Origin: Hymenobacter sp. CRA2
Lineage (GTDB): Bacteria; Bacteroidota; Bacteroidia; Cytophagales; Hymenobacteraceae
Direction of reading: 5' to 3'
Length of the DNA: 64,000 nt
Assembly: GCF_002007105.1 (NCBI RefSeq)
Contig: NZ_MVBC01000002.1
Span: 372,001-436,000 of the forward strand
The notes below the pieces were generated by a model, which saw nothing but the letters and a program-made list of their open reading frames with translations, was not told where the DNA came from and did not search any database. A program made the position numbers and the translations under genes. Of the stretch, positions 1 to 64,000 are shown piece by piece; the first letter of the stretch is position 1; each line of letters begins with the position of its first letter.

Positions 1-226
1 GCTTCAGGGTCTCGAAGGCAAAGTCGCCGGTGCCGGTAGCAATATCCAAAATGCGGCTCGGGTGCAGCTGTTTCAGCTCGCCCACGGCCTTGCGGCGCCA
101 GTAGATATCGGTACCGGCACTCAGGAAGTGGTTCAGAAAGTCGTACTTCCCCGCGATGCTGTTGAACATCTGCGCTACCTGCGATTTTTTGCCGGTGGGG
201 TCGTCTTTGTAGGGTACTACGGTCAT
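1..226 (-). CDS. menG: Demethylmenaquinone methyltransferase (MenG/UbiE), N-terminal part
   Basis: Only the first 75 residues lie in the window; the gene runs off the left edge. The translation carries the UbiE-type N-terminus (KYDFLNHFLSAGTDIYWRR) and the SAM-binding glycine motif DIATGTGDFA near residues 63-72. The enzyme C-methylates demethylmenaquinone in the last step of menaquinone synthesis, in the cytoplasm at the membrane. Menaquinone is the expected respiratory quinone in Bacteroidota. The ATG at 224-226 is the natural start because the conserved region begins a few residues later. It lies downstream of the OmpA gene on the same strand, with a terminator between them, so the two are probably not cotranscribed. 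Confidence 0.9.
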   Translation of the reverse strand, partial: MTVVPYKDDPTGKKSQVAQMFNSIAGKYDFLNHFLSAGTDIYWRRKAVGELKQLHPSRILDIATGTGDFAFETLK

Positions 227-305
227 GGAGAGAAGGTGCGGTACAAACGGCCGAACGGGCCGCAAATTGCCCAAATAGAACGGCCCCGCCCGCATAATGT
301 TAAAA

Positions 306-338
306 AAAACGGGCCGGACTTATGGTCCGGCCCGTTTT
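306..338. terminator. Intrinsic terminator hairpin after the OmpA gene
   Basis: A perfect 14-bp stem (306-319 with 325-338) and 5-nt loop lie between an A-tract and a T-tract. It sits 18 nt past the stop of the minus-strand OmpA-family gene and upstream of menG. The flanking A and T runs would let it work in both directions. Confidence 0.85.
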
Positions 339-356
339 CAGGAGTGCCCGCGGGGG

Positions 357-2651
357 CTAGTCGTTCTTGGTTTTCACCTTGGTCTTGTCGCCGGTGGCGT
401 CTTTGGCTTTGCCGTCCAGTTCCCCGTTTTTGGTCGTGGTCTTGGTCTTTTCGCCGTTCGGAGCCTCGGTTTTGATCTTCACCTTGTCGCTGTCTTCGTC
501 CACCTTGGTTTTCACCTTGGTGCCGTCGGCGGCTTTGGCTTTGGTCTTGCCGGGCTGCAGCGGAGCCGTGGTGCGGCCCGAGGTGCCCGTGGTAGAAGTA
601 CCCGTGCCGGTGGTAGTGGAGCTACCCGTACCGGTACCTGCGCCAGCACCGCCGGCGCCATTGGTCATCACGTCTTGCAGGGTCTGGCCTTCCTGCAGTA
701 CCGGGCGGAATTCCACGCGGCGGTTCAGCTGCATGTTCTCCGGCGAATCGTTCGGGGCAGCCGGGCGACGCTCGCCGTAGCTTACCGTCACCATGCGGGT
801 CTGCGTGATGCCGTTCTTCTTCAGATAGTTGAAGGCCGAGTTAGCACGGTTCTGACCCAGTACCATGTTGTACTCGTCGGTGTTGCGCGAGTCGCAATGG
901 CCTTCGATGGAGATGTTCAGACCGGGGTTGGCCTTCAGCACCGTCGCCACGTTGTTCAGCTCACGCACCGACTCGGGGCGCAGGTTGTACTTGTCCGTGT
1001 CGAAGTAGATGTTCTTCAGACCCAGACCGGCAATGCTGGTCGTGTCAACGTAGTTGATGTAGAAGTTCTTGGTGATGGTGGTCGAATCATCCGTTACCAC
1101 CGGCACGGCAAACTCCTGCGTCTCGATCTGCTTGCCGTCCTTCGACAGGGCGACCTGGTACGAGCGGCCCGAGAGCACCGTCACCTGGTAGTTGCCCGAG
1201 TCGGGCTTGGTCACGTCGCGGAAGCTGATAGCCGTCTTGTCAGCGGTCTGGCCGTTAAACACCAGCTCTACACCCGGAATCACCGTCGTGCTGTCGCGCG
1301 AGGAGAAGACCTTACCGCGGATGTTGACGTTCTTGATGTAGTTGATGGTGTAGATATCCTTCTCCCCGTAGCCACCGATGCGGTAGGACGAGAGGTAGGC
1401 GTACGAACCATCCGGCGACAGGCGGTAGTAGGTGTCGTCGTCCGGGGTGTTCACGGGGTAGCCCATGTTCTCCACGGCGCCCCACTTGCGGCCGATCGAG
1501 TCGTAGGTCGACTTGAAGATGTCGTAGCCGCCCATGGTGTTGTGGCCGCGCGACGAGAAGTACAGCGTTTTGCCGTCGCGGCTCAGGTACGGGCTATCGT
1601 CGTCAAACTTGGTGTTGATCGGGCCCGGCAGCTGCTTGGCTGGTCCCCAGTCGCCACCCGGCTGGCGGGTCGCGTAGTAGATGTCCAGCGTGTTGTCTTC
1701 CGAGTACTTGCTCGTCGAGAAGTAAATCGTCAGGCCGTCCGGCGTGATGAAGGCATCCGACTCAAACGCTTTCGAGTTGATGTTGCCGTTCAATTTCTTG
1801 GGCGCCGTCCAGTCCGTGCCGCTGCGCTCCGAGTAGAAGATGTCGCCGTTTTCGTCCTGGCGGTACATCAACATTTTGGTATCGTTGTCGAATACCTGGA
1901 TGGAAGCGTCGTGGCCTTTGCCGTTCAACGAGCCCGACAAGGAACGGGGCTTCTCCCACTCGTCTTCGTTGATGCGCTTGGCTTCGAAGATGTCCTCGTA
2001 GTACTCGCCGTCGGCGGCCACGTTGCCCTTGCCTTTGCTGGATTTGTCGTCGCCGGCGTTGGAGCCGGTTACGTTTTCCGAGCGCGAGGTGAAGAGCAGC
2101 ATCTTGTCATCCGACGAAATCACGGGGCTGTGCTCCGAGTACGACGTGTTGATGGTCGGCCCGAGGTTCTTCACGAAGATGTCCTTGGGCGAGTTGAACT
2201 GCACTTTGGCGTTCTTGGCGTGCTGAATCAGCTGGCCGATCTGCGCCTTGCGGGTGTCCTTCTTCTTCAGCGTGGCATTGTACGCCTGGAAGTGGGTGAT
2301 GGCCTCGTCGAAGTTGTAGTTCAGGTGGTCTACGCGGCCCAGCCAGTACTCCACATCTTTCGACACCTTCGGCTTCAGCTTCTGGGCTTTGTAGATGTAG
2401 TCGCTGGCTTTTTCCTTGTCAAAGGACATGTACGAGATGCCGGCGCGGAACAAAGCCAGAGCGTTGTTGGGCTCTTTGGCCAGTACTTGTTCGTAGAATG
2501 GGATGGCAGCCCGGTAGTTCTCTTGGTCGAAGAACTTGTTCGCCGTTTTCAGTTGCTTTCGGGTGCTTTGGGCCATCGAAGGCTGAGCCACCGCAGCGGT
2601 CAGTGCCATAGCAACCGAGGCCTGTAGTAACCTTCTGACGAAGTTGTCCAT
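357..2651 (-). CDS. OmpA-family outer-membrane protein with TPR and PD40 repeats
   Basis: A 764-residue envelope protein. Residues 1-28 are a signal peptide ending at AMAQS-like sequence. Two or so TPR units follow (about 30-150). Next are WD40-like PD40 beta-propeller repeats (about 165-430, with SPDGSYAYLSS and SRDGKTLYFSSRG type motifs), a small beta-sandwich domain, and a C-terminal OmpA peptidoglycan-binding domain (about 540-650, with IEGHCDSRNTDEYN and NRRVEFRPV). This layout is common in Bacteroidota cell-wall-anchoring proteins, including ones linked to type IX secretion or gliding; a role here is inference. The last 113 residues are an unusual G/T/S then K/T/D-rich tail with repeated KVKTK. 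The ATG at 2649-2651 is preferred over an upstream in-frame start because it directly begins the signal peptide. Confidence 0.9.
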   Translation of the reverse strand: MDNFVRRLLQASVAMALTAAVAQPSMAQSTRKQLKTANKFFDQENYRAAIPFYEQVLAKEPNNALALFRAGISYMSFDKEKASDYIYKAQKLKPKVSKDVEYWLGRVDHLNYNFDEAITHFQAYNATLKKKDTRKAQIGQLIQHAKNAKVQFNSPKDIFVKNLGPTINTSYSEHSPVISSDDKMLLFTSRSENVTGSNAGDDKSSKGKGNVAADGEYYEDIFEAKRINEDEWEKPRSLSGSLNGKGHDASIQVFDNDTKMLMYRQDENGDIFYSERSGTDWTAPKKLNGNINSKAFESDAFITPDGLTIYFSTSKYSEDNTLDIYYATRQPGGDWGPAKQLPGPINTKFDDDSPYLSRDGKTLYFSSRGHNTMGGYDIFKSTYDSIGRKWGAVENMGYPVNTPDDDTYYRLSPDGSYAYLSSYRIGGYGEKDIYTINYIKNVNIRGKVFSSRDSTTVIPGVELVFNGQTADKTAISFRDVTKPDSGNYQVTVLSGRSYQVALSKDGKQIETQEFAVPVVTDDSTTITKNFYINYVDTTSIAGLGLKNIYFDTDKYNLRPESVRELNNVATVLKANPGLNISIEGHCDSRNTDEYNMVLGQNRANSAFNYLKKNGITQTRMVTVSYGERRPAAPNDSPENMQLNRRVEFRPVLQEGQTLQDVMTNGAGGAGAGTGTGSSTTTGTGTSTTGTSGRTTAPLQPGKTKAKAADGTKVKTKVDEDSDKVKIKTEAPNGEKTKTTTKNGELDGKAKDATGDKTKVKTKND

Positions 2652-2878
2652 TGGAAGGGGAGTTTGGAATAAGGAGTTGCAGAGAAGGGAAGTTGCGTTT
2701 TGCGGCGGCACCCCGCTAAAATGGGGCCAAGGGCAGCAAAAGCGTCCCTATATACTCAAAACACGACCCAAGGTTAGTTCGCCGCTGGGGTAATTTTATC
2801 AACACGTGCTTTTCAGATGAAATATCCGCAGTGTCGATTAGCACCTCAGAAACGCTCAAATCGAGGTTAAGCGCGGTC

Positions 2879-2886
2879 AAAGATAA
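2879..2886 (-). promoter_or_regulatory. Candidate -7 box for the OmpA-family gene
   Basis: TATCTTTG on the minus strand matches TAnnTTTG exactly. No TTG is seen at the expected -33 distance, and the start codon is about 230 nt away, so the assignment is tentative. Confidence 0.35.
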
Positions 2887-3093
2887 AAATTTTATAATAC
2901 GACCTTCGTCGCATCCTATCCTTGGGGTCCGGGTGCCGGATTTTCCAATCGTTTTGCCGGCTGCAAAAAGTTGAAAATATCCACTATGAGCCGCACAAAT
3001 ATAGAAGCGCAATAATAATTGCAAACGGAATGGAAAGAAATTTAATACGAACCCAGAAAAAATAGGACTCAAAATTGGTAAGCGGCGCTGCGC

Positions 3094-3101
3094 TACTTTT
3101 G
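3094..3101 (+). promoter_or_regulatory. -7 box (TACTTTTG) upstream of engB
   Basis: TACTTTTG matches the Bacteroidota housekeeping -7 consensus. A TTG at 3075-3077 lies 16 nt upstream, slightly short for a -33 box. The leader to the engB ATG would be about 30 nt. Confidence 0.6.
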
Positions 3102-3134
3102 CGGGCATAAATTTCTTTTCCCGGCCCCCTGAAT

Positions 3135-3752
3135 ATGCTCATTCGAGACGCCCGTTTTCTGACCAGCAATACGGAAGTTGCCAAGTGTCCGCCGGCCACG
3201 CTGCCCGAATACGCCTTCATTGGCCGTTCCAACGTCGGCAAATCGTCCTTAATTAATATGCTGACGGGGCGCACGGCATTGGCCAAAACCTCGTCGCTGC
3301 CGGGTAAAACACAGCTGATCAATCATTTCCTTATTAATGAGGAATGGTACCTGGTGGACTTGCCGGGCTACGGCTACGCGCGGGTCAGCAAAGAATCCCG
3401 CGCCAAATGGGGCAAAATGATTCGCGCGTATTTATCCAAGCGCGAAAACCTGAGCTGCGTAATGGTGCTGATCGACTCGCGCCTGCCCCCACAGAACGTT
3501 GATCTGGAGTTCATTAACATGCTCGGCGAAATGGGCGTGCCCTTCGTGCTGGTATTTACCAAGAGCGACAAGCAGTCGGGCGGGCGCACGCAGCAAAACG
3601 TGCAGGTATTTCTCGATAAGATGGGCGAAACGTGGGAGGAGCTGCCGCGCTGGTTTGTGACCTCGGCCACCGAGCGCAACGGCCGCGACGAGCTGCTGGG
3701 CTTCATCGAGGAGGTCAACGGGCAGCTACGCGAAGCGGACGGGAATGCGTAG
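3135..3752 (+). CDS. engB: Ribosome-biogenesis GTPase EngB (YihA/YsxC)
   Basis: A 205-residue TRAFAC-class GTPase needed for late assembly of the large ribosomal subunit. The Walker A/G1 motif GRSNVGKSS is near residues 30-38, G3 is DLPGYGYA, G4 is TKSD and the G5-like element is TSATERNG. Length is typical of the family. The ATG at 3135 follows a -7 box by about 33 nt. It is divergent from the OmpA gene and followed by a TonB-C-domain gene after 75 nt. Confidence 0.95.
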   Translation: MLIRDARFLTSNTEVAKCPPATLPEYAFIGRSNVGKSSLINMLTGRTALAKTSSLPGKTQLINHFLINEEWYLVDLPGYGYARVSKESRAKWGKMIRAYLSKRENLSCVMVLIDSRLPPQNVDLEFINMLGEMGVPFVLVFTKSDKQSGGRTQQNVQVFLDKMGETWEELPRWFVTSATERNGRDELLGFIEEVNGQLREADGNA

Positions 3753-3827
3753 ATTGGCAGCGTAATTGCCAGGCATCAGCGCCGCTCGCAGTTTTCTTAT
3801 TATCCTCTTCTCTCCTCCTGATTACCC

Positions 3828-4313
3828 ATGAAAAAAACCACCTTCGCGCTGGCAATGGCCCTGATGGCGCTGGCGGCTGCTCCGGCTCTGGCGCAGCAGA
3901 AAGTGAAAGTAAAAACCAAGACCGAGGGCGACGCCCCGGCTCCTGACGCGCCCGCCGCGCAAGGCCAGGACCCGGTAACAAAAATTGCAACGGCCGCGCC
4001 CAAGGCCATTCCTGTAGCCGAGTACTACGAAGGCGGGCAGGAGGCCATGTACGAATTCATCTATAAAGAGCTGAAGTACCCGCTGCTGGCCCGCCGCAAC
4101 CGCATTCAGGGCACCTGCATCGTGAGCTTTACCCTGAACCCCGACGGCACCATGAGTGGGGTGAAGCTGGTGAAGCAAGTGGGCGGTGGCACCGGCGAAG
4201 AAGCGCTGCGCCTGGTGAAGCTGCTGCAGTTCAAGAAGCCGGAATACCCCATCCTGACCAGCCTGCCCATCTCGTTCAAAATCGGCCCGGCCGGCGCTAA
4301 CACCGCCGAGTAG
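3828..4313 (+). CDS. Secreted protein with TonB C-terminal-like domain
   Basis: A 161-residue protein with an N-terminal signal peptide (residues 1-22, ending ALAQ). A short charged linker containing KVKVKTKTEGD follows, then a TonB_C-type domain (about 65-155). That domain shows the usual pattern YPLLARRNRIQGTCIVSFT, followed by NPDGTMSGVKLVKQVGGG and EEALRLVKLLQFKKP. No TonB transmembrane anchor plus proline-rich spacer is present, so it is probably a free periplasmic or envelope relative rather than an energy transducer. The KVK-type linker echoes the tail of the nearby OmpA protein. Partner receptor unknown. Confidence 0.8.
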   Translation: MKKTTFALAMALMALAAAPALAQQKVKVKTKTEGDAPAPDAPAAQGQDPVTKIATAAPKAIPVAEYYEGGQEAMYEFIYKELKYPLLARRNRIQGTCIVSFTLNPDGTMSGVKLVKQVGGGTGEEALRLVKLLQFKKPEYPILTSLPISFKIGPAGANTAE

Positions 4314-4347
4314 GCTTCTTTTTTCCATTCCCTTTCTTCCCGTTCCT

Positions 4348-4923
4348 ATGCCCTACGACCTGAGGGAAATTGCCGCCATCAGCGGTATGCCCGGCCTCTA
4401 CCGCCTCGTGCGCCCCGCCAACAACGGCGTGCTGGTGGAAACCCTGGACCCGCAGGCCCGCCGCTCGGTGGCTTCGGCCCGCAACAAAGTTTCGCTGTTG
4501 CACGAAATCAGCATCTACACCGAAGACCCGGACCAGACGGTGCCCCTGACGGAGGTGTTTGACCGCATTTACCAGAAATACGGCCAGCAGCTGCCCGTCA
4601 CCAGCAAATCGGATGACACCGCCCTGACCTCGTTTCTCGGGGAAATCATTCCCGACTACGACCGGCAGCGCGTGTACCTCTCCGATATCAAGAAACTGGT
4701 GAACTGGTACAGCGCTGTTAGCAGCCGCCTCGAGTACCAATCGGCTGACGCGGCCACCGGCGACGAAGCCGCCGCCCAAGCCGAGGAGACCGACGCCACG
4801 ACCGATACGCTGAGCACCGCTGGCGCCGTGCCTGACCAGAGCACCACCTCTGGCGACGACGCCGACGGCAGCCCCGAAGCAGCGTCGGACGACAAGTCCA
4901 AGGGCAGCAAGAAAGCTGAGTAG
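4348..4923 (+). CDS. DUF5606 domain protein
   Basis: A 191-residue protein. Residues 1-130 match the Bacteroidota family DUF5606 as I recall it: a start like MPYDLREIAAISGMPGLYRL, a small beta-rich SH3-like part, then a helical part with YLSDIKKLVNWY. Residues 130-191 are a low-complexity acidic A/D/E/T/S tail ending in lysines. There is no signal peptide, so it is probably cytoplasmic. The function of the family is unknown to me. It lies 34 nt after the TonB-C-domain gene on the same strand and ends at a strong terminator. Confidence 0.8.
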   Translation: MPYDLREIAAISGMPGLYRLVRPANNGVLVETLDPQARRSVASARNKVSLLHEISIYTEDPDQTVPLTEVFDRIYQKYGQQLPVTSKSDDTALTSFLGEIIPDYDRQRVYLSDIKKLVNWYSAVSSRLEYQSADAATGDEAAAQAEETDATTDTLSTAGAVPDQSTTSGDDADGSPEAASDDKSKGSKKAE

Positions 4924-4941
4924 CACGGCCACAATTCTTAC

Positions 4942-4985
4942 CCAACAAAAAGCCCCGCTGAGCTATCAGCGGGGCTTTTTGTTGG
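4942..4985. terminator. Bidirectional terminator between DUF5606 gene and fbp
   Basis: A perfect 20-bp stem (4942-4961 with 4966-4985) and 4-nt loop, with A5 and T5 tracts inside the stem ends. It serves the convergent DUF5606 gene and fbp. Confidence 0.92.
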
Positions 4986-5003
4986 ATGCCTGACGGATTC
5001 CGG

Positions 5004-6038
5004 TTAGGCTTGTTCGTCTACCGGCACGGCCGAAGATTCTTTGGTCAGAAATTCTTCGGCTTTGTCCACGAGGTCGGTCGAGCCAATGTAGAACGGGCAC
5101 CGCTCGTGCAGGGAGGTGGGCTCCATTTCGAGCAGGCGCTTGGTACCGTTGCTGGCTTTGCCGCCGGCCTGCTCCACGATGAAAGCCAGGGCATTGCACT
5201 CGTACATCAGGCGCAGCTTGCCCTTGGGCGACTTGGCCGTGGCCGGGTAGATGTAAATGCCGCCTTTCAGCAGGTTGCGGTGAAAATCGGCCACGAGCGA
5301 GCCGATGTAGCGGGCCGAGAAGTTCTGGTCCTTGCAGTACTGCACAAACTGCTTCACGCCTTCGGAGAAGGAGTTGGCGCTGCCTTCGTTGATGGAGTAG
5401 ATACTGCCGGACTGGGGCGTGGTGATGTTGGGGTGCGAGAGGAAGAATTCGCCCAGCGAGGCTTCGTAGGTAAAGCCGTTGACGCCGGCGCCGGTGGTGT
5501 ACACCAGCATGGTGCTCGAACCGTAGATGATGTAGCCGGCCGCTACCTGGTGCACGCCTTTTTGCAGGCAGTCTTCCTGAGTGCCCTCCTGCCCGATGGG
5601 TGACTGGCGGCGGTAGATCGAGAAGATGGTGCCGATGCTCACGTTCACGTCGATGTTCGACGAGCCGTCCAAAGGGTCGATGGCCACCACGTACTTGCCC
5701 TGGTTTTTGCCGGTCTGGATCATGTCCTCCTCCTCTTCGGAGATGACCGTGCACACCTCGCCGCCGTTGCGCAGGGCGCGAATGAAGCGGATGTTGGCAA
5801 TAACGTCGAGCTTCTGCTGCTCTTCGCCCTGCACGTTTTGCTGGCCGTAAGCGCCGGTAACGTCGATCAGGCCCGAGCGGTTGATTTCGCGGTTGACGAT
5901 TTTGGCCGCCAGAGCAATGTCGCGCAGCAGTTGCGACAACTCGCCGGTGGCGTACGGGAAGTCCTCCTGCTTGCGCATGATAAACCGGTCGAGGGTGGTG
6001 CCGACCGGCAGCGCGAGGCGGTCCTGGTGATGATCCAT
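5004..6038 (-). CDS. fbp: Fructose-1,6-bisphosphatase, class I
   Basis: A 344-residue FBPase that removes the 1-phosphate from fructose-1,6-bisphosphate in gluconeogenesis; cytoplasmic. The metal and substrate motif [19 protein letters not shown] is clear in the first half, with the upstream acidic SEEEED segment. Later motifs include [22 protein letters not shown] and the C-terminal [14 protein letters not shown] with P[13 protein letters not shown]. Length is normal. The ATG at 6036-6038 is chosen over an upstream in-frame start because homologous sequence ([15 protein letters not shown]) begins shortly after. It is divergent from lysC, with only 79 bp between the two starts. Confidence 0.95.
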
Positions 6039-6105
6039 AGCAGTGGGAAAGTGAGAAAATAGCGGGAACAGGGGTAACAAAACTACGTGATTTGGACCCG
6101 CTTTC

Positions 6106-6113
6106 TACTTTTA
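6106..6113 (+). promoter_or_regulatory. Probable -7 box of lysC, very close to the start codon
   Basis: TACTTTTA differs from TAnnTTTG only at the last base and ends 4 nt before the lysC ATG at 6118. If used, transcription would begin at or next to the start codon, giving a leaderless message. No good -33 TTG is visible. Confidence 0.5.
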
Positions 6114-6117
6114 CGCC

Positions 6118-7413
6118 ATGCAATCTTCGCACCCGCTCCGCGTATACAAGTTCGGGGGCGCCTCCGTCAAGGACGCTGCCGCTATAAAAAATCTGCAACA
6201 AATCCTGCGGCAAAATCCTGATGGACAACCGCTCGTAGTGGTGGTGTCGGCCATGGGCAAAACCACCAACGCGCTGGAGCACATTTTCCATCTGGCGCAT
6301 TCGGGCCAGGATTATTCCGCTCCGCTGGCCGAACTGCGGCGCTTTCACCTGGAAGCGGCCAATGGCCTGCTGCCGGCGGCGTCGCTGGACGCGTCGGGCG
6401 TGCCGAAATGCGGCGAGGGCAGCGGCGCGCTGGCCTACCTGCTGCAGGAGCTGGGCGACCGGCTGGCCACGCTTACCAAGGGCGAGTACGACCGGCAGTA
6501 CGACCAAGTGGTGAGCTTCGGCGAACTGCTGGCCACCTGCATCGTGGCGGCGGCCACCGGGGCGCAGTGGCTGGATGTGCGCCCGCTCATCCGCACCGAC
6601 CACAGCTGGCGCGAAGGGCGCGTGGACTGGGCCACTACCGAGCGCAACGTGCGCGACCAGCTGTTGCCGCTGCTGCCCAAAGGCGTGGTGCTGACGCAGG
6701 GCTTTCTGGGCGGCACGGCCAGCGGGCAAACCACGACCCTCGGCCGCGAAGGCTCCGACTACACGGCCGCCATCCTGGCTTACTGCCTGAATGCCGAGTC
6801 GGTGACCATCTGGAAGGATGTGGCCGGGCTACTGAACGCCGACCCCAAAATCTTCCCAAATACGGTGCGTTACCCGGAAATCAGCTACCAGGAAACCATC
6901 GAAATGGCCTATTACGGGGCCTCCGTTATTCACCCCAAAACGATAAAGCCCCTGGCCGTGCGGCGCATTCCGCTGTACGTGAAGTCGTTTGTGGATTCGG
7001 CGGCCGAGGGCACCAAGATTCACGACTGCAAGCACCCCGCGCTGGCCCCGGCCCTGATTCGAAAAACCGACCAGTGCCTGATTTCCTTTGAATCGAAGGA
7101 CCTCACGTTTATTTCGGAGGAAAACCTGGAGGTCATTTTTGGCGCGCTGGCGCAAGCCCGGCTGAAAATCAACCTGATGCAGAACTCAGCTATCAGCTTC
7201 TCGGTGTGCACCGACTGGCACGAGTACCGCCTGCGCAAGCTGCTGGAACAGCTTCGCGAGCAGTTTATCATTTACTACAACACCCGGCTGGAGCTGTACA
7301 CCATCAAGAACTACACGCCCGAGGCTATTGGCGAGCTGACGCAGGGCCGCGAGCTGCTGCTGGAGCAGCGCACGCGCCAGACGTTTCAGTTCGTGAGCCA
7401 GGTGCGGTCGTAG
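6118..7413 (+). CDS. lysC: Aspartate kinase, monofunctional
   Basis: A 431-residue aspartokinase, the first step towards lysine, threonine and methionine. The kinase domain begins with YKFGGASVKD (residues 10-19), the usual KFGG motif, and includes GFLGGT and TTTLGREGSDYTAA. The C-terminal 130 residues form the ACT regulatory part. No homoserine dehydrogenase domain is fused, unlike the bifunctional ThrA seen in many Bacteroidota, and the ACT part is on the short side. The ATG follows a -7-like box by 4 nt. It is divergent from fbp. Confidence 0.92.
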   Translation: MQSSHPLRVYKFGGASVKDAAAIKNLQQILRQNPDGQPLVVVVSAMGKTTNALEHIFHLAHSGQDYSAPLAELRRFHLEAANGLLPAASLDASGVPKCGEGSGALAYLLQELGDRLATLTKGEYDRQYDQVVSFGELLATCIVAAATGAQWLDVRPLIRTDHSWREGRVDWATTERNVRDQLLPLLPKGVVLTQGFLGGTASGQTTTLGREGSDYTAAILAYCLNAESVTIWKDVAGLLNADPKIFPNTVRYPEISYQETIEMAYYGASVIHPKTIKPLAVRRIPLYVKSFVDSAAEGTKIHDCKHPALAPALIRKTDQCLISFESKDLTFISEENLEVIFGALAQARLKINLMQNSAISFSVCTDWHEYRLRKLLEQLREQFIIYYNTRLELYTIKNYTPEAIGELTQGRELLLEQRTRQTFQFVSQVRS

Positions 7414-7530
7414 GATTAGGGGCTGCGAGCATAGGCCGGCGCCCCACGTAAGCGCGCCTTCACCTGTGGCGGTGCCGACGCGGGCCCGGCTTCACTGTCT
7501 CGCTTTCCTCTCTGCCCTGATCAAACCTTT

Positions 7531-7562
7531 TTGGCCGGCTCACGCTTATACGCGTACCTTTG
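7531..7562 (+). promoter_or_regulatory. Promoter of the Fur-family gene
   Basis: A -33-type TTG at 7531-7533 and a perfect -7 box TACCTTTG at 7555-7562 are separated by 21 nt. This lies inside the longest open frame and shows that translation must start downstream, at the GTG at 7585. Confidence 0.75.
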
Positions 7563-7584
7563 CTGCGGAGAATCATTCCTATCT

Positions 7585-8028
7585 GTGAGTACATCCCCCC
7601 CTTTGTCGGCCCCCAGCCGTGACCAGCTGCACCAGCTCCTCACCGGGGCCGGGCTGCGGGCCACCCAGCAGCGCATGGCCATTCTGGAGGCGTTGCTGAC
7701 CCTGCCCGGGCACCCCACGGCCGAGCAGGTATTCCGCTGCGTGCGGCCTGAGCACCCCACGGTGTCATTGGGCACCGTATACAAGGCGCTGGATTCATTT
7801 GTGGGCGCCGGCCTGCTCAAGCGCGTAGCCGATGCCGACGGCACCCGCCGCCGCTACGACACGGACTGCAGCAACCACCACCACCTGGTCTGCCAGGACA
7901 CGCAGGAAATCATCGATTACTGCGACCCGAAGCTGGACCAGCTGCTGCAGGAATTTTTCGCCACCCGGGGGTTCGAGCACTTTCAGCCTCGCTCCTTTTC
8001 TCTGCACATCACGGGCGTGCGCAAATAG
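7585..8028 (+). CDS. Fur-family transcriptional regulator, PerR-like
   Basis: A 147-residue Fur superfamily repressor. A winged-helix DNA-binding part (about 15-85, with LRATQQRMAILEAL and HPTVSLGTVYKALDSF) is followed by the dimerisation and metal part with RRYDTD and HHHLVC. The structural-zinc CxxC pairs of classic Fur/PerR are absent, as in several Bacteroidota PerR-like proteins. The GTG start at 7585 is chosen because a promoter covers the upstream part of the frame. The gene lies 139 nt before a peroxiredoxin, which suggests a peroxide-stress role; iron sensing is the alternative. Confidence 0.82.
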   Translation: MSTSPPLSAPSRDQLHQLLTGAGLRATQQRMAILEALLTLPGHPTAEQVFRCVRPEHPTVSLGTVYKALDSFVGAGLLKRVADADGTRRRYDTDCSNHHHLVCQDTQEIIDYCDPKLDQLLQEFFATRGFEHFQPRSFSLHITGVRK

Positions 8029-8167
8029 TAAAACCCTGGCGTTGAAGGCATTTGCCCGGCTGGCTTGCTCCATTCCGCGGCTACCTCGCCGTATACCATC
8101 CGGAGGATCACCTAACTACCTCGCGCCCACCCTTTTCTTTGTCATCCATCACCCAAACCCACTTACA

Positions 8168-8800
8168 ATGGCAGTTCTCGTAGGCAAGCGTGCCCCCTCG
8201 TTCAAGGCTACGGCCGTAATTGACGGCGAATTCGAAGAGGATTTCTCCCTCGACCGTTACCTGGGCAAGAAGCACGTTATCTTCTACTTCTACCCGGCCG
8301 ACTTCACCTTCGTTTGCCCCACCGAAATCATCGCGTTCCAGGATCAGCTGGCCGAATTTGAAGCTAAAGGCGTAGCCATCGTGGGCTGCTCCACCGACTC
8401 GCACTTCTCGCACTTCGCGTGGCTGAGCACCCCCCGCGACAAAGGCGGCATCGAGGGCGTGACCTACCCGCTGGTGGCCGATGCAACCAAGACCATTGCG
8501 GCCAACTACGACGTACTGGGCGGCCACTACGACTACAACGAAACCGGCGAAATGACCTTCGTAGGCTCGCCCGTAGCTTACCGCGGCCTGTTCCTGATCG
8601 ACAAGGACGGCATCGTGCGTCACCAGCTGGTGAACGACGGTCCGCTGGGCCGCAGCATCGACGAGGCCATGCGCCTGGTGGATGCCCTGCAGTACTTCGA
8701 GAAAAACGGCGAAGTGTGCCCCGCCAACTGGGAAGAAGGCAAAGAGGCTATGTCGGCTACCCGTGAGGGCGTGGCCAACTACCTGGCCAAGCACGCTTAA
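8168..8800 (+). CDS. Typical 2-Cys peroxiredoxin (AhpC/Prx1 family)
   Basis: A 210-residue thiol peroxidase that reduces hydrogen peroxide and organic hydroperoxides. The peroxidatic cysteine is in FTFVCPTE (near residue 51) and the resolving cysteine in GEVCPANW (near residue 184), so it is a typical 2-Cys enzyme working as a dimer. The GGxG-like and YF-type C-terminal sensitivity motifs are not obvious. Start ATG at 8168, because the thioredoxin fold begins immediately after it; the frame upstream is the shadow of the regulator. Followed by a strong terminator, so it ends the regulator-peroxiredoxin unit. Confidence 0.93.
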   Translation: MAVLVGKRAPSFKATAVIDGEFEEDFSLDRYLGKKHVIFYFYPADFTFVCPTEIIAFQDQLAEFEAKGVAIVGCSTDSHFSHFAWLSTPRDKGGIEGVTYPLVADATKTIAANYDVLGGHYDYNETGEMTFVGSPVAYRGLFLIDKDGIVRHQLVNDGPLGRSIDEAMRLVDALQYFEKNGEVCPANWEEGKEAMSATREGVANYLAKHA

Positions 8801-8840
8801 GCAACACTAATGCCCCGAGGCCGCACTCGGGCAGCTCGCT

Positions 8841-8886
8841 TAAAACCAACAACCCCGGCCCTAACTGGTCGGGGTTGTTGGTTTTA
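8841..8886 (+). terminator. Terminator after the peroxiredoxin
   Basis: A 20-bp stem with one G-T pair (8841-8860 with 8867-8886), a 6-nt loop and a TTTTA end. Confidence 0.88.
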
Positions 8887-8978
8887 ATAGGCTCTTTATC
8901 CTCGGCTACGAGGGCGAAAAACAGGAGCTGCATGCCCGAGGCAGCCCGGCACCTGGCGTTTGTTGGCCCTCATCAAAG

Positions 8979-9006
8979 TTGACAGCCGTGTCAATAACTA
9001 CCTTTG
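8979..9006 (+). promoter_or_regulatory. Promoter of waaA
   Basis: TTG at 8979-8981 (within TTGACA) and TACCTTTG at 8999-9006, 17 nt apart. The promoter lies inside the longest open frame, so the upstream TTG and GTG codons cannot be the start. Confidence 0.75.
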
Positions 9007-9026
9007 GGCCTCTTTTCTCTTTTGCC

Positions 9027-10277
9027 TTGGTTTTCCTTTATTCTCTGGCCGTGCGCCTCTACGGCCTGCTCCTGCGCCTGGTAGCGCCATTTGTTCCGAA
9101 GGCGAAGCAGTGGGTAGACGGCCGCCGCGGCCTGCTGCCGCGCATCGCCCAGGCCCTGGCGGCCGATGCGGCGCCCCGCATCTGGATGCACTGCGCTTCG
9201 CTGGGCGAGTTTGAGCAGGGCCGGCCCCTGCTGGAGGCCCTGCGCCGGGATTATCCCCGGCACAAGCTGGTGCTGACGTTCTTCTCCCCCTCCGGCTACG
9301 AGGTGCGCAAGGACTGGCCCGGCGCCGACCACATCTACTACTTGCCGCTTGACACGGCCGCCAATGCCCGCGCCTTCGTGGTGACGGTGCGGCCCGAACT
9401 GGCCATCTTCGTCAAGTACGAATTCTGGTACCACTTCCTGGCCGAGCTCAAGCGGCAGCGCGTACCGACTATTTGCGTATCGGCCATTTTCCGGCCCGAG
9501 CAGGTGTTTTTCAAGCCATGGGGCGGCTTCTTCCGCCGGGTGCTGCAGCAGCTCACGCACATCTTTACCCAGGATCAGGCTTCGGCCGAACTGCTGGCCA
9601 GCATCGGCGTGCCGCAGGCGACGGTGGCCGGCGACACCCGCTTCGATACGGTAGTGGCCACGGCCGCGGCACCGGCGCGCGAGCTGCCGGTGGTGGCAGC
9701 TTTCGTGGCCGATGGGGCGCCGGTGCTCGTCGCCGGCAGCGTGTGGCCGCCCGACGTGGACGTGCTGACGCCCAGCATGCAGCGCTGGGCCGGGCAGATT
9801 CGGTTTGTGGTAGCGCCGCACGAAATCAGCGAGGAGCACTTGCAACAGGTGGACGCCGCCGTGCCGGGCCAAGTGCTGCGCTACTCCCAGGCCACCCCGG
9901 CCACGGCCGCCGCGGCCCGCGTGCTGCTCATCGACAACATCGGGCTGCTGCGCGAGCTGTACCGCGTGGGCAGCCTGGCTTACATCGGCGGAGCCTTCGG
10001 CAAGGGGCTGCACAACACGCTGGAAGCCGCCGCGTTCGGCATGCCGCTGCTCTTTGGGCCGCGCTACGAGAAATTCCGCGAAGCCCGCGACCTGGTAGCG
10101 CGCAAAAACGCCTTCGTGGTGCACTCCGCCGCCGACGCGGAGCCGCACATAGCCGCGCTGCTGACCGATACGGCGCGCTACGCGCAGCTCAGCGCCGAAG
10201 CCCGCGCCTACGTACAGCAGCAAGCCGGCGCCACGGCGCGCATTCTGCGCTCAATTGGTGAATTTGTAAAATTGTGA
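9027..10277 (+). CDS. waaA: Kdo transferase (3-deoxy-D-manno-octulosonic acid transferase)
   Basis: A 416-residue GT30 enzyme that adds Kdo to lipid A precursor at the inner membrane. The N-terminus gives one hydrophobic anchor (FLYSLAVRLYGLLLRLVAPF). The glycosyltransferase part has WMHCASLGEFEQGRPLLEAL, VKYEFWYHFLAELK and, in the C-terminal half, YIGGAFGKGLHNTLEAAAFG with the nucleotide-sugar site. I place the start at TTG 9027: the promoter excludes earlier codons, and family members begin with a similar FLYxLAxxxYG segment. TTG is uncommon but used elsewhere in this window. rsgA follows after 93 nt. Confidence 0.92.
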   Translation: MVFLYSLAVRLYGLLLRLVAPFVPKAKQWVDGRRGLLPRIAQALAADAAPRIWMHCASLGEFEQGRPLLEALRRDYPRHKLVLTFFSPSGYEVRKDWPGADHIYYLPLDTAANARAFVVTVRPELAIFVKYEFWYHFLAELKRQRVPTICVSAIFRPEQVFFKPWGGFFRRVLQQLTHIFTQDQASAELLASIGVPQATVAGDTRFDTVVATAAAPARELPVVAAFVADGAPVLVAGSVWPPDVDVLTPSMQRWAGQIRFVVAPHEISEEHLQQVDAAVPGQVLRYSQATPATAAAARVLLIDNIGLLRELYRVGSLAYIGGAFGKGLHNTLEAAAFGMPLLFGPRYEKFREARDLVARKNAFVVHSAADAEPHIAALLTDTARYAQLSAEARAYVQQQAGATARILRSIGEFVKL

Positions 10278-10361
10278 AGTTGTGAATTACACCTTTTCTC
10301 CTGAGTCAGCGGCCGCGCGTATCCTTCCTACTTTCACCATTTCACCACCTCACAACTTCAC
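10274..10361. repeat. Inverted repeat across the waaA stop and rsgA leader
   Basis: Two 12-nt arms, GTGAAGTTGTGA at 10274-10285 (covering the waaA stop) and its exact reverse complement at 10350-10361, enclose about 64 nt. The right side also has several TTCACC units. No T-tract follows, so it is not a normal terminator. Confidence 0.5.
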
Positions 10362-10370
10362 CTTTGCCCC

Positions 10371-11300
10371 ATGACCGGAACCGTCGTCAAATCTACCGGC
10401 TCGTGGTACGTGGTGCGCGACCACGCCACCCTGCACCTGCACCGCTGCCGCCTGCGCGGCCGCTTCAAGCACAAGGGTCTGAAAGTGAGCAACCCGCTGG
10501 CCGTGGGCGACGTGGTGGCGTTTGAAACCGACGAAACCGGCGACGCGGGCACGGGCATTATCGACCACATCGAGCCGCGCCGCAACTACATCATCCGCCG
10601 CTCGGTGCACAAGGCCGAGCACGCCCACATCGTGGCCGCCAACCTGGACCAGGCGCTGCTAGTGGTAACGCTGGCGTCGCCGGCCACTTCCTTCGGGTTT
10701 ATCGACCGGTTTCTGGTCACGGCTGAGGCCTACAGCATTCCGGCCACGTTGATTTTCAACAAAGTCGACATCTACGAGGAAGAGCTGATGGAGTACCTCG
10801 GGCAGATTCAGAACATGTACCAGCGGACCGGCTACCCCACCCTGCGCAGCTCGGCGCACACCGGCGAGGGCGTGGCCGACATCGACGCGTTGCTCGACGG
10901 CAAGACCACGCTGCTATCCGGCCACTCGGGCGTGGGCAAGAGTACGCTTATCAACGCCTTGGTACCCGATCTGGACCTGAAAACCGCCGAAATCAGCGAG
11001 TATTCCGACAAAGGGCGGCACACCACCACCTTCGCCGAAATGCTGGAGGTGCGCCCCGGCACCTACCTCATCGACACGCCCGGCATCAAGGAGCTGGGGC
11101 TGGTGGACATGAAAAAGGGCGAGCTGGCCCACTTCTTCCCCGAAATGCGCGCCCTGCTCAACCAGTGCCGCTACCACAACTGCCGCCACGTGGAGGAACC
11201 CGGCTGCGCCGTGCGCGAAGGCGTGGAAAAGGGCCGCATAGCCCTGCCGCGCTACGACAGCTACCTGAGCATGCTGGCCGACGAGGACAACCGGCGCTAA
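10371..11300 (+). CDS. rsgA: Ribosome small-subunit GTPase RsgA
   Basis: A 309-residue circularly permuted GTPase acting in late 30S maturation. The order is OB-fold (about 1-70), then G4 NKVD, G5-like SSAHTGEG, G1 GHSGVGKST, G2/G3 TTTF and DTPG. A C-terminal zinc knuckle follows (C-x-Y-H-N-C-R-H-x-E-x-P-x-C, about 265-280). The motif order is diagnostic. The ATG at 10371 is well supported by the OB-fold start. It probably has its own promoter or is read from waaA. Confidence 0.95.
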   Translation: MTGTVVKSTGSWYVVRDHATLHLHRCRLRGRFKHKGLKVSNPLAVGDVVAFETDETGDAGTGIIDHIEPRRNYIIRRSVHKAEHAHIVAANLDQALLVVTLASPATSFGFIDRFLVTAEAYSIPATLIFNKVDIYEEELMEYLGQIQNMYQRTGYPTLRSSAHTGEGVADIDALLDGKTTLLSGHSGVGKSTLINALVPDLDLKTAEISEYSDKGRHTTTFAEMLEVRPGTYLIDTPGIKELGLVDMKKGELAHFFPEMRALLNQCRYHNCRHVEEPGCAVREGVEKGRIALPRYDSYLSMLADEDNRR

Positions 11301-11376
11301 CCGGGCGGCGTCGGGCACAACCCCGGCCGCGCTGCACACGAATACAACAGCGCCGCCCCTTCCCCGACGTACCACG

Positions 11377-12270
11377 ATGAAAGAACCTATTGCCTTCATT
11401 GGCCTGGGCCAAATGGGCCTGGCCATGGCCACCAACCTGCAGCTGGCCGGCTATCCGCTAACGGTGTACAACCGCACGGAGGAAAAAGCCGCCCCGCTGC
11501 AGGCCCGCGGTGCCCGCCTGGCCCCGACGCCCGCCGACGCCGTGCGCGAAGCCCGCATCGTGCTGAGCATGGTCACCGACGACGATGCCCTGATGGAGCT
11601 GACCACCGGGCCCGACGGCATCCTAGAGGGCCTGCCGGCCGGCGCCGTGCACGCCTCATGCAGCACGGTGGCGCCGGGCACCAACGCCGAGCTGGCCCGG
11701 GCCCACGAGGAACACGGCTCCCACCTGGTGGCCGCGCCGGTGTTCGGGCGGCCCATCGTAGCGGCCAACGGGCAGCTGTGGGTGTGCCTGGCGGGAGCAG
11801 CGGAAGCCAAGGCCCGGGTGGCGCCGCTACTGCCCTTTTTCAGCCAAGGCTCCTTCGACCTGGGCGAAGACGTGGCCGCGGCCAACGTAGTGAAGCTTTG
11901 CGGCAACTTCATGCTCGGCGCGGCCATCGAAGCCATGGCGGAGGCCTTTACGCTGGCCGAAAAAAGCGGTGTGAGCCGGCACCAGATTTACGACATCATG
12001 ACCACCACGATGTTCAACAGCCCGGCCTACCGCGGCTACGGGCGCATGATTGCCGACGAGGACTACAAACCGGCCGGCGCGGCGCCGTTTCTGCTGCAGA
12101 AAGACCTACGCCTGACCCTGGCCGAAGCCCGCGACAAGCACGTGCCCATGCCCGTGGCCACTATTATCCTGGACCACCTCACGGCCACGGTCGCCCGCCA
12201 CGCCAGCGCCGACGAGGACTGGACGTCTTTTGCCCGACGGATTTCGGAAGGCGCCGGCCTAGCTCATTAA
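11377..12270 (+). CDS. NAD(P)-dependent beta-hydroxyacid dehydrogenase
   Basis: A 297-residue member of the 3-hydroxyisobutyrate dehydrogenase family. The Rossmann motif IAFIGLGQMGLAMATNL is at residues 5-21, the substrate-site segment and the catalytic-lysine region VVKLCGNFMLGAAIEAMAE near residue 170, and the C-terminal helical domain with KDLRLTLAEA. Substrate cannot be read from the sequence; glyoxylate/succinic semialdehyde reductases and imine reductases are relatives. It lies 76 nt after rsgA with no functional link evident and ends at a terminator. Confidence 0.85.
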   Translation: MKEPIAFIGLGQMGLAMATNLQLAGYPLTVYNRTEEKAAPLQARGARLAPTPADAVREARIVLSMVTDDDALMELTTGPDGILEGLPAGAVHASCSTVAPGTNAELARAHEEHGSHLVAAPVFGRPIVAANGQLWVCLAGAAEAKARVAPLLPFFSQGSFDLGEDVAAANVVKLCGNFMLGAAIEAMAEAFTLAEKSGVSRHQIYDIMTTTMFNSPAYRGYGRMIADEDYKPAGAAPFLLQKDLRLTLAEARDKHVPMPVATIILDHLTATVARHASADEDWTSFARRISEGAGLAH

Positions 12271-12283
12271 CGGCCCCATACGC

Positions 12284-12322
12284 GCGGAGCCACGACTTTA
12301 GAGTCGTGGCTCCGCTGTTTTT
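12284..12322 (+). terminator. Terminator after the dehydrogenase
   Basis: A perfect 14-bp stem (12284-12297 with 12302-12315), 4-nt loop, then TGTTTTT. Confidence 0.85.
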
Positions 12323-12429
12323 ACTCCGCATCAGTTGGAGCCGCCGTTGGGAAGTTGCCCGTGGCTTACACCTACTTATTACTTAAGTGGCGCCGCGACT
12401 TCCGGAGGCGTAGCCCCACGCGTTAGCGC

Positions 12430-13050
12430 TTAGTCGTTCGGGGGCAGCAGCACTTTGTCGATGACGTGGATGATGCCGTTCTTCGACACTACGTCGCTGG
12501 TCTTCACGTTGGCGCCGTTTACCGTCAGTTGGTCGCCGTGCACCCCGATTTTGATTTTGTGGCCTTCCAGGGTGGTCAGCTCCTGCCCATCGCGCAGGTC
12601 GAGGGCCAACAGGCGGCTGGGCAAAATGTGGTAGCCCAGCAGGCCGGTGAGCTTCTCCTTGCCTTCGGGTTTGGTTAGGCCAGCCATGGCGCCGTAGGGC
12701 AGGTTTCCGAAAGCGGCATTGGACGGGGCGAAAATGGTATACGGCCCCTCGCCGTCCAGCTTCGCGGCCAAGTCAGTGCGCTGAACGGCCAAGCGCAGCT
12801 GGCTCAGCTCAGGCGAGGCGTCGAGGTTGGCGGCCAGCGTTTTGTCGGGCGTGAGGGCGGCACCGCCCACTTCCACGCCGCCGCTCTTGCCCATACGCAG
12901 CGAGTCGGAGCTGGCGTCGGGGTCGTAGGCGGTTGAGTCGGCGACGGTGGCGCCGGTGCCGGCTTCGGCGTTTTCAGTTTCGACGGGCTGGGAATTGCAG
13001 GCCGCCAGCAGCGGCAGCAGCGCCAACAGGGGCAGGAAGCGGTTACGCAT
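12430..13050 (-). CDS. Fasciclin-domain lipoprotein
   Basis: A 206-residue lipoprotein. The signal peptide ends in LLAAC (cysteine 18). A disordered acidic linker follows to about residue 70. Residues 75-205 form one FAS1 domain, with PYTIFAPSNAAFGNLP, LLGYHILPSRL and the terminal KNGIIHVIDKVLLPP. FAS1 proteins usually mediate surface adhesion. A consensus promoter sits directly upstream. It stands alone on the minus strand between the dehydrogenase and the divergent cyclophilin gene. Confidence 0.9.
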   Translation of the reverse strand: MRNRFLPLLALLPLLAACNSQPVETENAEAGTGATVADSTAYDPDASSDSLRMGKSGGVEVGGAALTPDKTLAANLDASPELSQLRLAVQRTDLAAKLDGEGPYTIFAPSNAAFGNLPYGAMAGLTKPEGKEKLTGLLGYHILPSRLLALDLRDGQELTTLEGHKIKIGVHGDQLTVNGANVKTSDVVSKNGIIHVIDKVLLPPND

Positions 13051-13069
13051 AGGGTTCAGATTGGGGTAG

Positions 13070-13100
13070 CAAAGCTAGCAGACGCAAGTACCGGCGCCAA
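13070..13100 (-). promoter_or_regulatory. Promoter of the fasciclin lipoprotein gene
   Basis: On the minus strand, TTG (13098-13100) and TAGCTTTG (13070-13077) are 20 nt apart, a near-ideal -33/-7 pair. The leader to the ATG at 13050 is about 16 nt. Confidence 0.75.
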
Positions 13101-13166
13101 GGTTGGCGCGGTACTCACTCAGCTGGTTTGTAACGAACCCTTGATGCATCGGCCCTCGTAAAGGGC

Positions 13167-13174
13167 TACTTTTG
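13167..13174 (+). promoter_or_regulatory. -7 box of the cyclophilin gene
   Basis: TACTTTTG is an exact consensus. A TTG at 13141-13143 lies 23 nt upstream. It places the start at 13228 rather than at an earlier in-frame codon. Confidence 0.6.
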
Positions 13175-13227
13175 TACCCACGCAGCCCTGCTTGGGCTGT
13201 TTCTTCCAATCCCTTCCGCATTTTCCC

Positions 13228-13686
13228 ATGAAGACTGCCGAAATCCACACCAACAAAGGGGTGATGAAGGTCGAGTTCTACGAACAAGACGCCCCCAACA
13301 CCGTGAAGAACTTCACCGACCTGGCTCAGAAGGGCTTTTACGACGGGCTGAAGTTTCACCGCGTCATTCCGAACTTCGTGATTCAGGGTGGCTGCCCCAA
13401 CTCCCGCGACGGCGCCAAGGGCGCGCCCGGCACCGGCGGCCCTGGCTACAAGATTCCCTGCGAGCTGAACGGCGGCAACCAGTACCACGACCGCGGCGTG
13501 CTCTCGATGGCCCACGCCGGCCGCAACACCGGCGGGTCGCAGTTCTTTATCTGCCACTCGCGCGACAACACGGCCCACCTCGACCGCAACCACACCGTGT
13601 TCGGCAAGGTGGTCGAAGGCCTGGAGGTTATCGACCAGATCAAGGCGAACGACACCATCGACAAAATCGTGGTGAACGAAGCCTAA
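13228..13686 (+). CDS. Peptidyl-prolyl cis-trans isomerase, cyclophilin type
   Basis: A 152-residue single-domain cyclophilin that speeds proline isomerisation during protein folding. Conserved active-site sequence is present: [13 protein letters not shown] (catalytic arginine and QGG), [17 protein letters not shown], and [15 protein letters not shown]. No signal peptide, so cytoplasmic. ATG at 13228 is selected because the family starts with this A-E-I-x-T-N-K-G-x-M strand. Ends at a strong terminator. Confidence 0.95.
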
Positions 13687-13704
13687 GGCCGACCTACCGC
13701 AATC

Positions 13705-13740
13705 AAAAAGCCCCGTAACGTTGCCGTTACGGGGCTTTTT
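13705..13740 (+). terminator. Terminator after cyclophilin
   Basis: A perfect 16-bp stem (13705-13720 with 13725-13740), 4-nt loop and T5 end. Confidence 0.9.
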
Positions 13741-14285
13741 GCATCTGGCCTGCCTTCCACCAAAACCCAAACCCTTCTCCTTCGTTGGGTGGCTGGCAGG
13801 CCCGGGGTGCCCTGGCCGCGGGCTTAGCGGCGAGGGCCTTACGCTAGGCAAACATGTGTGGCGGTACCGCCGCTGCTTCCATTCCCATCCCCACAGCGGC
13901 GGCCTGCCTACGACAACTAGCGTTTTGCGAAAATCCAGCGCGTGCTGGGTTTGTATCGGGTTAAAAAGCAATGGTTGAGAGCGTATCGCGGGGCGTTCGG
14001 CCCGTTGAACATGACAAAGGTGCGGCGGCCCGGGGGCATGGCGCCGGAAGTTTTGCCCAACGGACGCTGGGGCTGTGCGAACGGGGCCGCTGGCTTAGCC
14101 AATGCCGGCCGGGCCAGCGGCAGCGCCTTTGCCAGCAAAGCCGTAGCTTGCTAGCTCTTACGGCGCAACCAGCACCTGCGCTACTACGTTGCGAAAAGCA
14201 ATTTCCCGATCTTGCGAGGAAGTAAGGCTGGCCACGGCACATATGCCGGGCTTTTTACCCTCTATTTCCTTGTGCCCGGTACCCC
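13741..14285. other. Intergenic region before the PAS kinase
   Basis: About 545 bp with no convincing gene: several overlapping short frames on both strands, none with a family motif. A 10-bp palindrome GCGGTACCGC is at 13861-13870, overlapped by a 9-bp inverted repeat (13867-13875 with 13894-13902). No consensus -7 box is seen just before the kinase, so its promoter is not located. Confidence 0.5.
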
Positions 14286-17021
14286 ATGCCTGAACTGACT
14301 GCCTCGCCCCTACCGGCTCATCCTACCGAAGACCTGCTGCAAACGTTGCTCGACGTTTCGCACTCGGGCCTGGTGTTGCTGATGCCTGTGTGGGGACGCG
14401 AAGCCGGCGCGGCGCCCATCGATTGGGTGGTGCAGCGCCTGAACCCGGCTGCGCAGTGGCAGCTTGGCTTATCAGCTCAGCCGCATACCTCCCTGCTTCA
14501 GCGCTTTCCCGACGCGGGCCAGGACGGCCTGCTTTATTTCTGCCACGCAGCGTACGCCGCCGAGCCGCCGCGGCCCTTTACCACGCGCTACCTCCCGGCG
14601 GGCTTTAGCACCGAACTCATGCTTTCGGCGCAACGCAGCGGCGAGCAACTGGTCGTGAGCGTATTTGCGCCGCCCGGCAGCGCGCCGGATGCCCCGACAG
14701 TGCCCGGCGCGGCCGAGCAGCAGCCGGCCCGGCACCCGTCCGAAGCCACCAGCATCGCGCCGGCCTGGGCCTGGGAGCACCAGCAGATGCTAACGCGCAA
14801 CGAGGAACTGCAGGCGCAGAATCAACAGCTACACACCACCAATCATACCCTGCGCGCGGCCACCGCCGCGGCCGAAGAAGCCCAGGACGCGGCAGAAAAC
14901 GCGCGGGCCTTGCTGCAGTCGGTACTGGCCCAGGCGCCCGTGGCCATTGGCTTGTTTCAGGGCCCGGACCAGGTCATTGCGGCGGCCAACGAGCAGCTGT
15001 GCGCCATGTGGGGCTACGAGGCCAGCCAAGTGCTGGGCCGGCCGCTGCTGCTGGCCGTGCCCGAGTTGCGCAACCAGGGGTTTGCCGAGCTCATTGCCCA
15101 GGTAGCCCGCACGCGCCAGCCCTTCGTAGGCACCGAACTACCCGCCTGCCTGCGCCATAACGGCCAGCTAGTAACGCGGTATTTTAACTTCGTGTTCCAG
15201 CCGCTGCTGACTGCGGCCGGGGAGCTGCTGGGCGTGCTCGACATTGCCATCGACGTGACGGCGCAGGTGCAGGACCGGCAGCAGGTGCAGAACCTGAACG
15301 AAGAGCTGGCCGCCACCAACGAGGAGCTGCGGGTCACCAACGAAGAGCTGTTTGCCAACAACGCCGAGCTTCTGCAGGCCCAGCAGGAACTTAAGCAACT
15401 GGCCCAGGTGCTGGAAGACCGCGTGCAGGAGCGCACCGGGCAGCTGCGGGAGGCCCTGGAAGAAACCGAGCAGCAGCGCGAACGGCTGCGGGAGCAGCAA
15501 GGGCTGCTGCGGCAAATCCTGTGGCAGGTGCCCGCCGCCATTGCCACCCTCAACGGCCCCGAACACCGCTATTCCTTCTTCAACGCCAGCTACCAGGCGC
15601 TGACCGGCGGCCGCACCCAGCTGGCCCTGACGGTAGCCGAAGCCCTGCCGGAAGTGCTGGCGCAGGGCTTTGTGGGCTGGCTGGACGAAGTGTACCGCAC
15701 CGGGCAGCCCTTTACGGGCACCGAAACGCCCGTCGAGCTTTATAACCCGACGACCGGCCAGCTGGAACTGCGCTACATCGACTTCATCTACCAGCCGCTG
15801 ACCGACAACCAGGGGCGCACCACCGGCATTCTGGCCTTTATCATCGACTCCACGGAGAAGGCCCGGTCCCGGACGGCCATTGAAGCCAGCACCCGGCAGA
15901 TTCGCCTGATGAGCGACGCGCTGCCGGTACTCATCAGCTACCTCGACCAGGAAGAGCGGTACCGGTTTGCCAACCGGGCGTACGAAACGTGGTTTGATAT
16001 AAAAGTCGACGAGCTGATCGGGCGCTCGGCGCGGGATGTTATCGGCGAGAAGGCCTACGCGGGTGTGCAGCAGTACATCCGCCGGGCGCTGGCGGGCGAG
16101 CGGCTCTCCTTCGACGCCCGCATGCCCTACCGCGAAGGGTTCGTCAAGCACATCCGGACCGATTACATCCCCGACATCCGCGACGGGAAAGTAGAGGGCT
16201 TTTATTCGCTGGTCAGCGACGTGACCGAGCAGGTGAAAGCCCAGCAGCAGGTAGCCACTGCCAACGAGCAGCTGCGCACCACCAACTCCAACCTCGACGC
16301 GCTCAACCAGCAGCTGCGGCGCACCAACGTCGACCTGGACAACTTCATCTACACCGCCTCGCACGACCTGAAGTCGCCCATTACCAACATCGAAGGACTG
16401 CTGCACGCGCTGACCGAGCACCTGCCCGCCGAGGTCATAAGCGAGGAGCAGGTGCAGCACATTCTGGAGCTGATGCAGCACTCCGTGGACCGCTTCAAGC
16501 GCACCATCGACTACCTCACCGACGTGAGCAAGCTGCAGCAGGAGTACGCGCAGCCCACCGAGCCGGTGGCGCTGGCCGGGGTGGTGGAAGATGTGCGCCA
16601 GGACTTGCTGCCCCTGCTGCAGGAAGCCGACGCCCACCTGCACGTCGACGTAGCCGGCTGCCCTACCATTTCCTTCTCCCCCAAGAACCTGCGCTCAGTG
16701 GTGTACAACCTGCTCAGCAACGCCCTGAAGTATCGTCACCCCGAGCGGGTGCCGGAAGTGCGCATCAGCTGCCAGCGCACCGCCGAGCACCATTTGCTGC
16801 AGGTGCAGGACAACGGGCTGGGCCTCGATGAGTCCCAGCGCGGCCGCATTTTCGGTATGTTTCAGCGGCTGCACGCCCACGTGGAGGGCTCGGGCATCGG
16901 GCTGTACATGGTCAAGAAAATCGTGGAAAACGCGGGCGGCAGCATCACCGTGGAAAGCCAGGCCGGCGAAGGCAGCACCTTTACCGTAGCCTTCCCGCTG
17001 GCCCTGACGGAGCACGCTTAA
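14286..17021 (+). CDS. Soluble multi-PAS sensor histidine kinase
   Basis: A 911-residue kinase with no signal peptide or membrane helix. A PAS-like N-terminus (about 10-130) is followed by a coiled coil, PAS domains at about 215-335, 415-535 and 545-660, and further coiled coils rich in N-E-E-L repeats (about 335-400 and 660-690). HisKA has the H-box YTASHDLKSPITN (histidine near 692). HATPase_c has the N-box NLLSNALKYRHPE and G-boxes DNGLGLDE and GSGIGLYMVKKIV. It should autophosphorylate in response to a cytoplasmic signal. No receiver domain is fused and no response regulator gene is nearby, so it is an orphan. The ligand is unknown. Confidence 0.92.
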   Translation: MPELTASPLPAHPTEDLLQTLLDVSHSGLVLLMPVWGREAGAAPIDWVVQRLNPAAQWQLGLSAQPHTSLLQRFPDAGQDGLLYFCHAAYAAEPPRPFTTRYLPAGFSTELMLSAQRSGEQLVVSVFAPPGSAPDAPTVPGAAEQQPARHPSEATSIAPAWAWEHQQMLTRNEELQAQNQQLHTTNHTLRAATAAAEEAQDAAENARALLQSVLAQAPVAIGLFQGPDQVIAAANEQLCAMWGYEASQVLGRPLLLAVPELRNQGFAELIAQVARTRQPFVGTELPACLRHNGQLVTRYFNFVFQPLLTAAGELLGVLDIAIDVTAQVQDRQQVQNLNEELAATNEELRVTNEELFANNAELLQAQQELKQLAQVLEDRVQERTGQLREALEETEQQRERLREQQGLLRQILWQVPAAIATLNGPEHRYSFFNASYQALTGGRTQLALTVAEALPEVLAQGFVGWLDEVYRTGQPFTGTETPVELYNPTTGQLELRYIDFIYQPLTDNQGRTTGILAFIIDSTEKARSRTAIEASTRQIRLMSDALPVLISYLDQEERYRFANRAYETWFDIKVDELIGRSARDVIGEKAYAGVQQYIRRALAGERLSFDARMPYREGFVKHIRTDYIPDIRDGKVEGFYSLVSDVTEQVKAQQQVATANEQLRTTNSNLDALNQQLRRTNVDLDNFIYTASHDLKSPITNIEGLLHALTEHLPAEVISEEQVQHILELMQHSVDRFKRTIDYLTDVSKLQQEYAQPTEPVALAGVVEDVRQDLLPLLQEADAHLHVDVAGCPTISFSPKNLRSVVYNLLSNALKYRHPERVPEVRISCQRTAEHHLLQVQDNGLGLDESQRGRIFGMFQRLHAHVEGSGIGLYMVKKIVENAGGSITVESQAGEGSTFTVAFPLALTEHA

Positions 17022-17050
17022 GCTGCTGCACCACGCCGGATGGACAAGCA

Positions 17051-17084
17051 AAAAGGCCCGAAGCAGTATTGATTCGGGCCTTTT
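17051..17084. terminator. Bidirectional terminator between kinase and AAA ATPase genes
   Basis: A perfect 12-bp stem (17051-17062 with 17073-17084), 10-nt loop, with A4 and T4 ends. Serves two convergent genes. Confidence 0.85.
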
Positions 17085-17108
17085 CAGCGTTAGCTCTTAC
17101 GCGTCCGT

Positions 17109-18641
17109 TTAGCGACGGCGGCGCTTGCGCGACTGGTACTCATCGTCCTCGTCGTCATCGTCGCCCGAGCCGAAGGAGGGCATGGTGAACATAGACGAGA
17201 ACAGGTCCTTGAACTGCGTGCCCGCGGTGAGGCGGTTGCGCGAAATCAGGCTCATTTCGGCCATGCCGTGCAGGGCAAACTCCATCCAGAAGTAGGGGTC
17301 TTCCTGGAACATCTCGGCCGGGATGCTGGCCTTCACCAGGTCGCGCAGGCCGGGCACGGCGTCCAGGGCGGTGCGGTAATCGGCTTCGGAAGCGTCGTTG
17401 AGCACGTCCACGGAGTGGGTGCCGAACCAGTCCTGCACCTGCTTGTAGGGATTGGGCTTGTCCTTCTGCTTCTTGGCCTTTTCGGGGTCGGGGAAGTACT
17501 GCGTGAACTGGGTGCGCAGAGCCTTGCCCATCAGCTTCTCGGCCACGATGCCAGCGCCTTCCTGCTCGCCTTCGTACACCAGCTCCACCTTGCCGGTGAT
17601 GGCGGGCACGGCGGCCATAAAGTCGGTTACGCGCACGCGGGTGCTGGTTTCGCCGTTGAGCAGGGCACGGCGCTCGGCGGCGGCAATCACCTGCTCATAA
17701 GCCGAGATGGTCAGGCGGGCCGACACGCCGGATTTGGCGTCGACGTACTCCGAGCCGCGGGCCTCAATGGCCACCTGCTCCACCAGGTCGTGAATCAGCT
17801 CATTACCCACTACCAGGCCACGTTGCGCCTCGGTGAGGCGCGCTTCCTGGCGGGTGATGCGCTTGCCGATGTCGATGGACTTGGGGTAGTGCGTGATGAT
17901 CTGCGCGTCGATGCGGTCCTTGAGCGGCGTCACGATGGAGCCGCGGTTGGTGTAGTCCTCGGGGTTGGCGGTGAAGACGAACTGAATGTCCAGCGGCAGG
18001 CGCACCTTGAAGCCGCGGATCTGGATGTCGCCTTCCTGCAGGATGTTGAACAGCGACACCTGAATGCGGGCCTGCAGGTCGGGCAGCTCGTTGATAACGA
18101 AGATGCCGCGGTGGGCACGCGGAATCAGGCCGAAGTGAATCACGCGCTCATCCGAGTACGGCAGCTTGAGCGTGGCGGCCTTGATGGGGTCGGCGTCGCC
18201 GATGAGGTCGGCCACCGATACGTCGGGCGTGGCCAGCTTTTCGGTGTAGCGCTCATTGCGGTGCACCCAGGCAATGGGCGTATCGTCGCCCTTCTCGGCC
18301 AGCAGGTCCACGGCGTAGCGCGAGAGCGGCTGCAGGGGGTCATCGTTGAGTTCGGAGTCAGCCACCACGGGAATATACTCGTCGAGCAGGCCTACGAGCT
18401 GGCGGGCAATGCGCGTCTTGGCCTGCCCGCGCAGGCCGAGCAGGTTGATGTGGTGCATCGACAAGATGGCCCGCTGCAGGTCGGGAATTACCGTCTCGTC
18501 GTAGCCGTGGATGCCGGGGAAGGCGTTTTCGCGGCTGCGTAGCTTCTGGATAAGGTTGTCGCGGAGTTCTTCTTTAACCGAACGGGGCCGGTAACCCGCC
18601 GCCTTCAATTGGCCGAGGGTAGTGATTTGTTCGTGGTTCAT
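17109..18641 (-). CDS. ChlI/MoxR-type AAA+ ATPase
   Basis: A 510-residue AAA+ protein of the magnesium-chelatase I / MoxR group. The Walker A variant GLRGQAKT is near residues 72-79, with Walker B-like GIFVINELPDL and then FTANPEDYTNRGSIVTPLKDRID (sensor and arginine region). The C-terminal 120 residues are a helical extension ending in an acidic then arginine-rich tail (about 490-510). No chlorophyll pathway genes are present, so it is more likely a MoxR-like chaperone that works with a VWA protein. The best partner candidate is the VWA gene starting at 24040 on the same strand, 4.3 kb away. Start ATG at 18641. Confidence 0.85.
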   Translation of the reverse strand: MNHEQITTLGQLKAAGYRPRSVKEELRDNLIQKLRSRENAFPGIHGYDETVIPDLQRAILSMHHINLLGLRGQAKTRIARQLVGLLDEYIPVVADSELNDDPLQPLSRYAVDLLAEKGDDTPIAWVHRNERYTEKLATPDVSVADLIGDADPIKAATLKLPYSDERVIHFGLIPRAHRGIFVINELPDLQARIQVSLFNILQEGDIQIRGFKVRLPLDIQFVFTANPEDYTNRGSIVTPLKDRIDAQIITHYPKSIDIGKRITRQEARLTEAQRGLVVGNELIHDLVEQVAIEARGSEYVDAKSGVSARLTISAYEQVIAAAERRALLNGETSTRVRVTDFMAAVPAITGKVELVYEGEQEGAGIVAEKLMGKALRTQFTQYFPDPEKAKKQKDKPNPYKQVQDWFGTHSVDVLNDASEADYRTALDAVPGLRDLVKASIPAEMFQEDPYFWMEFALHGMAEMSLISRNRLTAGTQFKDLFSSMFTMPSFGSGDDDDEDDEYQSRKRRRR

Positions 18642-18727
18642 CAGGGGCAGATAGGATTGGGAAGAAGGCTCCCTGCCAGCTAAACAGCGAAACCGGGCAC
18701 GAGGTTCGGCAACTGTTGCGCGCTGCC

Positions 18728-18735
18728 TAGCTTTG
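18728..18735 (+). promoter_or_regulatory. Possible -7 box upstream of the phosphotransferase
   Basis: TAGCTTTG matches the consensus; no properly spaced TTG is visible. The leader would be about 80 nt. Confidence 0.4.
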
Positions 18736-18818
18736 TCGCTGCCGGCTTCGGGCCAGGCGCCGGTGCCACCGCCCAGCGGCTGGGTTATCCGCCTGCTACT
18801 TGCATCCAGATTCGCCCT

Positions 18819-19841
18819 ATGTCCGTTTTCCCGACCCAGTATTCCACCTTATCCGCCCGGGCGCTGCAAGACTACGTGGCCGCCCGCTACGCGCTGCCGC
18901 TGCACGGCAGCCGCCTGCTGCTGCGCGGCGTCAGCGACACGTACCAGCTGGAAAGCGCTACGGCCAAATACATCTTTAAGGTATACCGCGCCGCGCACCG
19001 TTCCCGCGCCGAAATTGAGGGCGAAGTGGAGCTGCTCACTCGCCTGCACGCGCAGGGCGCATCGGTGGCCCCGCCCCTGCCCGATCAGCACGGCGCCCTG
19101 CTGCAGACCTTCGCCGCGGCCGAGGGGCCACGCCACGGGGTGCTGTTTGCCTATGCGCCCGGCAAAAGCCACTTCGACCTGAGCGAGGCGCAGCTGCGGA
19201 CCGTGGGCACGGAAATGGCCCGCTTGCATCAGCTCACCGCCGGCCTACAGCTGAGCCAGCCGCGCCGCGGCTACGACCTGCGCACCACGCTGGCGGAGCC
19301 CCTGGCCCGGCTGGCCAGCGCCTTTACCGAGTACGAGTATCCCGAAGGGCTGGCTTACCTGCAGATTGCGGCTGAGCAAGCCCGGGCGCAGCTGGCCGAC
19401 CTCGGCCCCGAGGCCTTCAGCTACGGCTACTGCCACTACGACCTACTACCGAAGAACTTTCACTTCGCCAGCGAAGACCAACTCACTTTCTTCGACTTCG
19501 ACTTTGCCGGGCCGGGTTGGCTGGTCAACGACGTGATGACCTTCAAGGTGCACTACTTCCTGCACGTGTTCACCCGCCGCCTCAGCCCCGCTGAGGCCGA
19601 GCAAGCCTGGCAGCTGTTCCTGAGCAGCTACCGGGCCGTGCGCCCGCTTTCGGAGCCGGAACTGGCCGCCATCCCGGCCTTGGGCGTCGGCTTCTGGGTA
19701 TTCTACCTGGCCTTTGCCTACGAGCATTTCGACGACTGGTCCAACACCTTTTTCGGGCCCCGCTACCTGCGGGAGCGGGTCGGCCTGATTCGGCAGTGGG
19801 TGGAGTGGCAGGGTGGCTTTGGCAGTGCGGCGCGGCCGTAA
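18819..19841 (+). CDS. APH-family small-molecule phosphotransferase
   Basis: A 340-residue kinase of the aminoglycoside phosphotransferase / choline kinase / homoserine kinase II superfamily. The N-lobe lysine is in KYIFKVYRA. The Brenner motif is CHYDLLPKNFHF (about 206-217) and the metal motif FFDFDFAGPGW (about 224-234). These are the catalytic and magnesium-binding residues of the fold. The substrate cannot be deduced. Antibiotic resistance should not be assumed, since most chromosomal members phosphorylate metabolites. Divergent from the AAA ATPase gene. Confidence 0.82.
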   Translation: MSVFPTQYSTLSARALQDYVAARYALPLHGSRLLLRGVSDTYQLESATAKYIFKVYRAAHRSRAEIEGEVELLTRLHAQGASVAPPLPDQHGALLQTFAAAEGPRHGVLFAYAPGKSHFDLSEAQLRTVGTEMARLHQLTAGLQLSQPRRGYDLRTTLAEPLARLASAFTEYEYPEGLAYLQIAAEQARAQLADLGPEAFSYGYCHYDLLPKNFHFASEDQLTFFDFDFAGPGWLVNDVMTFKVHYFLHVFTRRLSPAEAEQAWQLFLSSYRAVRPLSEPELAAIPALGVGFWVFYLAFAYEHFDDWSNTFFGPRYLRERVGLIRQWVEWQGGFGSAARP

Positions 19842-19910
19842 ATGCTGGCTACACAGGTGCTAGCCTGATGACGACCAATCATCAATCCAGCACCTGCTTA
19901 GCACTGGCTT

Positions 19911-19925
19911 TCACATGATTATGCG
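19911..19925 (+). promoter_or_regulatory. Conserved 15-bp site upstream of cytochrome c gene 1
   Basis: TCACATGATTATGCG, containing the inverted half-sites CAT-N4-ATG, begins exactly 39 nt before the -7 box. The identical sequence occurs at the same distance before the second cytochrome c gene. Its centre falls about 43 nt before the predicted transcription start. Likely an activator site; the regulator is unknown. Confidence 0.6.
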
Positions 19926-19949
19926 GCTGACTGGCGTGGGCTGGCCGGG

Positions 19950-19957
19950 TACTTTTG
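19950..19957 (+). promoter_or_regulatory. -7 box of cytochrome c gene 1
   Basis: TACTTTTG, exact consensus. No TTG is present at -33, where the conserved 15-bp site and a shared TGACT instead occupy the upstream region. Leader about 35 nt. Confidence 0.7.
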
Positions 19958-19993
19958 CTTCGAGTACTCGCTTCCAACCTACCCTTTTCAGCT

Positions 19994-20977
19994 ATGAAAA
20001 AAATCCTCCGAATCGTCGGCCTGCTGGTGGCCGGCCTGGTCTTCCTGGGCGCCTGCGCGGCTACCTTCGTGCAAGTGCGCGGCGTGCCGAGCTACGCGCT
20101 GCCCAAAGTCGCGGCGGCCCACATCGAGGCCACGCCCGAGCGGCTGCTGAAGGGCGAACAGATTGCCCTGAGCATCTGCGCCGATTGCCACCTCGACAAG
20201 CAAACCGGCCGGCTGAGCGGGCAGCCGCTGCGCGAGATTCCCGATCAGTTCGGGCGCTTTTACTCGGCCAACATTACCCAGGACAAGCGGCACGGCATCG
20301 GCAGTTGGACCGATGAGCAGCTGGTGGCCCTGCTACGTACCAACATCGGCCCCGACGGGCGCCTGCGCGTCATTATGCCCAACTTCGGCCGCCTTTCCGA
20401 CGAGGACTTGGCCAGCGTAATTACGTTTCTGCGCTCCGGCAGCCCGCTGGTCCAGCCCCACCCGGCGGCCTCGCGCCCGCAGGAGCCCAGTTTCTTTGGC
20501 AAGGTGCTGGCCAACACGGTGCTGGGCCCGAAGCCCATGCCTACGGCAGCCATTGCCCACCCCGATACCGCCAACGAGGTGGAGCTAGGCCGTTACCTGG
20601 TGCTGGCCCGCTACAAGTGCTACGACTGCCACTGCAAGGACGGGCTGAAGATTGACGGCGAAAACCCCGAGCGCACCGAGGGCTATATGGCCGGTGGCAC
20701 GGAAATCATGGGCGAAAACCACCAGAACCTCTACACCCGCAACCTCACGCCCGACGCGGAAACCGGCATCGGCGACTGGACCGAGGCGCAGTTTGTGCAG
20801 GCCATGAAGTACGGGGCCTCGCCGCATGGGCCGTTGCGCTACCCCATGCCCAAGTATTCGCGGGTGCCGGACCCCGAGGCCAGGGCCATTTTTGCTTACC
20901 TGCGTACGCTGCCGGCCATTCATAACGCCACGCCCGAAGACGGCCCGGAAGGTGTAGCCGCCGTGGCCAACCGCTGA
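19994..20977 (+). CDS. Di-haem cytochrome c, copy 1
   Basis: A 327-residue envelope cytochrome with two class-I cytochrome c domains. Haem motifs are CADCH (62-66) and CYDCH (209-213), with likely distal methionines in VIMPNFG and YPMPKYS. The N-terminus is a hydrophobic segment, LLVAGLVFLGAC, which may be an anchor or a weak lipobox with cysteine 21. It probably passes electrons in the periplasm, as subunits of alcohol or sugar dehydrogenases do; no dehydrogenase subunit is adjacent. ATG at 19994 is set by the promoter. A paralogue lies immediately downstream. Confidence 0.9.
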   Translation: MKKILRIVGLLVAGLVFLGACAATFVQVRGVPSYALPKVAAAHIEATPERLLKGEQIALSICADCHLDKQTGRLSGQPLREIPDQFGRFYSANITQDKRHGIGSWTDEQLVALLRTNIGPDGRLRVIMPNFGRLSDEDLASVITFLRSGSPLVQPHPAASRPQEPSFFGKVLANTVLGPKPMPTAAIAHPDTANEVELGRYLVLARYKCYDCHCKDGLKIDGENPERTEGYMAGGTEIMGENHQNLYTRNLTPDAETGIGDWTEAQFVQAMKYGASPHGPLRYPMPKYSRVPDPEARAIFAYLRTLPAIHNATPEDGPEGVAAVANR

Positions 20978-21090
20978 TTGGCCGCCATCCTCACCCGGCT
21001 TCAGGGCGGCTGACCTGCCCTAAAAACAGCGGCAGCACTCAGGCAGAACCACGGCGGCAGGGCGGTCCGCAAGACCGTGTTTGACGGGGC

Positions 21091-21105
21091 TCACATGATT
21101 ATGCG
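21091..21105 (+). promoter_or_regulatory. Conserved 15-bp site upstream of cytochrome c gene 2
   Basis: The same 15 bases as at 19911-19925, again 39 nt before a -7 box. The sequence between site and box is otherwise diverged between the two copies except for TGACT. Confidence 0.6.
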
Positions 21106-21129
21106 AGTGACTTAGGTACAAGTAAAACC

Positions 21130-21137
21130 TACTTTTG
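21130..21137 (+). promoter_or_regulatory. -7 box of cytochrome c gene 2
   Basis: TACTTTTG, exact consensus, no -33 TTG. Leader about 37 nt. Confidence 0.7.
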
Positions 21138-21175
21138 TACCACTACCCTGCTCTTCCAACAGCCTTTCTGACGCT

Positions 21176-22147
21176 ATGAAAAAAGTCCTCCGTATCCTGG
21201 GCCTGCTGGTGGCCGGCCTGGTTTTTCTGGGTGCCTGCGCGGCCACCTTCGTGCAGGTGCGCGGCATTCCAAGCTACGATCCGCCCAAGGTGGTCATGCA
21301 ACCCGTAAAAGCCACGCCCGAGCGCATTGCCCACGGTCAGAAAATCGTGAATGCCATGTGCGCCGACTGCCACCTGAACCGCGGCACCGGCGCCCTGACC
21401 GGCAAGCCCCTCAACGAAATGCCCGCGGCTTTCGGCAAGGTATATTCGGCCAACATTACCCAGGACAAGCAACACGGCATTGGGGCCTGGACCGACGCGG
21501 AACTGGTGGGCATGCTGCGCACCGGCATCGGCCGCGACGGGCGGCAGCGGGTCATGCCCAACTTCGTGCACATGTCGGACGAGGACGTGCACAGCGTGCT
21601 GGCCTACCTACACTCCAACGATGCGCAGGTGCAGCCCAACCCAACTCCTTCGCGCGAGCAGGAACCCTCGTTTCTGCTGAAGGCCCTCACCCATACGGTG
21701 ATGAAGCCTACGCCCCTGCCTACCGGCCCGGTGGTGGCTCCGCCCAAGACCGATGCGGTGGCCTACGGCCGTTACCTGGTGATGGGCCGATATAAGTGCT
21801 ACGACTGCCACTCCAAGGACTTCAAAACCAACAACGACCTGGAGCCGGAAAAATCGGCGGGCTACATGGGCGGCGGCAACGAGCTAACCGGCGCCGACGG
21901 GCAGCCCATCCTGAGTCGCAACCTCACGCCTGACCCGGAAACCGGCATCGGCGACTGGACGGAAGGGCAGTTTGTGCAAGCGGTACGCTACGGCCAGTCG
22001 CCGCACGGCCCCCTGCGCATGCCCATGCCCAAGTTCACGCTTATGGATGAAGCCGAGGCCAAGGCCATTTACGCCTACCTGCGGACCGTTCCCGTACTCA
22101 AAAATGCGACGCCCGAAGACGGCGCCGCCGCCGTGGCTACGCGTTAG
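21176..22147 (+). CDS. Di-haem cytochrome c, copy 2
   Basis: A 323-residue paralogue of the preceding gene with the same architecture: N-terminal LLVAGLVFLGAC, haem motifs CADCH (62-66) and CYDCH, and methionines in VMPNFVHM and MPMPKFT. The N-terminal 30 residues are almost identical to copy 1, while loops differ (SKDFKTNNDLEPEK against CKDGLKIDGENPER). Each copy has its own promoter and the shared upstream site, so they are likely co-regulated but separately transcribed. Ends at a terminator. Confidence 0.9.
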   Translation: MKKVLRILGLLVAGLVFLGACAATFVQVRGIPSYDPPKVVMQPVKATPERIAHGQKIVNAMCADCHLNRGTGALTGKPLNEMPAAFGKVYSANITQDKQHGIGAWTDAELVGMLRTGIGRDGRQRVMPNFVHMSDEDVHSVLAYLHSNDAQVQPNPTPSREQEPSFLLKALTHTVMKPTPLPTGPVVAPPKTDAVAYGRYLVMGRYKCYDCHSKDFKTNNDLEPEKSAGYMGGGNELTGADGQPILSRNLTPDPETGIGDWTEGQFVQAVRYGQSPHGPLRMPMPKFTLMDEAEAKAIYAYLRTVPVLKNATPEDGAAAVATR

Positions 22148-22172
22148 GGAAAACCGACGCCCGGTGCTAAAG

Positions 22173-22207
22173 AACGGCCGCTCCTAGACGGGGAGTGGCC
22201 GTTTTTT
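22173..22207 (+). terminator. Terminator after cytochrome c gene 2
   Basis: A 12-bp stem with one G-T pair (22173-22184 with 22192-22203), 7-nt loop, followed by a T-run. Confidence 0.82.
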
Positions 22208-22810
22208 GTGTGCCTTGGGTACCAAGGCCCATAATTTGTTTTGTACTATATATGGAGACATTTTTACATTTAATCCCTTTTACCATCCATTCCCTATTTC
22301 CTATGCCGCATTCGTTTATCGGTTACCTGCACCTGGCTGCCGCGCTCCTGGCCATGGCTCTGGGGGCCGTGGTCCTGCTCAACCGCAAAGGCGGCCGCTT
22401 CCACCGCCGGGCGGGCTACGGCTACGTGGCCTGCATGCTCACACTCAACGCTTCCGCCCTACTGATCTACCGCTTATTCGGCGGCTTCGGGTGTTTCATG
22501 GACTGGCGCTGCTTAGCCTGACCTGCCTCACCGGCGGCATGGTACTAGCCCTGCTGCGCCAGCGCATAGGCAACTGGCAGCACTGGCATTACTACTTCAT
22601 GAACTGGTCGGTGGTGGGACTGTACGCGGCTTTCTGGGCCGAAACCATCACCCGCACCCTGCCCATAGCCCAGTTCTGGCCCGCTGTAGTCGGGGCCACC
22701 ACGGCTACGGCCACGTTAGGCGCCATCCTCATCCGGCGCAATGCCGCCCGCCTGCTAGCCCAGGCCGAACCTGCCCGTACCCAGCCTAGCGCTGGTGTTG
22801 CATCGGAGGC

Positions 22811-22860
22811 AACACAAAGGAGCCCGCGCCGAAAGCATCCGGCGCGGGCTCCTTTGTGTT
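22811..22860. terminator. Strong hairpin inside the readthrough end of the DUF2306 pseudogene
   Basis: A perfect 20-bp stem (22811-22830 with 22841-22860) and 10-nt loop, ending in GTGTTTG. Its position inside an open frame suggests that frame is not natural. Confidence 0.8.
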
Positions 22861-22881
22861 TGCTGGTCCGTTTACACGCAA

Positions 22882-22912
22882 AACGCCTCCAACCGGCTGG
22901 GCTGGAGGCGTT
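22882..22912 (-). terminator. Probable terminator of the VWA gene
   Basis: A 9-bp stem (22882-22890 with 22904-22912) 25 nt past the VWA stop, followed on the minus strand by TTTTGCG. Confidence 0.6.
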
Positions 22913-22936
22913 GAATCAGCAAGGCCGCCAGCAGGG

Positions 22937-24040
22937 CTAGAGGCTCTTGCGGCGGTTGCGCTTGTAGTCCTCAAAAATCATCCCGCCCAGGCCCTTCAGC
23001 GAGCTGTAGTAGGCCTTGCCCTGATTGGTTTCGGTGAACTCGCGCACGAACTGCTGCAGGTACGGGTCGGAGGCAATCATGAAGGTGGTGATGGGAATCT
23101 TCAGGCGGCGGGCGGCGGCGGCCAGGTTCAGGGTCTTGTTCACCACTTTGCGGTCCAGGCCGAAGCTATTCTTGTAGTAGCCGCCGGGCTCCTTCAGGCA
23201 GGTGGGCTTACCGTCGGTAATCATGAAAATCTGCTTGTTGGCCGTCTTGCGCTTGCGCAGCAGGTCCATGGCCAACTCCAGCCCGGCCACGGTGTTGGTG
23301 TGGTAGGGACCAACCTGCAGGTAGGGCAAGTCCTTCACTTCGATCTGCCAGGCGTCGTTGCCGAACACGATGATGTCGAGGAAGTCCTTGGGGTACTTCT
23401 GCTTCACCAGCTCGGCCAGGGCCATGGCCACTTTCTTAGCCGGCGTGATGCGGTCCTCGCCGTACAGAATCATCGAGTGCGAGATGTCAATCATCAGGAC
23501 CGTGCTCGTCTGCGTCTTGTGCTCGGTGTCGCGCACTTCCAGGTCGCCCTCAGTGAGCAGGTAGTTGCCGTCGAGGCCGTGGTTGAGCTGGGCGTTGCGC
23601 AGGCTCTCGGTCATCTCGATTTGCTCGATGGTGTCGCCGAACTGGTAGTCGCGCAGGTCGGTGGTCAGTTCGTCGCCCTGGCCGGCGTGCGGGGTGCGGT
23701 GGTTGCCCTGGGTGCCGCGCTTGAGCTTGCCGAAGATTTCCTCCAGCGCCGATTTGCGAATGAGCTGCTCCGACTTGGCGGTAATCTTCAGCTCGCCGAG
23801 CTGCTGCTCGTTTTCATCGAGGTAGCCTTTCTTCTTCAGGTCCTCGATGAAGTCGCCCATGCCGTACTCGTCGTCGGTCAGGCCGTACTGTTTGTCCAGC
23901 TCGTTGAGCCACGACAAGGCCTCGCTCACGTCGCCCGCCGTGATGGTGACCAGTTGCATGAATAATTTAAAAAGCGTGTCGAAGCCTTTCTCGGGGGAAT
24001 CTTCGGGCACAAAATCGCGGAAGCGGAAGCCAACTGCCAT
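22937..24040 (-). CDS. VWA-domain protein (MoxR partner type)
   Basis: A 367-residue cytoplasmic protein. The N-terminal half is helical and charged. From about residue 178 there is a von Willebrand A domain with a complete MIDAS: DISHS at 185-189, a threonine in the HTNTVAGLELAMDLL segment, and FMITDGKPT. Such proteins usually pair with a ChlI/MoxR ATPase in metal insertion or complex assembly; the ATPase at 17109-18641 is the likely partner though not adjacent. ATG at 24040 is preferred over the longer frame because the upstream residues look non-coding. Confidence 0.87.
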   Translation of the reverse strand: MAVGFRFRDFVPEDSPEKGFDTLFKLFMQLVTITAGDVSEALSWLNELDKQYGLTDDEYGMGDFIEDLKKKGYLDENEQQLGELKITAKSEQLIRKSALEEIFGKLKRGTQGNHRTPHAGQGDELTTDLRDYQFGDTIEQIEMTESLRNAQLNHGLDGNYLLTEGDLEVRDTEHKTQTSTVLMIDISHSMILYGEDRITPAKKVAMALAELVKQKYPKDFLDIIVFGNDAWQIEVKDLPYLQVGPYHTNTVAGLELAMDLLRKRKTANKQIFMITDGKPTCLKEPGGYYKNSFGLDRKVVNKTLNLAAAARRLKIPITTFMIASDPYLQQFVREFTETNQGKAYYSSLKGLGGMIFEDYKRNRRKSL

Positions 24041-24254
24041 AGTCAAGAGGAATGGACCTGGAAAACAACGGGCGGCCCAGGTTAGTTTGTTTGGAAGGTG
24101 ATAAGCGGGTAACGTTTGTCCTCCTTCATCTGGCGTACGCAACGCGAAGAACCTCATTACCGCAGAACGACAGACGGCCGATAGGTACTATCTCACATCC
24201 TAAAGCCTGTAGCAAGCTCAGGATAACAGCTTAAACCCTACAAAGCCCAAACCC

Positions 24255-24536
24255 ATGAAAGCCATCTGGAACAACGCCATGCTGGCGGAAAGCAACGATA
24301 CCGTGGTGGTGGAGAACAACCACTACTTCCCGCCTGGCTCGCTGAACCGCGCGTATTTTGAGGACAGCATTGCCGGCACCACCTGCCCTTGGAAAGGCCG
24401 TGCCAGCTACTACTCGGTGCGCGTGGACGGGCAGCTCAACAAAGACGCCGCCTGGTTCTACCCCGACCCGAAACCCGCGGCCGAAAATATCCGTGGGCGG
24501 GTAGCCTTCTGGAAAGGCGTGCAGATCGTTCCGTAG
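24255..24536 (+). CDS. DUF427 protein
   Basis: A 93-residue single-domain DUF427 protein. Typical sequence is present: MKAIWNNAMLAESNDTVVVENNHYFPP, TTCPWKGRASYYSV and the end ENIRGRVAFWKGVQI. The family is a small beta-barrel widespread in bacteria, with no firmly established biochemical role that I can cite. Cytoplasmic. It stands alone between the VWA gene and the lipoproteins. Confidence 0.88.
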   Translation: MKAIWNNAMLAESNDTVVVENNHYFPPGSLNRAYFEDSIAGTTCPWKGRASYYSVRVDGQLNKDAAWFYPDPKPAAENIRGRVAFWKGVQIVP

Positions 24537-24624
24537 GGCTTATGTAACCCCGGGGGCTGATAAGGCGTTAGTATAGCGAATTGATAATACTGACTCTTCT
24601 CTCCACTTCCTTCCATAACCCCCC

Positions 24625-25278
24625 ATGAAACCATCTACACCGGTCTGGCAGCTGGGCGCCGCAGCGCTGCTCCTGCTTGCCAGTTGCGACTCGGCCCGTA
24701 CCGCTACGGACGACAGCTCCACGGCTTCTACCACGGTAGAAAGCGTAACGACGCCCGGCGACGTCGCTTTCTCGCGCGACCTGAACCAAGGCGACTACCG
24801 CTTCCAAATCACGTCGAACACCCTCGACAACGGGCAGCAGCTCACCATCAAGACCCGCCGCGGCGAAGCCCTGGTGACCGATCCGGTGCGCCTGAACGTG
24901 AAAGGCAGCGTGACCGACGCCGTGATGGGCGACCTGAACGGCAATGGTAACCCCGAGCTGTACGTGTTCACGACGGGCGGCGGCCCGGCAGGCGTGGAAG
25001 CCTTCGAGTTCGTCGACAAATCGTTCCGCCCCATTCAGACCCTGCCCAAGCTCAGCAACGACCTGGCCGTGGGCTACAAGGGCGAGGACAAGTACGAAAT
25101 CCGCGGCAACCACCTGGTGCGCACCTTCCCCGTGTACAGCGGCAGCGACGCCAGCGCTACGGCCACCGGCCAGTCGCGCACGGTAGAGTACACCCTGAAC
25201 TCGGAAGGCATGCTGATGCCCATGCCGATGACGGCCGGCAGCACCACGCCGGGCGCTACCACGCCGCCCCGTCCCTAA
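24625..25278 (+). CDS. PliI-like lipoprotein, copy 1
   Basis: A 217-residue lipoprotein. The signal peptide ends LLASC (cysteine 21), followed by a serine/threonine linker. The domain at about 55-195 has MGDLNGNGNPELYVFTTGGG and later NDLAVGYKGEDKYEIRGNHLVRTFPVY, then a strand like RTVEYTLN. This matches what I remember of the PliI family of i-type lysozyme inhibitors. The function is therefore a guess: blocking host or competitor lysozyme at the surface. The C-terminal 20 residues are low-complexity (T/P/G). Its paralogue follows after 172 nt. Confidence 0.72.
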   Translation: MKPSTPVWQLGAAALLLLASCDSARTATDDSSTASTTVESVTTPGDVAFSRDLNQGDYRFQITSNTLDNGQQLTIKTRRGEALVTDPVRLNVKGSVTDAVMGDLNGNGNPELYVFTTGGGPAGVEAFEFVDKSFRPIQTLPKLSNDLAVGYKGEDKYEIRGNHLVRTFPVYSGSDASATATGQSRTVEYTLNSEGMLMPMPMTAGSTTPGATTPPRP

Positions 25279-25305
25279 GCTTTTATCAGACCTCCTTTCT
25301 TGAAG

Positions 25306-25331
25306 AGCCTGCCCCTTGGGCAGGCTTTTTC
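25306..25331 (+). terminator. Terminator after PliI-like copy 1
   Basis: A 9-bp stem (25306-25314 with 25318-25326), 3-nt loop and a T-run. Confidence 0.8.
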
Positions 25332-25450
25332 ATTGGTTGGCTACTATACCGGCCCGTTGCTGTAACCCCCGCCGTTGGCGGGCGTTTGTGTAAGCTAGAA
25401 TGTCGTACCCGGCGGGCTGCTGCCTGGGCCTGCCCCCGTCACGTTTTGCC

Positions 25451-26086
25451 ATGACCACGCACCACTCTACTTTCTCTTCGCTGGCCGCGCTGCTGGTGGG
25501 CCTGCTCGCGGCCGGCTGCGATTCGCAGCGCAGCACCACCGAATCGGCGGCGCCGGTTTCGTCGTCGGTAAACAATAGCACCGCTTCCCCGACGGCCGTG
25601 AGCTACCAGAAAGACCTCAGCCGCGGCGACTACACCTTTGCCGTGCAGACGGTGGGCACGGGCAGCCAGCGCCAGCTGAGCTGGCGCGCCGCGCGGCTGG
25701 GCCGGGAGCTGGCCGCCATGACGGATAACATAGAAGGCACCGTGCTGGATGCCACCGTCACCAACCTCAATAACGACGAGTACCCCGAACTGCTGGTGTT
25801 CGTGGCCGATGCCGGCAGCGGTTCCTACGGCCGACTGATGGGCTACGAGTTTCTGAGCCGCGGCCGCCGTTCCCTCACCTTGCCCGAGCTGGATGGCCCT
25901 CTGGCCGAAGGCTACCTCGGCCACGACTCCTTCCGCGTGGAGGGCCGGCGCATCATTCGCACCTTCCCCATCTACCGCCCCGATGACCCCAATAGCACGC
26001 CGTCAGGCGGCACGCGCACGGTGGTCTACGAAATGCCCAAAAAGGAAGGCCTGATTACCGTTGCCGAGTACCGGGACGGCTCTTAA
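25451..26086 (+). CDS. PliI-like lipoprotein, copy 2
   Basis: A 211-residue paralogue of copy 1 with lipobox near LAAGC (cysteine 23). The domain keeps VTNLNNDEYPELLVFVADAG and SYGRLMGYEF, then GYLGHDSFRVEGRRIIRTFPIYRPDD with GGTRTVVYEM. These are closer to the PliI pattern than in copy 1. ATG at 25451 is chosen because it starts the signal peptide. A terminator separates the two copies, so they are independent transcription units. Confidence 0.75.
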   Translation: MTTHHSTFSSLAALLVGLLAAGCDSQRSTTESAAPVSSSVNNSTASPTAVSYQKDLSRGDYTFAVQTVGTGSQRQLSWRAARLGRELAAMTDNIEGTVLDATVTNLNNDEYPELLVFVADAGSGSYGRLMGYEFLSRGRRSLTLPELDGPLAEGYLGHDSFRVEGRRIIRTFPIYRPDDPNSTPSGGTRTVVYEMPKKEGLITVAEYRDGS

Positions 26087-26146
26087 GTCCAGACGCTACC
26101 TGACCTTCTTGCCGTGCATTTAAGGCTGACTTGCCGGCAGGCTGAT

Positions 26147-26190
26147 ACAAGCAAAAGGCCGGCCCCCATTGGGGCCGGCCTTTTGCTTGT
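26147..26190. terminator. Bidirectional terminator between PliI-like copy 2 and the desaturase
   Basis: A perfect 20-bp stem (26147-26166 with 26171-26190), 4-nt loop, with A4 and T4 tracts in the stem. Confidence 0.92.
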
Positions 26191-26259
26191 GTGCTACATG
26201 TCGTTGCCAGACAAATTACCAAGAATTTTGTCGACTCAACACATTGTCAGCTAGGTATT

Positions 26260-27237
26260 TTACTCAATCCACTTGAACTTGTACTCCAACTTGGGTACGG
26301 GCATGCGGTCGGCGACGCGGCGCAGGCGGCCGGGCAGCGCCATGATGTAGTCGCGGGCTTTTTCGGCCGGGGCGTTCAGGTTGCTGATCTGGTCGATTTT
26401 CCAGGTGTTGATCAGCCCTTCTAGGATGTCGGTGTAATCCTGGCTGGTGTACACGCCGAGGCGCTGGGCAGCATCGGTGAAGTGGCCGAAGGTCTTGCCG
26501 ATTTCCACGCCCAGCTCACGCATGTAGTGGGCCGGCATCACAATCTTCTTGCGCATCATGTCCTCGAAGGCCAGCATCATTTCCGAGGGGTCCACTTCGA
26601 AGATTTTCTCCACGAAGGTCTGGTACACGCGGGCGTGGCGCACTTCGTCACCGGCAATCATGCCGCAGAGCTTGGACAAGGCAGCGTCCCCAGCCTTGCG
26701 GGCCAGCTGGCCCACGCGGCGGTGCGAGAGGTTGGTGGCCGCTTCCTGGTAAGACGTGTACACAAAGGCGCGGTACGGGTCGTGGGCGGTGCCCAGGTCG
26801 AAGCCGTCGGCAATGAGGTACTGGGTACTCATTTCGAACTCGCGCATGTTCACACGGCCCGAGAGGTAGAGGTAGCGGTTGAGCAGGTCGCCGTGGCGGT
26901 TTTCCTCCGCCGTCCAGCCCCGAATCCACTGCGCCCAACCGTTGTTGGGGTCCCGGTTCAGGTTGTCGAGCTGGTGGAACCAAGCTTCGTAGTTGGGCAG
27001 GGCTTCCTCGGTGATGGTGTCGCCGATGAGCACGGCCAACAGGTCGTAGCTCAGCTCCTTAGCTCGCTCGCGTAGTTGCTTGACTTCGTCAAAGAACGAG
27101 TCGAGCCGCGGGTCGGGCAGGAAATCGGAAGGCTGCCAGCTGTCCTCAACCTTCTTGAGGAACGAGCCCATATTCTCGCGCAGAAATACTTCGAGGTGCT
27201 CGAGTACTTCTCCACGGGAAGTCATTGAGGCAATCAT
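26260..27237 (-). CDS. Acyl-ACP desaturase (ferritin-like di-iron)
   Basis: A 325-residue soluble di-iron desaturase that adds a double bond to acyl-ACP, giving unsaturated membrane fatty acids. The two iron-ligand motifs are WTAEENRHGDLL and AGDEVRHARVY (EExxH and DExRH type), embedded in the family pattern YLYLSGRVNMREFEMSTQYLI and FVYTSYQEAATNLSHRRV. It needs ferredoxin as reductant. The ATG at 27237 is chosen because a -7 box lies upstream inside the longer frame; an ATG at 27225 is also possible. Confidence 0.92.
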   Translation of the reverse strand: MIASMTSRGEVLEHLEVFLRENMGSFLKKVEDSWQPSDFLPDPRLDSFFDEVKQLRERAKELSYDLLAVLIGDTITEEALPNYEAWFHQLDNLNRDPNNGWAQWIRGWTAEENRHGDLLNRYLYLSGRVNMREFEMSTQYLIADGFDLGTAHDPYRAFVYTSYQEAATNLSHRRVGQLARKAGDAALSKLCGMIAGDEVRHARVYQTFVEKIFEVDPSEMMLAFEDMMRKKIVMPAHYMRELGVEIGKTFGHFTDAAQRLGVYTSQDYTDILEGLINTWKIDQISNLNAPAEKARDYIMALPGRLRRVADRMPVPKLEYKFKWIE

Positions 27238-27290
27238 GTGTGATGAGGAAAAGGTGAGTAGGAAGAAGAACGGAGCAGGTGAGGAAGGGC

Positions 27291-27298
27291 CAAAAGTA
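27291..27298 (-). promoter_or_regulatory. -7 box of the desaturase gene
   Basis: TACTTTTG on the minus strand, exact consensus, about 53 nt before the start; no clear -33 TTG. Confidence 0.6.
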
Positions 27299-27385
27299 GG
27301 CAATTGCCGGATGGAAATGCGGCAGGGAAGTCAGACGAATCTTCATACGGAATTCATACAGGAAACGCTCGACTGTTGCGCAGCT

Positions 27386-28960
27386 TTATTGAAAGGCTGC
27401 TGTAGAGTCAGTTGGGGCCTGTACGCGCCGCCAGTAGGTTTTGAGCACGCTGCTGTCGGCGGCCGGGGCATTGACCCACTGAACATCCGGGCGTTGCACC
27501 AAGCGCCGCAAGGCTTCGGCCTGATCGTACGTGCCGGCCAGGTGCTGCCGCAGCCGCGCCTGCGAGGGGTCGAGGGAGGGCCAGCCGGTGAGCAGCAGCC
27601 AGGGAGAGCCGCCGTCGGGCACATACTCCCGGAAGGGCGAAAGGGACTTAAACCATTCTTCCAGCCCCATGCCGATTAAAACGCGCCCATCGGCCGGGGT
27701 CGGCAACCCGCGGAGCTGGGCTACATGCCGCCTCTCCTCCGCCCGTAGCGCGGCTTGTCGGTGCACCACTTTGTACGCGTAGAAGCCAGCCAGCAGGGTT
27801 AGCAAAGCATAACTGAAGCGCCGGAACGCCAGCGGCGCGGGGCGCGGCAGCGCAGGGCTAAGCAAAGTCAGATGCGCGATGGTGCCCAGGGTGAGCAGCG
27901 GCCCGGTCAGGCGGGGCGGCAGCTTGAGCCCGAGCCCCAGGCCGAGCAGCAGCAGTGCAAAGCCGGCGAGGTACCAGCCTTGTCGGCGGCGCGCCGGGGC
28001 CGATGCGCCACGGCTGAGCAGTAGCAAGAACAGGTTCAGCCCCAGCAGCGGAAAATAGTCGCGCGTCAGCTGTCCATGCAGGCTTTGGAACTTGGCCGGC
28101 ATCGTTTGCGACCAGTAATGCGGATTGGGCTGGTACGCCCGGGCGAAGAACCGTTCGTTGACCCAGACGGAGTCGCCAAACGCCCACTGCGCCACCAGCC
28201 CGACGCCGACGCTGTCGGCGGCAGTGCGCGGCGCGGCGCGGTAAAAACCGTAGTCGAGCACGTTGGATTTGAGCACGTCGAGGCGGCGGTAACGGGCGGC
28301 TTCGGGTGAGCGAAACAGCTGCGCCCCCAGCCCCAGCAGCACCGCTGCTCCGACCACCGTAGCCAGTGCCTGCCAGCGGCCGCGCCCGCCCAGCCACCAA
28401 GCGGCGGGCGCCACAAGCGCGGCGCCGAGCACCGCTGCGCTTGGCCGGATAGCCCAGGCTGCCACGAACAGCAACCCGCCCAGAGCCCAACTCAACCGCA
28501 GCCGCCCCGCAAACTGCGCCGCCCACAGCAGGGCCGCTCCGCCCAGCAGCAGCGGCACCCGCACGTAGCTAAACCACTGCACGTGCTCCAGCCCGGCCAG
28601 AAACAGAAATGCCGCCAACCACGCAGCCCGGGCCGCGGGAGCGGTGTGCGGCCGCAGCAGCTCTTCCAGCACGGCCATCAGCAGCACCAGCGCCAGCAGC
28701 AGCAAGGTCGTCAGCAACAGCCCGTACCAGGGTACGGCGGGCTCGAGTTGGTACAGTTGCGCCAGCAGCCAGGCCCAGCCATGAAAGTACAGATGCAGGT
28801 TGGTGACGGGCGCCACGGCGGTGCGCCCCCGCAGCAACAGCGTGATGCTGAAGTCGTCGTTGGTTTCGTAGTGGCTGCCCAGGCCGGCGGCCACCAGCAG
28901 CACGAGCAGCGTGGGCAAGCTCACCACGCGCAACCAATAGCCAAACCGCTCGTGCTTCAT
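27386..28960 (-). CDS. GT-C-like multipass membrane protein
   Basis: A 524-residue protein with about ten hydrophobic helices. After the first helix comes HYETNDDFSITLLLRG, an acidic pair in the first outer loop as in GT-C glycosyltransferases that use lipid-linked sugars. The C-terminal 130 residues look soluble and periplasmic. No closer family was recognised. It is divergent from another GT-C-like gene with only 63 bp between starts, so both probably serve the same surface-glycan pathway. The start ATG at 28960 directly precedes the first helix. Confidence 0.7.
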   Translation of the reverse strand: MKHERFGYWLRVVSLPTLLVLLVAAGLGSHYETNDDFSITLLLRGRTAVAPVTNLHLYFHGWAWLLAQLYQLEPAVPWYGLLLTTLLLLALVLLMAVLEELLRPHTAPAARAAWLAAFLFLAGLEHVQWFSYVRVPLLLGGAALLWAAQFAGRLRLSWALGGLLFVAAWAIRPSAAVLGAALVAPAAWWLGGRGRWQALATVVGAAVLLGLGAQLFRSPEAARYRRLDVLKSNVLDYGFYRAAPRTAADSVGVGLVAQWAFGDSVWVNERFFARAYQPNPHYWSQTMPAKFQSLHGQLTRDYFPLLGLNLFLLLLSRGASAPARRRQGWYLAGFALLLLGLGLGLKLPPRLTGPLLTLGTIAHLTLLSPALPRPAPLAFRRFSYALLTLLAGFYAYKVVHRQAALRAEERRHVAQLRGLPTPADGRVLIGMGLEEWFKSLSPFREYVPDGGSPWLLLTGWPSLDPSQARLRQHLAGTYDQAEALRRLVQRPDVQWVNAPAADSSVLKTYWRRVQAPTDSTAAFQ

Positions 28961-29023
28961 AGCCGGCAAAGTACGCCATTCGCGGCCGGGCGCCGCAACG
29001 GGATTCTTGCCAACTTCGCCACC

Positions 29024-30679
29024 GTGAACTCCTCCCCGCGCCTGCTCCGCCTGCTGCCCACGCTCACCCTGGGCGCGGTCGGGCTGTTTGCCGTGCTGTA
29101 CTTCGTGGGTGCCCACGAAGGCCTGTACGCCCTCGACGACTACTTCTACTCGCGCTACGCCTTTCAGCTGCTGCACGGCAGCTTTCAGCTCGGGCCTGAT
29201 CCGCAGCACCTGCTGCACGACCCGCTGCACGAGCGGTGGCTGATTTTCGGGCCGGTGGCGCTGTGCTACGCTTTGCTGGGAGTGAACATCTGGAGCACCA
29301 CGCTCTGGCCGCTGCTGGCCACGCTGGCCTGCCTGGCGCTGCTCTGGGCCGCCTACCGCCGTCGGCACCCCCTGGTGGCCAGCGGCGCGGTGCTGCTGCT
29401 CGGGCTGCACTACTTCACGCTGAACCTGACCAACTACCTCTACCCCGACAATGTGAACATGCTGGCCTGCGCCGCGGCGGCCCTGGCACTGTGGCGGGGG
29501 CGGCGGAGCGGGCGGCCGCTGGCGTGGGGGGCGGTCTTTGCCGGGCTGAACTTTGCGGCGCTGCTCTGCAAGGAAACGGTGGTGTACTACGCGCCTTTTT
29601 ACCTCGGCTTGCTGGTGCTTGACCTGCGCCGCGGCCGCCACGGCACTTTCTGGCTGACGGCGTTTGGCACCGGGGCGGTACTGATAGGCGGCTACCTCGG
29701 CTTTTACCAGTGGCAGACCGGCGACGCCCTTTACCGCCTGCACCTCATCGAGCATACCAACGAGGTGCTACAGGAGGGCAACTTCCTGCTGGGCAACCGC
29801 GCCGCCCTCCTCGACCGCCTGACGCTGGGTCCGCCGCGCTTCTTCATCGGCACCGGGCTGGGCTTGGCGCTGGTGCTGGCGCTGGCTGGACTGCGGCCCG
29901 AGCCGCAAGCCGCAACGGCAACGGACGACCGGCGCTTCTGGCAGGGCTTAGCTTTCAGCACCCTGGTTTTTTACTGGTTGGGCAGCACCTCGCTCACGCA
30001 TTACAACCCCATCACCCTGTTGCCGCGCATGACCACGCCGCTGCTGCCGCCGCTTTGCCTAGCCGCAGCTTACGGTTTGGCCGATGTGCTGAGCACTGGC
30101 CGGCGCACCTGGTTCTACGTCCTGGCCCTGCTGGCTCTGGCGGCTTTCGACCGCAGTGCTGCCGCAGTTCTGTATGCGGGCTCGGCCTGCGTCCTGCTCG
30201 GCCTGCACCTACTGAAGCGCCGGTCAGGGCTGGCAGCCGGCTCCGGCGCGTACGCTGCGCTGGGCTTGCTAGGTTTAGCTCTGGTGCTGGCTTTGCGCCC
30301 GGCTCACTTCGCGCGCAAGCCCAGCGTGTCGGGGCATTTCCCGCAGGCGCGCATCATTGGGCAGTACCTGCAAGCGCCCGGCTCAGGCACCGTTTTCGTC
30401 GACGACTACCTGATCGGCAACTTTGATTTTTACTATGGCTACCAAGTACCGCCGGGCCTGCAGTACCGCCGCTACTGGGCCCGCGACTCCGTACAACTTG
30501 CGCCCCGGCAACCCGCGTGGCTGCTGCTGAACCGAGCTACATTATCGAACCCCGAACTTACCCGCAAGCTGCTGCGCTACTCCGCTGACAGTGTGTTGCA
30601 GTGGTTCCCGCAGCGGCAACTGATTGCCCAGGATGGTCCGGTGGAGCTTTACCGAGTGGAGCTTACGCGGCCAGAATAA
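29024..30679 (+). CDS. GT-C-like glycosyltransferase (PMT/GT39-like)
   Basis: A 551-residue membrane protein with about eleven helices. The loop after helix 1 has YALDDYFYSRYAFQLLHG, the acidic pair typical of GT39/PMT-type enzymes, and the C-terminal part is periplasmic (from about 460, with TVFVDDYLIGN). GTG at 29024 is the chosen start; the frame runs further upstream, but that part is antisense to the neighbouring gene. It likely transfers a sugar from a polyprenyl carrier to a glycan, lipid or protein. Acceptor unknown. Confidence 0.75.
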   Translation: MNSSPRLLRLLPTLTLGAVGLFAVLYFVGAHEGLYALDDYFYSRYAFQLLHGSFQLGPDPQHLLHDPLHERWLIFGPVALCYALLGVNIWSTTLWPLLATLACLALLWAAYRRRHPLVASGAVLLLGLHYFTLNLTNYLYPDNVNMLACAAAALALWRGRRSGRPLAWGAVFAGLNFAALLCKETVVYYAPFYLGLLVLDLRRGRHGTFWLTAFGTGAVLIGGYLGFYQWQTGDALYRLHLIEHTNEVLQEGNFLLGNRAALLDRLTLGPPRFFIGTGLGLALVLALAGLRPEPQAATATDDRRFWQGLAFSTLVFYWLGSTSLTHYNPITLLPRMTTPLLPPLCLAAAYGLADVLSTGRRTWFYVLALLALAAFDRSAAAVLYAGSACVLLGLHLLKRRSGLAAGSGAYAALGLLGLALVLALRPAHFARKPSVSGHFPQARIIGQYLQAPGSGTVFVDDYLIGNFDFYYGYQVPPGLQYRRYWARDSVQLAPRQPAWLLLNRATLSNPELTRKLLRYSADSVLQWFPQRQLIAQDGPVELYRVELTRPE

Positions 30680-30804
30680 CGAAGCAACCTACGTGCTTGG
30701 ATGGAGCACCCGCGCCTTAAAGTCACTGCCCATTACCATTAGCCAACCAATCACATATACCACTGTATACCAAATACATTAACATCCATCTACTACAGCA
30801 TCAC

Positions 30805-31743
30805 TTAAAAAACCGCTGCCAGGGCACCCAGTGCGTAATCCGTCAGGCGTCGCTGCCCGGTTTGGCGCAACAGGTGGTAGAGCTTACGCGCTTCCGGTCC
30901 GCGGCGGAAGCGCACCGCCTGCCGCAGTTCCCAGCGCAGCCGTGTAGCCAGGGCCGCCAGTTCGGCAGGGGTCCGGCACAGGGCCAGCGCCTTCTCGCAA
31001 ACGCGAATGGTAGAGGCCACGTACGGGTCGCCGGGCCGGTAGGCCTTCCGCGACATGGACTGCGGATGCAACCGCTTCTGAGTTAGCACCTCGTCCTGAA
31101 ATCCAAATTCCCAGTCATGGGCGGCCCGCACCCACAGGTCGAAATCCTCGTAAGCCAGTGCCTCGTCGTAGCCGCCCAGGGCCGTGAGCATGGTGCGGCG
31201 CATCATCATGGTGGGCGTGCTGATGAAGTAGCGGCTGAGCACGTCGGCAAAGACCCCGCCGCTGGCCGGGCGGGGGTGCACCGGCTGGCCGTGAGCATCG
31301 CGGCGGAAGTGGAAGCGCACGTGTTGGCCCTGCTCGTCAATCAACTCGCAGTCGTGGTAGGCCACGCCACAGCGCGCCCCCTGGGCCTGCATGAAAGCCA
31401 CCTGCCGGGTTACGCGGGTGGGCAGCAGCACGTCGTCGGTGGCGAAGTCAATGACAAAGTCGCTCTGGCTGCGGCGCAGGGCCTGGTTGAAGGCGCGGCA
31501 GTTGCCCACGTTGTCGGGCAGCAGCAGCAGGTGCCAGCCGGGGTAGCGCGCGGCGTAGTCACGCAGAATGGCCGGGCTACCATCGGTGCTGGCGTCGTCT
31601 ACCAGCCACACATCCAGGTTGGGGTAGGTCTGGGCCGCTACCGAATCGAGGGCCATGGCCAGGAAACGGGCGTGGTTGTGGCACAGGGCCACGATGGTAA
31701 CCAGTGGCAAGTCAGCGGCGACGTCAGGCAATCCGAAAAGCAC
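30805..31743 (-). CDS. Glycosyltransferase family 2
   Basis: A 312-residue GT-A enzyme. Motifs: LVTIVALCHNHARFLAMALDSV at the N-terminus, VWLVDDASTDGSP (nucleotide-sugar aspartates), FVIDFATDDVLLPTRV (DxD-like) and YEDFDLWVRA. No membrane helix except weak hydrophobicity at the end. The GTG start at 31743 gives the usual short lead into the first strand. It is the last gene of a minus-strand run with a flippase and an acyltransferase, 65 nt after the flippase. Confidence 0.87.
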   Translation of the reverse strand: MLFGLPDVAADLPLVTIVALCHNHARFLAMALDSVAAQTYPNLDVWLVDDASTDGSPAILRDYAARYPGWHLLLLPDNVGNCRAFNQALRRSQSDFVIDFATDDVLLPTRVTRQVAFMQAQGARCGVAYHDCELIDEQGQHVRFHFRRDAHGQPVHPRPASGGVFADVLSRYFISTPTMMMRRTMLTALGGYDEALAYEDFDLWVRAAHDWEFGFQDEVLTQKRLHPQSMSRKAYRPGDPYVASTIRVCEKALALCRTPAELAALATRLRWELRQAVRFRRGPEARKLYHLLRQTGQRRLTDYALGALAAVF

Positions 31744-31808
31744 TTAAGGCGGCCCACGCAGGACCTGCTCGGTGAGAAAAAATCCGTACCTGGAAGCTAG
31801 CAAAAGCT

Positions 31809-33116
31809 TCAGCGGCGGAAGTAGGCCCGAAAATACAGTCCGCAGCCCAGCAGCAATGCCCCGAACCGTAGCGCGTGGGCCAGCGGGGCACCGTACAGCC
31901 CGAAACGCGGCAGCAGGCCCGCCAGCAACCCCGCGTACAGCCCGGCCGACAGCACCTGCACCAGCACGTACCGGCCCACCCGGGCATCGGCCAGCAGCAG
32001 GTACAGCAACGTCCAGGACAGGAACTTCGCCCAGTCGCCGAGCAGCTGCGGCCCCAGCAGCGCTCCGGCCGCGGCGAAGCGGGCATCGAAGAGCAGCGGC
32101 AGCAGCACCCCGCGCAGCAGCCAGATAGAGCCTAATCCCAAAGCAAGGGCCGCGGCCAGCAGCCCAAACACGCTCCGTACATATGCTTGCCGAGCAGCAG
32201 GCTGCCCCGCCAACGCCGCTAGCCGGGGGTAAAACACGGCGCCCATCACGGCTGAAAATACCATGGTATAGTTATCCGACAGCTTGGCCACGGCCTGCCA
32301 CAAACCCGTCTGGCTGAGGCTAAAACGAGCAATGAGCAGGTCGCGCACGGCAAAATCCACGGCTTTGCTGCACAGCAACACGCTCAGGGCCATCAGCAGA
32401 AACTGCCCCAGACCAAGCACTGCCGGGCGGCTGATACGCCAGCGCGGGCGCGCGAGCAGGCTGTAACGGGCACACAACCAAGCGGTGGGCACGGCCGTCA
32501 GCCCCTGCCCCAGCAGATAAGCCAGCAGCACCTGCGGCACGGCCCAGCCCGCGGCTAGTGCCCCGGCTACGGCCGCGGGACCGAGCGCGCTGAGCATCAC
32601 CGTCAGGGCAATGTAGGGGCGCAGGCGCTGGGCTGCCAGCAGCACGGCGGCCAGGTAGGCATGAGCAGTGAGCAGCGTAATGCCGGCTACCAGCCCCAGC
32701 ACCCAGCCGGGCGTGGGCCGAAAGGCGGCCAGCAAAGGCCCACGCAGCAGCGGCAGGGCCAGGAAGCCCAACAACAGCACGGCCGCATTGAGCAGTAAAC
32801 CGGTGCCGAACCACAGCCGCCAGCCCGCCGAGCCGGGCCGGTGCGGCGCCAGGTACTTCACGATGCCCACGTGCACCCCGTCGTTGGGCAGGGTGGTGAG
32901 CAGGGCCATCAGGTTCTGAAAGTGCGCCAGCAGCGCCAGGCCGCCGGGGCCGCCAAACACGGCCAGCAGCTTGTTGAGGGCCAGCGCCCCGCCCGCCCGG
33001 GCCAGCACCGACATACCCGACCCGAGGGAGCCGCGCACGAAGCGCGCCAGCGGCCCGGCGGCCAAGGGCGCAGGGACCGTGTCGGTGGCGGCGTCTTCGG
33101 CGGCGGAGAGGGACAT
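31809..33116 (-). CDS. Oligosaccharide flippase (Wzx/MATE-like)
   Basis: A 435-residue protein with about 12 hydrophobic helices and the MOP-superfamily pattern. After an N-terminal soluble stretch comes SGMSVLARAGGALALNKLLAVFGGPGGLALLAHFQ, as in O-antigen and polysaccharide flippases. It probably moves polyprenyl-linked oligosaccharide across the inner membrane. Adjacent GT2 and acyltransferase genes support this. Start ATG at 33116; 37 nt separate it from the acyltransferase gene. Confidence 0.82.
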   Translation of the reverse strand: MSLSAAEDAATDTVPAPLAAGPLARFVRGSLGSGMSVLARAGGALALNKLLAVFGGPGGLALLAHFQNLMALLTTLPNDGVHVGIVKYLAPHRPGSAGWRLWFGTGLLLNAAVLLLGFLALPLLRGPLLAAFRPTPGWVLGLVAGITLLTAHAYLAAVLLAAQRLRPYIALTVMLSALGPAAVAGALAAGWAVPQVLLAYLLGQGLTAVPTAWLCARYSLLARPRWRISRPAVLGLGQFLLMALSVLLCSKAVDFAVRDLLIARFSLSQTGLWQAVAKLSDNYTMVFSAVMGAVFYPRLAALAGQPAARQAYVRSVFGLLAAALALGLGSIWLLRGVLLPLLFDARFAAAGALLGPQLLGDWAKFLSWTLLYLLLADARVGRYVLVQVLSAGLYAGLLAGLLPRFGLYGAPLAHALRFGALLLGCGLYFRAYFRR

Positions 33117-33153
33117 GGGGCAAAGAACGGCAGCCGGAAGCCGGCGCCGTGGG

Positions 33154-34170
33154 CTAGAGCTTTTTTTCCAGGGTCAGCTTCAGGCTGGACACGCCGCCGA
33201 GGTGACGCTTGAAGCGCAACAGCGACTCATTCAGCCCGGTAGGCAAGGTGGAGGTGCCCAGATCGAGCAGGCGCAGGCCGCTGGCTTGCCCGAAGGCATG
33301 AAGGCCAGCGTTGAGCAGCACCACCGGGCTGAAGGCATTGTAGCGCAGCGGGCTGGCCGGGTAAAAGTTGTAGAGCGTGCCGCGGCCGGCCAGCACGGCC
33401 ACCGTCAGCGCCGCCCACTCGCCGGCGGCGTCGCGCACCGAAAACAGCAGGTAGTCGCGCGGAAACTGCCGAAACAAGCCGGTCAGCTGCTCCTCCGTCA
33501 ACGACAACGCCTGACCCTTTTCCTCGCGGCAGCGGCGCAGAAACTCGTAGGCCAGCGGCAACAGCAGCGGCGGCTCCTGCTCCACCTGAAAACCGTGGCG
33601 CTGGCACTTGTGCAGGCGCCGCCGCTCCGAGGGCGCCAGATGCGCCTCGTAGGTGCGGTCGAGCGGCAGGTGGGTGTTGATTTCGGCCTGACTAATCTGA
33701 TACCCAGCCCGCTGCAGCGCCGCAACCAGCGCGCCGCTGGTCCGGGGCTCGTGAGCAAACGGGGGCAAGCGCACCGTCAGGCTGGTTACTGCCTGCGCGG
33801 CCAGTGCTTCGTGCACCCGACGCAGCCATTCGTCGAGTACGGCAGCGGGCACCTCGGAGCCCAACAGTTGCGGGCCACCGAAGGGCGCCGCGGCCGGACT
33901 GCGGGCCGTGCCATCCGGGCCGAGGTGAATCGGCCACCAACCCACTGTTTGCGCCTGGTGCTCCAGTGCGGCCACCAGCACCACCTGCTCGGGGCCGCGT
34001 GCGGCCAGTAGCTGGGCGGGCCGCTGGTACAGGTACAGCTCACCAGCCAGGGGCAACGGCGGCAAAGCGGGCTCCGGCAGCCAACGCAACGCGTACTGCC
34101 CGGCGCCGGCCTGCAGGGGCTGGGCCGGGGTGGCAAAGGGCGAAGCGGCGGACGACACGGGGTGGAGCAC
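33154..34170 (-). CDS. GNAT/FemAB-like acyltransferase
   Basis: A 338-residue soluble protein with a double-GNAT look. Residues about 170-320 contain HLAPSERRRLHKCQRHGFQVEQ, EKGQALSLTEEQLTGLFRQ and LLDLGTSTLPTGLNESLLRFKRHLGG, typical of FemAB/BioF2-like acyltransferases seen in polysaccharide clusters. The substrate may be an amino sugar; this is inference. GTG at 34170 is chosen since a weak -7-like TACTTTCG lies about 20 nt upstream and the longer frame is antisense to corA. First gene of the acyltransferase-flippase-GT2 run. Confidence 0.75.
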   Translation of the reverse strand: MLHPVSSAASPFATPAQPLQAGAGQYALRWLPEPALPPLPLAGELYLYQRPAQLLAARGPEQVVLVAALEHQAQTVGWWPIHLGPDGTARSPAAAPFGGPQLLGSEVPAAVLDEWLRRVHEALAAQAVTSLTVRLPPFAHEPRTSGALVAALQRAGYQISQAEINTHLPLDRTYEAHLAPSERRRLHKCQRHGFQVEQEPPLLLPLAYEFLRRCREEKGQALSLTEEQLTGLFRQFPRDYLLFSVRDAAGEWAALTVAVLAGRGTLYNFYPASPLRYNAFSPVVLLNAGLHAFGQASGLRLLDLGTSTLPTGLNESLLRFKRHLGGVSSLKLTLEKKL

Positions 34171-34321
34171 GAAAGGAATGCGAAGCGGCGAAAGTACGGC
34201 AAAAATCCCCCTAGGGTACGGCGCCGCGCTTTTGTTGGGCTTGAGAGCACCACTTTTCCGGGCCGGCTGCGTAGCATTACGCCGAAGTCGGTTCGTAGTG
34301 CCGACTGTTGCCCTGCTTTCC

Positions 34322-35539
34322 ATGTCCGATTCCACTCCGGATCCGCGCCCCGCCGCGGCCACGGCGCCTCCGGCTGCATCCGACCCACCTTCCGCTTCCG
34401 CCGACGACGCCCTGACCGCCAGCGTTTCGGACCGCGACGCCACCCGCCAGGCCCGCATGCAGGGCGTGGGCGCCCGCCCGGGCACGCTCAGCCCGCACGA
34501 GGGCTCCCTGAAACCGCGCCTGTTTCTCTTCAGCTACGACGAGCTGGGCTACGAGGAGCGCGAATACCACTCTTACGACGAGTTGATGGCGCGCTTTCGC
34601 AGCCAGCCCGAGCGGCGGCACTGGATCGACGTGCGCGGCTACGACGACGTGGCCCTGATGCAACGCTTCGTGACTGACTTTGACCTGCATCCCTTGCAGA
34701 TGGAGGACGTGCTCGGCGACTACCAGCGGGCCAAGGTGGAGGTGTTCGGCGACCGGCGCCTGTTCCTGGTGTCGCGCATGACGGAATTCACCGAGAACCT
34801 GGAAATCGACGACGACCAGCTCAGCCTGTTCACCGGCCCCAACTACGTCCTCTCCTTCCAGGACGACTACCAAGACTGCCTCGACGCCGTGCGCATGCGC
34901 ATCCGCTCGGGCTTCAGCCAGATCAAACACCGCCCGCCGCTGTACCTGGCCTACGCCCTCACCGACGTGGTGCTCGACCACTACTACCCCACCATGGCGG
35001 CCATGGGCGACTACATCGAGGAGCTGGAAAACTACATCATCCGCGGGCGGCCCAACCGCCGCCTGCTGGCCCGCATCCTGCAGATCAAGAAGGACATCGT
35101 ACGCTTTCGGCGGATGGTGTACCCCGAGCGGGAAAAGATTGCCGAGCTGCTGCGCCTGCACGACGACGTGGTGCCGGCGGAAATGAAGGTGTTCTTCCGC
35201 GACTGTTACGACCACGCCATTCAGGCCCTGGACCTGACCGAAAGCTACCGCGAATCCGTATCGAGCCTCATCGACCTGTACATGTCGGACCAGAGCAACC
35301 GCATGAACGAGGTGATGAAGGTGCTCACCATGATCAGCGCCGTGTTCATTCCGCTGAGTTTCGTGGCCGGGCTCTACGGCATGAACTTCTCCCGCGAAAA
35401 CCCGCACGGCGGCATCAACCACCTGAACATGCCCGAGCTGTACGACCCGTGGGGCTACCCGGTGGTCTTGCTGATTATGGCCGTTATTGCCGTTGGCATG
35501 CTCATCTACTTCTATAAGAAGGGTTGGTTTACCAACTAG
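34322..35539 (+). CDS. corA: Magnesium/cobalt transporter CorA
   Basis: A 405-residue CorA. An unusual N-terminal low-complexity segment (about 1-60, P/A/S/D-rich) precedes the soluble funnel domain. Two C-terminal helices carry the selectivity motif YGMNF at the end of the first (about 355-359), followed by the short loop and final helix ending in lysines. It forms a pentameric inner-membrane Mg channel. ATG at 34322 is chosen; the frame extends further but overlaps the divergent acyltransferase gene. Confidence 0.93.
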   Translation: MSDSTPDPRPAAATAPPAASDPPSASADDALTASVSDRDATRQARMQGVGARPGTLSPHEGSLKPRLFLFSYDELGYEEREYHSYDELMARFRSQPERRHWIDVRGYDDVALMQRFVTDFDLHPLQMEDVLGDYQRAKVEVFGDRRLFLVSRMTEFTENLEIDDDQLSLFTGPNYVLSFQDDYQDCLDAVRMRIRSGFSQIKHRPPLYLAYALTDVVLDHYYPTMAAMGDYIEELENYIIRGRPNRRLLARILQIKKDIVRFRRMVYPEREKIAELLRLHDDVVPAEMKVFFRDCYDHAIQALDLTESYRESVSSLIDLYMSDQSNRMNEVMKVLTMISAVFIPLSFVAGLYGMNFSRENPHGGINHLNMPELYDPWGYPVVLLIMAVIAVGMLIYFYKKGWFTN

Positions 35540-35550
35540 CTATCCGCTAT

Positions 35551-36597
35551 TTATAGATTAATTTTTACCGCGGAGCCCAGCACCGCCGCTACCTGCTCAA
35601 TGCGCTCCGCAATGCTCCCCGTCAGGAGTTGATAGGGAATACCCAATAGGTCGAGCTGCAGCAGGATGGTGCTCTGCTGCACGGCCTGTACCTCGGCCGA
35701 TGCGCGCGTTCCATCCTGCTCGAACGGGAAATCCGGCGCACAGACGAAAGTATAGGTGTACCGCTCGCGGCAGGCCCGGGCCAGCGCGTGCAGCTCCGGC
35801 TCGGCCCGCCCGAAATAGGCGTAGGAGTACCAAAGCGTCGTCACGGCGTTGGTGTCCGAGAACAGCCAGTGCCGGGCCGCCGGCAGGGCCTCATCCTCCA
35901 GGGCGCGGTGCCGCCGGGCAATGCGCAGCAGGTCGTCGTAGGTGAGCTGGCCCTGCTTTTCCTCGTAGAGCGTGCGCCCATACTCAGCCACCCAGGCCGT
36001 GCCGAACTGCCGGCCCAAAGCGGCCGTCAACGTGGACTTGCCGGTGCTTTCGGCGCCGAGCAGCACCACCCGCTGCACGTAGCTAGCGGAGCGGAAATGC
36101 GCCTGCACCACGGAGTGTAGCCACGCGTCGCTACCATACACATCGGCCCGCACCTGCGTGCCCGACACGGGCAGCTGCCGCCGCGCTAAGTCGACCAGCA
36201 CGTGCCGCGCCCCGATGTATTCGGCAAAGCCTTGCCCATACGTTTCGCTGGTGAAAACTACGTCGATAGCCAAGCCCAGCTCTAGTAATTGTTGACACAC
36301 GAACTCCCGATGGTCTGCATCCGGAGCAGCGTTGGCAGGCAGGGCCGGATGGTCTGTTTTGGAGAGGGCGCGCACGTGCAGGCGGGCGCCGTGCAGAGCC
36401 TCGCCGTAGATGCGCCGAATCCACTCGGCACGCACGGCAGCCGGGGCCCGCGCCCAGTCCGGCTCGGAGTACACCCACACGTGCAGCTCCTGCACCTGGG
36501 TGGCGGCCGTTTCCAGCAGCAGCTGGTGGCCGCGGTGCAGCGGGGCAAATTTCCCGACCACCAGCCCCCGCGGGGCGCGCTCCGAAGGCTCAGGCAT
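35551..36597 (-). CDS. nadR: NadR-type NMN adenylyltransferase / nicotinamide riboside kinase
   Basis: A 348-residue bifunctional NAD salvage enzyme. The N-terminal nucleotidyltransferase has GKFAPLHRGHQLLLE (HxGH-type site, about 15-29) and a downstream VSGTQVR (SxTxxR). The C-terminal kinase has Walker A GAESTGKSTLTAAL (about 180-193) and later SDTNAVTTLWYS. No repressor helix-turn-helix is present. ATG 36597 is preferred to GTG 36603; both lie within 9 nt of the stop of the 906-residue protein gene, so the two are cotranscribed. Confidence 0.9.
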   Translation of the reverse strand: MPEPSERAPRGLVVGKFAPLHRGHQLLLETAATQVQELHVWVYSEPDWARAPAAVRAEWIRRIYGEALHGARLHVRALSKTDHPALPANAAPDADHREFVCQQLLELGLAIDVVFTSETYGQGFAEYIGARHVLVDLARRQLPVSGTQVRADVYGSDAWLHSVVQAHFRSASYVQRVVLLGAESTGKSTLTAALGRQFGTAWVAEYGRTLYEEKQGQLTYDDLLRIARRHRALEDEALPAARHWLFSDTNAVTTLWYSYAYFGRAEPELHALARACRERYTYTFVCAPDFPFEQDGTRASAEVQAVQQSTILLQLDLLGIPYQLLTGSIAERIEQVAAVLGSAVKINL

Positions 36598-36606
36598 GGC
36601 CACGGC

Positions 36607-39327
36607 TCAGTCCATCTTGAGCACCAGCCGGCGCAGCTCGTTGCCCACCACGCGGTACAGCTGGTAGGCGTTGGCGCCCGCGTCGTACGTCAGCCCAACG
36701 GTGGGGGCGCTGCTGTCGAACGGCTCCCCTCCTACCAACCGGCTCTGGGTGTCGAACAGGTAGGCTTTGGCCGGGCCGGGCTCGGTGATGACCAGCGCGC
36801 GGCGCGCCCCGAAGCGAAACAGCTGCACCGGTTTCTCGCCGGAGGTCACGAAGCGGCGGTCGGCCAGGATACGGCCCGCGGCGTCGAGCACGGTGGTACG
36901 GCCCTGCCCGTCGTCGCGCACCACGGCGTAGCTCTGCTGGTCCTGATCGGCGACGAGGCGGAACGAGCTGCTACGGCTCCAGGTGGTGAGGCGCCGGCGC
37001 TGCACTACCTCGCCGCTGAGCGTGAAGGTGACCAGCTCAGCGTGTTGATTGACCACGGTGAGGCGGGTGCGCCGCAGCGTGGGGCCGGCCTCCACGAAGG
37101 CCTGCGTGTGCAGGCGGGCGCCGAGGCTGATGGGGAAGCCGGGCAGGGCATTGCCGAGGATGTCGTAGGCGAAAATGTAGCCGTTTTGGAGCAGACAGAC
37201 CACCACGTCGCGCCCGCCCACGCGCAGCAGCTGCGGCGGCGCGCCCAGCGCAAAGTCCAGGCGCTTGGGCTGCCAACCAGCCGGGGCGTTGCCGCGCGCA
37301 TCGAATAGGAACAGGTTGGCAAACCGGTCGGCCACGAGTACGCGGGCCGGCTGGCCATCCGCGGCCGGTGCGCCCCCCACCGATTCGGCCTGCACGGTAT
37401 CCGGCAGATTCAAGGGGAAATTGGGGGCCGAGCGGCCCTGCTCGTCGAGCAGGAATACGCGGTTGGCGGTGCTCAGTAGCAGGCCCGGCCGGCGGCCAAA
37501 GGCTCCCGGCAGCAGCGCCGGCGGACTCACCAGCGCCCCGCCCAAGGTATCGGACCAGCCCACGGTGTTATCGGGCGTGACGTAGTGCAAGGCCCCGCTA
37601 CGGTCCTGCACCAGCACCGAGGGCGGCCGCGAGGGCACCGGCGCCGGCAGCAGTACGGGCCCGAGCCCGGCTAATCCAGCCTTGAAGCTCAGGGAGCTAC
37701 CGACGCCGCCATTGCCCTGCAGGCTGGCTACGGCCGGCCCCACGGGCGGATGGCGCAGCACCCACTGCGTGTAGTACTGGCCGTTGTCGGCGGGGGCAAA
37801 CTGCAGGGCAATCTGCGGGAAACGCTGCAGCAGGGCTTCGTTGCGCAGCAGCCCGGCGCGGCGGTCTTCCACCAAGGCGCGCAGCAGCACGTTCCAGCTG
37901 TTGCGCGTGTCGAGCACCACGCTCAGGCGGGCTACGGGCGTGGTTTCTTCCAGCAGCGCTACCTGCGTGGGCGAGTTGGTCCAGAGGCGGCCGGCGGCCA
38001 CGTCGGTGAGGTACACGCGCAGGGCCGCGGCGTCGTCGGCCAGCACCAGATAGTTGCCTACCAGAGCCGTGGCCGGTGCGCCGCCGTTGCCGACCGGCGC
38101 AAACAAGGGCCCGAGCAGGCGCTGCGCGAGGCGCGGCACGCCATTCTGATAGAGCTGGTAAGCCCCGTACAGCTCGAAGCTCGGGCTGGTGCCCGTGGCC
38201 CGGCGCAGCTGCCCCAGCCACAGGGCCGTGCGGGCCGCGTTGTGGGTGCGCACCACGGCCAGGCGGGCCGGCACCGCGCGCGGCGACGACACGGCCAGGT
38301 AACACAGGGCGGCTTCAGCGTCGAGGGTAGTGGCCAGGCTGTCCACCAGGCGGCGGGCCGTGGTGTCGGTGGGCAAGGCGGCGCGCAGGGCGGCCGGGTT
38401 GGCGGCCACGTGCAGCAGCAGCGCCGTGCGCGTGCTTAGCACCTCGGCCATGCGCAGGCGGTCGGCGGGCTGGTTTTGCAGGCGCTGGTGCAGAGAGCCC
38501 CGGGCCCGCTCGGGGTTAGTAAATCCATTGAAGACCACCCGGTTGGCACTCAGCTTCATCTGCAGCAGGCTCTTATCCCCAATGCTGGCCAGGTACTCGA
38601 AATCGGGGCGCAGGGCGGGCTGAAAGAACACGCCCAGAAAGGGCGGCAGCTGGCGGTAGTTGACCAGCAGCATGGCGTCGACGTCCTTGAGGCGCAGGTA
38701 ATCCGTGTTGCCGAACTCGGCGGCAATGGACGGCTGCCCCTCGTGCTCGGTGCGGCGCACCACGGCTTCCACCAGCGTCGCATTGGCACTAATCACCAGC
38801 GTGTTGCGGTAATTAAAGTACGTAAGCCCGCCGCCTTGCCGCGGCGTGATGGTGGTCAGCTCCTGGCCGTGGTAGCTGCGGGTGCCGAGGCGGTAGCGGG
38901 CGTCGCGGCCGAGGGCTTCCACCAGGGTGCGGATCTGGCGGTGCTCCCGCACGCTGCCCACCGGCACCAGAAACAGCACATCGAAGCTGCGCGGGCCGGT
39001 CACGTGCACCGACGTCAGCACGTTTTTACGGCCCAAAAAGCTCAGCACGGAGTTGCGCGTGCTGCCCAGGCTATCGGCCAGGGCCACGTTTTCCTCCACT
39101 TGCTGAAAGTAGCGCAGCGTGGCCAGGTTGTCCCAGAGCTGGGTTTCCTTCAGGTGACGCACCAGCGTGGGATGGTCGCGGGTGGCGGCCACCAGCACGG
39201 CGTCGTCGGGCACCAGCGCCCACAGGTCGACGGGCTGCTGGGCGACGGTGCGGCGGTAGTACACGTACGACACCAGCGCCGAGACGAGCAGCAAACCCGA
39301 AAGCAAGACCAGTAAACGGTTCGACAT
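36607..39327 (-). CDS. Large membrane-anchored protein with propeller-like C-terminus
   Basis: A 906-residue protein I do not recognise by name. One N-terminal helix (residues 4-24, LLVLLSGLLLVSALVSYVYYRR) anchors a large periplasmic part. Residues 30-540 have a repeated mixed fold beginning DLWALVPDDAVLVAATRDHPTLV, resembling DUF3352-type sequences. From about 560 to the end, repeated strand patterns such as LLSTANRVFLLDEQGR, VADRFANLFLFDARGN and LLQNGYIFAYDILGN look like a PQQ-type beta-propeller. It shares an operon with nadR, with no obvious functional link. A consensus -7 box lies 30 nt upstream. Confidence 0.65.
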   Translation of the reverse strand: MSNRLLVLLSGLLLVSALVSYVYYRRTVAQQPVDLWALVPDDAVLVAATRDHPTLVRHLKETQLWDNLATLRYFQQVEENVALADSLGSTRNSVLSFLGRKNVLTSVHVTGPRSFDVLFLVPVGSVREHRQIRTLVEALGRDARYRLGTRSYHGQELTTITPRQGGGLTYFNYRNTLVISANATLVEAVVRRTEHEGQPSIAAEFGNTDYLRLKDVDAMLLVNYRQLPPFLGVFFQPALRPDFEYLASIGDKSLLQMKLSANRVVFNGFTNPERARGSLHQRLQNQPADRLRMAEVLSTRTALLLHVAANPAALRAALPTDTTARRLVDSLATTLDAEAALCYLAVSSPRAVPARLAVVRTHNAARTALWLGQLRRATGTSPSFELYGAYQLYQNGVPRLAQRLLGPLFAPVGNGGAPATALVGNYLVLADDAAALRVYLTDVAAGRLWTNSPTQVALLEETTPVARLSVVLDTRNSWNVLLRALVEDRRAGLLRNEALLQRFPQIALQFAPADNGQYYTQWVLRHPPVGPAVASLQGNGGVGSSLSFKAGLAGLGPVLLPAPVPSRPPSVLVQDRSGALHYVTPDNTVGWSDTLGGALVSPPALLPGAFGRRPGLLLSTANRVFLLDEQGRSAPNFPLNLPDTVQAESVGGAPAADGQPARVLVADRFANLFLFDARGNAPAGWQPKRLDFALGAPPQLLRVGGRDVVVCLLQNGYIFAYDILGNALPGFPISLGARLHTQAFVEAGPTLRRTRLTVVNQHAELVTFTLSGEVVQRRRLTTWSRSSSFRLVADQDQQSYAVVRDDGQGRTTVLDAAGRILADRRFVTSGEKPVQLFRFGARRALVITEPGPAKAYLFDTQSRLVGGEPFDSSAPTVGLTYDAGANAYQLYRVVGNELRRLVLKMD

Positions 39328-39358
39328 GCAGCGGCGGCGAGCGGGAAAACAGGGGCGG

Positions 39359-39366
39359 CAAAGGTA
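39359..39366 (-). promoter_or_regulatory. -7 box of the propeller-protein/nadR operon
   Basis: TACCTTTG on the minus strand, exact consensus, about 30 nt before the ATG at 39327. Confidence 0.6.
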
Positions 39367-39520
39367 GCTATTCGGGCCGGCGCGGGAAGAAGTTGCTCAC
39401 CCGAAGCAGATTCCGCCGGGTGCGCCTGCTATTCAGCCACTGAACCGCCACTAAGCCCGCACGCCGGGCCCTGACCGCCGACTGGCGTGGTGCCCGCCGA
39501 TTCCGTACCTTGAGCCCATA

Positions 39521-40105
39521 ATGCCGCGCCCGCTCCGTCGCCTGCTTCTGCCCGCCACTTCGCTCCTGCTGCTGCCGCTGGCGGCCTGCTTTGAGCTGCG
39601 CGAGCCGGAGCCCGCCACGGCATCGAGCGAGTGGGTGTCGCCGACGAGCATCGACGTGCTGCTGAGCAACTTCACCACGGCCGTGCAGCGGCTCAACGCG
39701 GCCAACTACGAGCGGTGCTTCGTGCCCGCGCGCTACCGCTTCTACCCCGACCCGACGGCCGCCGGCTCCACCAACGCGGCTTTGTTTGCCAACTGGAGCA
39801 TCCGCGAGGAGCTGGACTACTTCAACCGCCTGCGCCAGCGCACCCCGGCCTCCGCCCAAACCCAGCTGCAGCTCTCGGCCCGCCGCGACCAGCTTTACGG
39901 CACCGATTCGGCGGAAGTATCAGCCCAGTACCAGCTCACGCTGGCCCAGACGGACACGGCCTTTCGCTACCGCGTGCTGGAGGGCAACATCCGCCTGTTG
40001 CTGCGCCGGCGCAACAACGAGTGGCAGATTGCCGCCTGGCGCGACCTGGCTACTTCCAACCGCCCGGTGTGGACGGAAGCCAAAAAGTACTTCGTGCGCA
40101 ACTAG
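39521..40105 (+). CDS. Small lipoprotein, unrecognised family (1)
   Basis: A 194-residue lipoprotein with lipobox PLAAC (cysteine 23). The rest is a compact alpha-beta domain: SIDVLLSNFTTAVQRLNAANYERCF, then RFYPDPTA and a C-terminal strand IRLLLRRRNNEWQIAAWRDL. The pattern recalls NTF2-like folds, but I cannot confirm this. A similar layout is seen in the next gene. A near-consensus TACCTTGA is just upstream at 39506-39513. First gene of a three-gene plus-strand run. Confidence 0.7.
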   Translation: MPRPLRRLLLPATSLLLLPLAACFELREPEPATASSEWVSPTSIDVLLSNFTTAVQRLNAANYERCFVPARYRFYPDPTAAGSTNAALFANWSIREELDYFNRLRQRTPASAQTQLQLSARRDQLYGTDSAEVSAQYQLTLAQTDTAFRYRVLEGNIRLLLRRRNNEWQIAAWRDLATSNRPVWTEAKKYFVRN

Positions 40106-40197
40106 GCGGGGCCAAACGCGGCAACAAATGTTGCGCGCCGCTGTTGCAACGGGGCTACCCCAATCCGTAGCTTGCACCCGCTGGTACCCTCTTCGCT

Positions 40198-40746
40198 ATG
40201 AGCCGTTTGCCTTTCCTGCGCTCCGCCTATGCAGCTCCCAGTCGTTGGTGGGCGCTGGGGGCGGTGCTGCTGGGTACGGCCTGCAACCCCTTCGCCCCGG
40301 GCCTCGACGACGGTAGCATCAGCCCCGATCAGCTGCTGGGCAACCCCGTAACGGTGCGCGGGTTCTTCGACCGGTTCCGGGCCGCTTACCAGCTGCGCGA
40401 CTCCACGCTCTACGGGCAGCTGCTCAACCGGCGCTTCACCTTCACTTACCGCGACTTCGCCGCCAACGCCGACCGCTCCTGGAACCGCGACGTGGACGTG
40501 ACGGCCACTTACAAGCTGTTTCGGGCCGCCCGCTCGGCCAACCTGCAGTGGACGCAGTACCTGCCCACCACTGATACCATGTACTCCGACACGCTGGCCT
40601 ACGTGGAGCGCGCGTTTTCGCTGAGCATCGAGCAGCGCGACAACACCCGCTTCGACGGCATGGGCACGGCCCGGCTGGTGCTGGTGCGCAAAAAAGCCTC
40701 GGACCCGTGGCGCATGCGCAGCTGGTACGACCGCAGCGAGTTTTAA
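40198..40746 (+). CDS. Small lipoprotein, unrecognised family (2)
   Basis: A 182-residue putative lipoprotein (cysteine 29 in LLGTACN; the -3 position is glycine, so the lipobox is imperfect). Its body follows the same order as the preceding protein: VRGFFDRFRAAYQLRDSTLYGQLL, RRFTFTYRDF, and the ending LVLVRKKASDPWRMRSWYDRSEF against WQIAAWRDL. The two are likely distant paralogues. 92 nt after the first lipoprotein gene and 36 nt before the TPR gene. Confidence 0.7.
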   Translation: MSRLPFLRSAYAAPSRWWALGAVLLGTACNPFAPGLDDGSISPDQLLGNPVTVRGFFDRFRAAYQLRDSTLYGQLLNRRFTFTYRDFAANADRSWNRDVDVTATYKLFRAARSANLQWTQYLPTTDTMYSDTLAYVERAFSLSIEQRDNTRFDGMGTARLVLVRKKASDPWRMRSWYDRSEF

Positions 40747-40782
40747 CTTTGAGGCTATTGCCCATCGTTACCCGCTGACATT

Positions 40783-41742
40783 TTGAACCGTATTGCCCCG
40801 TTTGCGGCCGCGCTGCGCGCCGCCCTGATCCTGTGCTGCTGGCTAAGCGTGCTGCTGCCAGCCACCGCTCAGCAGCTGCCCAACCCCTTGCTGGCCGTTA
40901 AGGCCCCGCTGCGCAAGAAGATCCTGGCCGGCCAGAATGCCGAGGCCGTCAAGGAGCTAACCCAGTTGCTGGCTGCCGACAGCCTCAATCCCGATTACCT
41001 CTACCTGCGGGCCGAATGCCGCGCGCTGCTCAGCGAGTATACCCCGGCGCTGGCCGACTACGACAAGGCCGCACGCATTGTGCCGGGCAGCCCGCTGGTG
41101 CTGGCCTCGCGCGCGGTGGCTTTGGTGCAGGTGCAGCGCTACCCCGAAGCCGTAGCCGACTTTGACCAGGCCCTGCTGAAAGTACCCAACCAGCCGCTGA
41201 TGCGCCTCTACAGCGGCTGGGCGCGCATGTATACCAACGACCTGCCCGGCGCCTTGCGCGACCTGGACCTGGCCGTGCAGCTCGACGGCAGCAACAAGGA
41301 CGCTTGGCTGTACCGCGGCATTGTCCAGATGATTGCCGGCCGCTACCCCGATGCCCAATTCAGCATTTCCGAGTACGTGCGCCGCAACCCCAAGCTGCCG
41401 CTGGGCTACGCCAACCGCGCCCTGATCTACCTGGCCACCGGCGAACAGGCTAAGGCCGCCGAAGACGCCGCCCGCGCCTTCAAAATTGCCCCGACGGACA
41501 AGGAAGTGGTGCTGATCCAGGCTTTCGTGGCTGAAAAAGCCGATGCCGCCCAGGGCCAGGCCCAGTACGAGGCCATCCTGGCCAAGACCACCGACAAAGC
41601 CGATTTCTACCTGCAACGCGGCGACCTGCACATGCAAACCGGCAACATCGCCCGCGCCATCCCCGACTGGCAGCAGGCCGCCGACCTGGGCAACAAGGAA
41701 GCGGCCTTCCGCCTGAAAGCCGGCTACAAGAGCCCGCAGTAA
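40783..41742 (+). CDS. Secreted TPR-repeat protein
   Basis: A 319-residue protein with a signal peptide (1-29, ending ATAQQ) and about seven tetratricopeptide repeats, for example YPEAVADFDQALLKVPNQPL, GALRDLDLAVQLDGSNKDAW and QAKAAEDAARAFKIAPTDKE. TTG at 40783 is the start: it begins the signal peptide and no ATG is available. It probably scaffolds envelope complexes; partners could be the two lipoproteins encoded just upstream. Ends at a terminator. Confidence 0.82.
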   Translation: MNRIAPFAAALRAALILCCWLSVLLPATAQQLPNPLLAVKAPLRKKILAGQNAEAVKELTQLLAADSLNPDYLYLRAECRALLSEYTPALADYDKAARIVPGSPLVLASRAVALVQVQRYPEAVADFDQALLKVPNQPLMRLYSGWARMYTNDLPGALRDLDLAVQLDGSNKDAWLYRGIVQMIAGRYPDAQFSISEYVRRNPKLPLGYANRALIYLATGEQAKAAEDAARAFKIAPTDKEVVLIQAFVAEKADAAQGQAQYEAILAKTTDKADFYLQRGDLHMQTGNIARAIPDWQQAADLGNKEAAFRLKAGYKSPQ

Positions 41743-41763
41743 ACTACCAGCTGCCTGCCAGCC

Positions 41764-41794
41764 AAAGCCCGTTCGGCTCCGGACGGGCTTTGTC
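41764..41794 (+). terminator. Terminator after the TPR gene
   Basis: A 9-bp stem (41764-41772 with 41783-41791) and 10-nt loop; short T-tract. Confidence 0.65.
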
Positions 41795-41856
41795 GTTGCC
41801 AGGAATCCTGCTCAATCGTCTATCTTCCGGGCCTCATTCTTCACTCCCCTCCTCGC

Positions 41857-43374
41857 ATGAGCGAACAACAAGGCCACTTTCAGCGCGCCATCGGGCTGTT
41901 CGACGCCATTATGATCGTGACCGGCAGCATGATAGGCTCCGGTATTTTTATTGTCTCGGCTGATATTGCGCGGCAGGTCGGCAGCAGCGGCTGGCTGCTG
42001 GTGGTCTGGCTGCTCACCGGCGTCATCACCATGGTGGGCGCCATCAGCTACGGCGAGCTGGCCTCCATGTTCCCCAAAGTGGGCGGGCAGTACGTGTACC
42101 TGCGCGAAGCTTTCGGCAAGCTGGTGGCCTTCCTCTACGGCTGGTCCTTGTTTCTCGTCATCCAGACCGGCGTAATTGCGGCCGTGGCCGTGGCCTTTGC
42201 CAAGTTTACCGGCGTGCTGCAGCCCTGGTTCAGCGTCAACAACATCCTGTTCGAAGCGCCGGCCGTCGACCTGCCGCTGGTAGGTGAATACAAATTCACC
42301 TTCAGCAGCGTGCAGTTGCTGGCCATCGTGCTGATTATCGGCATCACGGCCATCAACGCCCGCGGCGTGCGCGCCGGCAAGCTGATTCAGAACGTGCTGG
42401 GCTCCACCAAGCTGGTAGCTCTGGCCCTGCTCATCATCGGCGGGCTGCTGCTGGGCATGAACGCCGAGGCCGTGCAGGCCAACTTCCACGATATGTGGAC
42501 GGCCGTGCGTCACCCGGCGCCCGGCGCCTCCTTCCTCCCTTTGCCTCTCGACTCCACCGGCTTGGTCATTGCCATCGGCATGGCCATGACGGGCTCGTTG
42601 TTCTCGTCTGACTCCTGGAACAACATCGGCTTTGCCGGTGAGGAAATCGTCAACCCCGAACGTACGCTGGTGCGCAGCATGGCCATCGGCACGGCCATCG
42701 TGACGGCCCTGTACATCCTCTCCAATATCGTATACCTGCTGGTGCTGCCCCTGCAAGGCTCGCCGGAAGCCACCACGCTGGCGGGCCGCGGCATCATGTA
42801 CGCCACCGATGACCGCGTAGCCACGGCCGTGGCCGAGCACGTGCTCGGCGCGCCGGGCGCCATTGTCATGGCCGTGCTCATCATGCTCAGCACCTTCGGG
42901 GCCAACAACGGCATCATCCTCTCGGGCGCACGCGCTTACTTCGCCATGGCCAAAGACGGCCTGTTTTTCCCCGGCCTGGCCCGGCTGAACCCGGCCGGCG
43001 TACCGGCCCGCGCCCTGTGGGCCCAGTGCGTGTGGGCCTGCCTGCTGTGCCTGAGCGGCTCGTACGGACAGCTGCTCAACTACGTGATGTTCTCGGTGAT
43101 TCTGTTTTACGTCATCACCATCGTGGGCATTTTCGTGCTGCGCCGCACGCGCCCCACGGCCCCGCGCCCCTACCGCGCCTGGGGCTACCCGGTGCTGCCG
43201 GCCATCTACGTACTGCTGGCCAGCATGTTCTGCCTTATCCTGCTCTTCGCCCCCGACACGCGCGAGTTTTCGTGGCGCGGGCTGGTGCTGGTGGCCCTGG
43301 GCGTACCGGTGTTCTTCCTCTTCGGCAACCGCTTTGCCGGCAGCAGCGAAGCTCCTACGCCGCCGGCTCTATAA
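41857..43374 (+). CDS. APC-superfamily amino acid permease
   Basis: A 505-residue inner-membrane transporter with about 12 helices. The N-terminal helix has MIVTGSMIGSGIFIVSADIA (the GSGIF substrate-carboxylate motif of the family), then GELASMFPKVGGQYVYLREAFG and GFAGEEIVNPERT. This is the LAT-like branch (L-type exchangers). Substrate is not readable. No adjacent catabolic gene suggests one. Own terminator downstream. Confidence 0.92.
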   Translation: MSEQQGHFQRAIGLFDAIMIVTGSMIGSGIFIVSADIARQVGSSGWLLVVWLLTGVITMVGAISYGELASMFPKVGGQYVYLREAFGKLVAFLYGWSLFLVIQTGVIAAVAVAFAKFTGVLQPWFSVNNILFEAPAVDLPLVGEYKFTFSSVQLLAIVLIIGITAINARGVRAGKLIQNVLGSTKLVALALLIIGGLLLGMNAEAVQANFHDMWTAVRHPAPGASFLPLPLDSTGLVIAIGMAMTGSLFSSDSWNNIGFAGEEIVNPERTLVRSMAIGTAIVTALYILSNIVYLLVLPLQGSPEATTLAGRGIMYATDDRVATAVAEHVLGAPGAIVMAVLIMLSTFGANNGIILSGARAYFAMAKDGLFFPGLARLNPAGVPARALWAQCVWACLLCLSGSYGQLLNYVMFSVILFYVITIVGIFVLRRTRPTAPRPYRAWGYPVLPAIYVLLASMFCLILLFAPDTREFSWRGLVLVALGVPVFFLFGNRFAGSSEAPTPPAL

Positions 43375-43388
43375 TTTAGTCCATGACC

Positions 43389-43435
43389 TAACACAACGGG
43401 CCGCTTTCCTCCTCGGAAAGCGGCCCGTTGTGTTA
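43389..43435. terminator. Bidirectional terminator between permease and carboxypeptidase-like gene
   Basis: A perfect 21-bp stem (43389-43409 with 43415-43435) and 5-nt loop between convergent genes. Confidence 0.88.
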
Positions 43436-43454
43436 TTGCAGATGGCTACCCGAC

Positions 43455-44144
43455 TTAGCGTCGGCGGCCGCGGCGGCCGTTGTCGCTCGGCAGCAAGGTC
43501 ACGTTGCCCGCCTGGCTGCCGCGGGTGCGCACTTCCTGGTCCTGGTAACCGCCGTAGCCGTACACCAGGCTGTTGTCGCCGGCCGGGGCTTCCACGGAGT
43601 AGTTGCCGTTCTGGTCGGTGCTGGCAATTTTGTTGGTGCCTTTCACGAACACGGTGGCACCGGCCAGCGGCTTGCCGTTTTCGTCGAGCACCCGGCCGTT
43701 CAGGGTTACGTTGCGCGGAGCTTCCTCCGCGGCGGGGGCAGCCGGAGCGGTGGGCTCCTCACTAGCTGCGGCGGGCTCTGCCATAGCTACCGGTTCCGCC
43801 GCGGCGGCCGCAGGAGCCGCTGCCCGGGCAGAAGCCGGCTGCATCATCGGTCTGGCCGCTACGGGTGCTTTGGCAGCTTTGTCGGCTGCTGCGGCTTCGG
43901 GCGCCGGTGCTGCTTCTTCGGTGGGGCGCGAGGCTACCACGCTGGCGCCGGTCAATTCGAAGGTGGGCATCTGCCCGTTGGCAATGCGCTGGCGGTTTTC
44001 GGCCGGCACAAAGGCAATGGCGGCCCCGATGAGCAGCACCGCGGCCCCGGCAATCAGGCCTAGTTTCTTGTTGCCAGAATCCAGCGAGGCTTCGTCGTTG
44101 TCGACTTGCTCGTCGGGCAGAACGGGTTGGTAGTTGTCACTCAT
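43455..44144 (-). CDS. Membrane-anchored carboxypeptidase-regulatory-like domain protein
   Basis: A 229-residue protein. The N-terminal 25 residues are acidic and cytoplasmic, one helix (about 27-46, LGLIAGAAVLLIGAAIAFV) follows, then an alanine/proline/glutamate-rich spacer (70-140). A CarboxypepD_reg-like beta-sandwich is at about 143-215 (VTLNGRVLDENGKPLAGATVFVKGTN, TDQNGNYSVEAPAG). The tail is arginine-rich. Such domains bind or present surface components. The layout resembles anti-sigma-like TonB-system proteins, but no sigma gene is nearby. Confidence 0.8.
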   Translation of the reverse strand: MSDNYQPVLPDEQVDNDEASLDSGNKKLGLIAGAAVLLIGAAIAFVPAENRQRIANGQMPTFELTGASVVASRPTEEAAPAPEAAAADKAAKAPVAARPMMQPASARAAAPAAAAAEPVAMAEPAAASEEPTAPAAPAAEEAPRNVTLNGRVLDENGKPLAGATVFVKGTNKIASTDQNGNYSVEAPAGDNSLVYGYGGYQDQEVRTRGSQAGNVTLLPSDNGRRGRRR

Positions 44145-44313
44145 AGGCGCAAAAAGTACGGTGGGAGTACGGAAGAGAAGGTAGGCGGAAAAGAGCTTGG
44201 AAGAGCCTGACCAATCGGCAAACCGGTCACGAGGCGCTTCTTCGTCCCTAAATATATCTTATTGGTATCGGAATATTGCAATACCTGAAAAAAATCAACT
44301 TTAAGGCGCAAAA

Positions 44314-44357
44314 AAACCGCCCCGGCGCCCTCCTTTACAGAGACGCCGGGGCGGTTT
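44314..44357. terminator. Terminator upstream of 43455-44144 and downstream of 44377-44796
   Basis: A perfect 14-bp GC-rich stem (44314-44327 with 44344-44357) and 16-nt loop, with a long A-run on the left, i.e. a T-run on the minus strand: the terminator of the small hydrophilic protein gene. Confidence 0.85.
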
Positions 44358-44376
44358 CGTTAGGCTGGCCGCGGGG

Positions 44377-44796
44377 TTAGTCCTGCGCCGGGTTCGAGCC
44401 GCCGGTGGGCTCTTTGGCGCCGAAGGGCTGCTCGCGGGTGCGCAGGCTCTGCTCGTGGTCAAGTTCGTAGCTGCCCTCCACCTCGCGGCCGGGCCCTTGC
44501 TGCTTGCCCGGGTCGTCCACGTGGTTATTGGCGCCGTAGGGCTCGGTGTCGCTGCCGCCGATGTGCAGGTTTTCCAGGCTGTTGCCTTCCCCGGCCGGGC
44601 GGGAGTAGCCGCGGGCCCCGGCGTTGCGGTAGGCCGTGGGGTCTTTGTCGACGTCGGTGTTGTTGTTGACGATCTGCTCGAAGTCCCGTTCGGCTTCCTG
44701 CTGCTCGTCGCGCTTGCCGATGGGCTGGTTGCGCTTGATTTGCTCGTTTTCGTCGTTTTGGGTGCCTTCGGTATTGAGGTTGAGCGGAGTTGCCAT
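44377..44796 (-). CDS. Small hydrophilic disordered protein
   Basis: A 139-residue protein with no signal peptide or helix: mostly N, Q, E, D, G and P, for example NNNTDVDKDPTAYRNAGARGYSRPAGEG and VDDPGKQQGPGREVEGSYELDHEQ. It is probably intrinsically disordered, similar in flavour to stress-related hydrophilic proteins. Family not recognised. Single-gene unit with its own terminator. Confidence 0.7.
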   Translation of the reverse strand: MATPLNLNTEGTQNDENEQIKRNQPIGKRDEQQEAERDFEQIVNNNTDVDKDPTAYRNAGARGYSRPAGEGNSLENLHIGGSDTEPYGANNHVDDPGKQQGPGREVEGSYELDHEQSLRTREQPFGAKEPTGGSNPAQD

Positions 44797-44925
44797 GATG
44801 GGTAGGACTAAGTGGGTTTGTCAGAGGGCTGTACGCAGACCGCGGGCTCCGCGTTCGAACCACGGCCCGGCGTTCCGGTTTCACGTAAGCCCACCCAGCC
44901 CCAATCCAAGCCCGGCGGAAAACAG

Positions 44926-44933
44926 TACGTTTG
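44926..44933 (+). promoter_or_regulatory. -7 box of the redox module
   Basis: TACGTTTG, exact consensus, about 45 nt before the oxidoreductase ATG; no clear -33 TTG. It excludes the longer upstream frame. Confidence 0.6.
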
Positions 44934-44977
44934 GCCTGCGGGCCTGGCCCTTCCTCATTCTTCTCCTTACTCTTTCG

Positions 44978-46321
44978 ATGCACCTGGTCATCATCGGCAA
45001 CGGCATTGCGGGTGTCACCTGCGCCCAGACCGTGCGCCGCCTGCAGCCCGAGGCGCGCATCACCCTCGTCTCGGACGAAACCGCGCACCACTTCTCGCGC
45101 CCGGCGCTGATGTACCTGTACATGGGGCACCTGCGCTGGCCCGATGTGAAGCCCTTCGAGGATTGGTACTGGTCCGAAAACCGCCTGGAGCTGGTGCACG
45201 ACCGCGCCACCGGCCTCGACGTGGCGAGCAAACAGGTGCATCTGGCCGCCGGCCCCTCCCTCGCCTACGACGCGCTGCTGCTGGCCACCGGCGCCACCAC
45301 GCGCTACTACGGCTGGCCTGGGCAGGAGCTGGCTGGCGTGCAGGGCCTCGTATCCCTGGCCGACGTGGAGCTAATGAGCCAGCAGACGACGAACGTACAG
45401 CAAGCCGTGGTGGTGGGTGGCGGCCTCATCGGGGTGGAACTGGCCGAGATGCTGCGCAGCCGCGGCATCGGCGTCACCCTGCTCGTGCGCGACCGGCACT
45501 ACTGGGGCTCGGTGCTGCCGCCCGAGGAAGCGGCGTTGGTGGATGCCCAGCTGCGGCGCCACGGCGTGCAGGTGCGCTACGGCACGGAGCTGGCCGCGGC
45601 CCTTGGCGACGCGCAAGGCCGGGTGCGGGCCGTGCGCACCAGCGGCGGCGAGGAGCTGCCCTGCCAGTGGCTGGGTATTGCTACCGGTGTCGAGCCCAAC
45701 CTGGCGCTGACCACCGGTACACCCATCGAAACGGACCGCGGCATCTTAGTCGACGACTGGCTGCGTACTTCCGCGCCCGACGTGTACGCGGCCGGCGACT
45801 GCGCGCAGCGGCGGACGCCCCCGCCCGGCGAGGCGGCCATCGAGCCGCTGTGGTACACCGGGCGCATGCAGGGCGAAACGGTGGCCCACACCATCTGCGG
45901 GCAGCCCACCGCTTACCGCCGCGGCCCGTGGTTCAACTCCGCTAAGTTCTTCGACCTCGAATACCAGACTTACGGGCAGGTGCCCGCCCGCCCCGTAGCG
46001 GGCCAAACCAGCTTCTGGTGGCAGCACCCCGGCGGCCATTGCGGCCTGCGCCTGCACTACACCGACGATGCCCAACAAACGCTGCTCGGCGTGAATGCCC
46101 TGGGCCTGCGCCTGCGCCACGACGTGTGCGACCAGTGGTTGCGCGCTGGTGCCTCGGTGCGCGCAGTCATTGAGCAGCTCGGCGCCGCTAATTTTGACCC
46201 CGAATTTTTCCCGCAGCACGAGCCGGCCATTGTGGCCGCCTTCAACACGCACCACCCCAACCACCCGCCGCTGACCCTGCGGCGCCGCAAGGGCCTGCTG
46301 GCCCGTCTGCTCTCTGTATAA
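44978..46321 (+). CDS. FAD-dependent pyridine-nucleotide oxidoreductase
   Basis: A 447-residue two-dinucleotide-fold flavoprotein. FAD site HLVIIGNGIAGVTCAQTVRR (2-21), NAD(P)H site VVVGGGLIGVELAEMLRSRG (about 147-166), and the second FAD motif DVYAAGDCAQ (about 267-276). It resembles rubredoxin/ferredoxin reductases and the N-terminal part of nitrite reductase NirB, but has an extra C-terminal domain (about 310-447). No redox-active CxxC disulfide is seen, so it should hand electrons to an external carrier. A short two-helix protein and a polyferredoxin follow on the same strand, the first only 7 nt away. Confidence 0.87.
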   Translation: MHLVIIGNGIAGVTCAQTVRRLQPEARITLVSDETAHHFSRPALMYLYMGHLRWPDVKPFEDWYWSENRLELVHDRATGLDVASKQVHLAAGPSLAYDALLLATGATTRYYGWPGQELAGVQGLVSLADVELMSQQTTNVQQAVVVGGGLIGVELAEMLRSRGIGVTLLVRDRHYWGSVLPPEEAALVDAQLRRHGVQVRYGTELAAALGDAQGRVRAVRTSGGEELPCQWLGIATGVEPNLALTTGTPIETDRGILVDDWLRTSAPDVYAAGDCAQRRTPPPGEAAIEPLWYTGRMQGETVAHTICGQPTAYRRGPWFNSAKFFDLEYQTYGQVPARPVAGQTSFWWQHPGGHCGLRLHYTDDAQQTLLGVNALGLRLRHDVCDQWLRAGASVRAVIEQLGAANFDPEFFPQHEPAIVAAFNTHHPNHPPLTLRRRKGLLARLLSV

Positions 46322-46328
46322 CCTAGCC

Positions 46329-46565
46329 ATGGCCGACAAACCCGACTACCGCAAGCTCTACCACCCCGGCGCCTTCAATGCCTGGCAATACATTGCCTTC
46401 ACGGGCATCATCATGACGCTGGGCGCCCAGCTGATTCTGGCCGTCATCAAGCAGCCCAAACCCGAGGGCTTCCACTGGCTCTACGCCGTATGGGCCGGCG
46501 TTTTCGTGCTCGGCTCGCTGAGCAACCTCTACGGCAAGCCCGACGACCACCATCACCACCACTAA
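46329..46565 (+). CDS. Two-helix membrane protein with natural polyhistidine tail
   Basis: A 78-residue protein with a hydrophilic N-terminus, two helices (about 21-41, IAFTGIIMTLGAQLILAVI, and 50-66, WLYAVWAGVFVLGSLSNL) and the end GKPDDHHHHH. The five histidines could bind a metal. It starts 7 nt after the oxidoreductase stop and precedes the polyferredoxin by 124 nt, so it probably belongs to the same redox unit, perhaps docking the flavoprotein to the membrane. Family not recognised by name. Confidence 0.82.
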   Translation: MADKPDYRKLYHPGAFNAWQYIAFTGIIMTLGAQLILAVIKQPKPEGFHWLYAVWAGVFVLGSLSNLYGKPDDHHHHH

Positions 46566-46689
46566 TTAAGTAGCGCGGCGCGAGGCCGGCCAAGCAGCCG
46601 CTAAAGCCAAAGCGCATCCTCTGCTTCCCGAGCTTACGAAGTTTCGCGTCAGCACCCAACCCTGGCCCGCGCCACACTCCTTCCATACC

Positions 46690-48042
46690 ATGACCGCCTT
46701 TGCCGCCTATTCCGATCAGCCCCTGGCCTACCCCACTCCCGAAACCTCGCCGACCGAACGCCTGTGGCTGGCGCTGGTGACGCTCGGCCTGCTGGCGGTA
46801 GCCGTGGCCGCGGCGGCTCCGGCGGGCCTGCGCGAGCCGGCCTTCTGGGCCGGGCTGGCGCTGCTGAGCGCGGGCACGGTGGGCTGGAGTTGGTATAAGT
46901 TTGGGCAGCGCCCGGCCGGCGTGCACCACCATTACCTGTGGGCCCGCAGCAGCACCTCGCGCGGCGCGCTGGCCTGGATGGCCGGTATTGCCCTCACCGG
47001 CTTCTACGTGGTGCTCTATTGGTGGCCCGAGTACCTGGAAAACCTCATCCGCCCCCTCGATGGGCTCAGCCAAGCACTGCGGCGCCGGCCCGCCGACCAG
47101 TGGTTTCTCTACGGCACCTTCTATACACTAGCCGTGCTGCTGCTGGGCGTGCGGGCCCTGCTGAAGTACCGCCATTCGCCCTACCACCGGGTGCGTACCC
47201 TGTCGGTGATGTTCTTTCAGCTGGGCTTGGCCTGGCTGCTGCCCGGCGTGCTGCTGGCCCTGCAGCAGCCCGAGTACTACTTCAGCTACTTCTGGCCGCT
47301 GAAGTACGATTACCTGTTTCCCAGCGGCGTCAGCTCTTTGCTCCAAAACGGGCACTTGGGCGTATTCATGGTGTTCTGGGGCGCGTTGATGTCGCTCGTA
47401 GCCACGCCCGTTCTCACGTACTTCCTCGGTAAGCGCTGGTACTGCTCGTGGGTGTGCGGCTGCGGCGGCCTAGCCGAAACTGCCGGCGACCCGTACCGTC
47501 ACCTCAGCGACAAACGCCGCGAGGCCTGGCGCTACGAGGTGAGCATCGTGTACACCGTACTCGGCTTTATCGTCGTGACCACGGCCTTGCTCTGGCTGAA
47601 CACGCTCTGGCACGGCGAGTTGCTGGGCCGCCTCTCCGACGAGTTTTCCCGCACCTACGGCTTCGTTATCGGCTCCATCTTCTCGGGCGTGGTCGGCGTG
47701 GGCTTCTACCCCATTCTGGGCAACCGCGTGTGGTGCCGTTACGGCTGCCCCATGGCGGCCTACCTGGGCCTGCTGCAAAAGCACTTTTCACGTTTCCGCA
47801 TCACCACCAACGGCGGCCAGTGCATCAGCTGCGGCAACTGCTCCAACGTCTGCGAAATGGGCATCGACGTGAAGCAATACGCCCAGCGCGGGGAGCCCAT
47901 CATTCGGGCGGCCTGCGTGGGCTGCGGCATGTGCAGCACGGCCTGCCCGCGCGGGGTGCTGAACCTGGAGAACGGTCCGCGCGAAGGACGCTACCAGCCC
48001 TCCACGTTTATCCACGCGGAGAGCCTGCGGATTCTGTCGTAA
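46690..48042 (+). CDS. Membrane polyferredoxin (NapH/CcoG-like)
   Basis: A 450-residue protein with about seven helices. Cysteine motifs: YCSWVCGCGGLAE at the end of one helix and WCRYGCPMAAYLG at another, as in NapH/NosR-like proteins. Two 4Fe-4S ferredoxin sites follow at the C-terminus: CISCGNCSNVC (about 378-388) and CVGCGMCSTACP (about 411-422). It should carry electrons between the quinone pool or a flavoprotein and a periplasmic or cytoplasmic acceptor. The N-terminal helices lack the heme ligands of NosR. No nap, nos or nrf genes are nearby. Confidence 0.87.
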   Translation: MTAFAAYSDQPLAYPTPETSPTERLWLALVTLGLLAVAVAAAAPAGLREPAFWAGLALLSAGTVGWSWYKFGQRPAGVHHHYLWARSSTSRGALAWMAGIALTGFYVVLYWWPEYLENLIRPLDGLSQALRRRPADQWFLYGTFYTLAVLLLGVRALLKYRHSPYHRVRTLSVMFFQLGLAWLLPGVLLALQQPEYYFSYFWPLKYDYLFPSGVSSLLQNGHLGVFMVFWGALMSLVATPVLTYFLGKRWYCSWVCGCGGLAETAGDPYRHLSDKRREAWRYEVSIVYTVLGFIVVTTALLWLNTLWHGELLGRLSDEFSRTYGFVIGSIFSGVVGVGFYPILGNRVWCRYGCPMAAYLGLLQKHFSRFRITTNGGQCISCGNCSNVCEMGIDVKQYAQRGEPIIRAACVGCGMCSTACPRGVLNLENGPREGRYQPSTFIHAESLRILS

Positions 48043-48072
48043 TTCGCAGCAATACTAACCCTGGCTGTCCGG

Positions 48073-49104
48073 ATGAGGCTTTTTCGTTTGCTGTGCCCGC
48101 TGAGCGCGGCGTTGTTGGTTAGTGGCTGCGCGGTACGCACGCCCAGCAGTGCTTTCGATGGTATGTACAGTACCACCACGGCCCAGCGCCTGCTTCCCGG
48201 CACCGGCGCAGGCACTTACAAGGGCTACCCCGATGACCGGGTGTTGGAGTTTCGCCCCGGTGCGGCCGGCTGCGCCACCGGCCGCGTGCAGCCCCCGCGC
48301 AAAGCCACGCCGCAGTCCGACCTGCCAATTATGCCCGGCATCGTGGCGGTCAGTGGCACGCTGGGTATCGACGAAGCCGAAATTCCCAACCAGGAGTGGC
48401 AGCAGTACCAGCGGCACCAGGAGCAGGCCGGCGTCAAGGCCGATTTGCTCTTGCCGGCGGCTGCGGCGCTGCCGGTGCCGGACTATTACACCGATCCGTT
48501 TTACCGGTATTACCCGGTGGTCGGCATCAGCCGGGAGCAGGCGCTGGCGTTCTGCCGCTGGCGGGGCCGCGTGGTTACCCGGCTGCTAAATGAAAGCCAA
48601 CACACGCCCGACTCGCTCAGCGCCAACTACATCCGCTGCGAATTTCGCCTGCCTACCGAGGCAGAATGGGAACAGGCCGCGGCGTATAGCACCACTACCG
48701 CCGCCTGCCAGGAACTGCCCGTGCACGCAGCCCCCGATGCGGCCGCGTACCTGAAGCGGCGGTCGGGCAGCGGCCAGGATGTGACGCGCATCAAGGCGGA
48801 TATCGAAGCTTACAACCGCCGCCAGCCGGTGCGCTCCGTCATCAACTACCAGCAGGCTGACCCATATTTTCTGCAGCTAGCCACGCCAGTCTACGTCTAC
48901 CAGGGGCCGCCCAACGTGGCGGGGCTGTACCAGATGCTGGGCAACGCGGCCGAAATGGTGCAGGAGCCGGGCATCACGAAGGGTGGCAGCTACCGCGACC
49001 CGCTCGATGCGTGCACTCCGAAAGCTCGGGGCTCGTTTAGCGGCCCTGCTCCTACCGTGGGCTTCCGCTGCGTGGCCGTGGTCAGCCGCCCCAACCGCCG
49101 GTAA
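48073..49104 (+). CDS. SUMF1/FGE-like lipoprotein
   Basis: A 343-residue lipoprotein (LLVSGC, cysteine 19). The FGE/SUMF1-type fold covers about 95-335: DEAEIPNQEWQQYQ, YYPVVGISREQALAFCRWRG, FRLPTEAEWEQAA, NAAEMVQEPGITKGGSYRD and VGFRCVAV. The catalytic copper cysteines of true FGE are not evident, so a structural role like GldJ/GldK gliding lipoproteins is more likely than sulfatase activation. It begins 30 nt after the polyferredoxin gene and may share its transcript. Confidence 0.82.
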   Translation: MRLFRLLCPLSAALLVSGCAVRTPSSAFDGMYSTTTAQRLLPGTGAGTYKGYPDDRVLEFRPGAAGCATGRVQPPRKATPQSDLPIMPGIVAVSGTLGIDEAEIPNQEWQQYQRHQEQAGVKADLLLPAAAALPVPDYYTDPFYRYYPVVGISREQALAFCRWRGRVVTRLLNESQHTPDSLSANYIRCEFRLPTEAEWEQAAAYSTTTAACQELPVHAAPDAAAYLKRRSGSGQDVTRIKADIEAYNRRQPVRSVINYQQADPYFLQLATPVYVYQGPPNVAGLYQMLGNAAEMVQEPGITKGGSYRDPLDACTPKARGSFSGPAPTVGFRCVAVVSRPNRR

Positions 49105-49113
49105 CCGCGCCGA

Positions 49114-49392
49114 CTATCGGCCCGCTTTGTATGCCCCACCAAATCGCAGCTTGAACACCACCAACGTCAGGGTGAACAGCAGGTTGATGCTGTTGCCAAA
49201 CAGAATGGGCACGTCCCGCTGGTAGGCGCCGTACACCAGCCACAATACCATGCTGCTGGCCGATACGGCCAGGGTACCCACCGACAAATCTTGCACGGAC
49301 CTCGTCCGCCAAGTGCGCACCACCTGCGGCAGAAACATAATGGCCGACAACGAAGCGGCCACTAGCCCAAGGATACGAACGGCATCGAACAT
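49114..49392 (-). CDS. SemiSWEET sugar transporter
   Basis: A 92-residue three-helix protein with the PQ-loop motif FLPQVVRTWRTRSVQDLS in the first helix and YGAYQRDVPILFGNSINLLF in the last part. Bacterial SemiSWEETs work as dimers to let small sugars cross the membrane by facilitated diffusion. It is the last gene of a five-gene minus-strand operon, 8 nt after the previous stop. Confidence 0.9.
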   Translation of the reverse strand: MFDAVRILGLVAASLSAIMFLPQVVRTWRTRSVQDLSVGTLAVSASSMVLWLVYGAYQRDVPILFGNSINLLFTLTLVVFKLRFGGAYKAGR

Positions 49393-49400
49393 ATTGACCC

Positions 49401-50294
49401 TTACGGCAACCAGGGCACCAGCGGCCCGTCGGTGCGCAGCCAGGGGCGCAGCTCGGCGTAGGTAAACGAGTAGTCCCGCTCGGGTTCGGCAGCCTGAATG
49501 ACGTGCGGCAGGCCGAACGAGTAAGCCAGCGTCAGCCCGCGCCGGGTCACGGCAAAATCGTCGAAGCGCGGCTCGTTGGCCTCAAACGTAACCTGCTGTT
49601 TGGCGGCGTTCCAGTGCAACAGCGCGGGCAGCTCTGCCGCCACGGCCGAATCGCCCAGCGTTTCCACAAGGTCGGCGCGGAGGTGCGCGGCTACGCGCTG
49701 GCTGATGGCCGTGCGCCAACGGGTGCGCAGGGCGGTGGTGTCGCGCACCAGGTCGGCTACGCGCAGCCGCCGCCCGGTGCGCGTGTCAAACACGAAGCAG
49801 CGAGTGTCGGTGTAGGGGTATGCGCCAAGGTAGTCACTGGTCAGGGCGAGTGTCAGCACGCCGTGCTCGTTGCAGACCACGTTATAGCTCAGGCTTGTCA
49901 GTCCCTGCTTGTCGTTTTCCTGGTATTCGCGCAGGCAGCGCTGCACTGCTTGCCGGGTCGATAACTGCAACCAGTCGGCTTCCATCCAAAAGCTGGCGGC
50001 CACGATGGCCTGATTGAGGCGGGCGGCCACTGCCGCGTCGGGTAGCTGTACCTGCGGCAGCTCGAAACGGCCCTGTCCCTCCGTTTCGTCCTCTTCCTTG
50101 CCGGCCGCCACAGTCACAACCTTTACTGGCGCTGCTGCAACCGGCTTGGCTGGGACCGACGGCCGGTCTGCCGAGTCGGCGGCGAGGAATTTATCGGCGG
50201 TAGTTGCAGCGGCTTGCTCATCGGCCTGCGGCTGACAGCCCAGCAGAGCACCAGCCCACAGCAAATGGAGCAGCGCAGCGGAAGAAAAACGCAT
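49401..50294 (-). CDS. DUF3298/RsiV-like lipoprotein
   Basis: A 297-residue lipoprotein (LLGC, cysteine 20) with a long disordered linker to about 75. The domain has SLSYNVVCNEHGVLTLALTSDYLGAYPYTDTRCFVFDTRTGRRLRVADLV, the pattern of DUF3298/DUF4163 beta-rich domains (as in the RsiV extracellular part, which binds lysozyme in Bacillus). Ligand here unknown. Operon member between the hydrolase and SemiSWEET genes. Confidence 0.7.
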   Translation of the reverse strand: MRFSSAALLHLLWAGALLGCQPQADEQAAATTADKFLAADSADRPSVPAKPVAAAPVKVVTVAAGKEEDETEGQGRFELPQVQLPDAAVAARLNQAIVAASFWMEADWLQLSTRQAVQRCLREYQENDKQGLTSLSYNVVCNEHGVLTLALTSDYLGAYPYTDTRCFVFDTRTGRRLRVADLVRDTTALRTRWRTAISQRVAAHLRADLVETLGDSAVAAELPALLHWNAAKQQVTFEANEPRFDDFAVTRRGLTLAYSFGLPHVIQAAEPERDYSFTYAELRPWLRTDGPLVPWLP

Positions 50295-50327
50295 CGGGAC
50301 GGCGGAAAATGCGGCAAATAACGCGCG

Positions 50328-51326
50328 CTACTTCAAAAACGCCAGCAGGGCGTTGTAGAACTGCTGCGGCGCTTCCAGGTGCGGAATGTGCCCGATTTTG
50401 TCCAGCGCCACCAGCTTGCTGCCTTTGATGGCCTTGGCCGTGCGCTGCCCCAGCGCCGGGTACTGGCCCATGGCGTCGCGCACCTTGGCGTCCTGAATGA
50501 GCCCTTTGCCCACCACCGTGCGGTCGGCCTGCCCGATGATGAGCAAGGTGGGCACTTGCACCCGGTCAAACTCGTAGCAGACGGGCTGCTGGTAGATCAT
50601 GTGGTAGGTCAGGGCATTGGCCACGGCTACGTTGGGAAAATCGGGGTGGCGCGTCTGGGCCACCAGCGGCAGCAGCCACTGGTCGTGCGCCTGGGGGTAG
50701 CCGCCCGGGTAGTAGGTCGCGTGGTACTTCCGGATGCTTTCCTCGGTGGCTTTCAGCTCCGCAGAAGTCGATTCGAGCACCGTCTGGAAGGGGACGCCGC
50801 GGCGGTAGTCCTCCAGCCCGATGGGGTTTTCGAGCACCAGCCGCTCGGTGGCGGCGGGGTACTCGATGGCGAAGCGCGTGGCCAGCATGCCGCCCATGCT
50901 GTGGCCCACCACCACGGCCTGCTTCACGCCGAGCGTGTCGAGCAGCTGCCGGGTGTTGCGGGCCAGCTGGTGAAAGGAGTAGTGAATATTGGGCTTGTCG
51001 GACTTGCCGAAGCCAATCTGATCGGGCACCACCACGCGGAAGCCGGCCTTGGTCAGTGCCTCCACCGTGCCGCGCCAGTACGCCCCAAAAAAGTTTTTGC
51101 CGTGCAGCAGCATTACGGTGCGGCCGTTGGCCTTGCCGGCGGCGGGCACGTCCATGTAGGCCATGCGCAGCGGCTGCCCCTCCAGGCGCAGCGACAGGTA
51201 CTTCACCGGGTACGGATAATCGTAGTTGTCGAGGGTGGCGTTGAGCATGTTAGGCACGGCCGACTGGGCCGTGGCGAGGTGCACGCCGAGCAGCGCGGCC
51301 AGCACGAGGAGAAGCAAACGGGGCAT
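50328..51326 (-). CDS. Secreted alpha/beta hydrolase
   Basis: A 332-residue hydrolase with a signal peptide (1-20, ending ATAQS). The nucleophile elbow is VVGHSMGGML (serine near 142), the oxyanion region VMLLHGKNFFGAYWRG (about 71-86), the acid in IIGQADRTV and the base in DKIGHIPHLEAP. Closest to haloalkane dehalogenase or epoxide hydrolase-like esterases; the substrate is unknown. Operon middle gene. Confidence 0.87.
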   Translation of the reverse strand: MPRLLLLVLAALLGVHLATAQSAVPNMLNATLDNYDYPYPVKYLSLRLEGQPLRMAYMDVPAAGKANGRTVMLLHGKNFFGAYWRGTVEALTKAGFRVVVPDQIGFGKSDKPNIHYSFHQLARNTRQLLDTLGVKQAVVVGHSMGGMLATRFAIEYPAATERLVLENPIGLEDYRRGVPFQTVLESTSAELKATEESIRKYHATYYPGGYPQAHDQWLLPLVAQTRHPDFPNVAVANALTYHMIYQQPVCYEFDRVQVPTLLIIGQADRTVVGKGLIQDAKVRDAMGQYPALGQRTAKAIKGSKLVALDKIGHIPHLEAPQQFYNALLAFLK

Positions 51327-51352
51327 CGAGGCGAAGCTTGGTTTGCCCCGAG

Positions 51353-51892
51353 TTACGCAGAATTGGGAGTTTCGGCCGCCGCAGCCGCCTCGGGCGCCTG
51401 GCGCAGGGCCACCATCTGCTGGATGGCGGACCGAATTTCAGGCAGGTAGTCCAGGTAGAAGTAGTGGAGCACATCTTCGCCGTAGAACTGGATTTCGAGG
51501 TAATCTTCGTCGGTATCCCAGTCCCACTGCTGCGCAAAGCTTAAGGCCGCGTCGCGGGAATCCCGCGACGTTTGCCCGGCTGGCAGCACCCACTTCCCGT
51601 CGAGCATCACGGCTTCCAGGGGCGCCCAGTAGCGAGGCCGAATCAGCCAGCTGGCCCCTATCACCTGCACCCCGCTGGGCGTAACGGTGATGCGGCAGTA
51701 CATAACGTAGATGATGTACAGACTGGCCGCCAGCAATACCCCGAGCCAGGTAAGCGCCCGCCAGGCAAAGATGGCAAAGGCAAAACCCTGCGTGACGGCC
51801 ATTAACAAGGCCAACCCGCCCAGGATGCCCGGCAACCCGGCCCAGCGCCGGAAGGTGACGCGCGGCTCCCGCGGCCGCTGAGCCCAGCGCAC
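51353..51892 (-). CDS. Small membrane protein, unrecognised
   Basis: A 179-residue protein with two N-terminal helices (about 20-42 and 46-66, LTWLGVLLAASLYIIYVMY). A soluble beta-rich domain follows (ITVTPSGVQVIGASWLIRPRYWAPLEAVMLDG, then EIQFYGEDVLHYFYLDY). It resembles a PH-like domain behind two helices, but I cannot confirm this. GTG at 51892 starts 4 nt after the stop of the upstream gene, so they are coupled. Confidence 0.7.
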   Translation of the reverse strand: MRWAQRPREPRVTFRRWAGLPGILGGLALLMAVTQGFAFAIFAWRALTWLGVLLAASLYIIYVMYCRITVTPSGVQVIGASWLIRPRYWAPLEAVMLDGKWVLPAGQTSRDSRDAALSFAQQWDWDTDEDYLEIQFYGEDVLHYFYLDYLPEIRSAIQQMVALRQAPEAAAAAETPNSA

Positions 51893-51896
51893 GGGT

Positions 51897-52490
51897 TTAC
51901 TGGTTTTCTGCCGCCCGCTGCCGCAGCATCAGTTCCAGCGTGCGCGTCTCTTCGTCGCTCCACACCACGCTGCGCACGTCCTCCACCTGCAGCACGGTGT
52001 GGCCGTCGGGCTCCCCAAACGGGGTGTACACTTCCAGCAGCAGCTCGTCGTCGGTGAGGCGCACCACGTAGCCGTAGGGGTCGTTGCTGGAGTTGGTGGT
52101 GACGAGCTGCACCAGCTGGTGCGCATCGAGGGCGCGCTGCAGCAGGGCTGGCACCGAGAGGTAGTGCTGCTCCAGCCCGTCGGGGGCCGAGGGCAGCCCA
52201 AACACGGCGTCGGGGTTGTGCTCCTTGAACTCGATCAGGCGGATGTACTTATCGTCGAAGTGCACCTGCGTGACTTCGTGCAGGCCGAGGCTGCGTACGC
52301 CGGTGAGCATGCCCTGGCGGGTGATGGTGCGCAGCAGCACCAGGTCGGGGTTGTGGCTGAGCACGTAGCCCAGGTACAGCTCGCCGGCGGCCTGCAGGGC
52401 CACCACGCGCCGGGTGCGCTGGGCGCGCTGCAGCATATCGGTTAATAAAGCTCCCATCGGAAACGATTCAGACGCCGCACGGGCGGGCAT
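51897..52490 (-). CDS. Hypothetical cytoplasmic protein, first gene of the 49-52 kb operon
   Basis: A 197-residue soluble protein of mixed strands and helices with no family I recognise; examples are VVALQAAGELYLGYVLSHNPD and YGYVVRLTDDELLLEVYTPFGEPDG. Start ATG at 52490 is supported by a frame with no earlier good codon; ATG at 52457 (MGALLTDM) is a strong alternative, because a weak -7-like box (TACCTTGC at 52499-52506) would leave almost no leader for the first. The long open frame upstream to 52784 is antisense to the divergent GH43 gene. Confidence 0.65.
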   Translation of the reverse strand: MPARAASESFPMGALLTDMLQRAQRTRRVVALQAAGELYLGYVLSHNPDLVLLRTITRQGMLTGVRSLGLHEVTQVHFDDKYIRLIEFKEHNPDAVFGLPSAPDGLEQHYLSVPALLQRALDAHQLVQLVTTNSSNDPYGYVVRLTDDELLLEVYTPFGEPDGHTVLQVEDVRSVVWSDEETRTLELMLRQRAAENQ

Positions 52491-52648
52491 AATTCGGCGC
52501 AAGGTATAGCACTGACGGCATTTATGCCGCTTTTTGTCCTGGCTGCGAGGCCCTTCTTTACAGCTCATCCGGAACCTATCCATATAGGTCGTTTTCCGGA
52601 ACCAGCCGCTGTTTTTTGCGGAACAGACCCACCACCTATCTACCTGCC

Positions 52649-53797
52649 ATGCTCGTCCCCCGCCTCTCGAAGGCCCAACTGCTCGGCCTCGCCGGCCTGC
52701 CCCTGCTGCTAGCCGGTGCCGCTTGCCAAAGCAACTCCGCGAATCAGGAAGCCGCCAACGCGTCGGCCGCCCCGGCCGATTCAACCCAGCAAACGGCTGC
52801 GGCCAAGCCCACCTTCCTCTCGAAGCCGCTGGTCAGCAACATGTACACCGCCGACCCCTCGGCCCACGTGTTCAACGGCCGCATCTACATCTACCCCTCG
52901 CACGACATCGACGCGGGCATCCCCGAAGACGACAACGGCGCCCACTTCGCCATGCGCGACTACCACGTGCTGTCGCTGGACAGCGTGGGCGGCAAGGTGA
53001 CGGACCACGGCGTGGCCCTGGACATCAAGGACATTCCCTGGGCTGGCCGCCAGCTCTGGGCGCCCGACGCGGAGTTTAAGAATGGCACTTACTACCTGTA
53101 TTTCCCGGTGAAGGATAAGCAGGACGTGTTCCGCCTCGGCGTGGCCACCAGCACTTCGCCCACCGGCCCGTTCAAGGCCGATCCGAAGCCCATTGCCGGC
53201 TCGTACAGCATCGACCCGAACGTATTCACCGACGCCGACGGGCAGAGCTACCTGTACTTCGGCGGCATCTGGGGCGGGCAGCTGCAGCGCTGGCGCAGCG
53301 GGCAGTACGACGCGAAGGTGTCGCCCAACCAGCCGGCCACAGAAGTGGCGTACGGCCCGCGGGTGGCCCGGCTGAGCAAGGACATGCGCTCCTTTGCCGG
53401 ACCGGTGACGGAGGTGAAGATCCTGGACGAAAACGGCAAGCCCCTGCTGGCCGGCGACACCAAGCGCCGTTTCTTCGAGGGCGGCTGGTTGCACAAGTAC
53501 AACGGCAAGTACTACTACTCCTACTCCACCGGCGATACGCACCTGCTGGTGTACGCTACCGGCGACAAGCCCACCGGGCCCTTCACCTACCAGGGCGTCG
53601 TCCTGAACCCGGTGCAGGGCTGGACCACGCACCACTCCATCGTGGAGTTCAAGGGCAAGTGGTACCTGTTTTACCACGACACGGAAATGTCGGGCAAAAC
53701 CCACCTGCGCAACGTGAAGGTGACCGAGCTGAAGTACCGCCCCGACGGCAGCATCGAAACCATCGACCCGATGAGCGGGGCCACGGCCAGCCGCTAG
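52649..53797 (+). CDS. Glycoside hydrolase family 43 lipoprotein
   Basis: A 382-residue putative surface lipoprotein (cysteine 26 in LAGAAC) with a five-bladed propeller of GH43. Candidate catalytic residues: aspartate in YTADPSAHVF, aspartate in SIDPNVFTDADG and glutamate in RRFFEGGWLHKYNG. Likely a beta-xylosidase or alpha-arabinofuranosidase on plant polysaccharides; linkage cannot be read. No SusC/D pair or other CAZyme lies next to it in the window, so it is an isolated activity. Ends at a terminator. Confidence 0.9.
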   Translation: MLVPRLSKAQLLGLAGLPLLLAGAACQSNSANQEAANASAAPADSTQQTAAAKPTFLSKPLVSNMYTADPSAHVFNGRIYIYPSHDIDAGIPEDDNGAHFAMRDYHVLSLDSVGGKVTDHGVALDIKDIPWAGRQLWAPDAEFKNGTYYLYFPVKDKQDVFRLGVATSTSPTGPFKADPKPIAGSYSIDPNVFTDADGQSYLYFGGIWGGQLQRWRSGQYDAKVSPNQPATEVAYGPRVARLSKDMRSFAGPVTEVKILDENGKPLLAGDTKRRFFEGGWLHKYNGKYYYSYSTGDTHLLVYATGDKPTGPFTYQGVVLNPVQGWTTHHSIVEFKGKWYLFYHDTEMSGKTHLRNVKVTELKYRPDGSIETIDPMSGATASR

Positions 53798-53818
53798 CCT
53801 GCTCACCAACGCTACCTT

Positions 53819-53860
53819 ATGCAACAGCCCCGACCTGCCAGCAGGTCGGGGCTGTTGCAT
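53819..53860. terminator. Bidirectional terminator after GH43
   Basis: A perfect stem (53819-53838 with 53841-53860), about 18-20 bp, small loop. Confidence 0.88.
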
Positions 53861-53925
53861 GATAAGGGGCACAGGCTACCCGATACTTCGCCGATTGGCG
53901 GGCTCCTTCGGCAAGCTGCCGGGCC

Positions 53926-54627
53926 TTATGCCGCCAGCAGGCGCTGCAAAGCCTTTTCGATGGTATTCAGGCGGCGGCTGACGGTTTGCTGCACGTCTTC
54001 GGTAAAGAAAGCAGCCCCTTGGGTTCGGGCCACCAGGTAGCGCGCCAGGGTAGAGCTTTCGTGCAGGTAGCCCTGCAGCTCGCGCTGCGCCTGTTCCCAC
54101 TGCTCGGGCTGGTCCTGCAGGCGCGCCCGTAGCTCGATGGTCAGTCCCACCAGTCGGGCCAGGCGCAGCAACAGTTCCTTTTCGCTGTCGGTGAATTCGC
54201 GCGGTTCGCGCCCAATCACGCACATCGTCCCGATATTCATGCCGTCGGCCATGCGCAGCGGAGCACCCGCGTAGCAGCGCAGCCCCGCCGATTCGGCCAC
54301 GGCCGGATTCACCAGGTTGCAGCGCTCCTGCGACAGATTGGGAAAGGCAATGGTCATGTCTTCCAGCACGGCCGCCGAGCACAGGCTGTCCCCGCGCGGC
54401 ACCGTTTCGAGGCCGGGCAGGCCCACGTTGCCCCTGAAGACTACTTGCTCCGCGTCGACCAGTGAAATCAGCGAGATGGGCAGATTAAACAGCTGCGCGG
54501 CCAGGGCCACGTAGTCGTCAAAAATCTTCTCCGCCGTGGTGTTCAGAATCTGGTACTGGTAGAGCGTGCGCAGGCGCGCCAGGTCGTTGTCCGGAATCAG
54601 GGACGGGGGCTGAACGTAACGACGCAT
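53926..54627 (-). CDS. Free-standing GAF-domain protein
   Basis: A 233-residue cytoplasmic protein. The GAF domain covers about 25-165: DNDLARLRTLYQYQILNT, FDDYVALAAQLFNLPISLISLVDAEQVVF, YAGAPLRMADGMNIGTMCVI and EFTDSEKELLLRLARLVG. A helical tail to the end could mediate dimers. No output domain is fused; it may sense a small molecule for a partner kinase. Alone on the minus strand. Confidence 0.82.
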   Translation of the reverse strand: MRRYVQPPSLIPDNDLARLRTLYQYQILNTTAEKIFDDYVALAAQLFNLPISLISLVDAEQVVFRGNVGLPGLETVPRGDSLCSAAVLEDMTIAFPNLSQERCNLVNPAVAESAGLRCYAGAPLRMADGMNIGTMCVIGREPREFTDSEKELLLRLARLVGLTIELRARLQDQPEQWEQAQRELQGYLHESSTLARYLVARTQGAAFFTEDVQQTVSRRLNTIEKALQRLLAA

Positions 54628-54712
54628 ACGAAGGCTTAAGCGGCGGTGAGGAAGTGGCGGCAGTCCAAAGTTACAGCAGAATTATTCCACGCCGCCGCTT
54701 TGGGCACACCGG

Positions 54713-55171
54713 CTACTGCACCTGCAGCTCCTGTAGCACGCGTTTGGCTTCGGCCACGTGGTCGGTGGCGCGGCTCATGGAGTTGAAGATGTAGCGAATG
54801 GTGCCCTGCGCATCGATAACGAAGGTCACGCGGCCCGGCAGCAGGCCCAGCATGGCGCGGGGCACTTCGTAGAGCTTGCGCACCTGTCCGCCGGCGTCGG
54901 CCAGCAGCGGAAACGGCAGCCGGTGCTTCTGGGTGAACTTCTGGTGCGAGGACTCCGAATCGGAGCTGATGCCCACTACTTCGGCCCCCAGGTCCTGAAA
55001 ATCCTGGTACTGGTCGCGAAACGAGCAGGCCTGGGCCGTGCAGCCGGGCGTGTCGTCCTTGGGGTAAAAATACAGCACCACGGCGCGGCCGCGCTGGTCG
55101 GCGAGGCGAAAAGCCTCACCGGTGGTCGTGGTCAGGGTAAAATCGGGGGCGGCGTCACCTACTTGCAGCAT
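54713..55171 (-). CDS. BCP-type peroxiredoxin
   Basis: A 152-residue thioredoxin-fold thiol peroxidase. The peroxidatic cysteine is in YPKDDTPGCTAQACSFRD (near residue 44); the second cysteine five residues later (C-T-A-Q-A-C) is the usual resolving residue of the BCP group. Cytoplasmic. ATG at 55171 is chosen because it begins the family-typical QVGDAAPDFTL. Second peroxiredoxin in the window, far from the Fur-linked one. Confidence 0.93.
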   Translation of the reverse strand: MLQVGDAAPDFTLTTTTGEAFRLADQRGRAVVLYFYPKDDTPGCTAQACSFRDQYQDFQDLGAEVVGISSDSESSHQKFTQKHRLPFPLLADAGGQVRKLYEVPRAMLGLLPGRVTFVIDAQGTIRYIFNSMSRATDHVAEAKRVLQELQVQ

Positions 55172-55327
55172 GCGAAAAGGGGGTATATTGAACGGCCACG
55201 CGCGGCGGGCCGGGAAAACCACCCGGGCCACGCGCCGCGTATGTGGCGTATGGCCTCAAACCCCAACCGTCCCCGGAAGGTTTTCGGCCCGTGCCACTCA
55301 CTCCTGGCTTCTTCCCCACCCGCGCCT

Positions 55328-55753
55328 ATGGTCCGACCCGTACTCCGCCCTTACCTGCTCTTGCTCCTGGCGTGCGTGGAAGCGGCCGCCATTGCCTACG
55401 TCGTGCGCTCGGCGTCGCGCTTTATCGGGCTAAACACCCTGCTGCCTTCCTGGATGGGCGAAGCCATTCACCAGACGGTACTGATGACTGCGTTTCTGGC
55501 CGCCTTGCTCTTCGAGCAGCCCCGGGCCTCGCGGCGCATGGCCGTTCTGGTGGCCGCCGTACCCGGCCTGGTGGTAGTGTATGATCTGTACATGAGCGTG
55601 ACCCAGAGCTGGGGCTGGCTGCTGAGCGCGGCCACGGCGGGCGTGTTCGGCTACGCGCTGTACCTGATTATGGAGGAAGAGGCCGAGCTGCACGCCAGCA
55701 ACCGCGCCGGGCGCTGGCACCGCCGCGTGCTGCAGCGCCGCCGCGGCGCCTGA
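55328..55753 (+). CDS. Small four-helix membrane protein
   Basis: A 141-residue protein with about four hydrophobic segments (for example LLLLLACVEAAAIAYVV, MTAFLAALLF, VLVAAVPGLVVVYDLYM and WLLSAATAGVFGYALYLIM) and a basic tail. No family recognised. ATG at 55328 precedes the first helix directly. It is 47 nt upstream of the GT2 gene and may be cotranscribed with the glycosyltransferase cluster. Confidence 0.6.
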   Translation: MVRPVLRPYLLLLLACVEAAAIAYVVRSASRFIGLNTLLPSWMGEAIHQTVLMTAFLAALLFEQPRASRRMAVLVAAVPGLVVVYDLYMSVTQSWGWLLSAATAGVFGYALYLIMEEEAELHASNRAGRWHRRVLQRRRGA

Positions 55754-55800
55754 GCCCGTTCGCCGCGTTCTTGCCATTTTTGCGCCCAGTTCCGCGCCGC

Positions 55801-56523
55801 ATGTCTTTTCCTCCCCCCGCTTCGCTTCCCTTTATCGACGTCATCATCCCGGCCCACAACGAAGCCCAGAGCATCGGGCGGGTGCTGGCCGACATTCCCG
55901 CGGGCTGGGTGCGCGAGGTCATCGTGGTGGATAACGCCTCTACCGACGACACGGCCACGCCCGCCCGCGCCGGCGGCGCCACCGTGCTGCGCGAAGAGCG
56001 CCCCGGATACGGCCACGCCTGCCTGCGGGGCATGGCCCACTGCTACGCCCGCCCCGCCCACGAGCAGCCAGCCATCATCGTTTTCCTCGACGGGGACTAC
56101 TCCGACTACCCCGAGGAACTGCCCAGCCTCGTGCAGCCTATCTTACGCGAGGGCGTGGACATGGTCATCGGCTCGCGCGCCCTGGGCCAGCGCGAGCGGG
56201 GCGCCATGCTACCGCAGCAAATCTTCGGCAACTGGCTGGCCACTACCCTGCTGCGCCGCCTCTACGGCGCCCGTTTCACCGACCTGGGCCCCTTCCGGGC
56301 CATCCGCGCCGACGCCCTGCGCCGCCTCGACATGCAGGACCAGACCTACGGCTGGACCGTAGAAATGCAACTGAAAGCGGCCCGGCAGGGCCTGCGCTGC
56401 ACCGAGGTACCCGTGCGCTACCGCCGCCGCATCGGCGTATCCAAGATTTCGGGCACCGTGCAGGGCACCCTGGGCGCGGGGTACAAGATATTGTGGACCA
56501 TTTTCCGCTACGCCCGGGGCTAA
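55801..56523 (+). CDS. Glycosyltransferase family 2 (dolichol-phosphate mannosyltransferase-like)
   Basis: A 240-residue GT-A enzyme: FIDVIIPAHNEAQSIGRVLADI, VIVVDNASTDDT, the DxD-like IVFLDGDYSDYPEEL, and the later VPVRYRRRIGVSKISGT. No membrane helix; probably makes polyprenyl-phosphate-linked sugar. ATG at 55801. It is followed after 19 nt by a second glycosyltransferase. Confidence 0.88.
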   Translation: MSFPPPASLPFIDVIIPAHNEAQSIGRVLADIPAGWVREVIVVDNASTDDTATPARAGGATVLREERPGYGHACLRGMAHCYARPAHEQPAIIVFLDGDYSDYPEELPSLVQPILREGVDMVIGSRALGQRERGAMLPQQIFGNWLATTLLRRLYGARFTDLGPFRAIRADALRRLDMQDQTYGWTVEMQLKAARQGLRCTEVPVRYRRRIGVSKISGTVQGTLGAGYKILWTIFRYARG

Positions 56524-56542
56524 CGCTCCGGCATCAGGAAGC

Positions 56543-58030
56543 ATGAAAGGGCTCGAACTTGGTTTGCTGGGGCTGTACGGGCTGTGCCTGCTCTTCGTGC
56601 TGGCGTTCAGCCTCACGCAATGGCGCCTCACGTGGCTGGCCCGCCGCGTGCTGCGCGGCGGCCTGTCCAGCCCCCCGCCCCTGCCAGCCGATACGCAGCG
56701 GTGGCCCCGCGTGACGGTGCAGCTGCCGGTGTACAACGAGCTGAACGTCGTGGAGCGCATCATCGACGCGGCGGCCGCGCTGGACTACCCCGCCGGGCGC
56801 CTGCAGATCCAGGTGCTTGACGATTCTACCGACGAAAGCGTTGCGCTGGCCGCGGCCCGCGTGGCCTGGCACCGGGCCCAGGGCCTCGACATCGAGCACG
56901 TCCGCCGGCCGGATCGGCAGGGCTTCAAGGCCGGAGCCCTGGCCCACGGCCTTGAAGCCGCCACCGGCGAGCTGGTCGCCATTTTCGACGCGGACTTTGT
57001 ACCCGCGCCGGACTTTCTGCAGCGCACCGTGCCGTATTTTCTGGCCGATGAGGGCCTGGGCGTGGTGCAAACCCGCTGGGGTCACCTCAACGAGGACTAT
57101 TCGCTGCTCACTGAGCTGCAGGCTTTCGGGCTGAACGCGCACTTTCTGGTGGAGCAGGTGGGCCGCCACGCCGGGCACCACTTCATCAACTTCAACGGCA
57201 CCGGCGGCGTGTGGCGGCGCAGCTGCATCGAGGACGCCGGCAACTGGCAGGCCGATACGCTCACCGAGGACCTCGACCTGAGCTACCGGGCGCAGCTGCG
57301 CGGCTGGCGCTTTTGCTACCTGCCGGCCGTGGTGGCCCCAGCCGAGTTGCCCGCCCACATGGACGCGCTTCGCTCGCAGCAGCACCGCTGGAACAAGGGC
57401 GGCGCCGAAACGGCCCGCAAGCACCTGCGCCGGGTGTGGACCAGCCCGCATCTGCCGCTGAGCACCAAGCTACACGCCACCTTTCATTTGCTCAACAGCG
57501 CCGTGTTTGTGGCCGTGCTGCTGATGGGCCTGTTGAGCGTGCCGCTGCTCCTGGTGCAAACGCGCCGCCCCGAGCTGACGTGGTTTTTCCGCCTGGCAGG
57601 CCTTTCAGTGCTTAGCCTGACGCCGCTGGTGGGCTACTACCACGCTGCCTGGCGCTGGAATGGCGGCCGGGGCACTGGGCTGCGCTTTCTACCCAAGTTC
57701 CTGCTTTTCCTGTCCATGTCCATGGGCTTGTCCTTGCACAATGCCTGGGCCGTACTCACGGGTCTGGCCGGCCGCTTCACGCCTTTCGTGCGCACGCCTA
57801 AGTCGGGACTGATACGGCGGGGCAGCGGGCTCGGGCGCTGGCGGCGCTACCGCACGGACTCCGTGAGTGGCCAAACGCTACTGGAGGCGCTGCTGGCCTT
57901 GTACTTTGTCGGTGGCATCGGCCTGGCCTTTCACTACGACAACTACGGTCTGCTGCCCTTTCACGTGCTGCTGGCGGTGGGCTACGGCGCCATCGTGTAC
58001 TACAGCCTGCGCGACGCTCGTTCGGCATGA
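56543..58030 (+). CDS. Processive-type membrane glycosyltransferase (cellulose synthase-like GT2)
   Basis: A 495-residue enzyme. One N-terminal helix, then the GT-A core with PRVTVQLPVYNELNVVERIIDA, QVLDDSTDESV, AIFDADFVP, TEDLDLSYRAQLRGW and the processive-type QQHRWNKGGAET. Three to four C-terminal helices follow. Substrate unknown; similar Bacteroidota enzymes extend surface glycolipids or polysaccharides. Its last four bases overlap the start of the next gene (ATGA). Confidence 0.9.
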   Translation: MKGLELGLLGLYGLCLLFVLAFSLTQWRLTWLARRVLRGGLSSPPPLPADTQRWPRVTVQLPVYNELNVVERIIDAAAALDYPAGRLQIQVLDDSTDESVALAAARVAWHRAQGLDIEHVRRPDRQGFKAGALAHGLEAATGELVAIFDADFVPAPDFLQRTVPYFLADEGLGVVQTRWGHLNEDYSLLTELQAFGLNAHFLVEQVGRHAGHHFINFNGTGGVWRRSCIEDAGNWQADTLTEDLDLSYRAQLRGWRFCYLPAVVAPAELPAHMDALRSQQHRWNKGGAETARKHLRRVWTSPHLPLSTKLHATFHLLNSAVFVAVLLMGLLSVPLLLVQTRRPELTWFFRLAGLSVLSLTPLVGYYHAAWRWNGGRGTGLRFLPKFLLFLSMSMGLSLHNAWAVLTGLAGRFTPFVRTPKSGLIRRGSGLGRWRRYRTDSVSGQTLLEALLALYFVGGIGLAFHYDNYGLLPFHVLLAVGYGAIVYYSLRDARSA

Positions 58031-59373
58031 AGCCCCGCTCGCGCACCTTCTGGCTAGCCGGAGCCGCGGCGGCACTGGTTGTCAGCCAGCTCGGCCTGGC
58101 GTATGCCACGCCCCGCTCGCACACCGTGCTACTGCTCGGGCTGTTTGGGCTGGCCCTGGGCGGATACGCCTTGCTGCTGCGCCTACGCCTGCCGTGGCGC
58201 CCGGGCCTGCTGCTGGCGCTGCTGCTGCGCCTGCTATGGCTACCCGCCCTGCCCGCGCTTTCCGATGACTACCACCGCTTCCGCTGGGACGGCATCCTCG
58301 TAGCGGCCGGCCAAAATCCGTTTCAGCACCGCCCCGAGGAATACACCGCGGGCGGGGGCCAGCTGGCCGGCCCGGTAGCCCTCACGGCGGCCCTGTACCA
58401 GCGGCTGAATTCGCCGCGTTACTATTCGGTTTATCCGCCAGTGTGCCAAGCCCTATTCGGCGCGGCGGCGTGGCTGCTGCCGGGCTCCGAACGGGGCCAG
58501 GTGGTGCTGCTGCGACTGGTGCTGCTGCTGGCCGAAGCGGCCACAGCCCTGCTACTGGCACGGCTGCTGCGCCGGTTTCGGCGGCCCGCCGAGCAGGCCC
58601 TGCTGTACCTGCTACACCCGATGGTGGTAGCCGAACTGGTAGGCAATCTGCACTTTGAGGCCTTGGTTATTACTGGCATGCTGACGACCATCTGGCTGCT
58701 GGCGCGCGGCCGGTGGGCGTGGGCGGCCGCGGCCCTGTCCCTGCCCGTGGCCACCAAGCTCACGCCCTTGCTGGCCACGCCGCTGCTGCTGCGCCGGCTG
58801 GGCTGGGCACGCACGGTGGCCTTCGGCGGCTTACTCGCGGTTATACTAGTAGCCGTGTTTGCGCCATTTGCCTCGGCGGAGCTGCTGCGCAACATCGGCC
58901 GCAGCCTTGACCTGTATTTTCATTCCTTCGAGTTCAACGCCAGCGTGTACTACGCGCTGCGCGCCCTGCGGGCCTGGCAACTCGGCTACAACGACATAGC
59001 GCGGCTGGGCACCGTGCTAGCCGCCTGCTCGGTTGTGGGCATTCTAGTATTGGCCGCCCTCGAAAAGCGCCCCAGCCTGGCCACCTTGCCGCGCGCCGCG
59101 CTGCTGGTCTTCACCTTGTACTACCTGCTGGCCACGACAGTACACCCCTGGTACCTGGCCCCCCTGGTGGCCCTCAGCTGTTTTACGGGCTGGTGCTACC
59201 CCGCTACCTGGGCCTCCCTAGCAGCGCTATCCTACGCCACGTACCACACCCCGGCCTACCACGAAAATCTGTGGCTGGTGGCCGCCGAATACGCTGGCGT
59301 AGCCGTAGCCGCTTACTTCGATTGGCACCGGCGCCCGCACGGCTCATCAGCGGAAGAAAGCCACGCGGCTTAG
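58027..59373 (+). CDS. Polyprenyl-sugar-dependent mannosyltransferase-like membrane protein (GT87-like)
   Basis: A 448-residue protein with about ten helices. The loop after the early helices has LSDDYHRFRWDGILVAAGQNPFQHRP, the pattern of GT87-type enzymes using polyprenyl-phosphate mannose. Together with the preceding GT2 genes it looks like a glycolipid or glycan assembly line: synthesis of the lipid-linked donor, extension, then transfer. The overlap with the upstream gene (4 bases) indicates translational coupling. Stops in an interlocked TTAG with the convergent gene. Confidence 0.83.
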   Translation: MKPRSRTFWLAGAAAALVVSQLGLAYATPRSHTVLLLGLFGLALGGYALLLRLRLPWRPGLLLALLLRLLWLPALPALSDDYHRFRWDGILVAAGQNPFQHRPEEYTAGGGQLAGPVALTAALYQRLNSPRYYSVYPPVCQALFGAAAWLLPGSERGQVVLLRLVLLLAEAATALLLARLLRRFRRPAEQALLYLLHPMVVAELVGNLHFEALVITGMLTTIWLLARGRWAWAAAALSLPVATKLTPLLATPLLLRRLGWARTVAFGGLLAVILVAVFAPFASAELLRNIGRSLDLYFHSFEFNASVYYALRALRAWQLGYNDIARLGTVLAACSVVGILVLAALEKRPSLATLPRAALLVFTLYYLLATTVHPWYLAPLVALSCFTGWCYPATWASLAALSYATYHTPAYHENLWLVAAEYAGVAVAAYFDWHRRPHGSSAEESHAA

Positions 59374-60275
59374 TGCTGCCAATACGCGGCGCGGCGCGAG
59401 TCTTTGAGCAGCAGCTGGCGCCCGTCCCAGGTTGTTTGCTTCAGCAGCAGATGGGGGTATTGCTGGTCAAACCAGTACACGTTGTCCTTGCCCTGCGCCA
59501 GGCGCACGGTCACGCGCCAAGCCGGGCGCGGGGCCTCGTTGGGAGCAGCGCGGGCCACCCGAAACTCGGCCCGGTAGCGCACGGGCGCCGGGGCCTGGTT
59601 GGTTTGCTGGGTTTCAAGCACGTTGGCCTCGAACAACGGCTCGTCGTTGAAGCGCAGGCTGCGCAGCGTGTACGGCAGGGCGTCTTCCAGCAGCACATCG
59701 AAGGGGACTTCGTATTGGCCCGTGCCCTGCCCGTCCCAGTAGGAGTTGTAGCTGAGTTGGTACCCGTCGGCATCTGCGGTCAGAGCTTTGAACGTGTTGC
59801 CGCACCACTCCTGCGCGGAGGTCGTCATCTTGTGCAACTGCAGGGGGTCTTCGCGCCGAAAGAACAGCGACGTGAGGTAGTGGTACGGATAGTTGTCGGT
59901 AGGAACCCGGCAGAACTCGTTCACCTTCATCACGGCAAACAAATCCGGGCGCTGGTAGTCGTCGGTCTTGACGTTGAACGCCGCGTTGAAGTCTTCCTTC
60001 ACCGTAATCAGCGTCAGCTCGTACGGCCGGGGCTTCTTGTACACCACGCGCTCCGCGGCGTACGTCGTCACTTCGGCCAGGCCGTCGTCCCACAGCTTGT
60101 GCTGAGCCCAGTTCAGGTTAAAATGCCGGTGCAAGGGCTGCAGCACCGTGGGGCGGGCTTCGTTGGCCGCCGGCTCCGTTTCGGACGGCTCTTGCTGGCA
60201 GCCGCTGCCGACCAGCGCCCCCAGCAAACTCAACGAAACGGCGAGCTTGCCCGCCTGCCACCGATAGCCTTTCAT
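59370..60275 (-). CDS. Secreted lipoprotein of a conserved Bacteroidota family (often named Maf)
   Basis: A 301-residue protein with lipobox VGSGC (cysteine 26). The conserved core includes NWAQHKLWDDGLAEVTTYAAERVVYKKPRPYELTLITVKE, NVKTDDYQRPDLFAVMKVNEFC, PTDNYPYHYLTSLFFRRE and AQEWCGNTFK. Such proteins are often labelled septum formation inhibitor Maf in databases, I believe wrongly, since none of the Maf pyrophosphatase motifs are seen. ATG at 60275 is chosen because a promoter-like TACCTTGC lies just upstream. Confidence 0.8.
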   Translation of the reverse strand: MKGYRWQAGKLAVSLSLLGALVGSGCQQEPSETEPAANEARPTVLQPLHRHFNLNWAQHKLWDDGLAEVTTYAAERVVYKKPRPYELTLITVKEDFNAAFNVKTDDYQRPDLFAVMKVNEFCRVPTDNYPYHYLTSLFFRREDPLQLHKMTTSAQEWCGNTFKALTADADGYQLSYNSYWDGQGTGQYEVPFDVLLEDALPYTLRSLRFNDEPLFEANVLETQQTNQAPAPVRYRAEFRVARAAPNEAPRPAWRVTVRLAQGKDNVYWFDQQYPHLLLKQTTWDGRQLLLKDSRRAAYWQH

Positions 60276-60311
60276 GCGCAGAGATTTTCCGCGCAAGGTA
60301 CGCTTCGTGGC

Positions 60312-60905
60312 TTAGCCGCGCGCCTGCCAGGCCTGCCAATCCTCGGCCGTATCCACGTCTTGCAGCATCGGCAGCAAGGCCACCGACAAGCCAGCCCGCT
60401 CGGCAATGGCGCGGGTGTCGCGCAGCACGGTGGCGGTACTCCACTTAATGCCGGAAAAGAGTTCCGCCCGCGGCTGGCTCAGGCCGAGCAGGTAATAGCC
60501 GCCGTCGTGGGCGGGACCAAGGACCACGTCGTGGGTATGTAGCAGCTGGAAGGCCTCCGTGAGCAGGTCGGTGCTCAGCTGGGGGCAGTCGGTGCCGATG
60601 ATGACCACGCGCAGGGCGCCGGCGTCAAACGCCTCTTCGAACGCGTGCTCCATGCGCTGGCCCAGGTCGGGCGTGGCGGGCTGCACGCGCTGTGGCACAC
60701 CGGGCCAGAGAGGCGCGGCGCCCAGCGGCGGCGTGGCCGCCAGCCAGAGCGTACGCCCCGTCGGCAGGGGCATCACCGTGGCCTGGGTGTGAAAAAGCAG
60801 CTGGCGGTAGGCCGCCAGGGCAGCATCGGGGCCCAAGCCAGCCGCCAGCCGCGTTTTGACTTTCCCCAACTCGGGGTAGCGGGCGAAAATCAGCAGGTGC
60901 TCCAT
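60312..60905 (-). CDS. TIGR04282-type glycosyltransferase (DUF2064)
   Basis: A 197-residue GT-A-like protein: LLIFARYPELGKVKTRLAAGLG at the N-terminus (loop of the nucleotide site), VVIIGTDCPQLSTDLL (DxD-like) and VVLGPAHDGGYYLLGL. Members occur in arsenosugar-biosynthesis clusters and elsewhere. Gene order here: 36 nt upstream of the Maf-like lipoprotein gene on the same strand, and downstream of a rhodanese gene. Confidence 0.87.
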   Translation of the reverse strand: MEHLLIFARYPELGKVKTRLAAGLGPDAALAAYRQLLFHTQATVMPLPTGRTLWLAATPPLGAAPLWPGVPQRVQPATPDLGQRMEHAFEEAFDAGALRVVIIGTDCPQLSTDLLTEAFQLLHTHDVVLGPAHDGGYYLLGLSQPRAELFSGIKWSTATVLRDTRAIAERAGLSVALLPMLQDVDTAEDWQAWQARG

Positions 60906-61016
60906 CTGGTTAATGTGCTAATGCGGTATTGAGCGGCGGTTGGTGTGCCAGCGTGGTTAACGTGCAAATGCCAGAACAACCATCATCACACGCGCACATC
61001 CCAACCCCTTAGCCCA

Positions 61017-61541
61017 TCAGTTATAGGCTTTTTCGCCCCGGGTGAGCCACGCGCCCCACAACGCCGAATACGGGTGCACCCGCTGCGTCGGGCCGTGGGC
61101 GTCTACCAGCGGCCGGGCTTCGTTGGCCCACTGAAAAAGGCCGCCGTACAGGTTGCGCACGTCGCGGAACCCCAAAGCCTTCAGCTGCTCCCCGATCCGC
61201 TCCGACCGCACGCCCACCGAGCAGTATACTACTACGGGCTGGTCGCGGGAAAGGTCGCGCACAGCTTCTGGATTAAACGAGTCGTAATCGACAAAACGGG
61301 CCCCGGCCAAGTGGCTCACCTGGTACTCGGCCGGGGTACGCGTGTCGAGCACCGTCAGCTGGGGCTGCTGCTGGCGCAGCTTCGCCAGCTCCCCAGCCGA
61401 CAGCGTCGGCACCGAGTTTTTGTACATCGTCTTGAGTAAGGCCGCGTAGGCGGGCGTTACCCGGTTGTCGGGCGTCGTTTGGGCGGAGCCGCAGCCCACC
61501 AATGCCAGCAACGCCGACCACATCAGCAATAAGCGTTTCAA
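61017..61541 (-). CDS. Rhodanese-like lipoprotein
   Basis: A 174-residue lipoprotein (LVGC, cysteine 17) with one rhodanese domain: LTVLDTRTPAEYQVSHLAGARFVDYDSF and the active-site loop VVYCSVGVRSERIGEQL (catalytic cysteine near 108), ending NLYGGLFQWANEARPL. Probably handles sulfur or redox chemistry in the envelope. A 12-bp hairpin lies in its leader at 61577-61604. Confidence 0.88.
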   Translation of the reverse strand: MKRLLLMWSALLALVGCGSAQTTPDNRVTPAYAALLKTMYKNSVPTLSAGELAKLRQQQPQLTVLDTRTPAEYQVSHLAGARFVDYDSFNPEAVRDLSRDQPVVVYCSVGVRSERIGEQLKALGFRDVRNLYGGLFQWANEARPLVDAHGPTQRVHPYSALWGAWLTRGEKAYN

Positions 61542-61576
61542 TTCGTGTGTGTTGGTTTTGAGCGGTTGTCAGACGG

Positions 61577-61604
61577 CAGCACCGCCACAGCCGTGGCGGT
61601 GCTG
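61577..61604. other. Perfect 12-bp hairpin in the rhodanese leader
   Basis: CAGCACCGCCAC (61577-61588), loop AGCC, and its exact complement (61593-61604). Located 36 nt upstream of the rhodanese start. Confidence 0.55.
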
Positions 61605-61746
61605 GCAGACCAGTAGCTCCTCTTGCCTACGTTCAGCACTGGCGTGCCGCTGCCGGCCAGCTCCACTTTTAGAACTGGCTACACCGCCACGAGTGGTAGC
61701 GGAATTGGCCACCGGATGCCGTTGCGCGGGCCGAACTCTTCGAGGT

Positions 61747-61853
61747 GCTACTGCGGAGAACGGGTTTAGGTGCTAATGCAATCCAGCCTGAAGCCGTTCC
61801 ATAAGACGTTGTTGGCGCCTTCTCGGCTGCATCAGCACATTCTCCGCAGTAGC
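61747..61853. repeat. Long inverted repeat after the CMD gene
   Basis: The outer stem is perfect over 14 bp (61747-61760 with 61840-61853). An inner stem of 11 bp with one mismatch lies at 61770-61780 with 61828-61838, leaving a loop of about 47 nt. It begins 8 nt beyond the stop of the minus-strand CMD gene. Structured 3' RNA or a small mobile-element remnant are both possible. Confidence 0.5.
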
Positions 61854-61860
61854 CAGCCCA

Positions 61861-62199
61861 TTACATGCTGAGGTCCTGCGCCTTGTTCATCATCTGCACC
61901 CCGTGCACGAGCACTGCTCCCCCTTTAATGGCCGCTGCTACGTGCACAGCTTCCATCATCTGGGCTTCGTCGGCACCTTTCTGCAGCGAGTCGGTGGTGT
62001 AGGCGTCGATGCAGTACGGGCACTGCACGGCGTGGGCTACGGCCAGGGCAATGAGGGCCTTCTCGCGTTCCGACAGGGCTCCTTCCTTGAATACCTCGCC
62101 GTAGTAATCGAAAAACTTGCGGCCCATTTCGGCCTGCCACTCGGTGATGCGGCCAAACTTGGCCAGATCGGCCGGATTGTAGTAGGTGCTCTTTTCCAT
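61861..62199 (-). CDS. Arsenosugar-biosynthesis-type CMD (AhpD-like) protein
   Basis: A 112-residue carboxymuconolactone decarboxylase-family protein. It reads FFDYYGEVFKEGALSEREKALIALAVAHAVQCPYCIDAYTTDSL and then AVHVAAAIKGGAVLVHGVQMM. The AhpD CxxC pair is in CPYC (near residue 64). The match to the arsenosugar biosynthesis-associated peroxidase-like protein family is what I remember; the call depends on that. ATG at 62199. The arsenosugar radical-SAM and methyltransferase genes are not in the window. Confidence 0.8.
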   Translation of the reverse strand: MEKSTYYNPADLAKFGRITEWQAEMGRKFFDYYGEVFKEGALSEREKALIALAVAHAVQCPYCIDAYTTDSLQKGADEAQMMEAVHVAAAIKGGAVLVHGVQMMNKAQDLSM

Positions 62200-62262
62200 A
62201 TCGGGGCAACAAACGAGGTGGCGAACGGTTCGGATTGCCGTGCGCGGGTGAAACAATGGGGT

Positions 62263-62808
62263 TCAGGCCGGGCGCCGCCGCACCCGGATGTGCACGTGCT
62301 GGCCATCGTCCCGGGTCGTGGGCTCGATGTCGATGCGCTCGGCCTCGTCGAAATATACCGCCAAGCCCCGCACAATGCCCACGGCCAGCGCGCCCATGCG
62401 CCGCCCCGACACGTATTCGACCACCACTTCGTCGGGCCCGGTGCGGCGCACATCGAGCACGGGCGGGGCGTTTTCCTCGTGCTCCTCGCGCACGCGCCGG
62501 TGCATCACCTGTTCGGTGTGCTCCAGCATTTCCAGGGTACGCCAGCTCGGGTCCACCAGCTTGCTGTACATATAGAGCAGGTCGGGCACGAGGTATTCGC
62601 CAAACTTCTCCTGCAGTTCGGCGGCCGGAATGCCAGTCATCTCAGCGGCGTGGCCCACCAGCGCGTACATGTGCTCATCGGGGTACACGTGCTTGTGGTC
62701 GAAGTCGCCCGAATGCAGGTCGGCGGCTTCCAGCAGCCTTATCCAGGTGCTGTGGTCGTACTGCGTTTGAACATAGCGCTTGAGCAGCGTGAAAATGGAG
62801 CCGTGCAT
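62263..62808 (-). CDS. H-NOX-like haem-binding protein
   Basis: A 181-residue stand-alone haem NO/O2-binding domain. The likely proximal histidine is residue 103 (VMHRRV), and the haem-propionate Y-x-S-x-R motif is Y132-S134-R136 in EYVSGRRMG. Its start MHGSIFTLLKRYV matches the H-NOX N-terminus. It should sense NO or O2 for a partner, but no adjacent kinase or diguanylate cyclase is in view. ATG at 62808 is chosen from the family start. Confidence 0.85.
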   Translation of the reverse strand: MHGSIFTLLKRYVQTQYDHSTWIRLLEAADLHSGDFDHKHVYPDEHMYALVGHAAEMTGIPAAELQEKFGEYLVPDLLYMYSKLVDPSWRTLEMLEHTEQVMHRRVREEHEENAPPVLDVRRTGPDEVVVEYVSGRRMGALAVGIVRGLAVYFDEAERIDIEPTTRDDGQHVHIRVRRRPA

Positions 62809-62833
62809 ACAGAAAAACAAAAGCCAAAGGTGC

Positions 62834-62887
62834 GCAACGAAAAACGGCCGCTGCCCGAATAGCCGGGCAGCGGCCGTTTTTCGTTGC
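62834..62887. terminator. Strong hairpin between the anti-sigma and H-NOX genes
   Basis: A perfect 24-bp stem (62834-62857 with 62864-62887) and 6-nt loop, with A5/T5 tracts in the stem. Functions as terminator for the minus-strand anti-sigma gene. Confidence 0.92.
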
Positions 62888-62900
62888 AGTACAGCTGGGC

Positions 62901-63791
62901 TTAGTTAGTCATCTGCCCCATCACGGTAAGGGCGGCCAGCGTCGGAGTGGGGTGGCCACCGGCGTCTTCCAAAGTCACGGCAAAGGCCTGGGCGCTGACG
63001 ATGTCCTTCATGCGCTGCAGGCTGTCGCCGGCGGCCGTGTTCTGGGCCAGCATGCCGGCATCCACGGGCTTGCCCTTGTCGAGGGCCCACAGCTGGTACT
63101 GCTTGCCGGTGGGAGCCGCGGGCAGGTTGTTCACGTCCACGTACACGGCGCGGGTGGCGGGGTTGTACATCACCTTGGCGCGGGCGCCGGGCGCCTGGGG
63201 CGTGCCGGTCATCACCACGGTACGGAACTGCTCGCTGCGCAGAATGCCCAGCTCCTCGGTGCGGGTGGCCAGCCGCTTCTGCACGGCCTGCGTGGTCGCG
63301 GCGAAGCGCGCCTGCTCGGCCTGGGCCAGCACCAGCTGGTTTTCGGAGCTCTGCCAGCGGCTGTAGAGCAGCCAGTTGGCGCCCAGGCTCAGCAGCAGCG
63401 CTACCGAAGCAGCAATGGCCAGCCAGCGGAAGCCGCTACCAGCTTCGGGCTCGGCGGCGGGCAAGGGGCGCACCACGGCCTCGGAGGCTTGGGCGGGGCG
63501 CGGCGTGGGTTCAGGGGTGACGGGAGCAATAGGTGCGGGCGCCACAGCAACGGGCTGCTGCCGGATGGCTTGCTGCCAGCCGCCGAGCACCCGCTCGCGC
63601 ATGCTGGCGGGCGGCGTCACGGCGTGGGCTTCGGCGTACAGGCCCAGGCGTTGCTGCACCTGGGTAAGCTCGGCCCGGATGGCCGGGTATTGCGCGGCCA
63701 GCCGCTCCACCTCGGCCGCTTCGGCCGGGCTGAGCTGCTGCAGGGCATATAGCTCGAGTTGTCCTGATTCGATGTAGTCCTCGATGTTCAC
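62901..63791 (-). CDS. Anti-sigma factor (RskA-like)
   Basis: A 296-residue membrane anti-sigma factor. The cytoplasmic N-terminus (1-75, MNIEDYIESGQLELYALQQL with LSPAEAAEVERLAAQYPAI) lacks the zinc-binding HxxxCxxC. A proline-rich stretch follows, then one helix (about 125-145, WLAIAASVALLLSLGANWLLY) and a periplasmic RskA-C domain (about 190-290, with YQLWALDKGKPVDAGML and FAVTLEDAGG). It should hold the sigma factor encoded directly upstream inactive until proteolysis. Confidence 0.9.
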   Translation of the reverse strand: MNIEDYIESGQLELYALQQLSPAEAAEVERLAAQYPAIRAELTQVQQRLGLYAEAHAVTPPASMRERVLGGWQQAIRQQPVAVAPAPIAPVTPEPTPRPAQASEAVVRPLPAAEPEAGSGFRWLAIAASVALLLSLGANWLLYSRWQSSENQLVLAQAEQARFAATTQAVQKRLATRTEELGILRSEQFRTVVMTGTPQAPGARAKVMYNPATRAVYVDVNNLPAAPTGKQYQLWALDKGKPVDAGMLAQNTAAGDSLQRMKDIVSAQAFAVTLEDAGGHPTPTLAALTVMGQMTN

Positions 63792-63800
63792 AGCTCAGGG

Positions 63801-64000
63801 TTATCGGATCAGTTTGGAAAGGACTTTGATGGCGGCGCGGGCGCGGGTCTTCACGGTACCTAGCGGCAAATTGAGTTCTTCGGCTACCTCGCTTTGGGTG
63901 TAGCCTTCGAAATACAGCAAGTCGACAATTTGCTTCTGCTCCGGATTCAGTTGGCGCGTGATTTCCTGCAGCCCGATGTGCTCGGGCCGGAAGGTGGTTG
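63801..64000 (-). CDS. ECF sigma factor, C-terminal part
   Basis: Only the C-terminal 66 residues are in the window. They carry region 4 of a sigma-70 ECF factor: LNPEQKQIVDLLYFEGYTQSEVAEELNLPLGTVKTRARAAIKVL, the -35-element helix-turn-helix. The stop is at 63801-63803, 9 nt before the anti-sigma start at 63791, so the two are cotranscribed. The group is probably SigK-like, paired with an RskA-type regulator. Confidence 0.9.
   Translation of the reverse strand, partial: TTFRPEHIGLQEITRQLNPEQKQIVDLLYFEGYTQSEVAEELNLPLGTVKTRARAAIKVLSKLIR

Follow-up and report, generated by a model that had tools for sequence, protein, structure and literature searches.

An obligate flavoprotein-polyferredoxin pair in Hymenobacter sp. 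CRA2 and its recurrent association with ArsS and glycosyltransferase genes

Background

Membrane ferredoxins of the NapH type are familiar chiefly from respiratory reductases, in which they form the quinol-side part. NapH and MauN carry two CX3CP motifs; NosR has an N-terminal FMN-binding domain, with NosZ in the genome; and CcoG/RdxA/FixG proteins score above the Fer4_18 cut-off and have a C-terminal Ig-like FixG domain. On the flavoprotein side, AorC/PadH-type subunits (8c0z, NF045765), NADH flavoproteins of the same fold as the one analyzed here, act together with 4Fe-4S subunits as parts of soluble enzymes and have no membrane partner. We analyzed a stretch of 64,000 nucleotides (the window) in which a flavoprotein of this fold is encoded close to a NapH-like membrane polyferredoxin.

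Results

Three open reading frames, one obligate pair

A sequence-only reading of the window had placed three open reading frames on the + strand, the first two 7 nt apart, and all were found in place: a BphA4/TodA-type FAD/NAD(P)H flavoprotein (44978..46321, 447 aa; Pfam, AlphaFold, Foldseek and phylogenetic profile), a His-tailed membrane protein (46329..46565, 78 aa, ending in DDHHHHH) and an integral membrane polyferredoxin (46690..48042, 450 aa; Pfam, Cys alignment and hydropathy). Each ends in a TAA stop, and 124 nt separate the second from the third. The three together had been proposed as a possible NAD(P)H-fed system, with co-occurrence as its check. The flavoprotein and the polyferredoxin passed it and the His-tailed protein failed it: the first two are an obligate pair, putatively its donor and acceptor halves, and the trio is not the unit.

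The pairing was examined in 198 genomes of the phylum (the names Bacteroidota and, below, Hymenobacteraceae are inferred for the sampled genomes from named relatives), with a threshold of E<=1e-60 for the flavoprotein. All 43 flavoprotein-bearing genomes are among the 44 that carry an unfused polyferredoxin, and none of the other 154 has a flavoprotein at this threshold. The 44th genome encodes an adjacent, divergent flavoprotein (33% identical). In 69 of 74 loci the polyferredoxin gene has a flavoprotein gene upstream on the same strand, no more than 700 bp away; for this set a polyferredoxin ORF had to be on the + strand and to start at least 1.5 kb into the locus. A distant polyferredoxin is found in 8 further genomes of the phylum, and in the 7 inspected (two of them with Pfam) it forms one chain with a flavoprotein of another subfamily that is apparently circularly permuted. 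Co-occurrence, adjacency and these natural fusions together argue for an NAD(P)H-fed two-gene system. Within the family, 117 of 150 genomes carry the polyferredoxin (126, minus 9 with only E~1e-4 matches). No description of the pair was found in the available portions of the literature matches listed.

The His-tailed protein

The length and the HHHHH end reported for this protein stand; of its two proposed helices, one is a clear transmembrane segment (residues 22-40) and the other falls under the hydropathy threshold. Its gene is present in all 150 family genomes, 33 of which have no strong polyferredoxin match (L031, L032, L034-L037, L044-L047 and L049, among others). It occurs without the pair in L168-L170 and in 17 of 20 small-gene loci, a sample whose selection in part favoured genomes with the polyferredoxin missing or encoded in another place. 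The protein is the product of a separate core gene of the family and probably not part of the redox module. That it might be a third subunit is suggested by the 7 nt spacing in the window and by L001-L030, the 30 top-scoring loci of the family, in 29 of which its gene lies between those of the pair. Against this stand its presence in 150 family genomes versus 117 for the polyferredoxin, the pairs with no adjoining His-tailed gene in L026, L171 and L172, and the flanks of L051-L078, which show no match to it, L051 excepted. An obligate subunit is thereby refuted, and we give next to no credence to a subunit of any kind.

Fold and coenzyme of the flavoprotein

The AlphaFold model of the flavoprotein has a pLDDT of 94.7. 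Its top Foldseek matches are to TodA (4emi and 3ef6; E=9.3e-38 and TMt 0.86 for 4emi), followed by BphA4-type and putidaredoxin reductases among others. With the Pyr_redox_2 domain (E=4.6e-53) and the lack of a redox disulfide, the features of the BphA4-like fold are present. The absence of the disulfide, claimed earlier, was borne out: SRPALMY, at the Cys position of the disulfide reductases, contains no Cys. The protein thus shares fold, FAD and NAD(P)H motifs and missing disulfide with the BphA4, TodA and rubredoxin reductases; it differs in having a membrane 4Fe-4S polyferredoxin as partner, and its family has conserved WYTG and NSAKFF...EYQTYG motifs that set it apart from BphA4 and TodA.

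Residue R171 is invariant in all 46 flavoproteins aligned, within V/I170-R171-[E/D]172. 3lxd reads E-A where the flavoprotein has V/I-R; the Arg thus adjoins the position that is acidic in 3lxd. BphA4 mutant structures at E175, T176R and Q177 appear by title among the fold matches; what T176R-type mutants mean for coenzyme preference we take from these PDB titles. The invariant Arg suggests NADPH, a preference read from two residues, and the case is weakened because 9li3, by name a Ferredoxin--NAD(+) reductase, has the same V-R. A NAD kinase gene, named by eye, is next to the pair in L185-L187 and to the fusion in L162, in divergent orientation. NAD-kinase matches were present in 7 of 54 loci outside the family, the 54 being those left after leaving out 26 grouped with the family of the window; L102 and L154 fall on opposite sides in two such groupings.

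The polyferredoxin differs from NapH, NosR and CcoG in the features tested

Pfam matches to Fer4_9 and Fer4_5 were obtained for the polyferredoxin. Its cysteines form a CX3CXC motif (252-258), a CX3CP motif (349-353) and two CX2CX2CX3C sets (378-388 and 409-419), confirming those listed by the earlier reading, with Cys at 252, 256, 258, 349 and 353 outside the two sets. All 13 are invariant in a 50-sequence alignment; they sit in K/R-rich loops of the hydropathy scan and are predicted to lie on the cytoplasmic side. Hydropathy also gives the seven helices proposed before, with eight in two homologues and more than seven long helices in the AlphaFold model. This model is weak (pLDDT 71), and a PDB fold search with it returned no match at E<=0.001. 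Orthologues with 49-88% identity, a resemblance well beyond chance, occur across the family and the phylum and also in several further phyla; no plasmid-borne copy was found at E<=1e-30.

The best NCBIfam match is TIGR02163 (NapH/MauN; E=3e-18, 66.2 bits versus a cut-off of 213). Membrane helices, two Cys motifs and a C-terminal 2[4Fe-4S] domain are shared with this family. The polyferredoxin differs in its length (450 aa against 255 model positions), in its obligate NAD(P)H flavoprotein, and in its first motif, C252-X3-C256-X-C258, which lacks the Pro; only the second, C349-X3-C353-P, has it. A profile search of the whole genome gave no match to NosZ (TIGR04246), and the best NapA piece reached 138 bits against a cut-off of 931, in agreement with the earlier remark that no such reductase genes are near; a NapH or NosR role was dropped on these grounds. 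No FMN-binding Pfam domain was found in the polyferredoxin, Fer4_18 scored 16.8 versus 27 bits and no FixG_C was found. By the features tested, the polyferredoxin is not NapH, NosR or CcoG.

A recurrent gene set

The pair or the fusion recurs beside genes for ArsS, TIGR04282, TIGR04169, DUF547, two GT2 and a GT87-like protein, in varying orders. Part of this set lies at 55.8-62.2 kb of the window. On the + strand are GTc2 (55771..56523), a GT2 glycosyltransferase resembling AglJ and polyprenyl-phosphate hexose synthases (TIGR04182, 120 bits, cut-off 325; cluster match), GTc3 (56543..58030), a cellulose-synthase-like membrane GT2 whose NCBIfam matches are all below cut-off, and a GT87-like membrane glycosyltransferase (58027..59373; Pfam GT87, 27.0 bits, cut-off 25). 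In L146, L154, L157, L180 and L181 the gene that immediately follows the pair is a relative of GTc3. On the - strand are family c13 (59370..60296), a lipoprotein by eye that has no Pfam or NCBIfam match and co-occurs with the polyferredoxin; a TIGR04282-type ORF (60312..60905; arsenosugar biosynthesis glycosyltransferase in NCBIfam), matched by homology to an L137 protein that passes TIGR04282 (205 versus 134 bits); a rhodanese-domain protein of the same set (61017..61541; ORF, Pfam Rhodanese and cluster matches); and a TIGR04169-type, arsenosugar-associated peroxidase-like match (span 61864..62187), 69% identical to a protein of L137 that scores above the TIGR04169 cut-off. The genome of the window has its TIGR04282- and TIGR04169-type genes here and ArsS on another contig (G000:C11). 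The sequence-only reading had not foreseen an ArsS/GT/DUF547 context.

The arsenosugar sets with ArsS, TIGR04282 and TIGR04169 share their neighbourhood with the pair or the fused form in several lineages; no membrane redox pair is named as part of them in the portions available of the literature matches listed. By hand count, 34 genomes of the phylum have both ArsS and the polyferredoxin, at most 25 kb apart in 12 of them; in the family 103 genomes have both, and in 32 the distance is no more than about 21 kb. No ArsS match at E<=1e-40 was found in 18 of the 52 polyferredoxin genomes of the phylum, and 46 of 80 ArsS genomes are without the polyferredoxin. Family c13 occurs in 30 of the 52 polyferredoxin genomes versus 3 of 146 others; this and all the other counts ignore phylogeny. 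Thus 30 of the 33 c13-bearing genomes have the polyferredoxin, within 12 kb in 9 of the 30 (hand count). Most c13 matches at the phylum level are 25-37% identical and may include paralogues; a second c13 (30% identical) is on contig C3 of the window genome, and c13 is retained in 5 of the 33 family genomes without the polyferredoxin. Two genomes of the same genus (G004 and G015) lack both polyferredoxin and c13 and keep ArsS-TIGR04282-TIGR04169; their locus, the region examined, contains no flavoprotein or GT gene.

Outside the family, 11 of the 54 loci carry any of ArsS, TIGR04282, TIGR04169, DUF547, GTc3, GT87-like or c13, and the other 43 show none of the more specific members in the flank retrieved; 39 of the 54 loci are longer than 12 kb. 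Because just 11 loci have it, the association with the gene set may reflect shared inheritance, or the pair may have several uses of which this is one. Cluster c15 (9 loci), at first sight a recurrent neighbour made up of metal ABC transporters, was rejected after ABC ATPases of differing kinds were seen in L112, L133 and L153, the loci inspected; response regulators and sigma factors were set aside as too general.

Discussion

We hold, with about as much confidence as doubt, that the pair is a two-component, membrane-anchored NADPH dehydrogenase that passes electrons from FAD over [4Fe-4S] clusters to the membrane, at least partly for the pathway of the gene set. The cytosolic BphA4-type flavoprotein would take a hydride from NADPH onto FAD, as its fold and invariant Arg suggest. 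Since the pairing is obligate and natural fusions exist, FADH2 would then pass electrons one at a time to the polyferredoxin, where they would enter the two C-terminal [4Fe-4S] clusters and move on to one or more clusters bound through the CX3CXC and CX3CP motifs on the cytoplasmic face of the membrane. From the gene context, in many lineages at least, these electrons may serve at the membrane a conserved pathway (two GT2, GT87-like, c13 and DUF547, often with ArsS/TIGR04282/TIGR04169) with a lipid-linked glycan or a glycosylated organoarsenical as putative product. Menaquinone is one candidate acceptor; ArsS itself and a lipid-linked intermediate are the others. The His-tailed protein would not be a subunit of the proposed enzyme.

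Here a NapH-like protein is tied to an NAD(P)H flavoprotein in every polyferredoxin genome sampled, through two different flavoprotein subfamilies, and recurs beside biosynthetic, not respiratory, genes. If the proposal is true, a membrane route of NADPH electron delivery is added to bacterial physiology, and there is a concrete missing redox step to seek in arsenosugar/arsenolipid-type gene sets. A bolder version, which we advance tentatively and think rather unlikely as a whole, is an undescribed membrane redox enzyme of several phyla, built twice (with a BphA4-type partner and with a fused, permuted thioredoxin-reductase-like domain) for NADPH-driven reduction in a lipid-linked glycan or organoarsenical pathway, its CX3CXC/CX3CP cluster being catalytic or a relay.

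The pair could instead be a general NAD(P)H:menaquinone oxidoreductase that feeds the quinone pool, its gene-cluster association being incidental. NapH-type membrane ferredoxins do exchange electrons with quinol, the 43 outside-family loci without the more specific set members agree with such a role, and no other neighbour is common to all loci. This reading is possible, if on balance doubtful: the ArsS/GT neighbourhoods are repeated in varying gene orders, fused form included, and G004 and G015 lose polyferredoxin and c13 together, with the GT genes gone from the locus. Reduction of a metal ion or an arsenical at the membrane is modelled by CcoG, a membrane polyferredoxin that reduces copper, and in L147 the pair has an ArsM-like and a PiT-like gene close by, each scoring under its NCBIfam cut-off. 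We regard it as very improbable, as the neighbourhoods inspected have no recurring metal-handling gene and the other family polyferredoxin matches, which we take to be CcoG, are far weaker (E~1e-4). Finally, the polyferredoxin might reduce the [4Fe-4S] cluster of the radical-SAM enzyme ArsS. Radical-SAM enzymes require a one-electron donor, and several lineages have ArsS no more than a few kb away (L135, L137, L147 and L173-L177, for example). This seems improbable to us, given that a soluble enzyme has no need of a membrane protein, that each gene is often found without the other in the phylum counts above, and that G004 and G015 retain ArsS where the polyferredoxin is absent.

Gene content and occurrence

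The flavoprotein (44978-46321), the small His-tailed protein (46329-46565) and the polyferredoxin (46690-48042) are present on the + strand as the sequence-only reading had described them. Pfam and NCBIfam searches gave a Pyr_redox_2 match for the flavoprotein, none for the small protein, and for the polyferredoxin Fer4/Fer4_5 plus a NapH/MauN match that stays below threshold. The Hymenobacter sp. CRA2 assembly (5.9 Mb) holds a single polyferredoxin match at E<=0.001; judged by this protein, the nearest named relative is Solirubrum puertoriconensis (L079, 83%). A polyferredoxin scan matched at least 596 stretches and confirmed 591; the best 80, many metagenome-assembled, were kept as loci. These best 80 of at least 591 include Bacteroidota (Hymenobacter, Pontibacter, Algoriphagus and others), Rhodothermales, Calditrichaceae, Ignavibacteria, Dadabacteria, Gemmatimonadetes, Thermodesulfobacteriota, Phycisphaerae, Sulfidibacter and Methylacidiphilum. 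Directly 3' of the polyferredoxin lies a GldK/GldJ-like lipoprotein gene with an FGE-sulfatase domain, below the GldK cut-off (48073-49104); a similar gene is downstream in loci L003, L004, L007, L015 and L019-L022.

Pairing of flavoprotein and polyferredoxin

Two genome samples were used, which we take, from the nearest named relative, to be Hymenobacteraceae (family) and Bacteroidota (phylum) in the GTDB sense. At phylum level 52 of 198 genomes have the polyferredoxin (E<=1e-30) and 43 have the flavoprotein (E<=1e-60). All 43 fall within the 44 genomes having an unfused polyferredoxin, and at that threshold the flavoprotein is absent from the remaining 154 of 198; the exception, genome G292, has a 33%-identical flavoprotein directly upstream of its polyferredoxin (L173). 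In four genomes (G162, G183 and G279, which share one genus, and G337) the two genes are on separate contigs, so their link is not one of adjacency alone. Among the named-contig loci from the best 80 of at least 591, 69 of 74 have the flavoprotein upstream, within 700 bp and on the strand of the polyferredoxin (exceptions: L086, L112, L136, L149, L150). The NAD(P)H-polyferredoxin membrane system is real and widespread, and no published description of the pair was found among the literature matches listed. In L061 (at 3015), L066 (1216), L068 (3006), L070 (1462) and L071 (3009) the two genes overlap by a few bases, from the polyferredoxin start to the flavoprotein stop, an arrangement like that of translationally coupled genes.

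The other eight of the 52 polyferredoxin genomes carry a distant polyferredoxin (34-37% identity) in open frames of 797-910 aa, with no separate flavoprotein match at E<=1e-60. All seven inspected (L159-L164, L177) are single chains, an N-terminal flavoprotein followed by the polyferredoxin (L159:3988-6465, L162:4176-6506 and L164:3310-5685, for example); Pfam was run on two of the seven. The flavoprotein part of L162 is closest to YpdA/thioredoxin reductases: its first ~76 residues align with the FAD segment found at the C-terminal end of disulfide reductases, and residues ~87-350 with their N-terminal and NADPH parts. The corresponding N-terminal match is weak in L159 (E=0.014), and an FAD GD-motif is at the N-terminus in L159, L162 and L164. 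This swapped segment order makes the fused thioredoxin-reductase-like domain look circularly permuted.

The His-tailed protein

The sequence-only reading had tentatively joined all three proteins in one electron-transfer module. Flavoprotein and polyferredoxin do belong together, but the middle member does not follow them: it occurs in 150 of 150 family genomes (a single match in 149), against 117 of 150 with a strong polyferredoxin match (126 at E<=0.001, minus 9 with E of ~1e-4 only). In 29 of the 30 family loci with the best scores, the small gene lies between the other two. It is without the pair nearby in 17 of 20 small-gene regions from as many genomes, a set chosen in part for lacking the polyferredoxin or having it at another place, and likewise in L168-L170, from genomes with the polyferredoxin elsewhere. 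Conversely, L171 and L172 have the pair without the small protein. This membrane protein of 72-78 aa, with 14 invariant positions and the His tail in all nine aligned sequences, is a real protein and not a required partner of the pair. That every family genome retains it points to a core function, possibly metal binding.

Recurrent gene neighbourhood

Clustering of neighbours and targeted maps showed that the pair recurs with DUF547 (Pfam), ArsS, TIGR04282, TIGR04169, two GT2 glycosyltransferases, a GT87-like gene and c13, a putative lipoprotein. According to a passage of PMC12159101, where the ArsS paper is cited, arsenic is adenosylated by a radical-SAM enzyme during the biosynthesis of oxo-arsenosugars. 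The ArsS protein of L137 passes TIGR04167 (451 versus a 300-bit cut-off), and matches to TIGR04282 (205 versus 134 bits) and TIGR04169 (190 versus 120) were likewise above cut-off. Gene orders are TIGR04169-ArsS-TIGR04282-flavoprotein-polyferredoxin in L173, L175 and L176; flavoprotein-polyferredoxin-TIGR04169-ArsS-GT2 in L174; fused gene-TIGR04283-TIGR04282-DUF547-TIGR04169-ArsS-GT2 in L159 and L177; and DUF547-flavoprotein-polyferredoxin-GT2-GT2-c13-GT87 in L180 and L181. Outside the phylum, ArsS, an ArsM-like gene (below NCBIfam cut-offs) and glycosyltransferases are near the pair in L147 (Methylacidiphilum), and DUF547 and a PiT-like gene in L141 (Phycisphaerae). Downstream of the pair in the window are GT2 genes at 55771 and 56543, a GT87-like gene at 58027, c13 (59370-60296, with no Pfam or NCBIfam match), TIGR04282 at 60312, a rhodanese gene at 61017 and a TIGR04169-type gene at 61864. 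The ArsS gene of this strain is on another contig (locus L189), where a DUF547 match and a weak ArsM-like one (27%) adjoin it.

Both ArsS and c13 co-occur with the polyferredoxin, in statistics that ignore phylogeny. ArsS is in 80 of 198 phylum-level genomes, 34 of them with the polyferredoxin versus 21 expected (Fisher p=3e-5, kinship ignored), and within 25 kb of it in 12 of the 34 by hand count. In the family, ArsS occurs in 103 of 117 polyferredoxin genomes versus 17 of 33 others, within ~21 kb in 32 of 103 (hand count). An ArsS match is lacking in 18 of the 52 phylum-level polyferredoxin genomes. For c13 the figures are 30 of 52 versus 3 of 146 (within 12 kb in 9 of 30, hand count), the matches being mostly 25-37% identical and possibly including paralogues, and 60 of 117 versus 5 of 33 in the family. 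The distribution of c13 thus follows that of the polyferredoxin, which is present in 30 of the 33 phylum-level genomes with a c13 match. In L165 and L166 c13 adjoins a polyferredoxin having no flavoprotein neighbour. Polyferredoxin and c13 are both absent from G004 and G015, two same-genus genomes whose locus reads small protein-TIGR04282-ArsS-TIGR04169, with no flavoprotein or glycosyltransferase gene at that locus. This retention of ArsS without the others points to the glycosyltransferase/c13 part of the set, rather than ArsS, as the partner of the pair.

Evidently the pair occurs in other contexts too. Of 54 loci outside the family, taken from the best 80 of at least 591 and with 39 of the 54 longer than 12 kb, just 11 have any of the more specific members (ArsS, TIGR04282, TIGR04169, DUF547, membrane GT2, GT87-like or c13) in the fetched flank, and the cluster role may therefore be one of several. 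A glycosylation/organoarsenical pathway is the best-supported setting for the pair and for a candidate acceptor.

Electron path and coenzyme

With a pLDDT of 94.7 the flavoprotein has a high-quality model, whose best fold matches are ferredoxin reductases of dioxygenase systems. The second strand of its NAD(P) domain ends in V/I170-R171-E/D172, with R171 in 46 of 46 sequences; 3lxd has E-A in place of V/I170-R171, whereas 9li3, named ferredoxin--NAD(+) reductase, has V-R as here. The fold matches include T176R variants of BphA4, at a site that we take to be the same place as R171; such variants were reportedly made to shift BphA4 to NADPH. The pair in L185-L187 and the fusion in L162 each have, as divergent neighbour, a putative NAD kinase gene that was assigned by eye. 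The invariant arginine, the BphA4 variants and these neighbours together make us lean to NADPH as the donor.

All 13 cysteines of the polyferredoxin are invariant in a 50-sequence alignment and lie in loops predicted as cytoplasmic from hydropathy and charge. Its model (pLDDT 71) is too weak for distances and gave no PDB match at E<=0.001. An NAD-kinase-like gene was also seen divergent from the pair in L104, L105 (named Rhodothermales) and L131. Elsewhere in the CRA2 assembly, an 801-aa frame (G000:C40:6234-8423) gave three partial matches to the NapA model that stay under its cut-off; its product is perhaps an assimilatory nitrate reductase.
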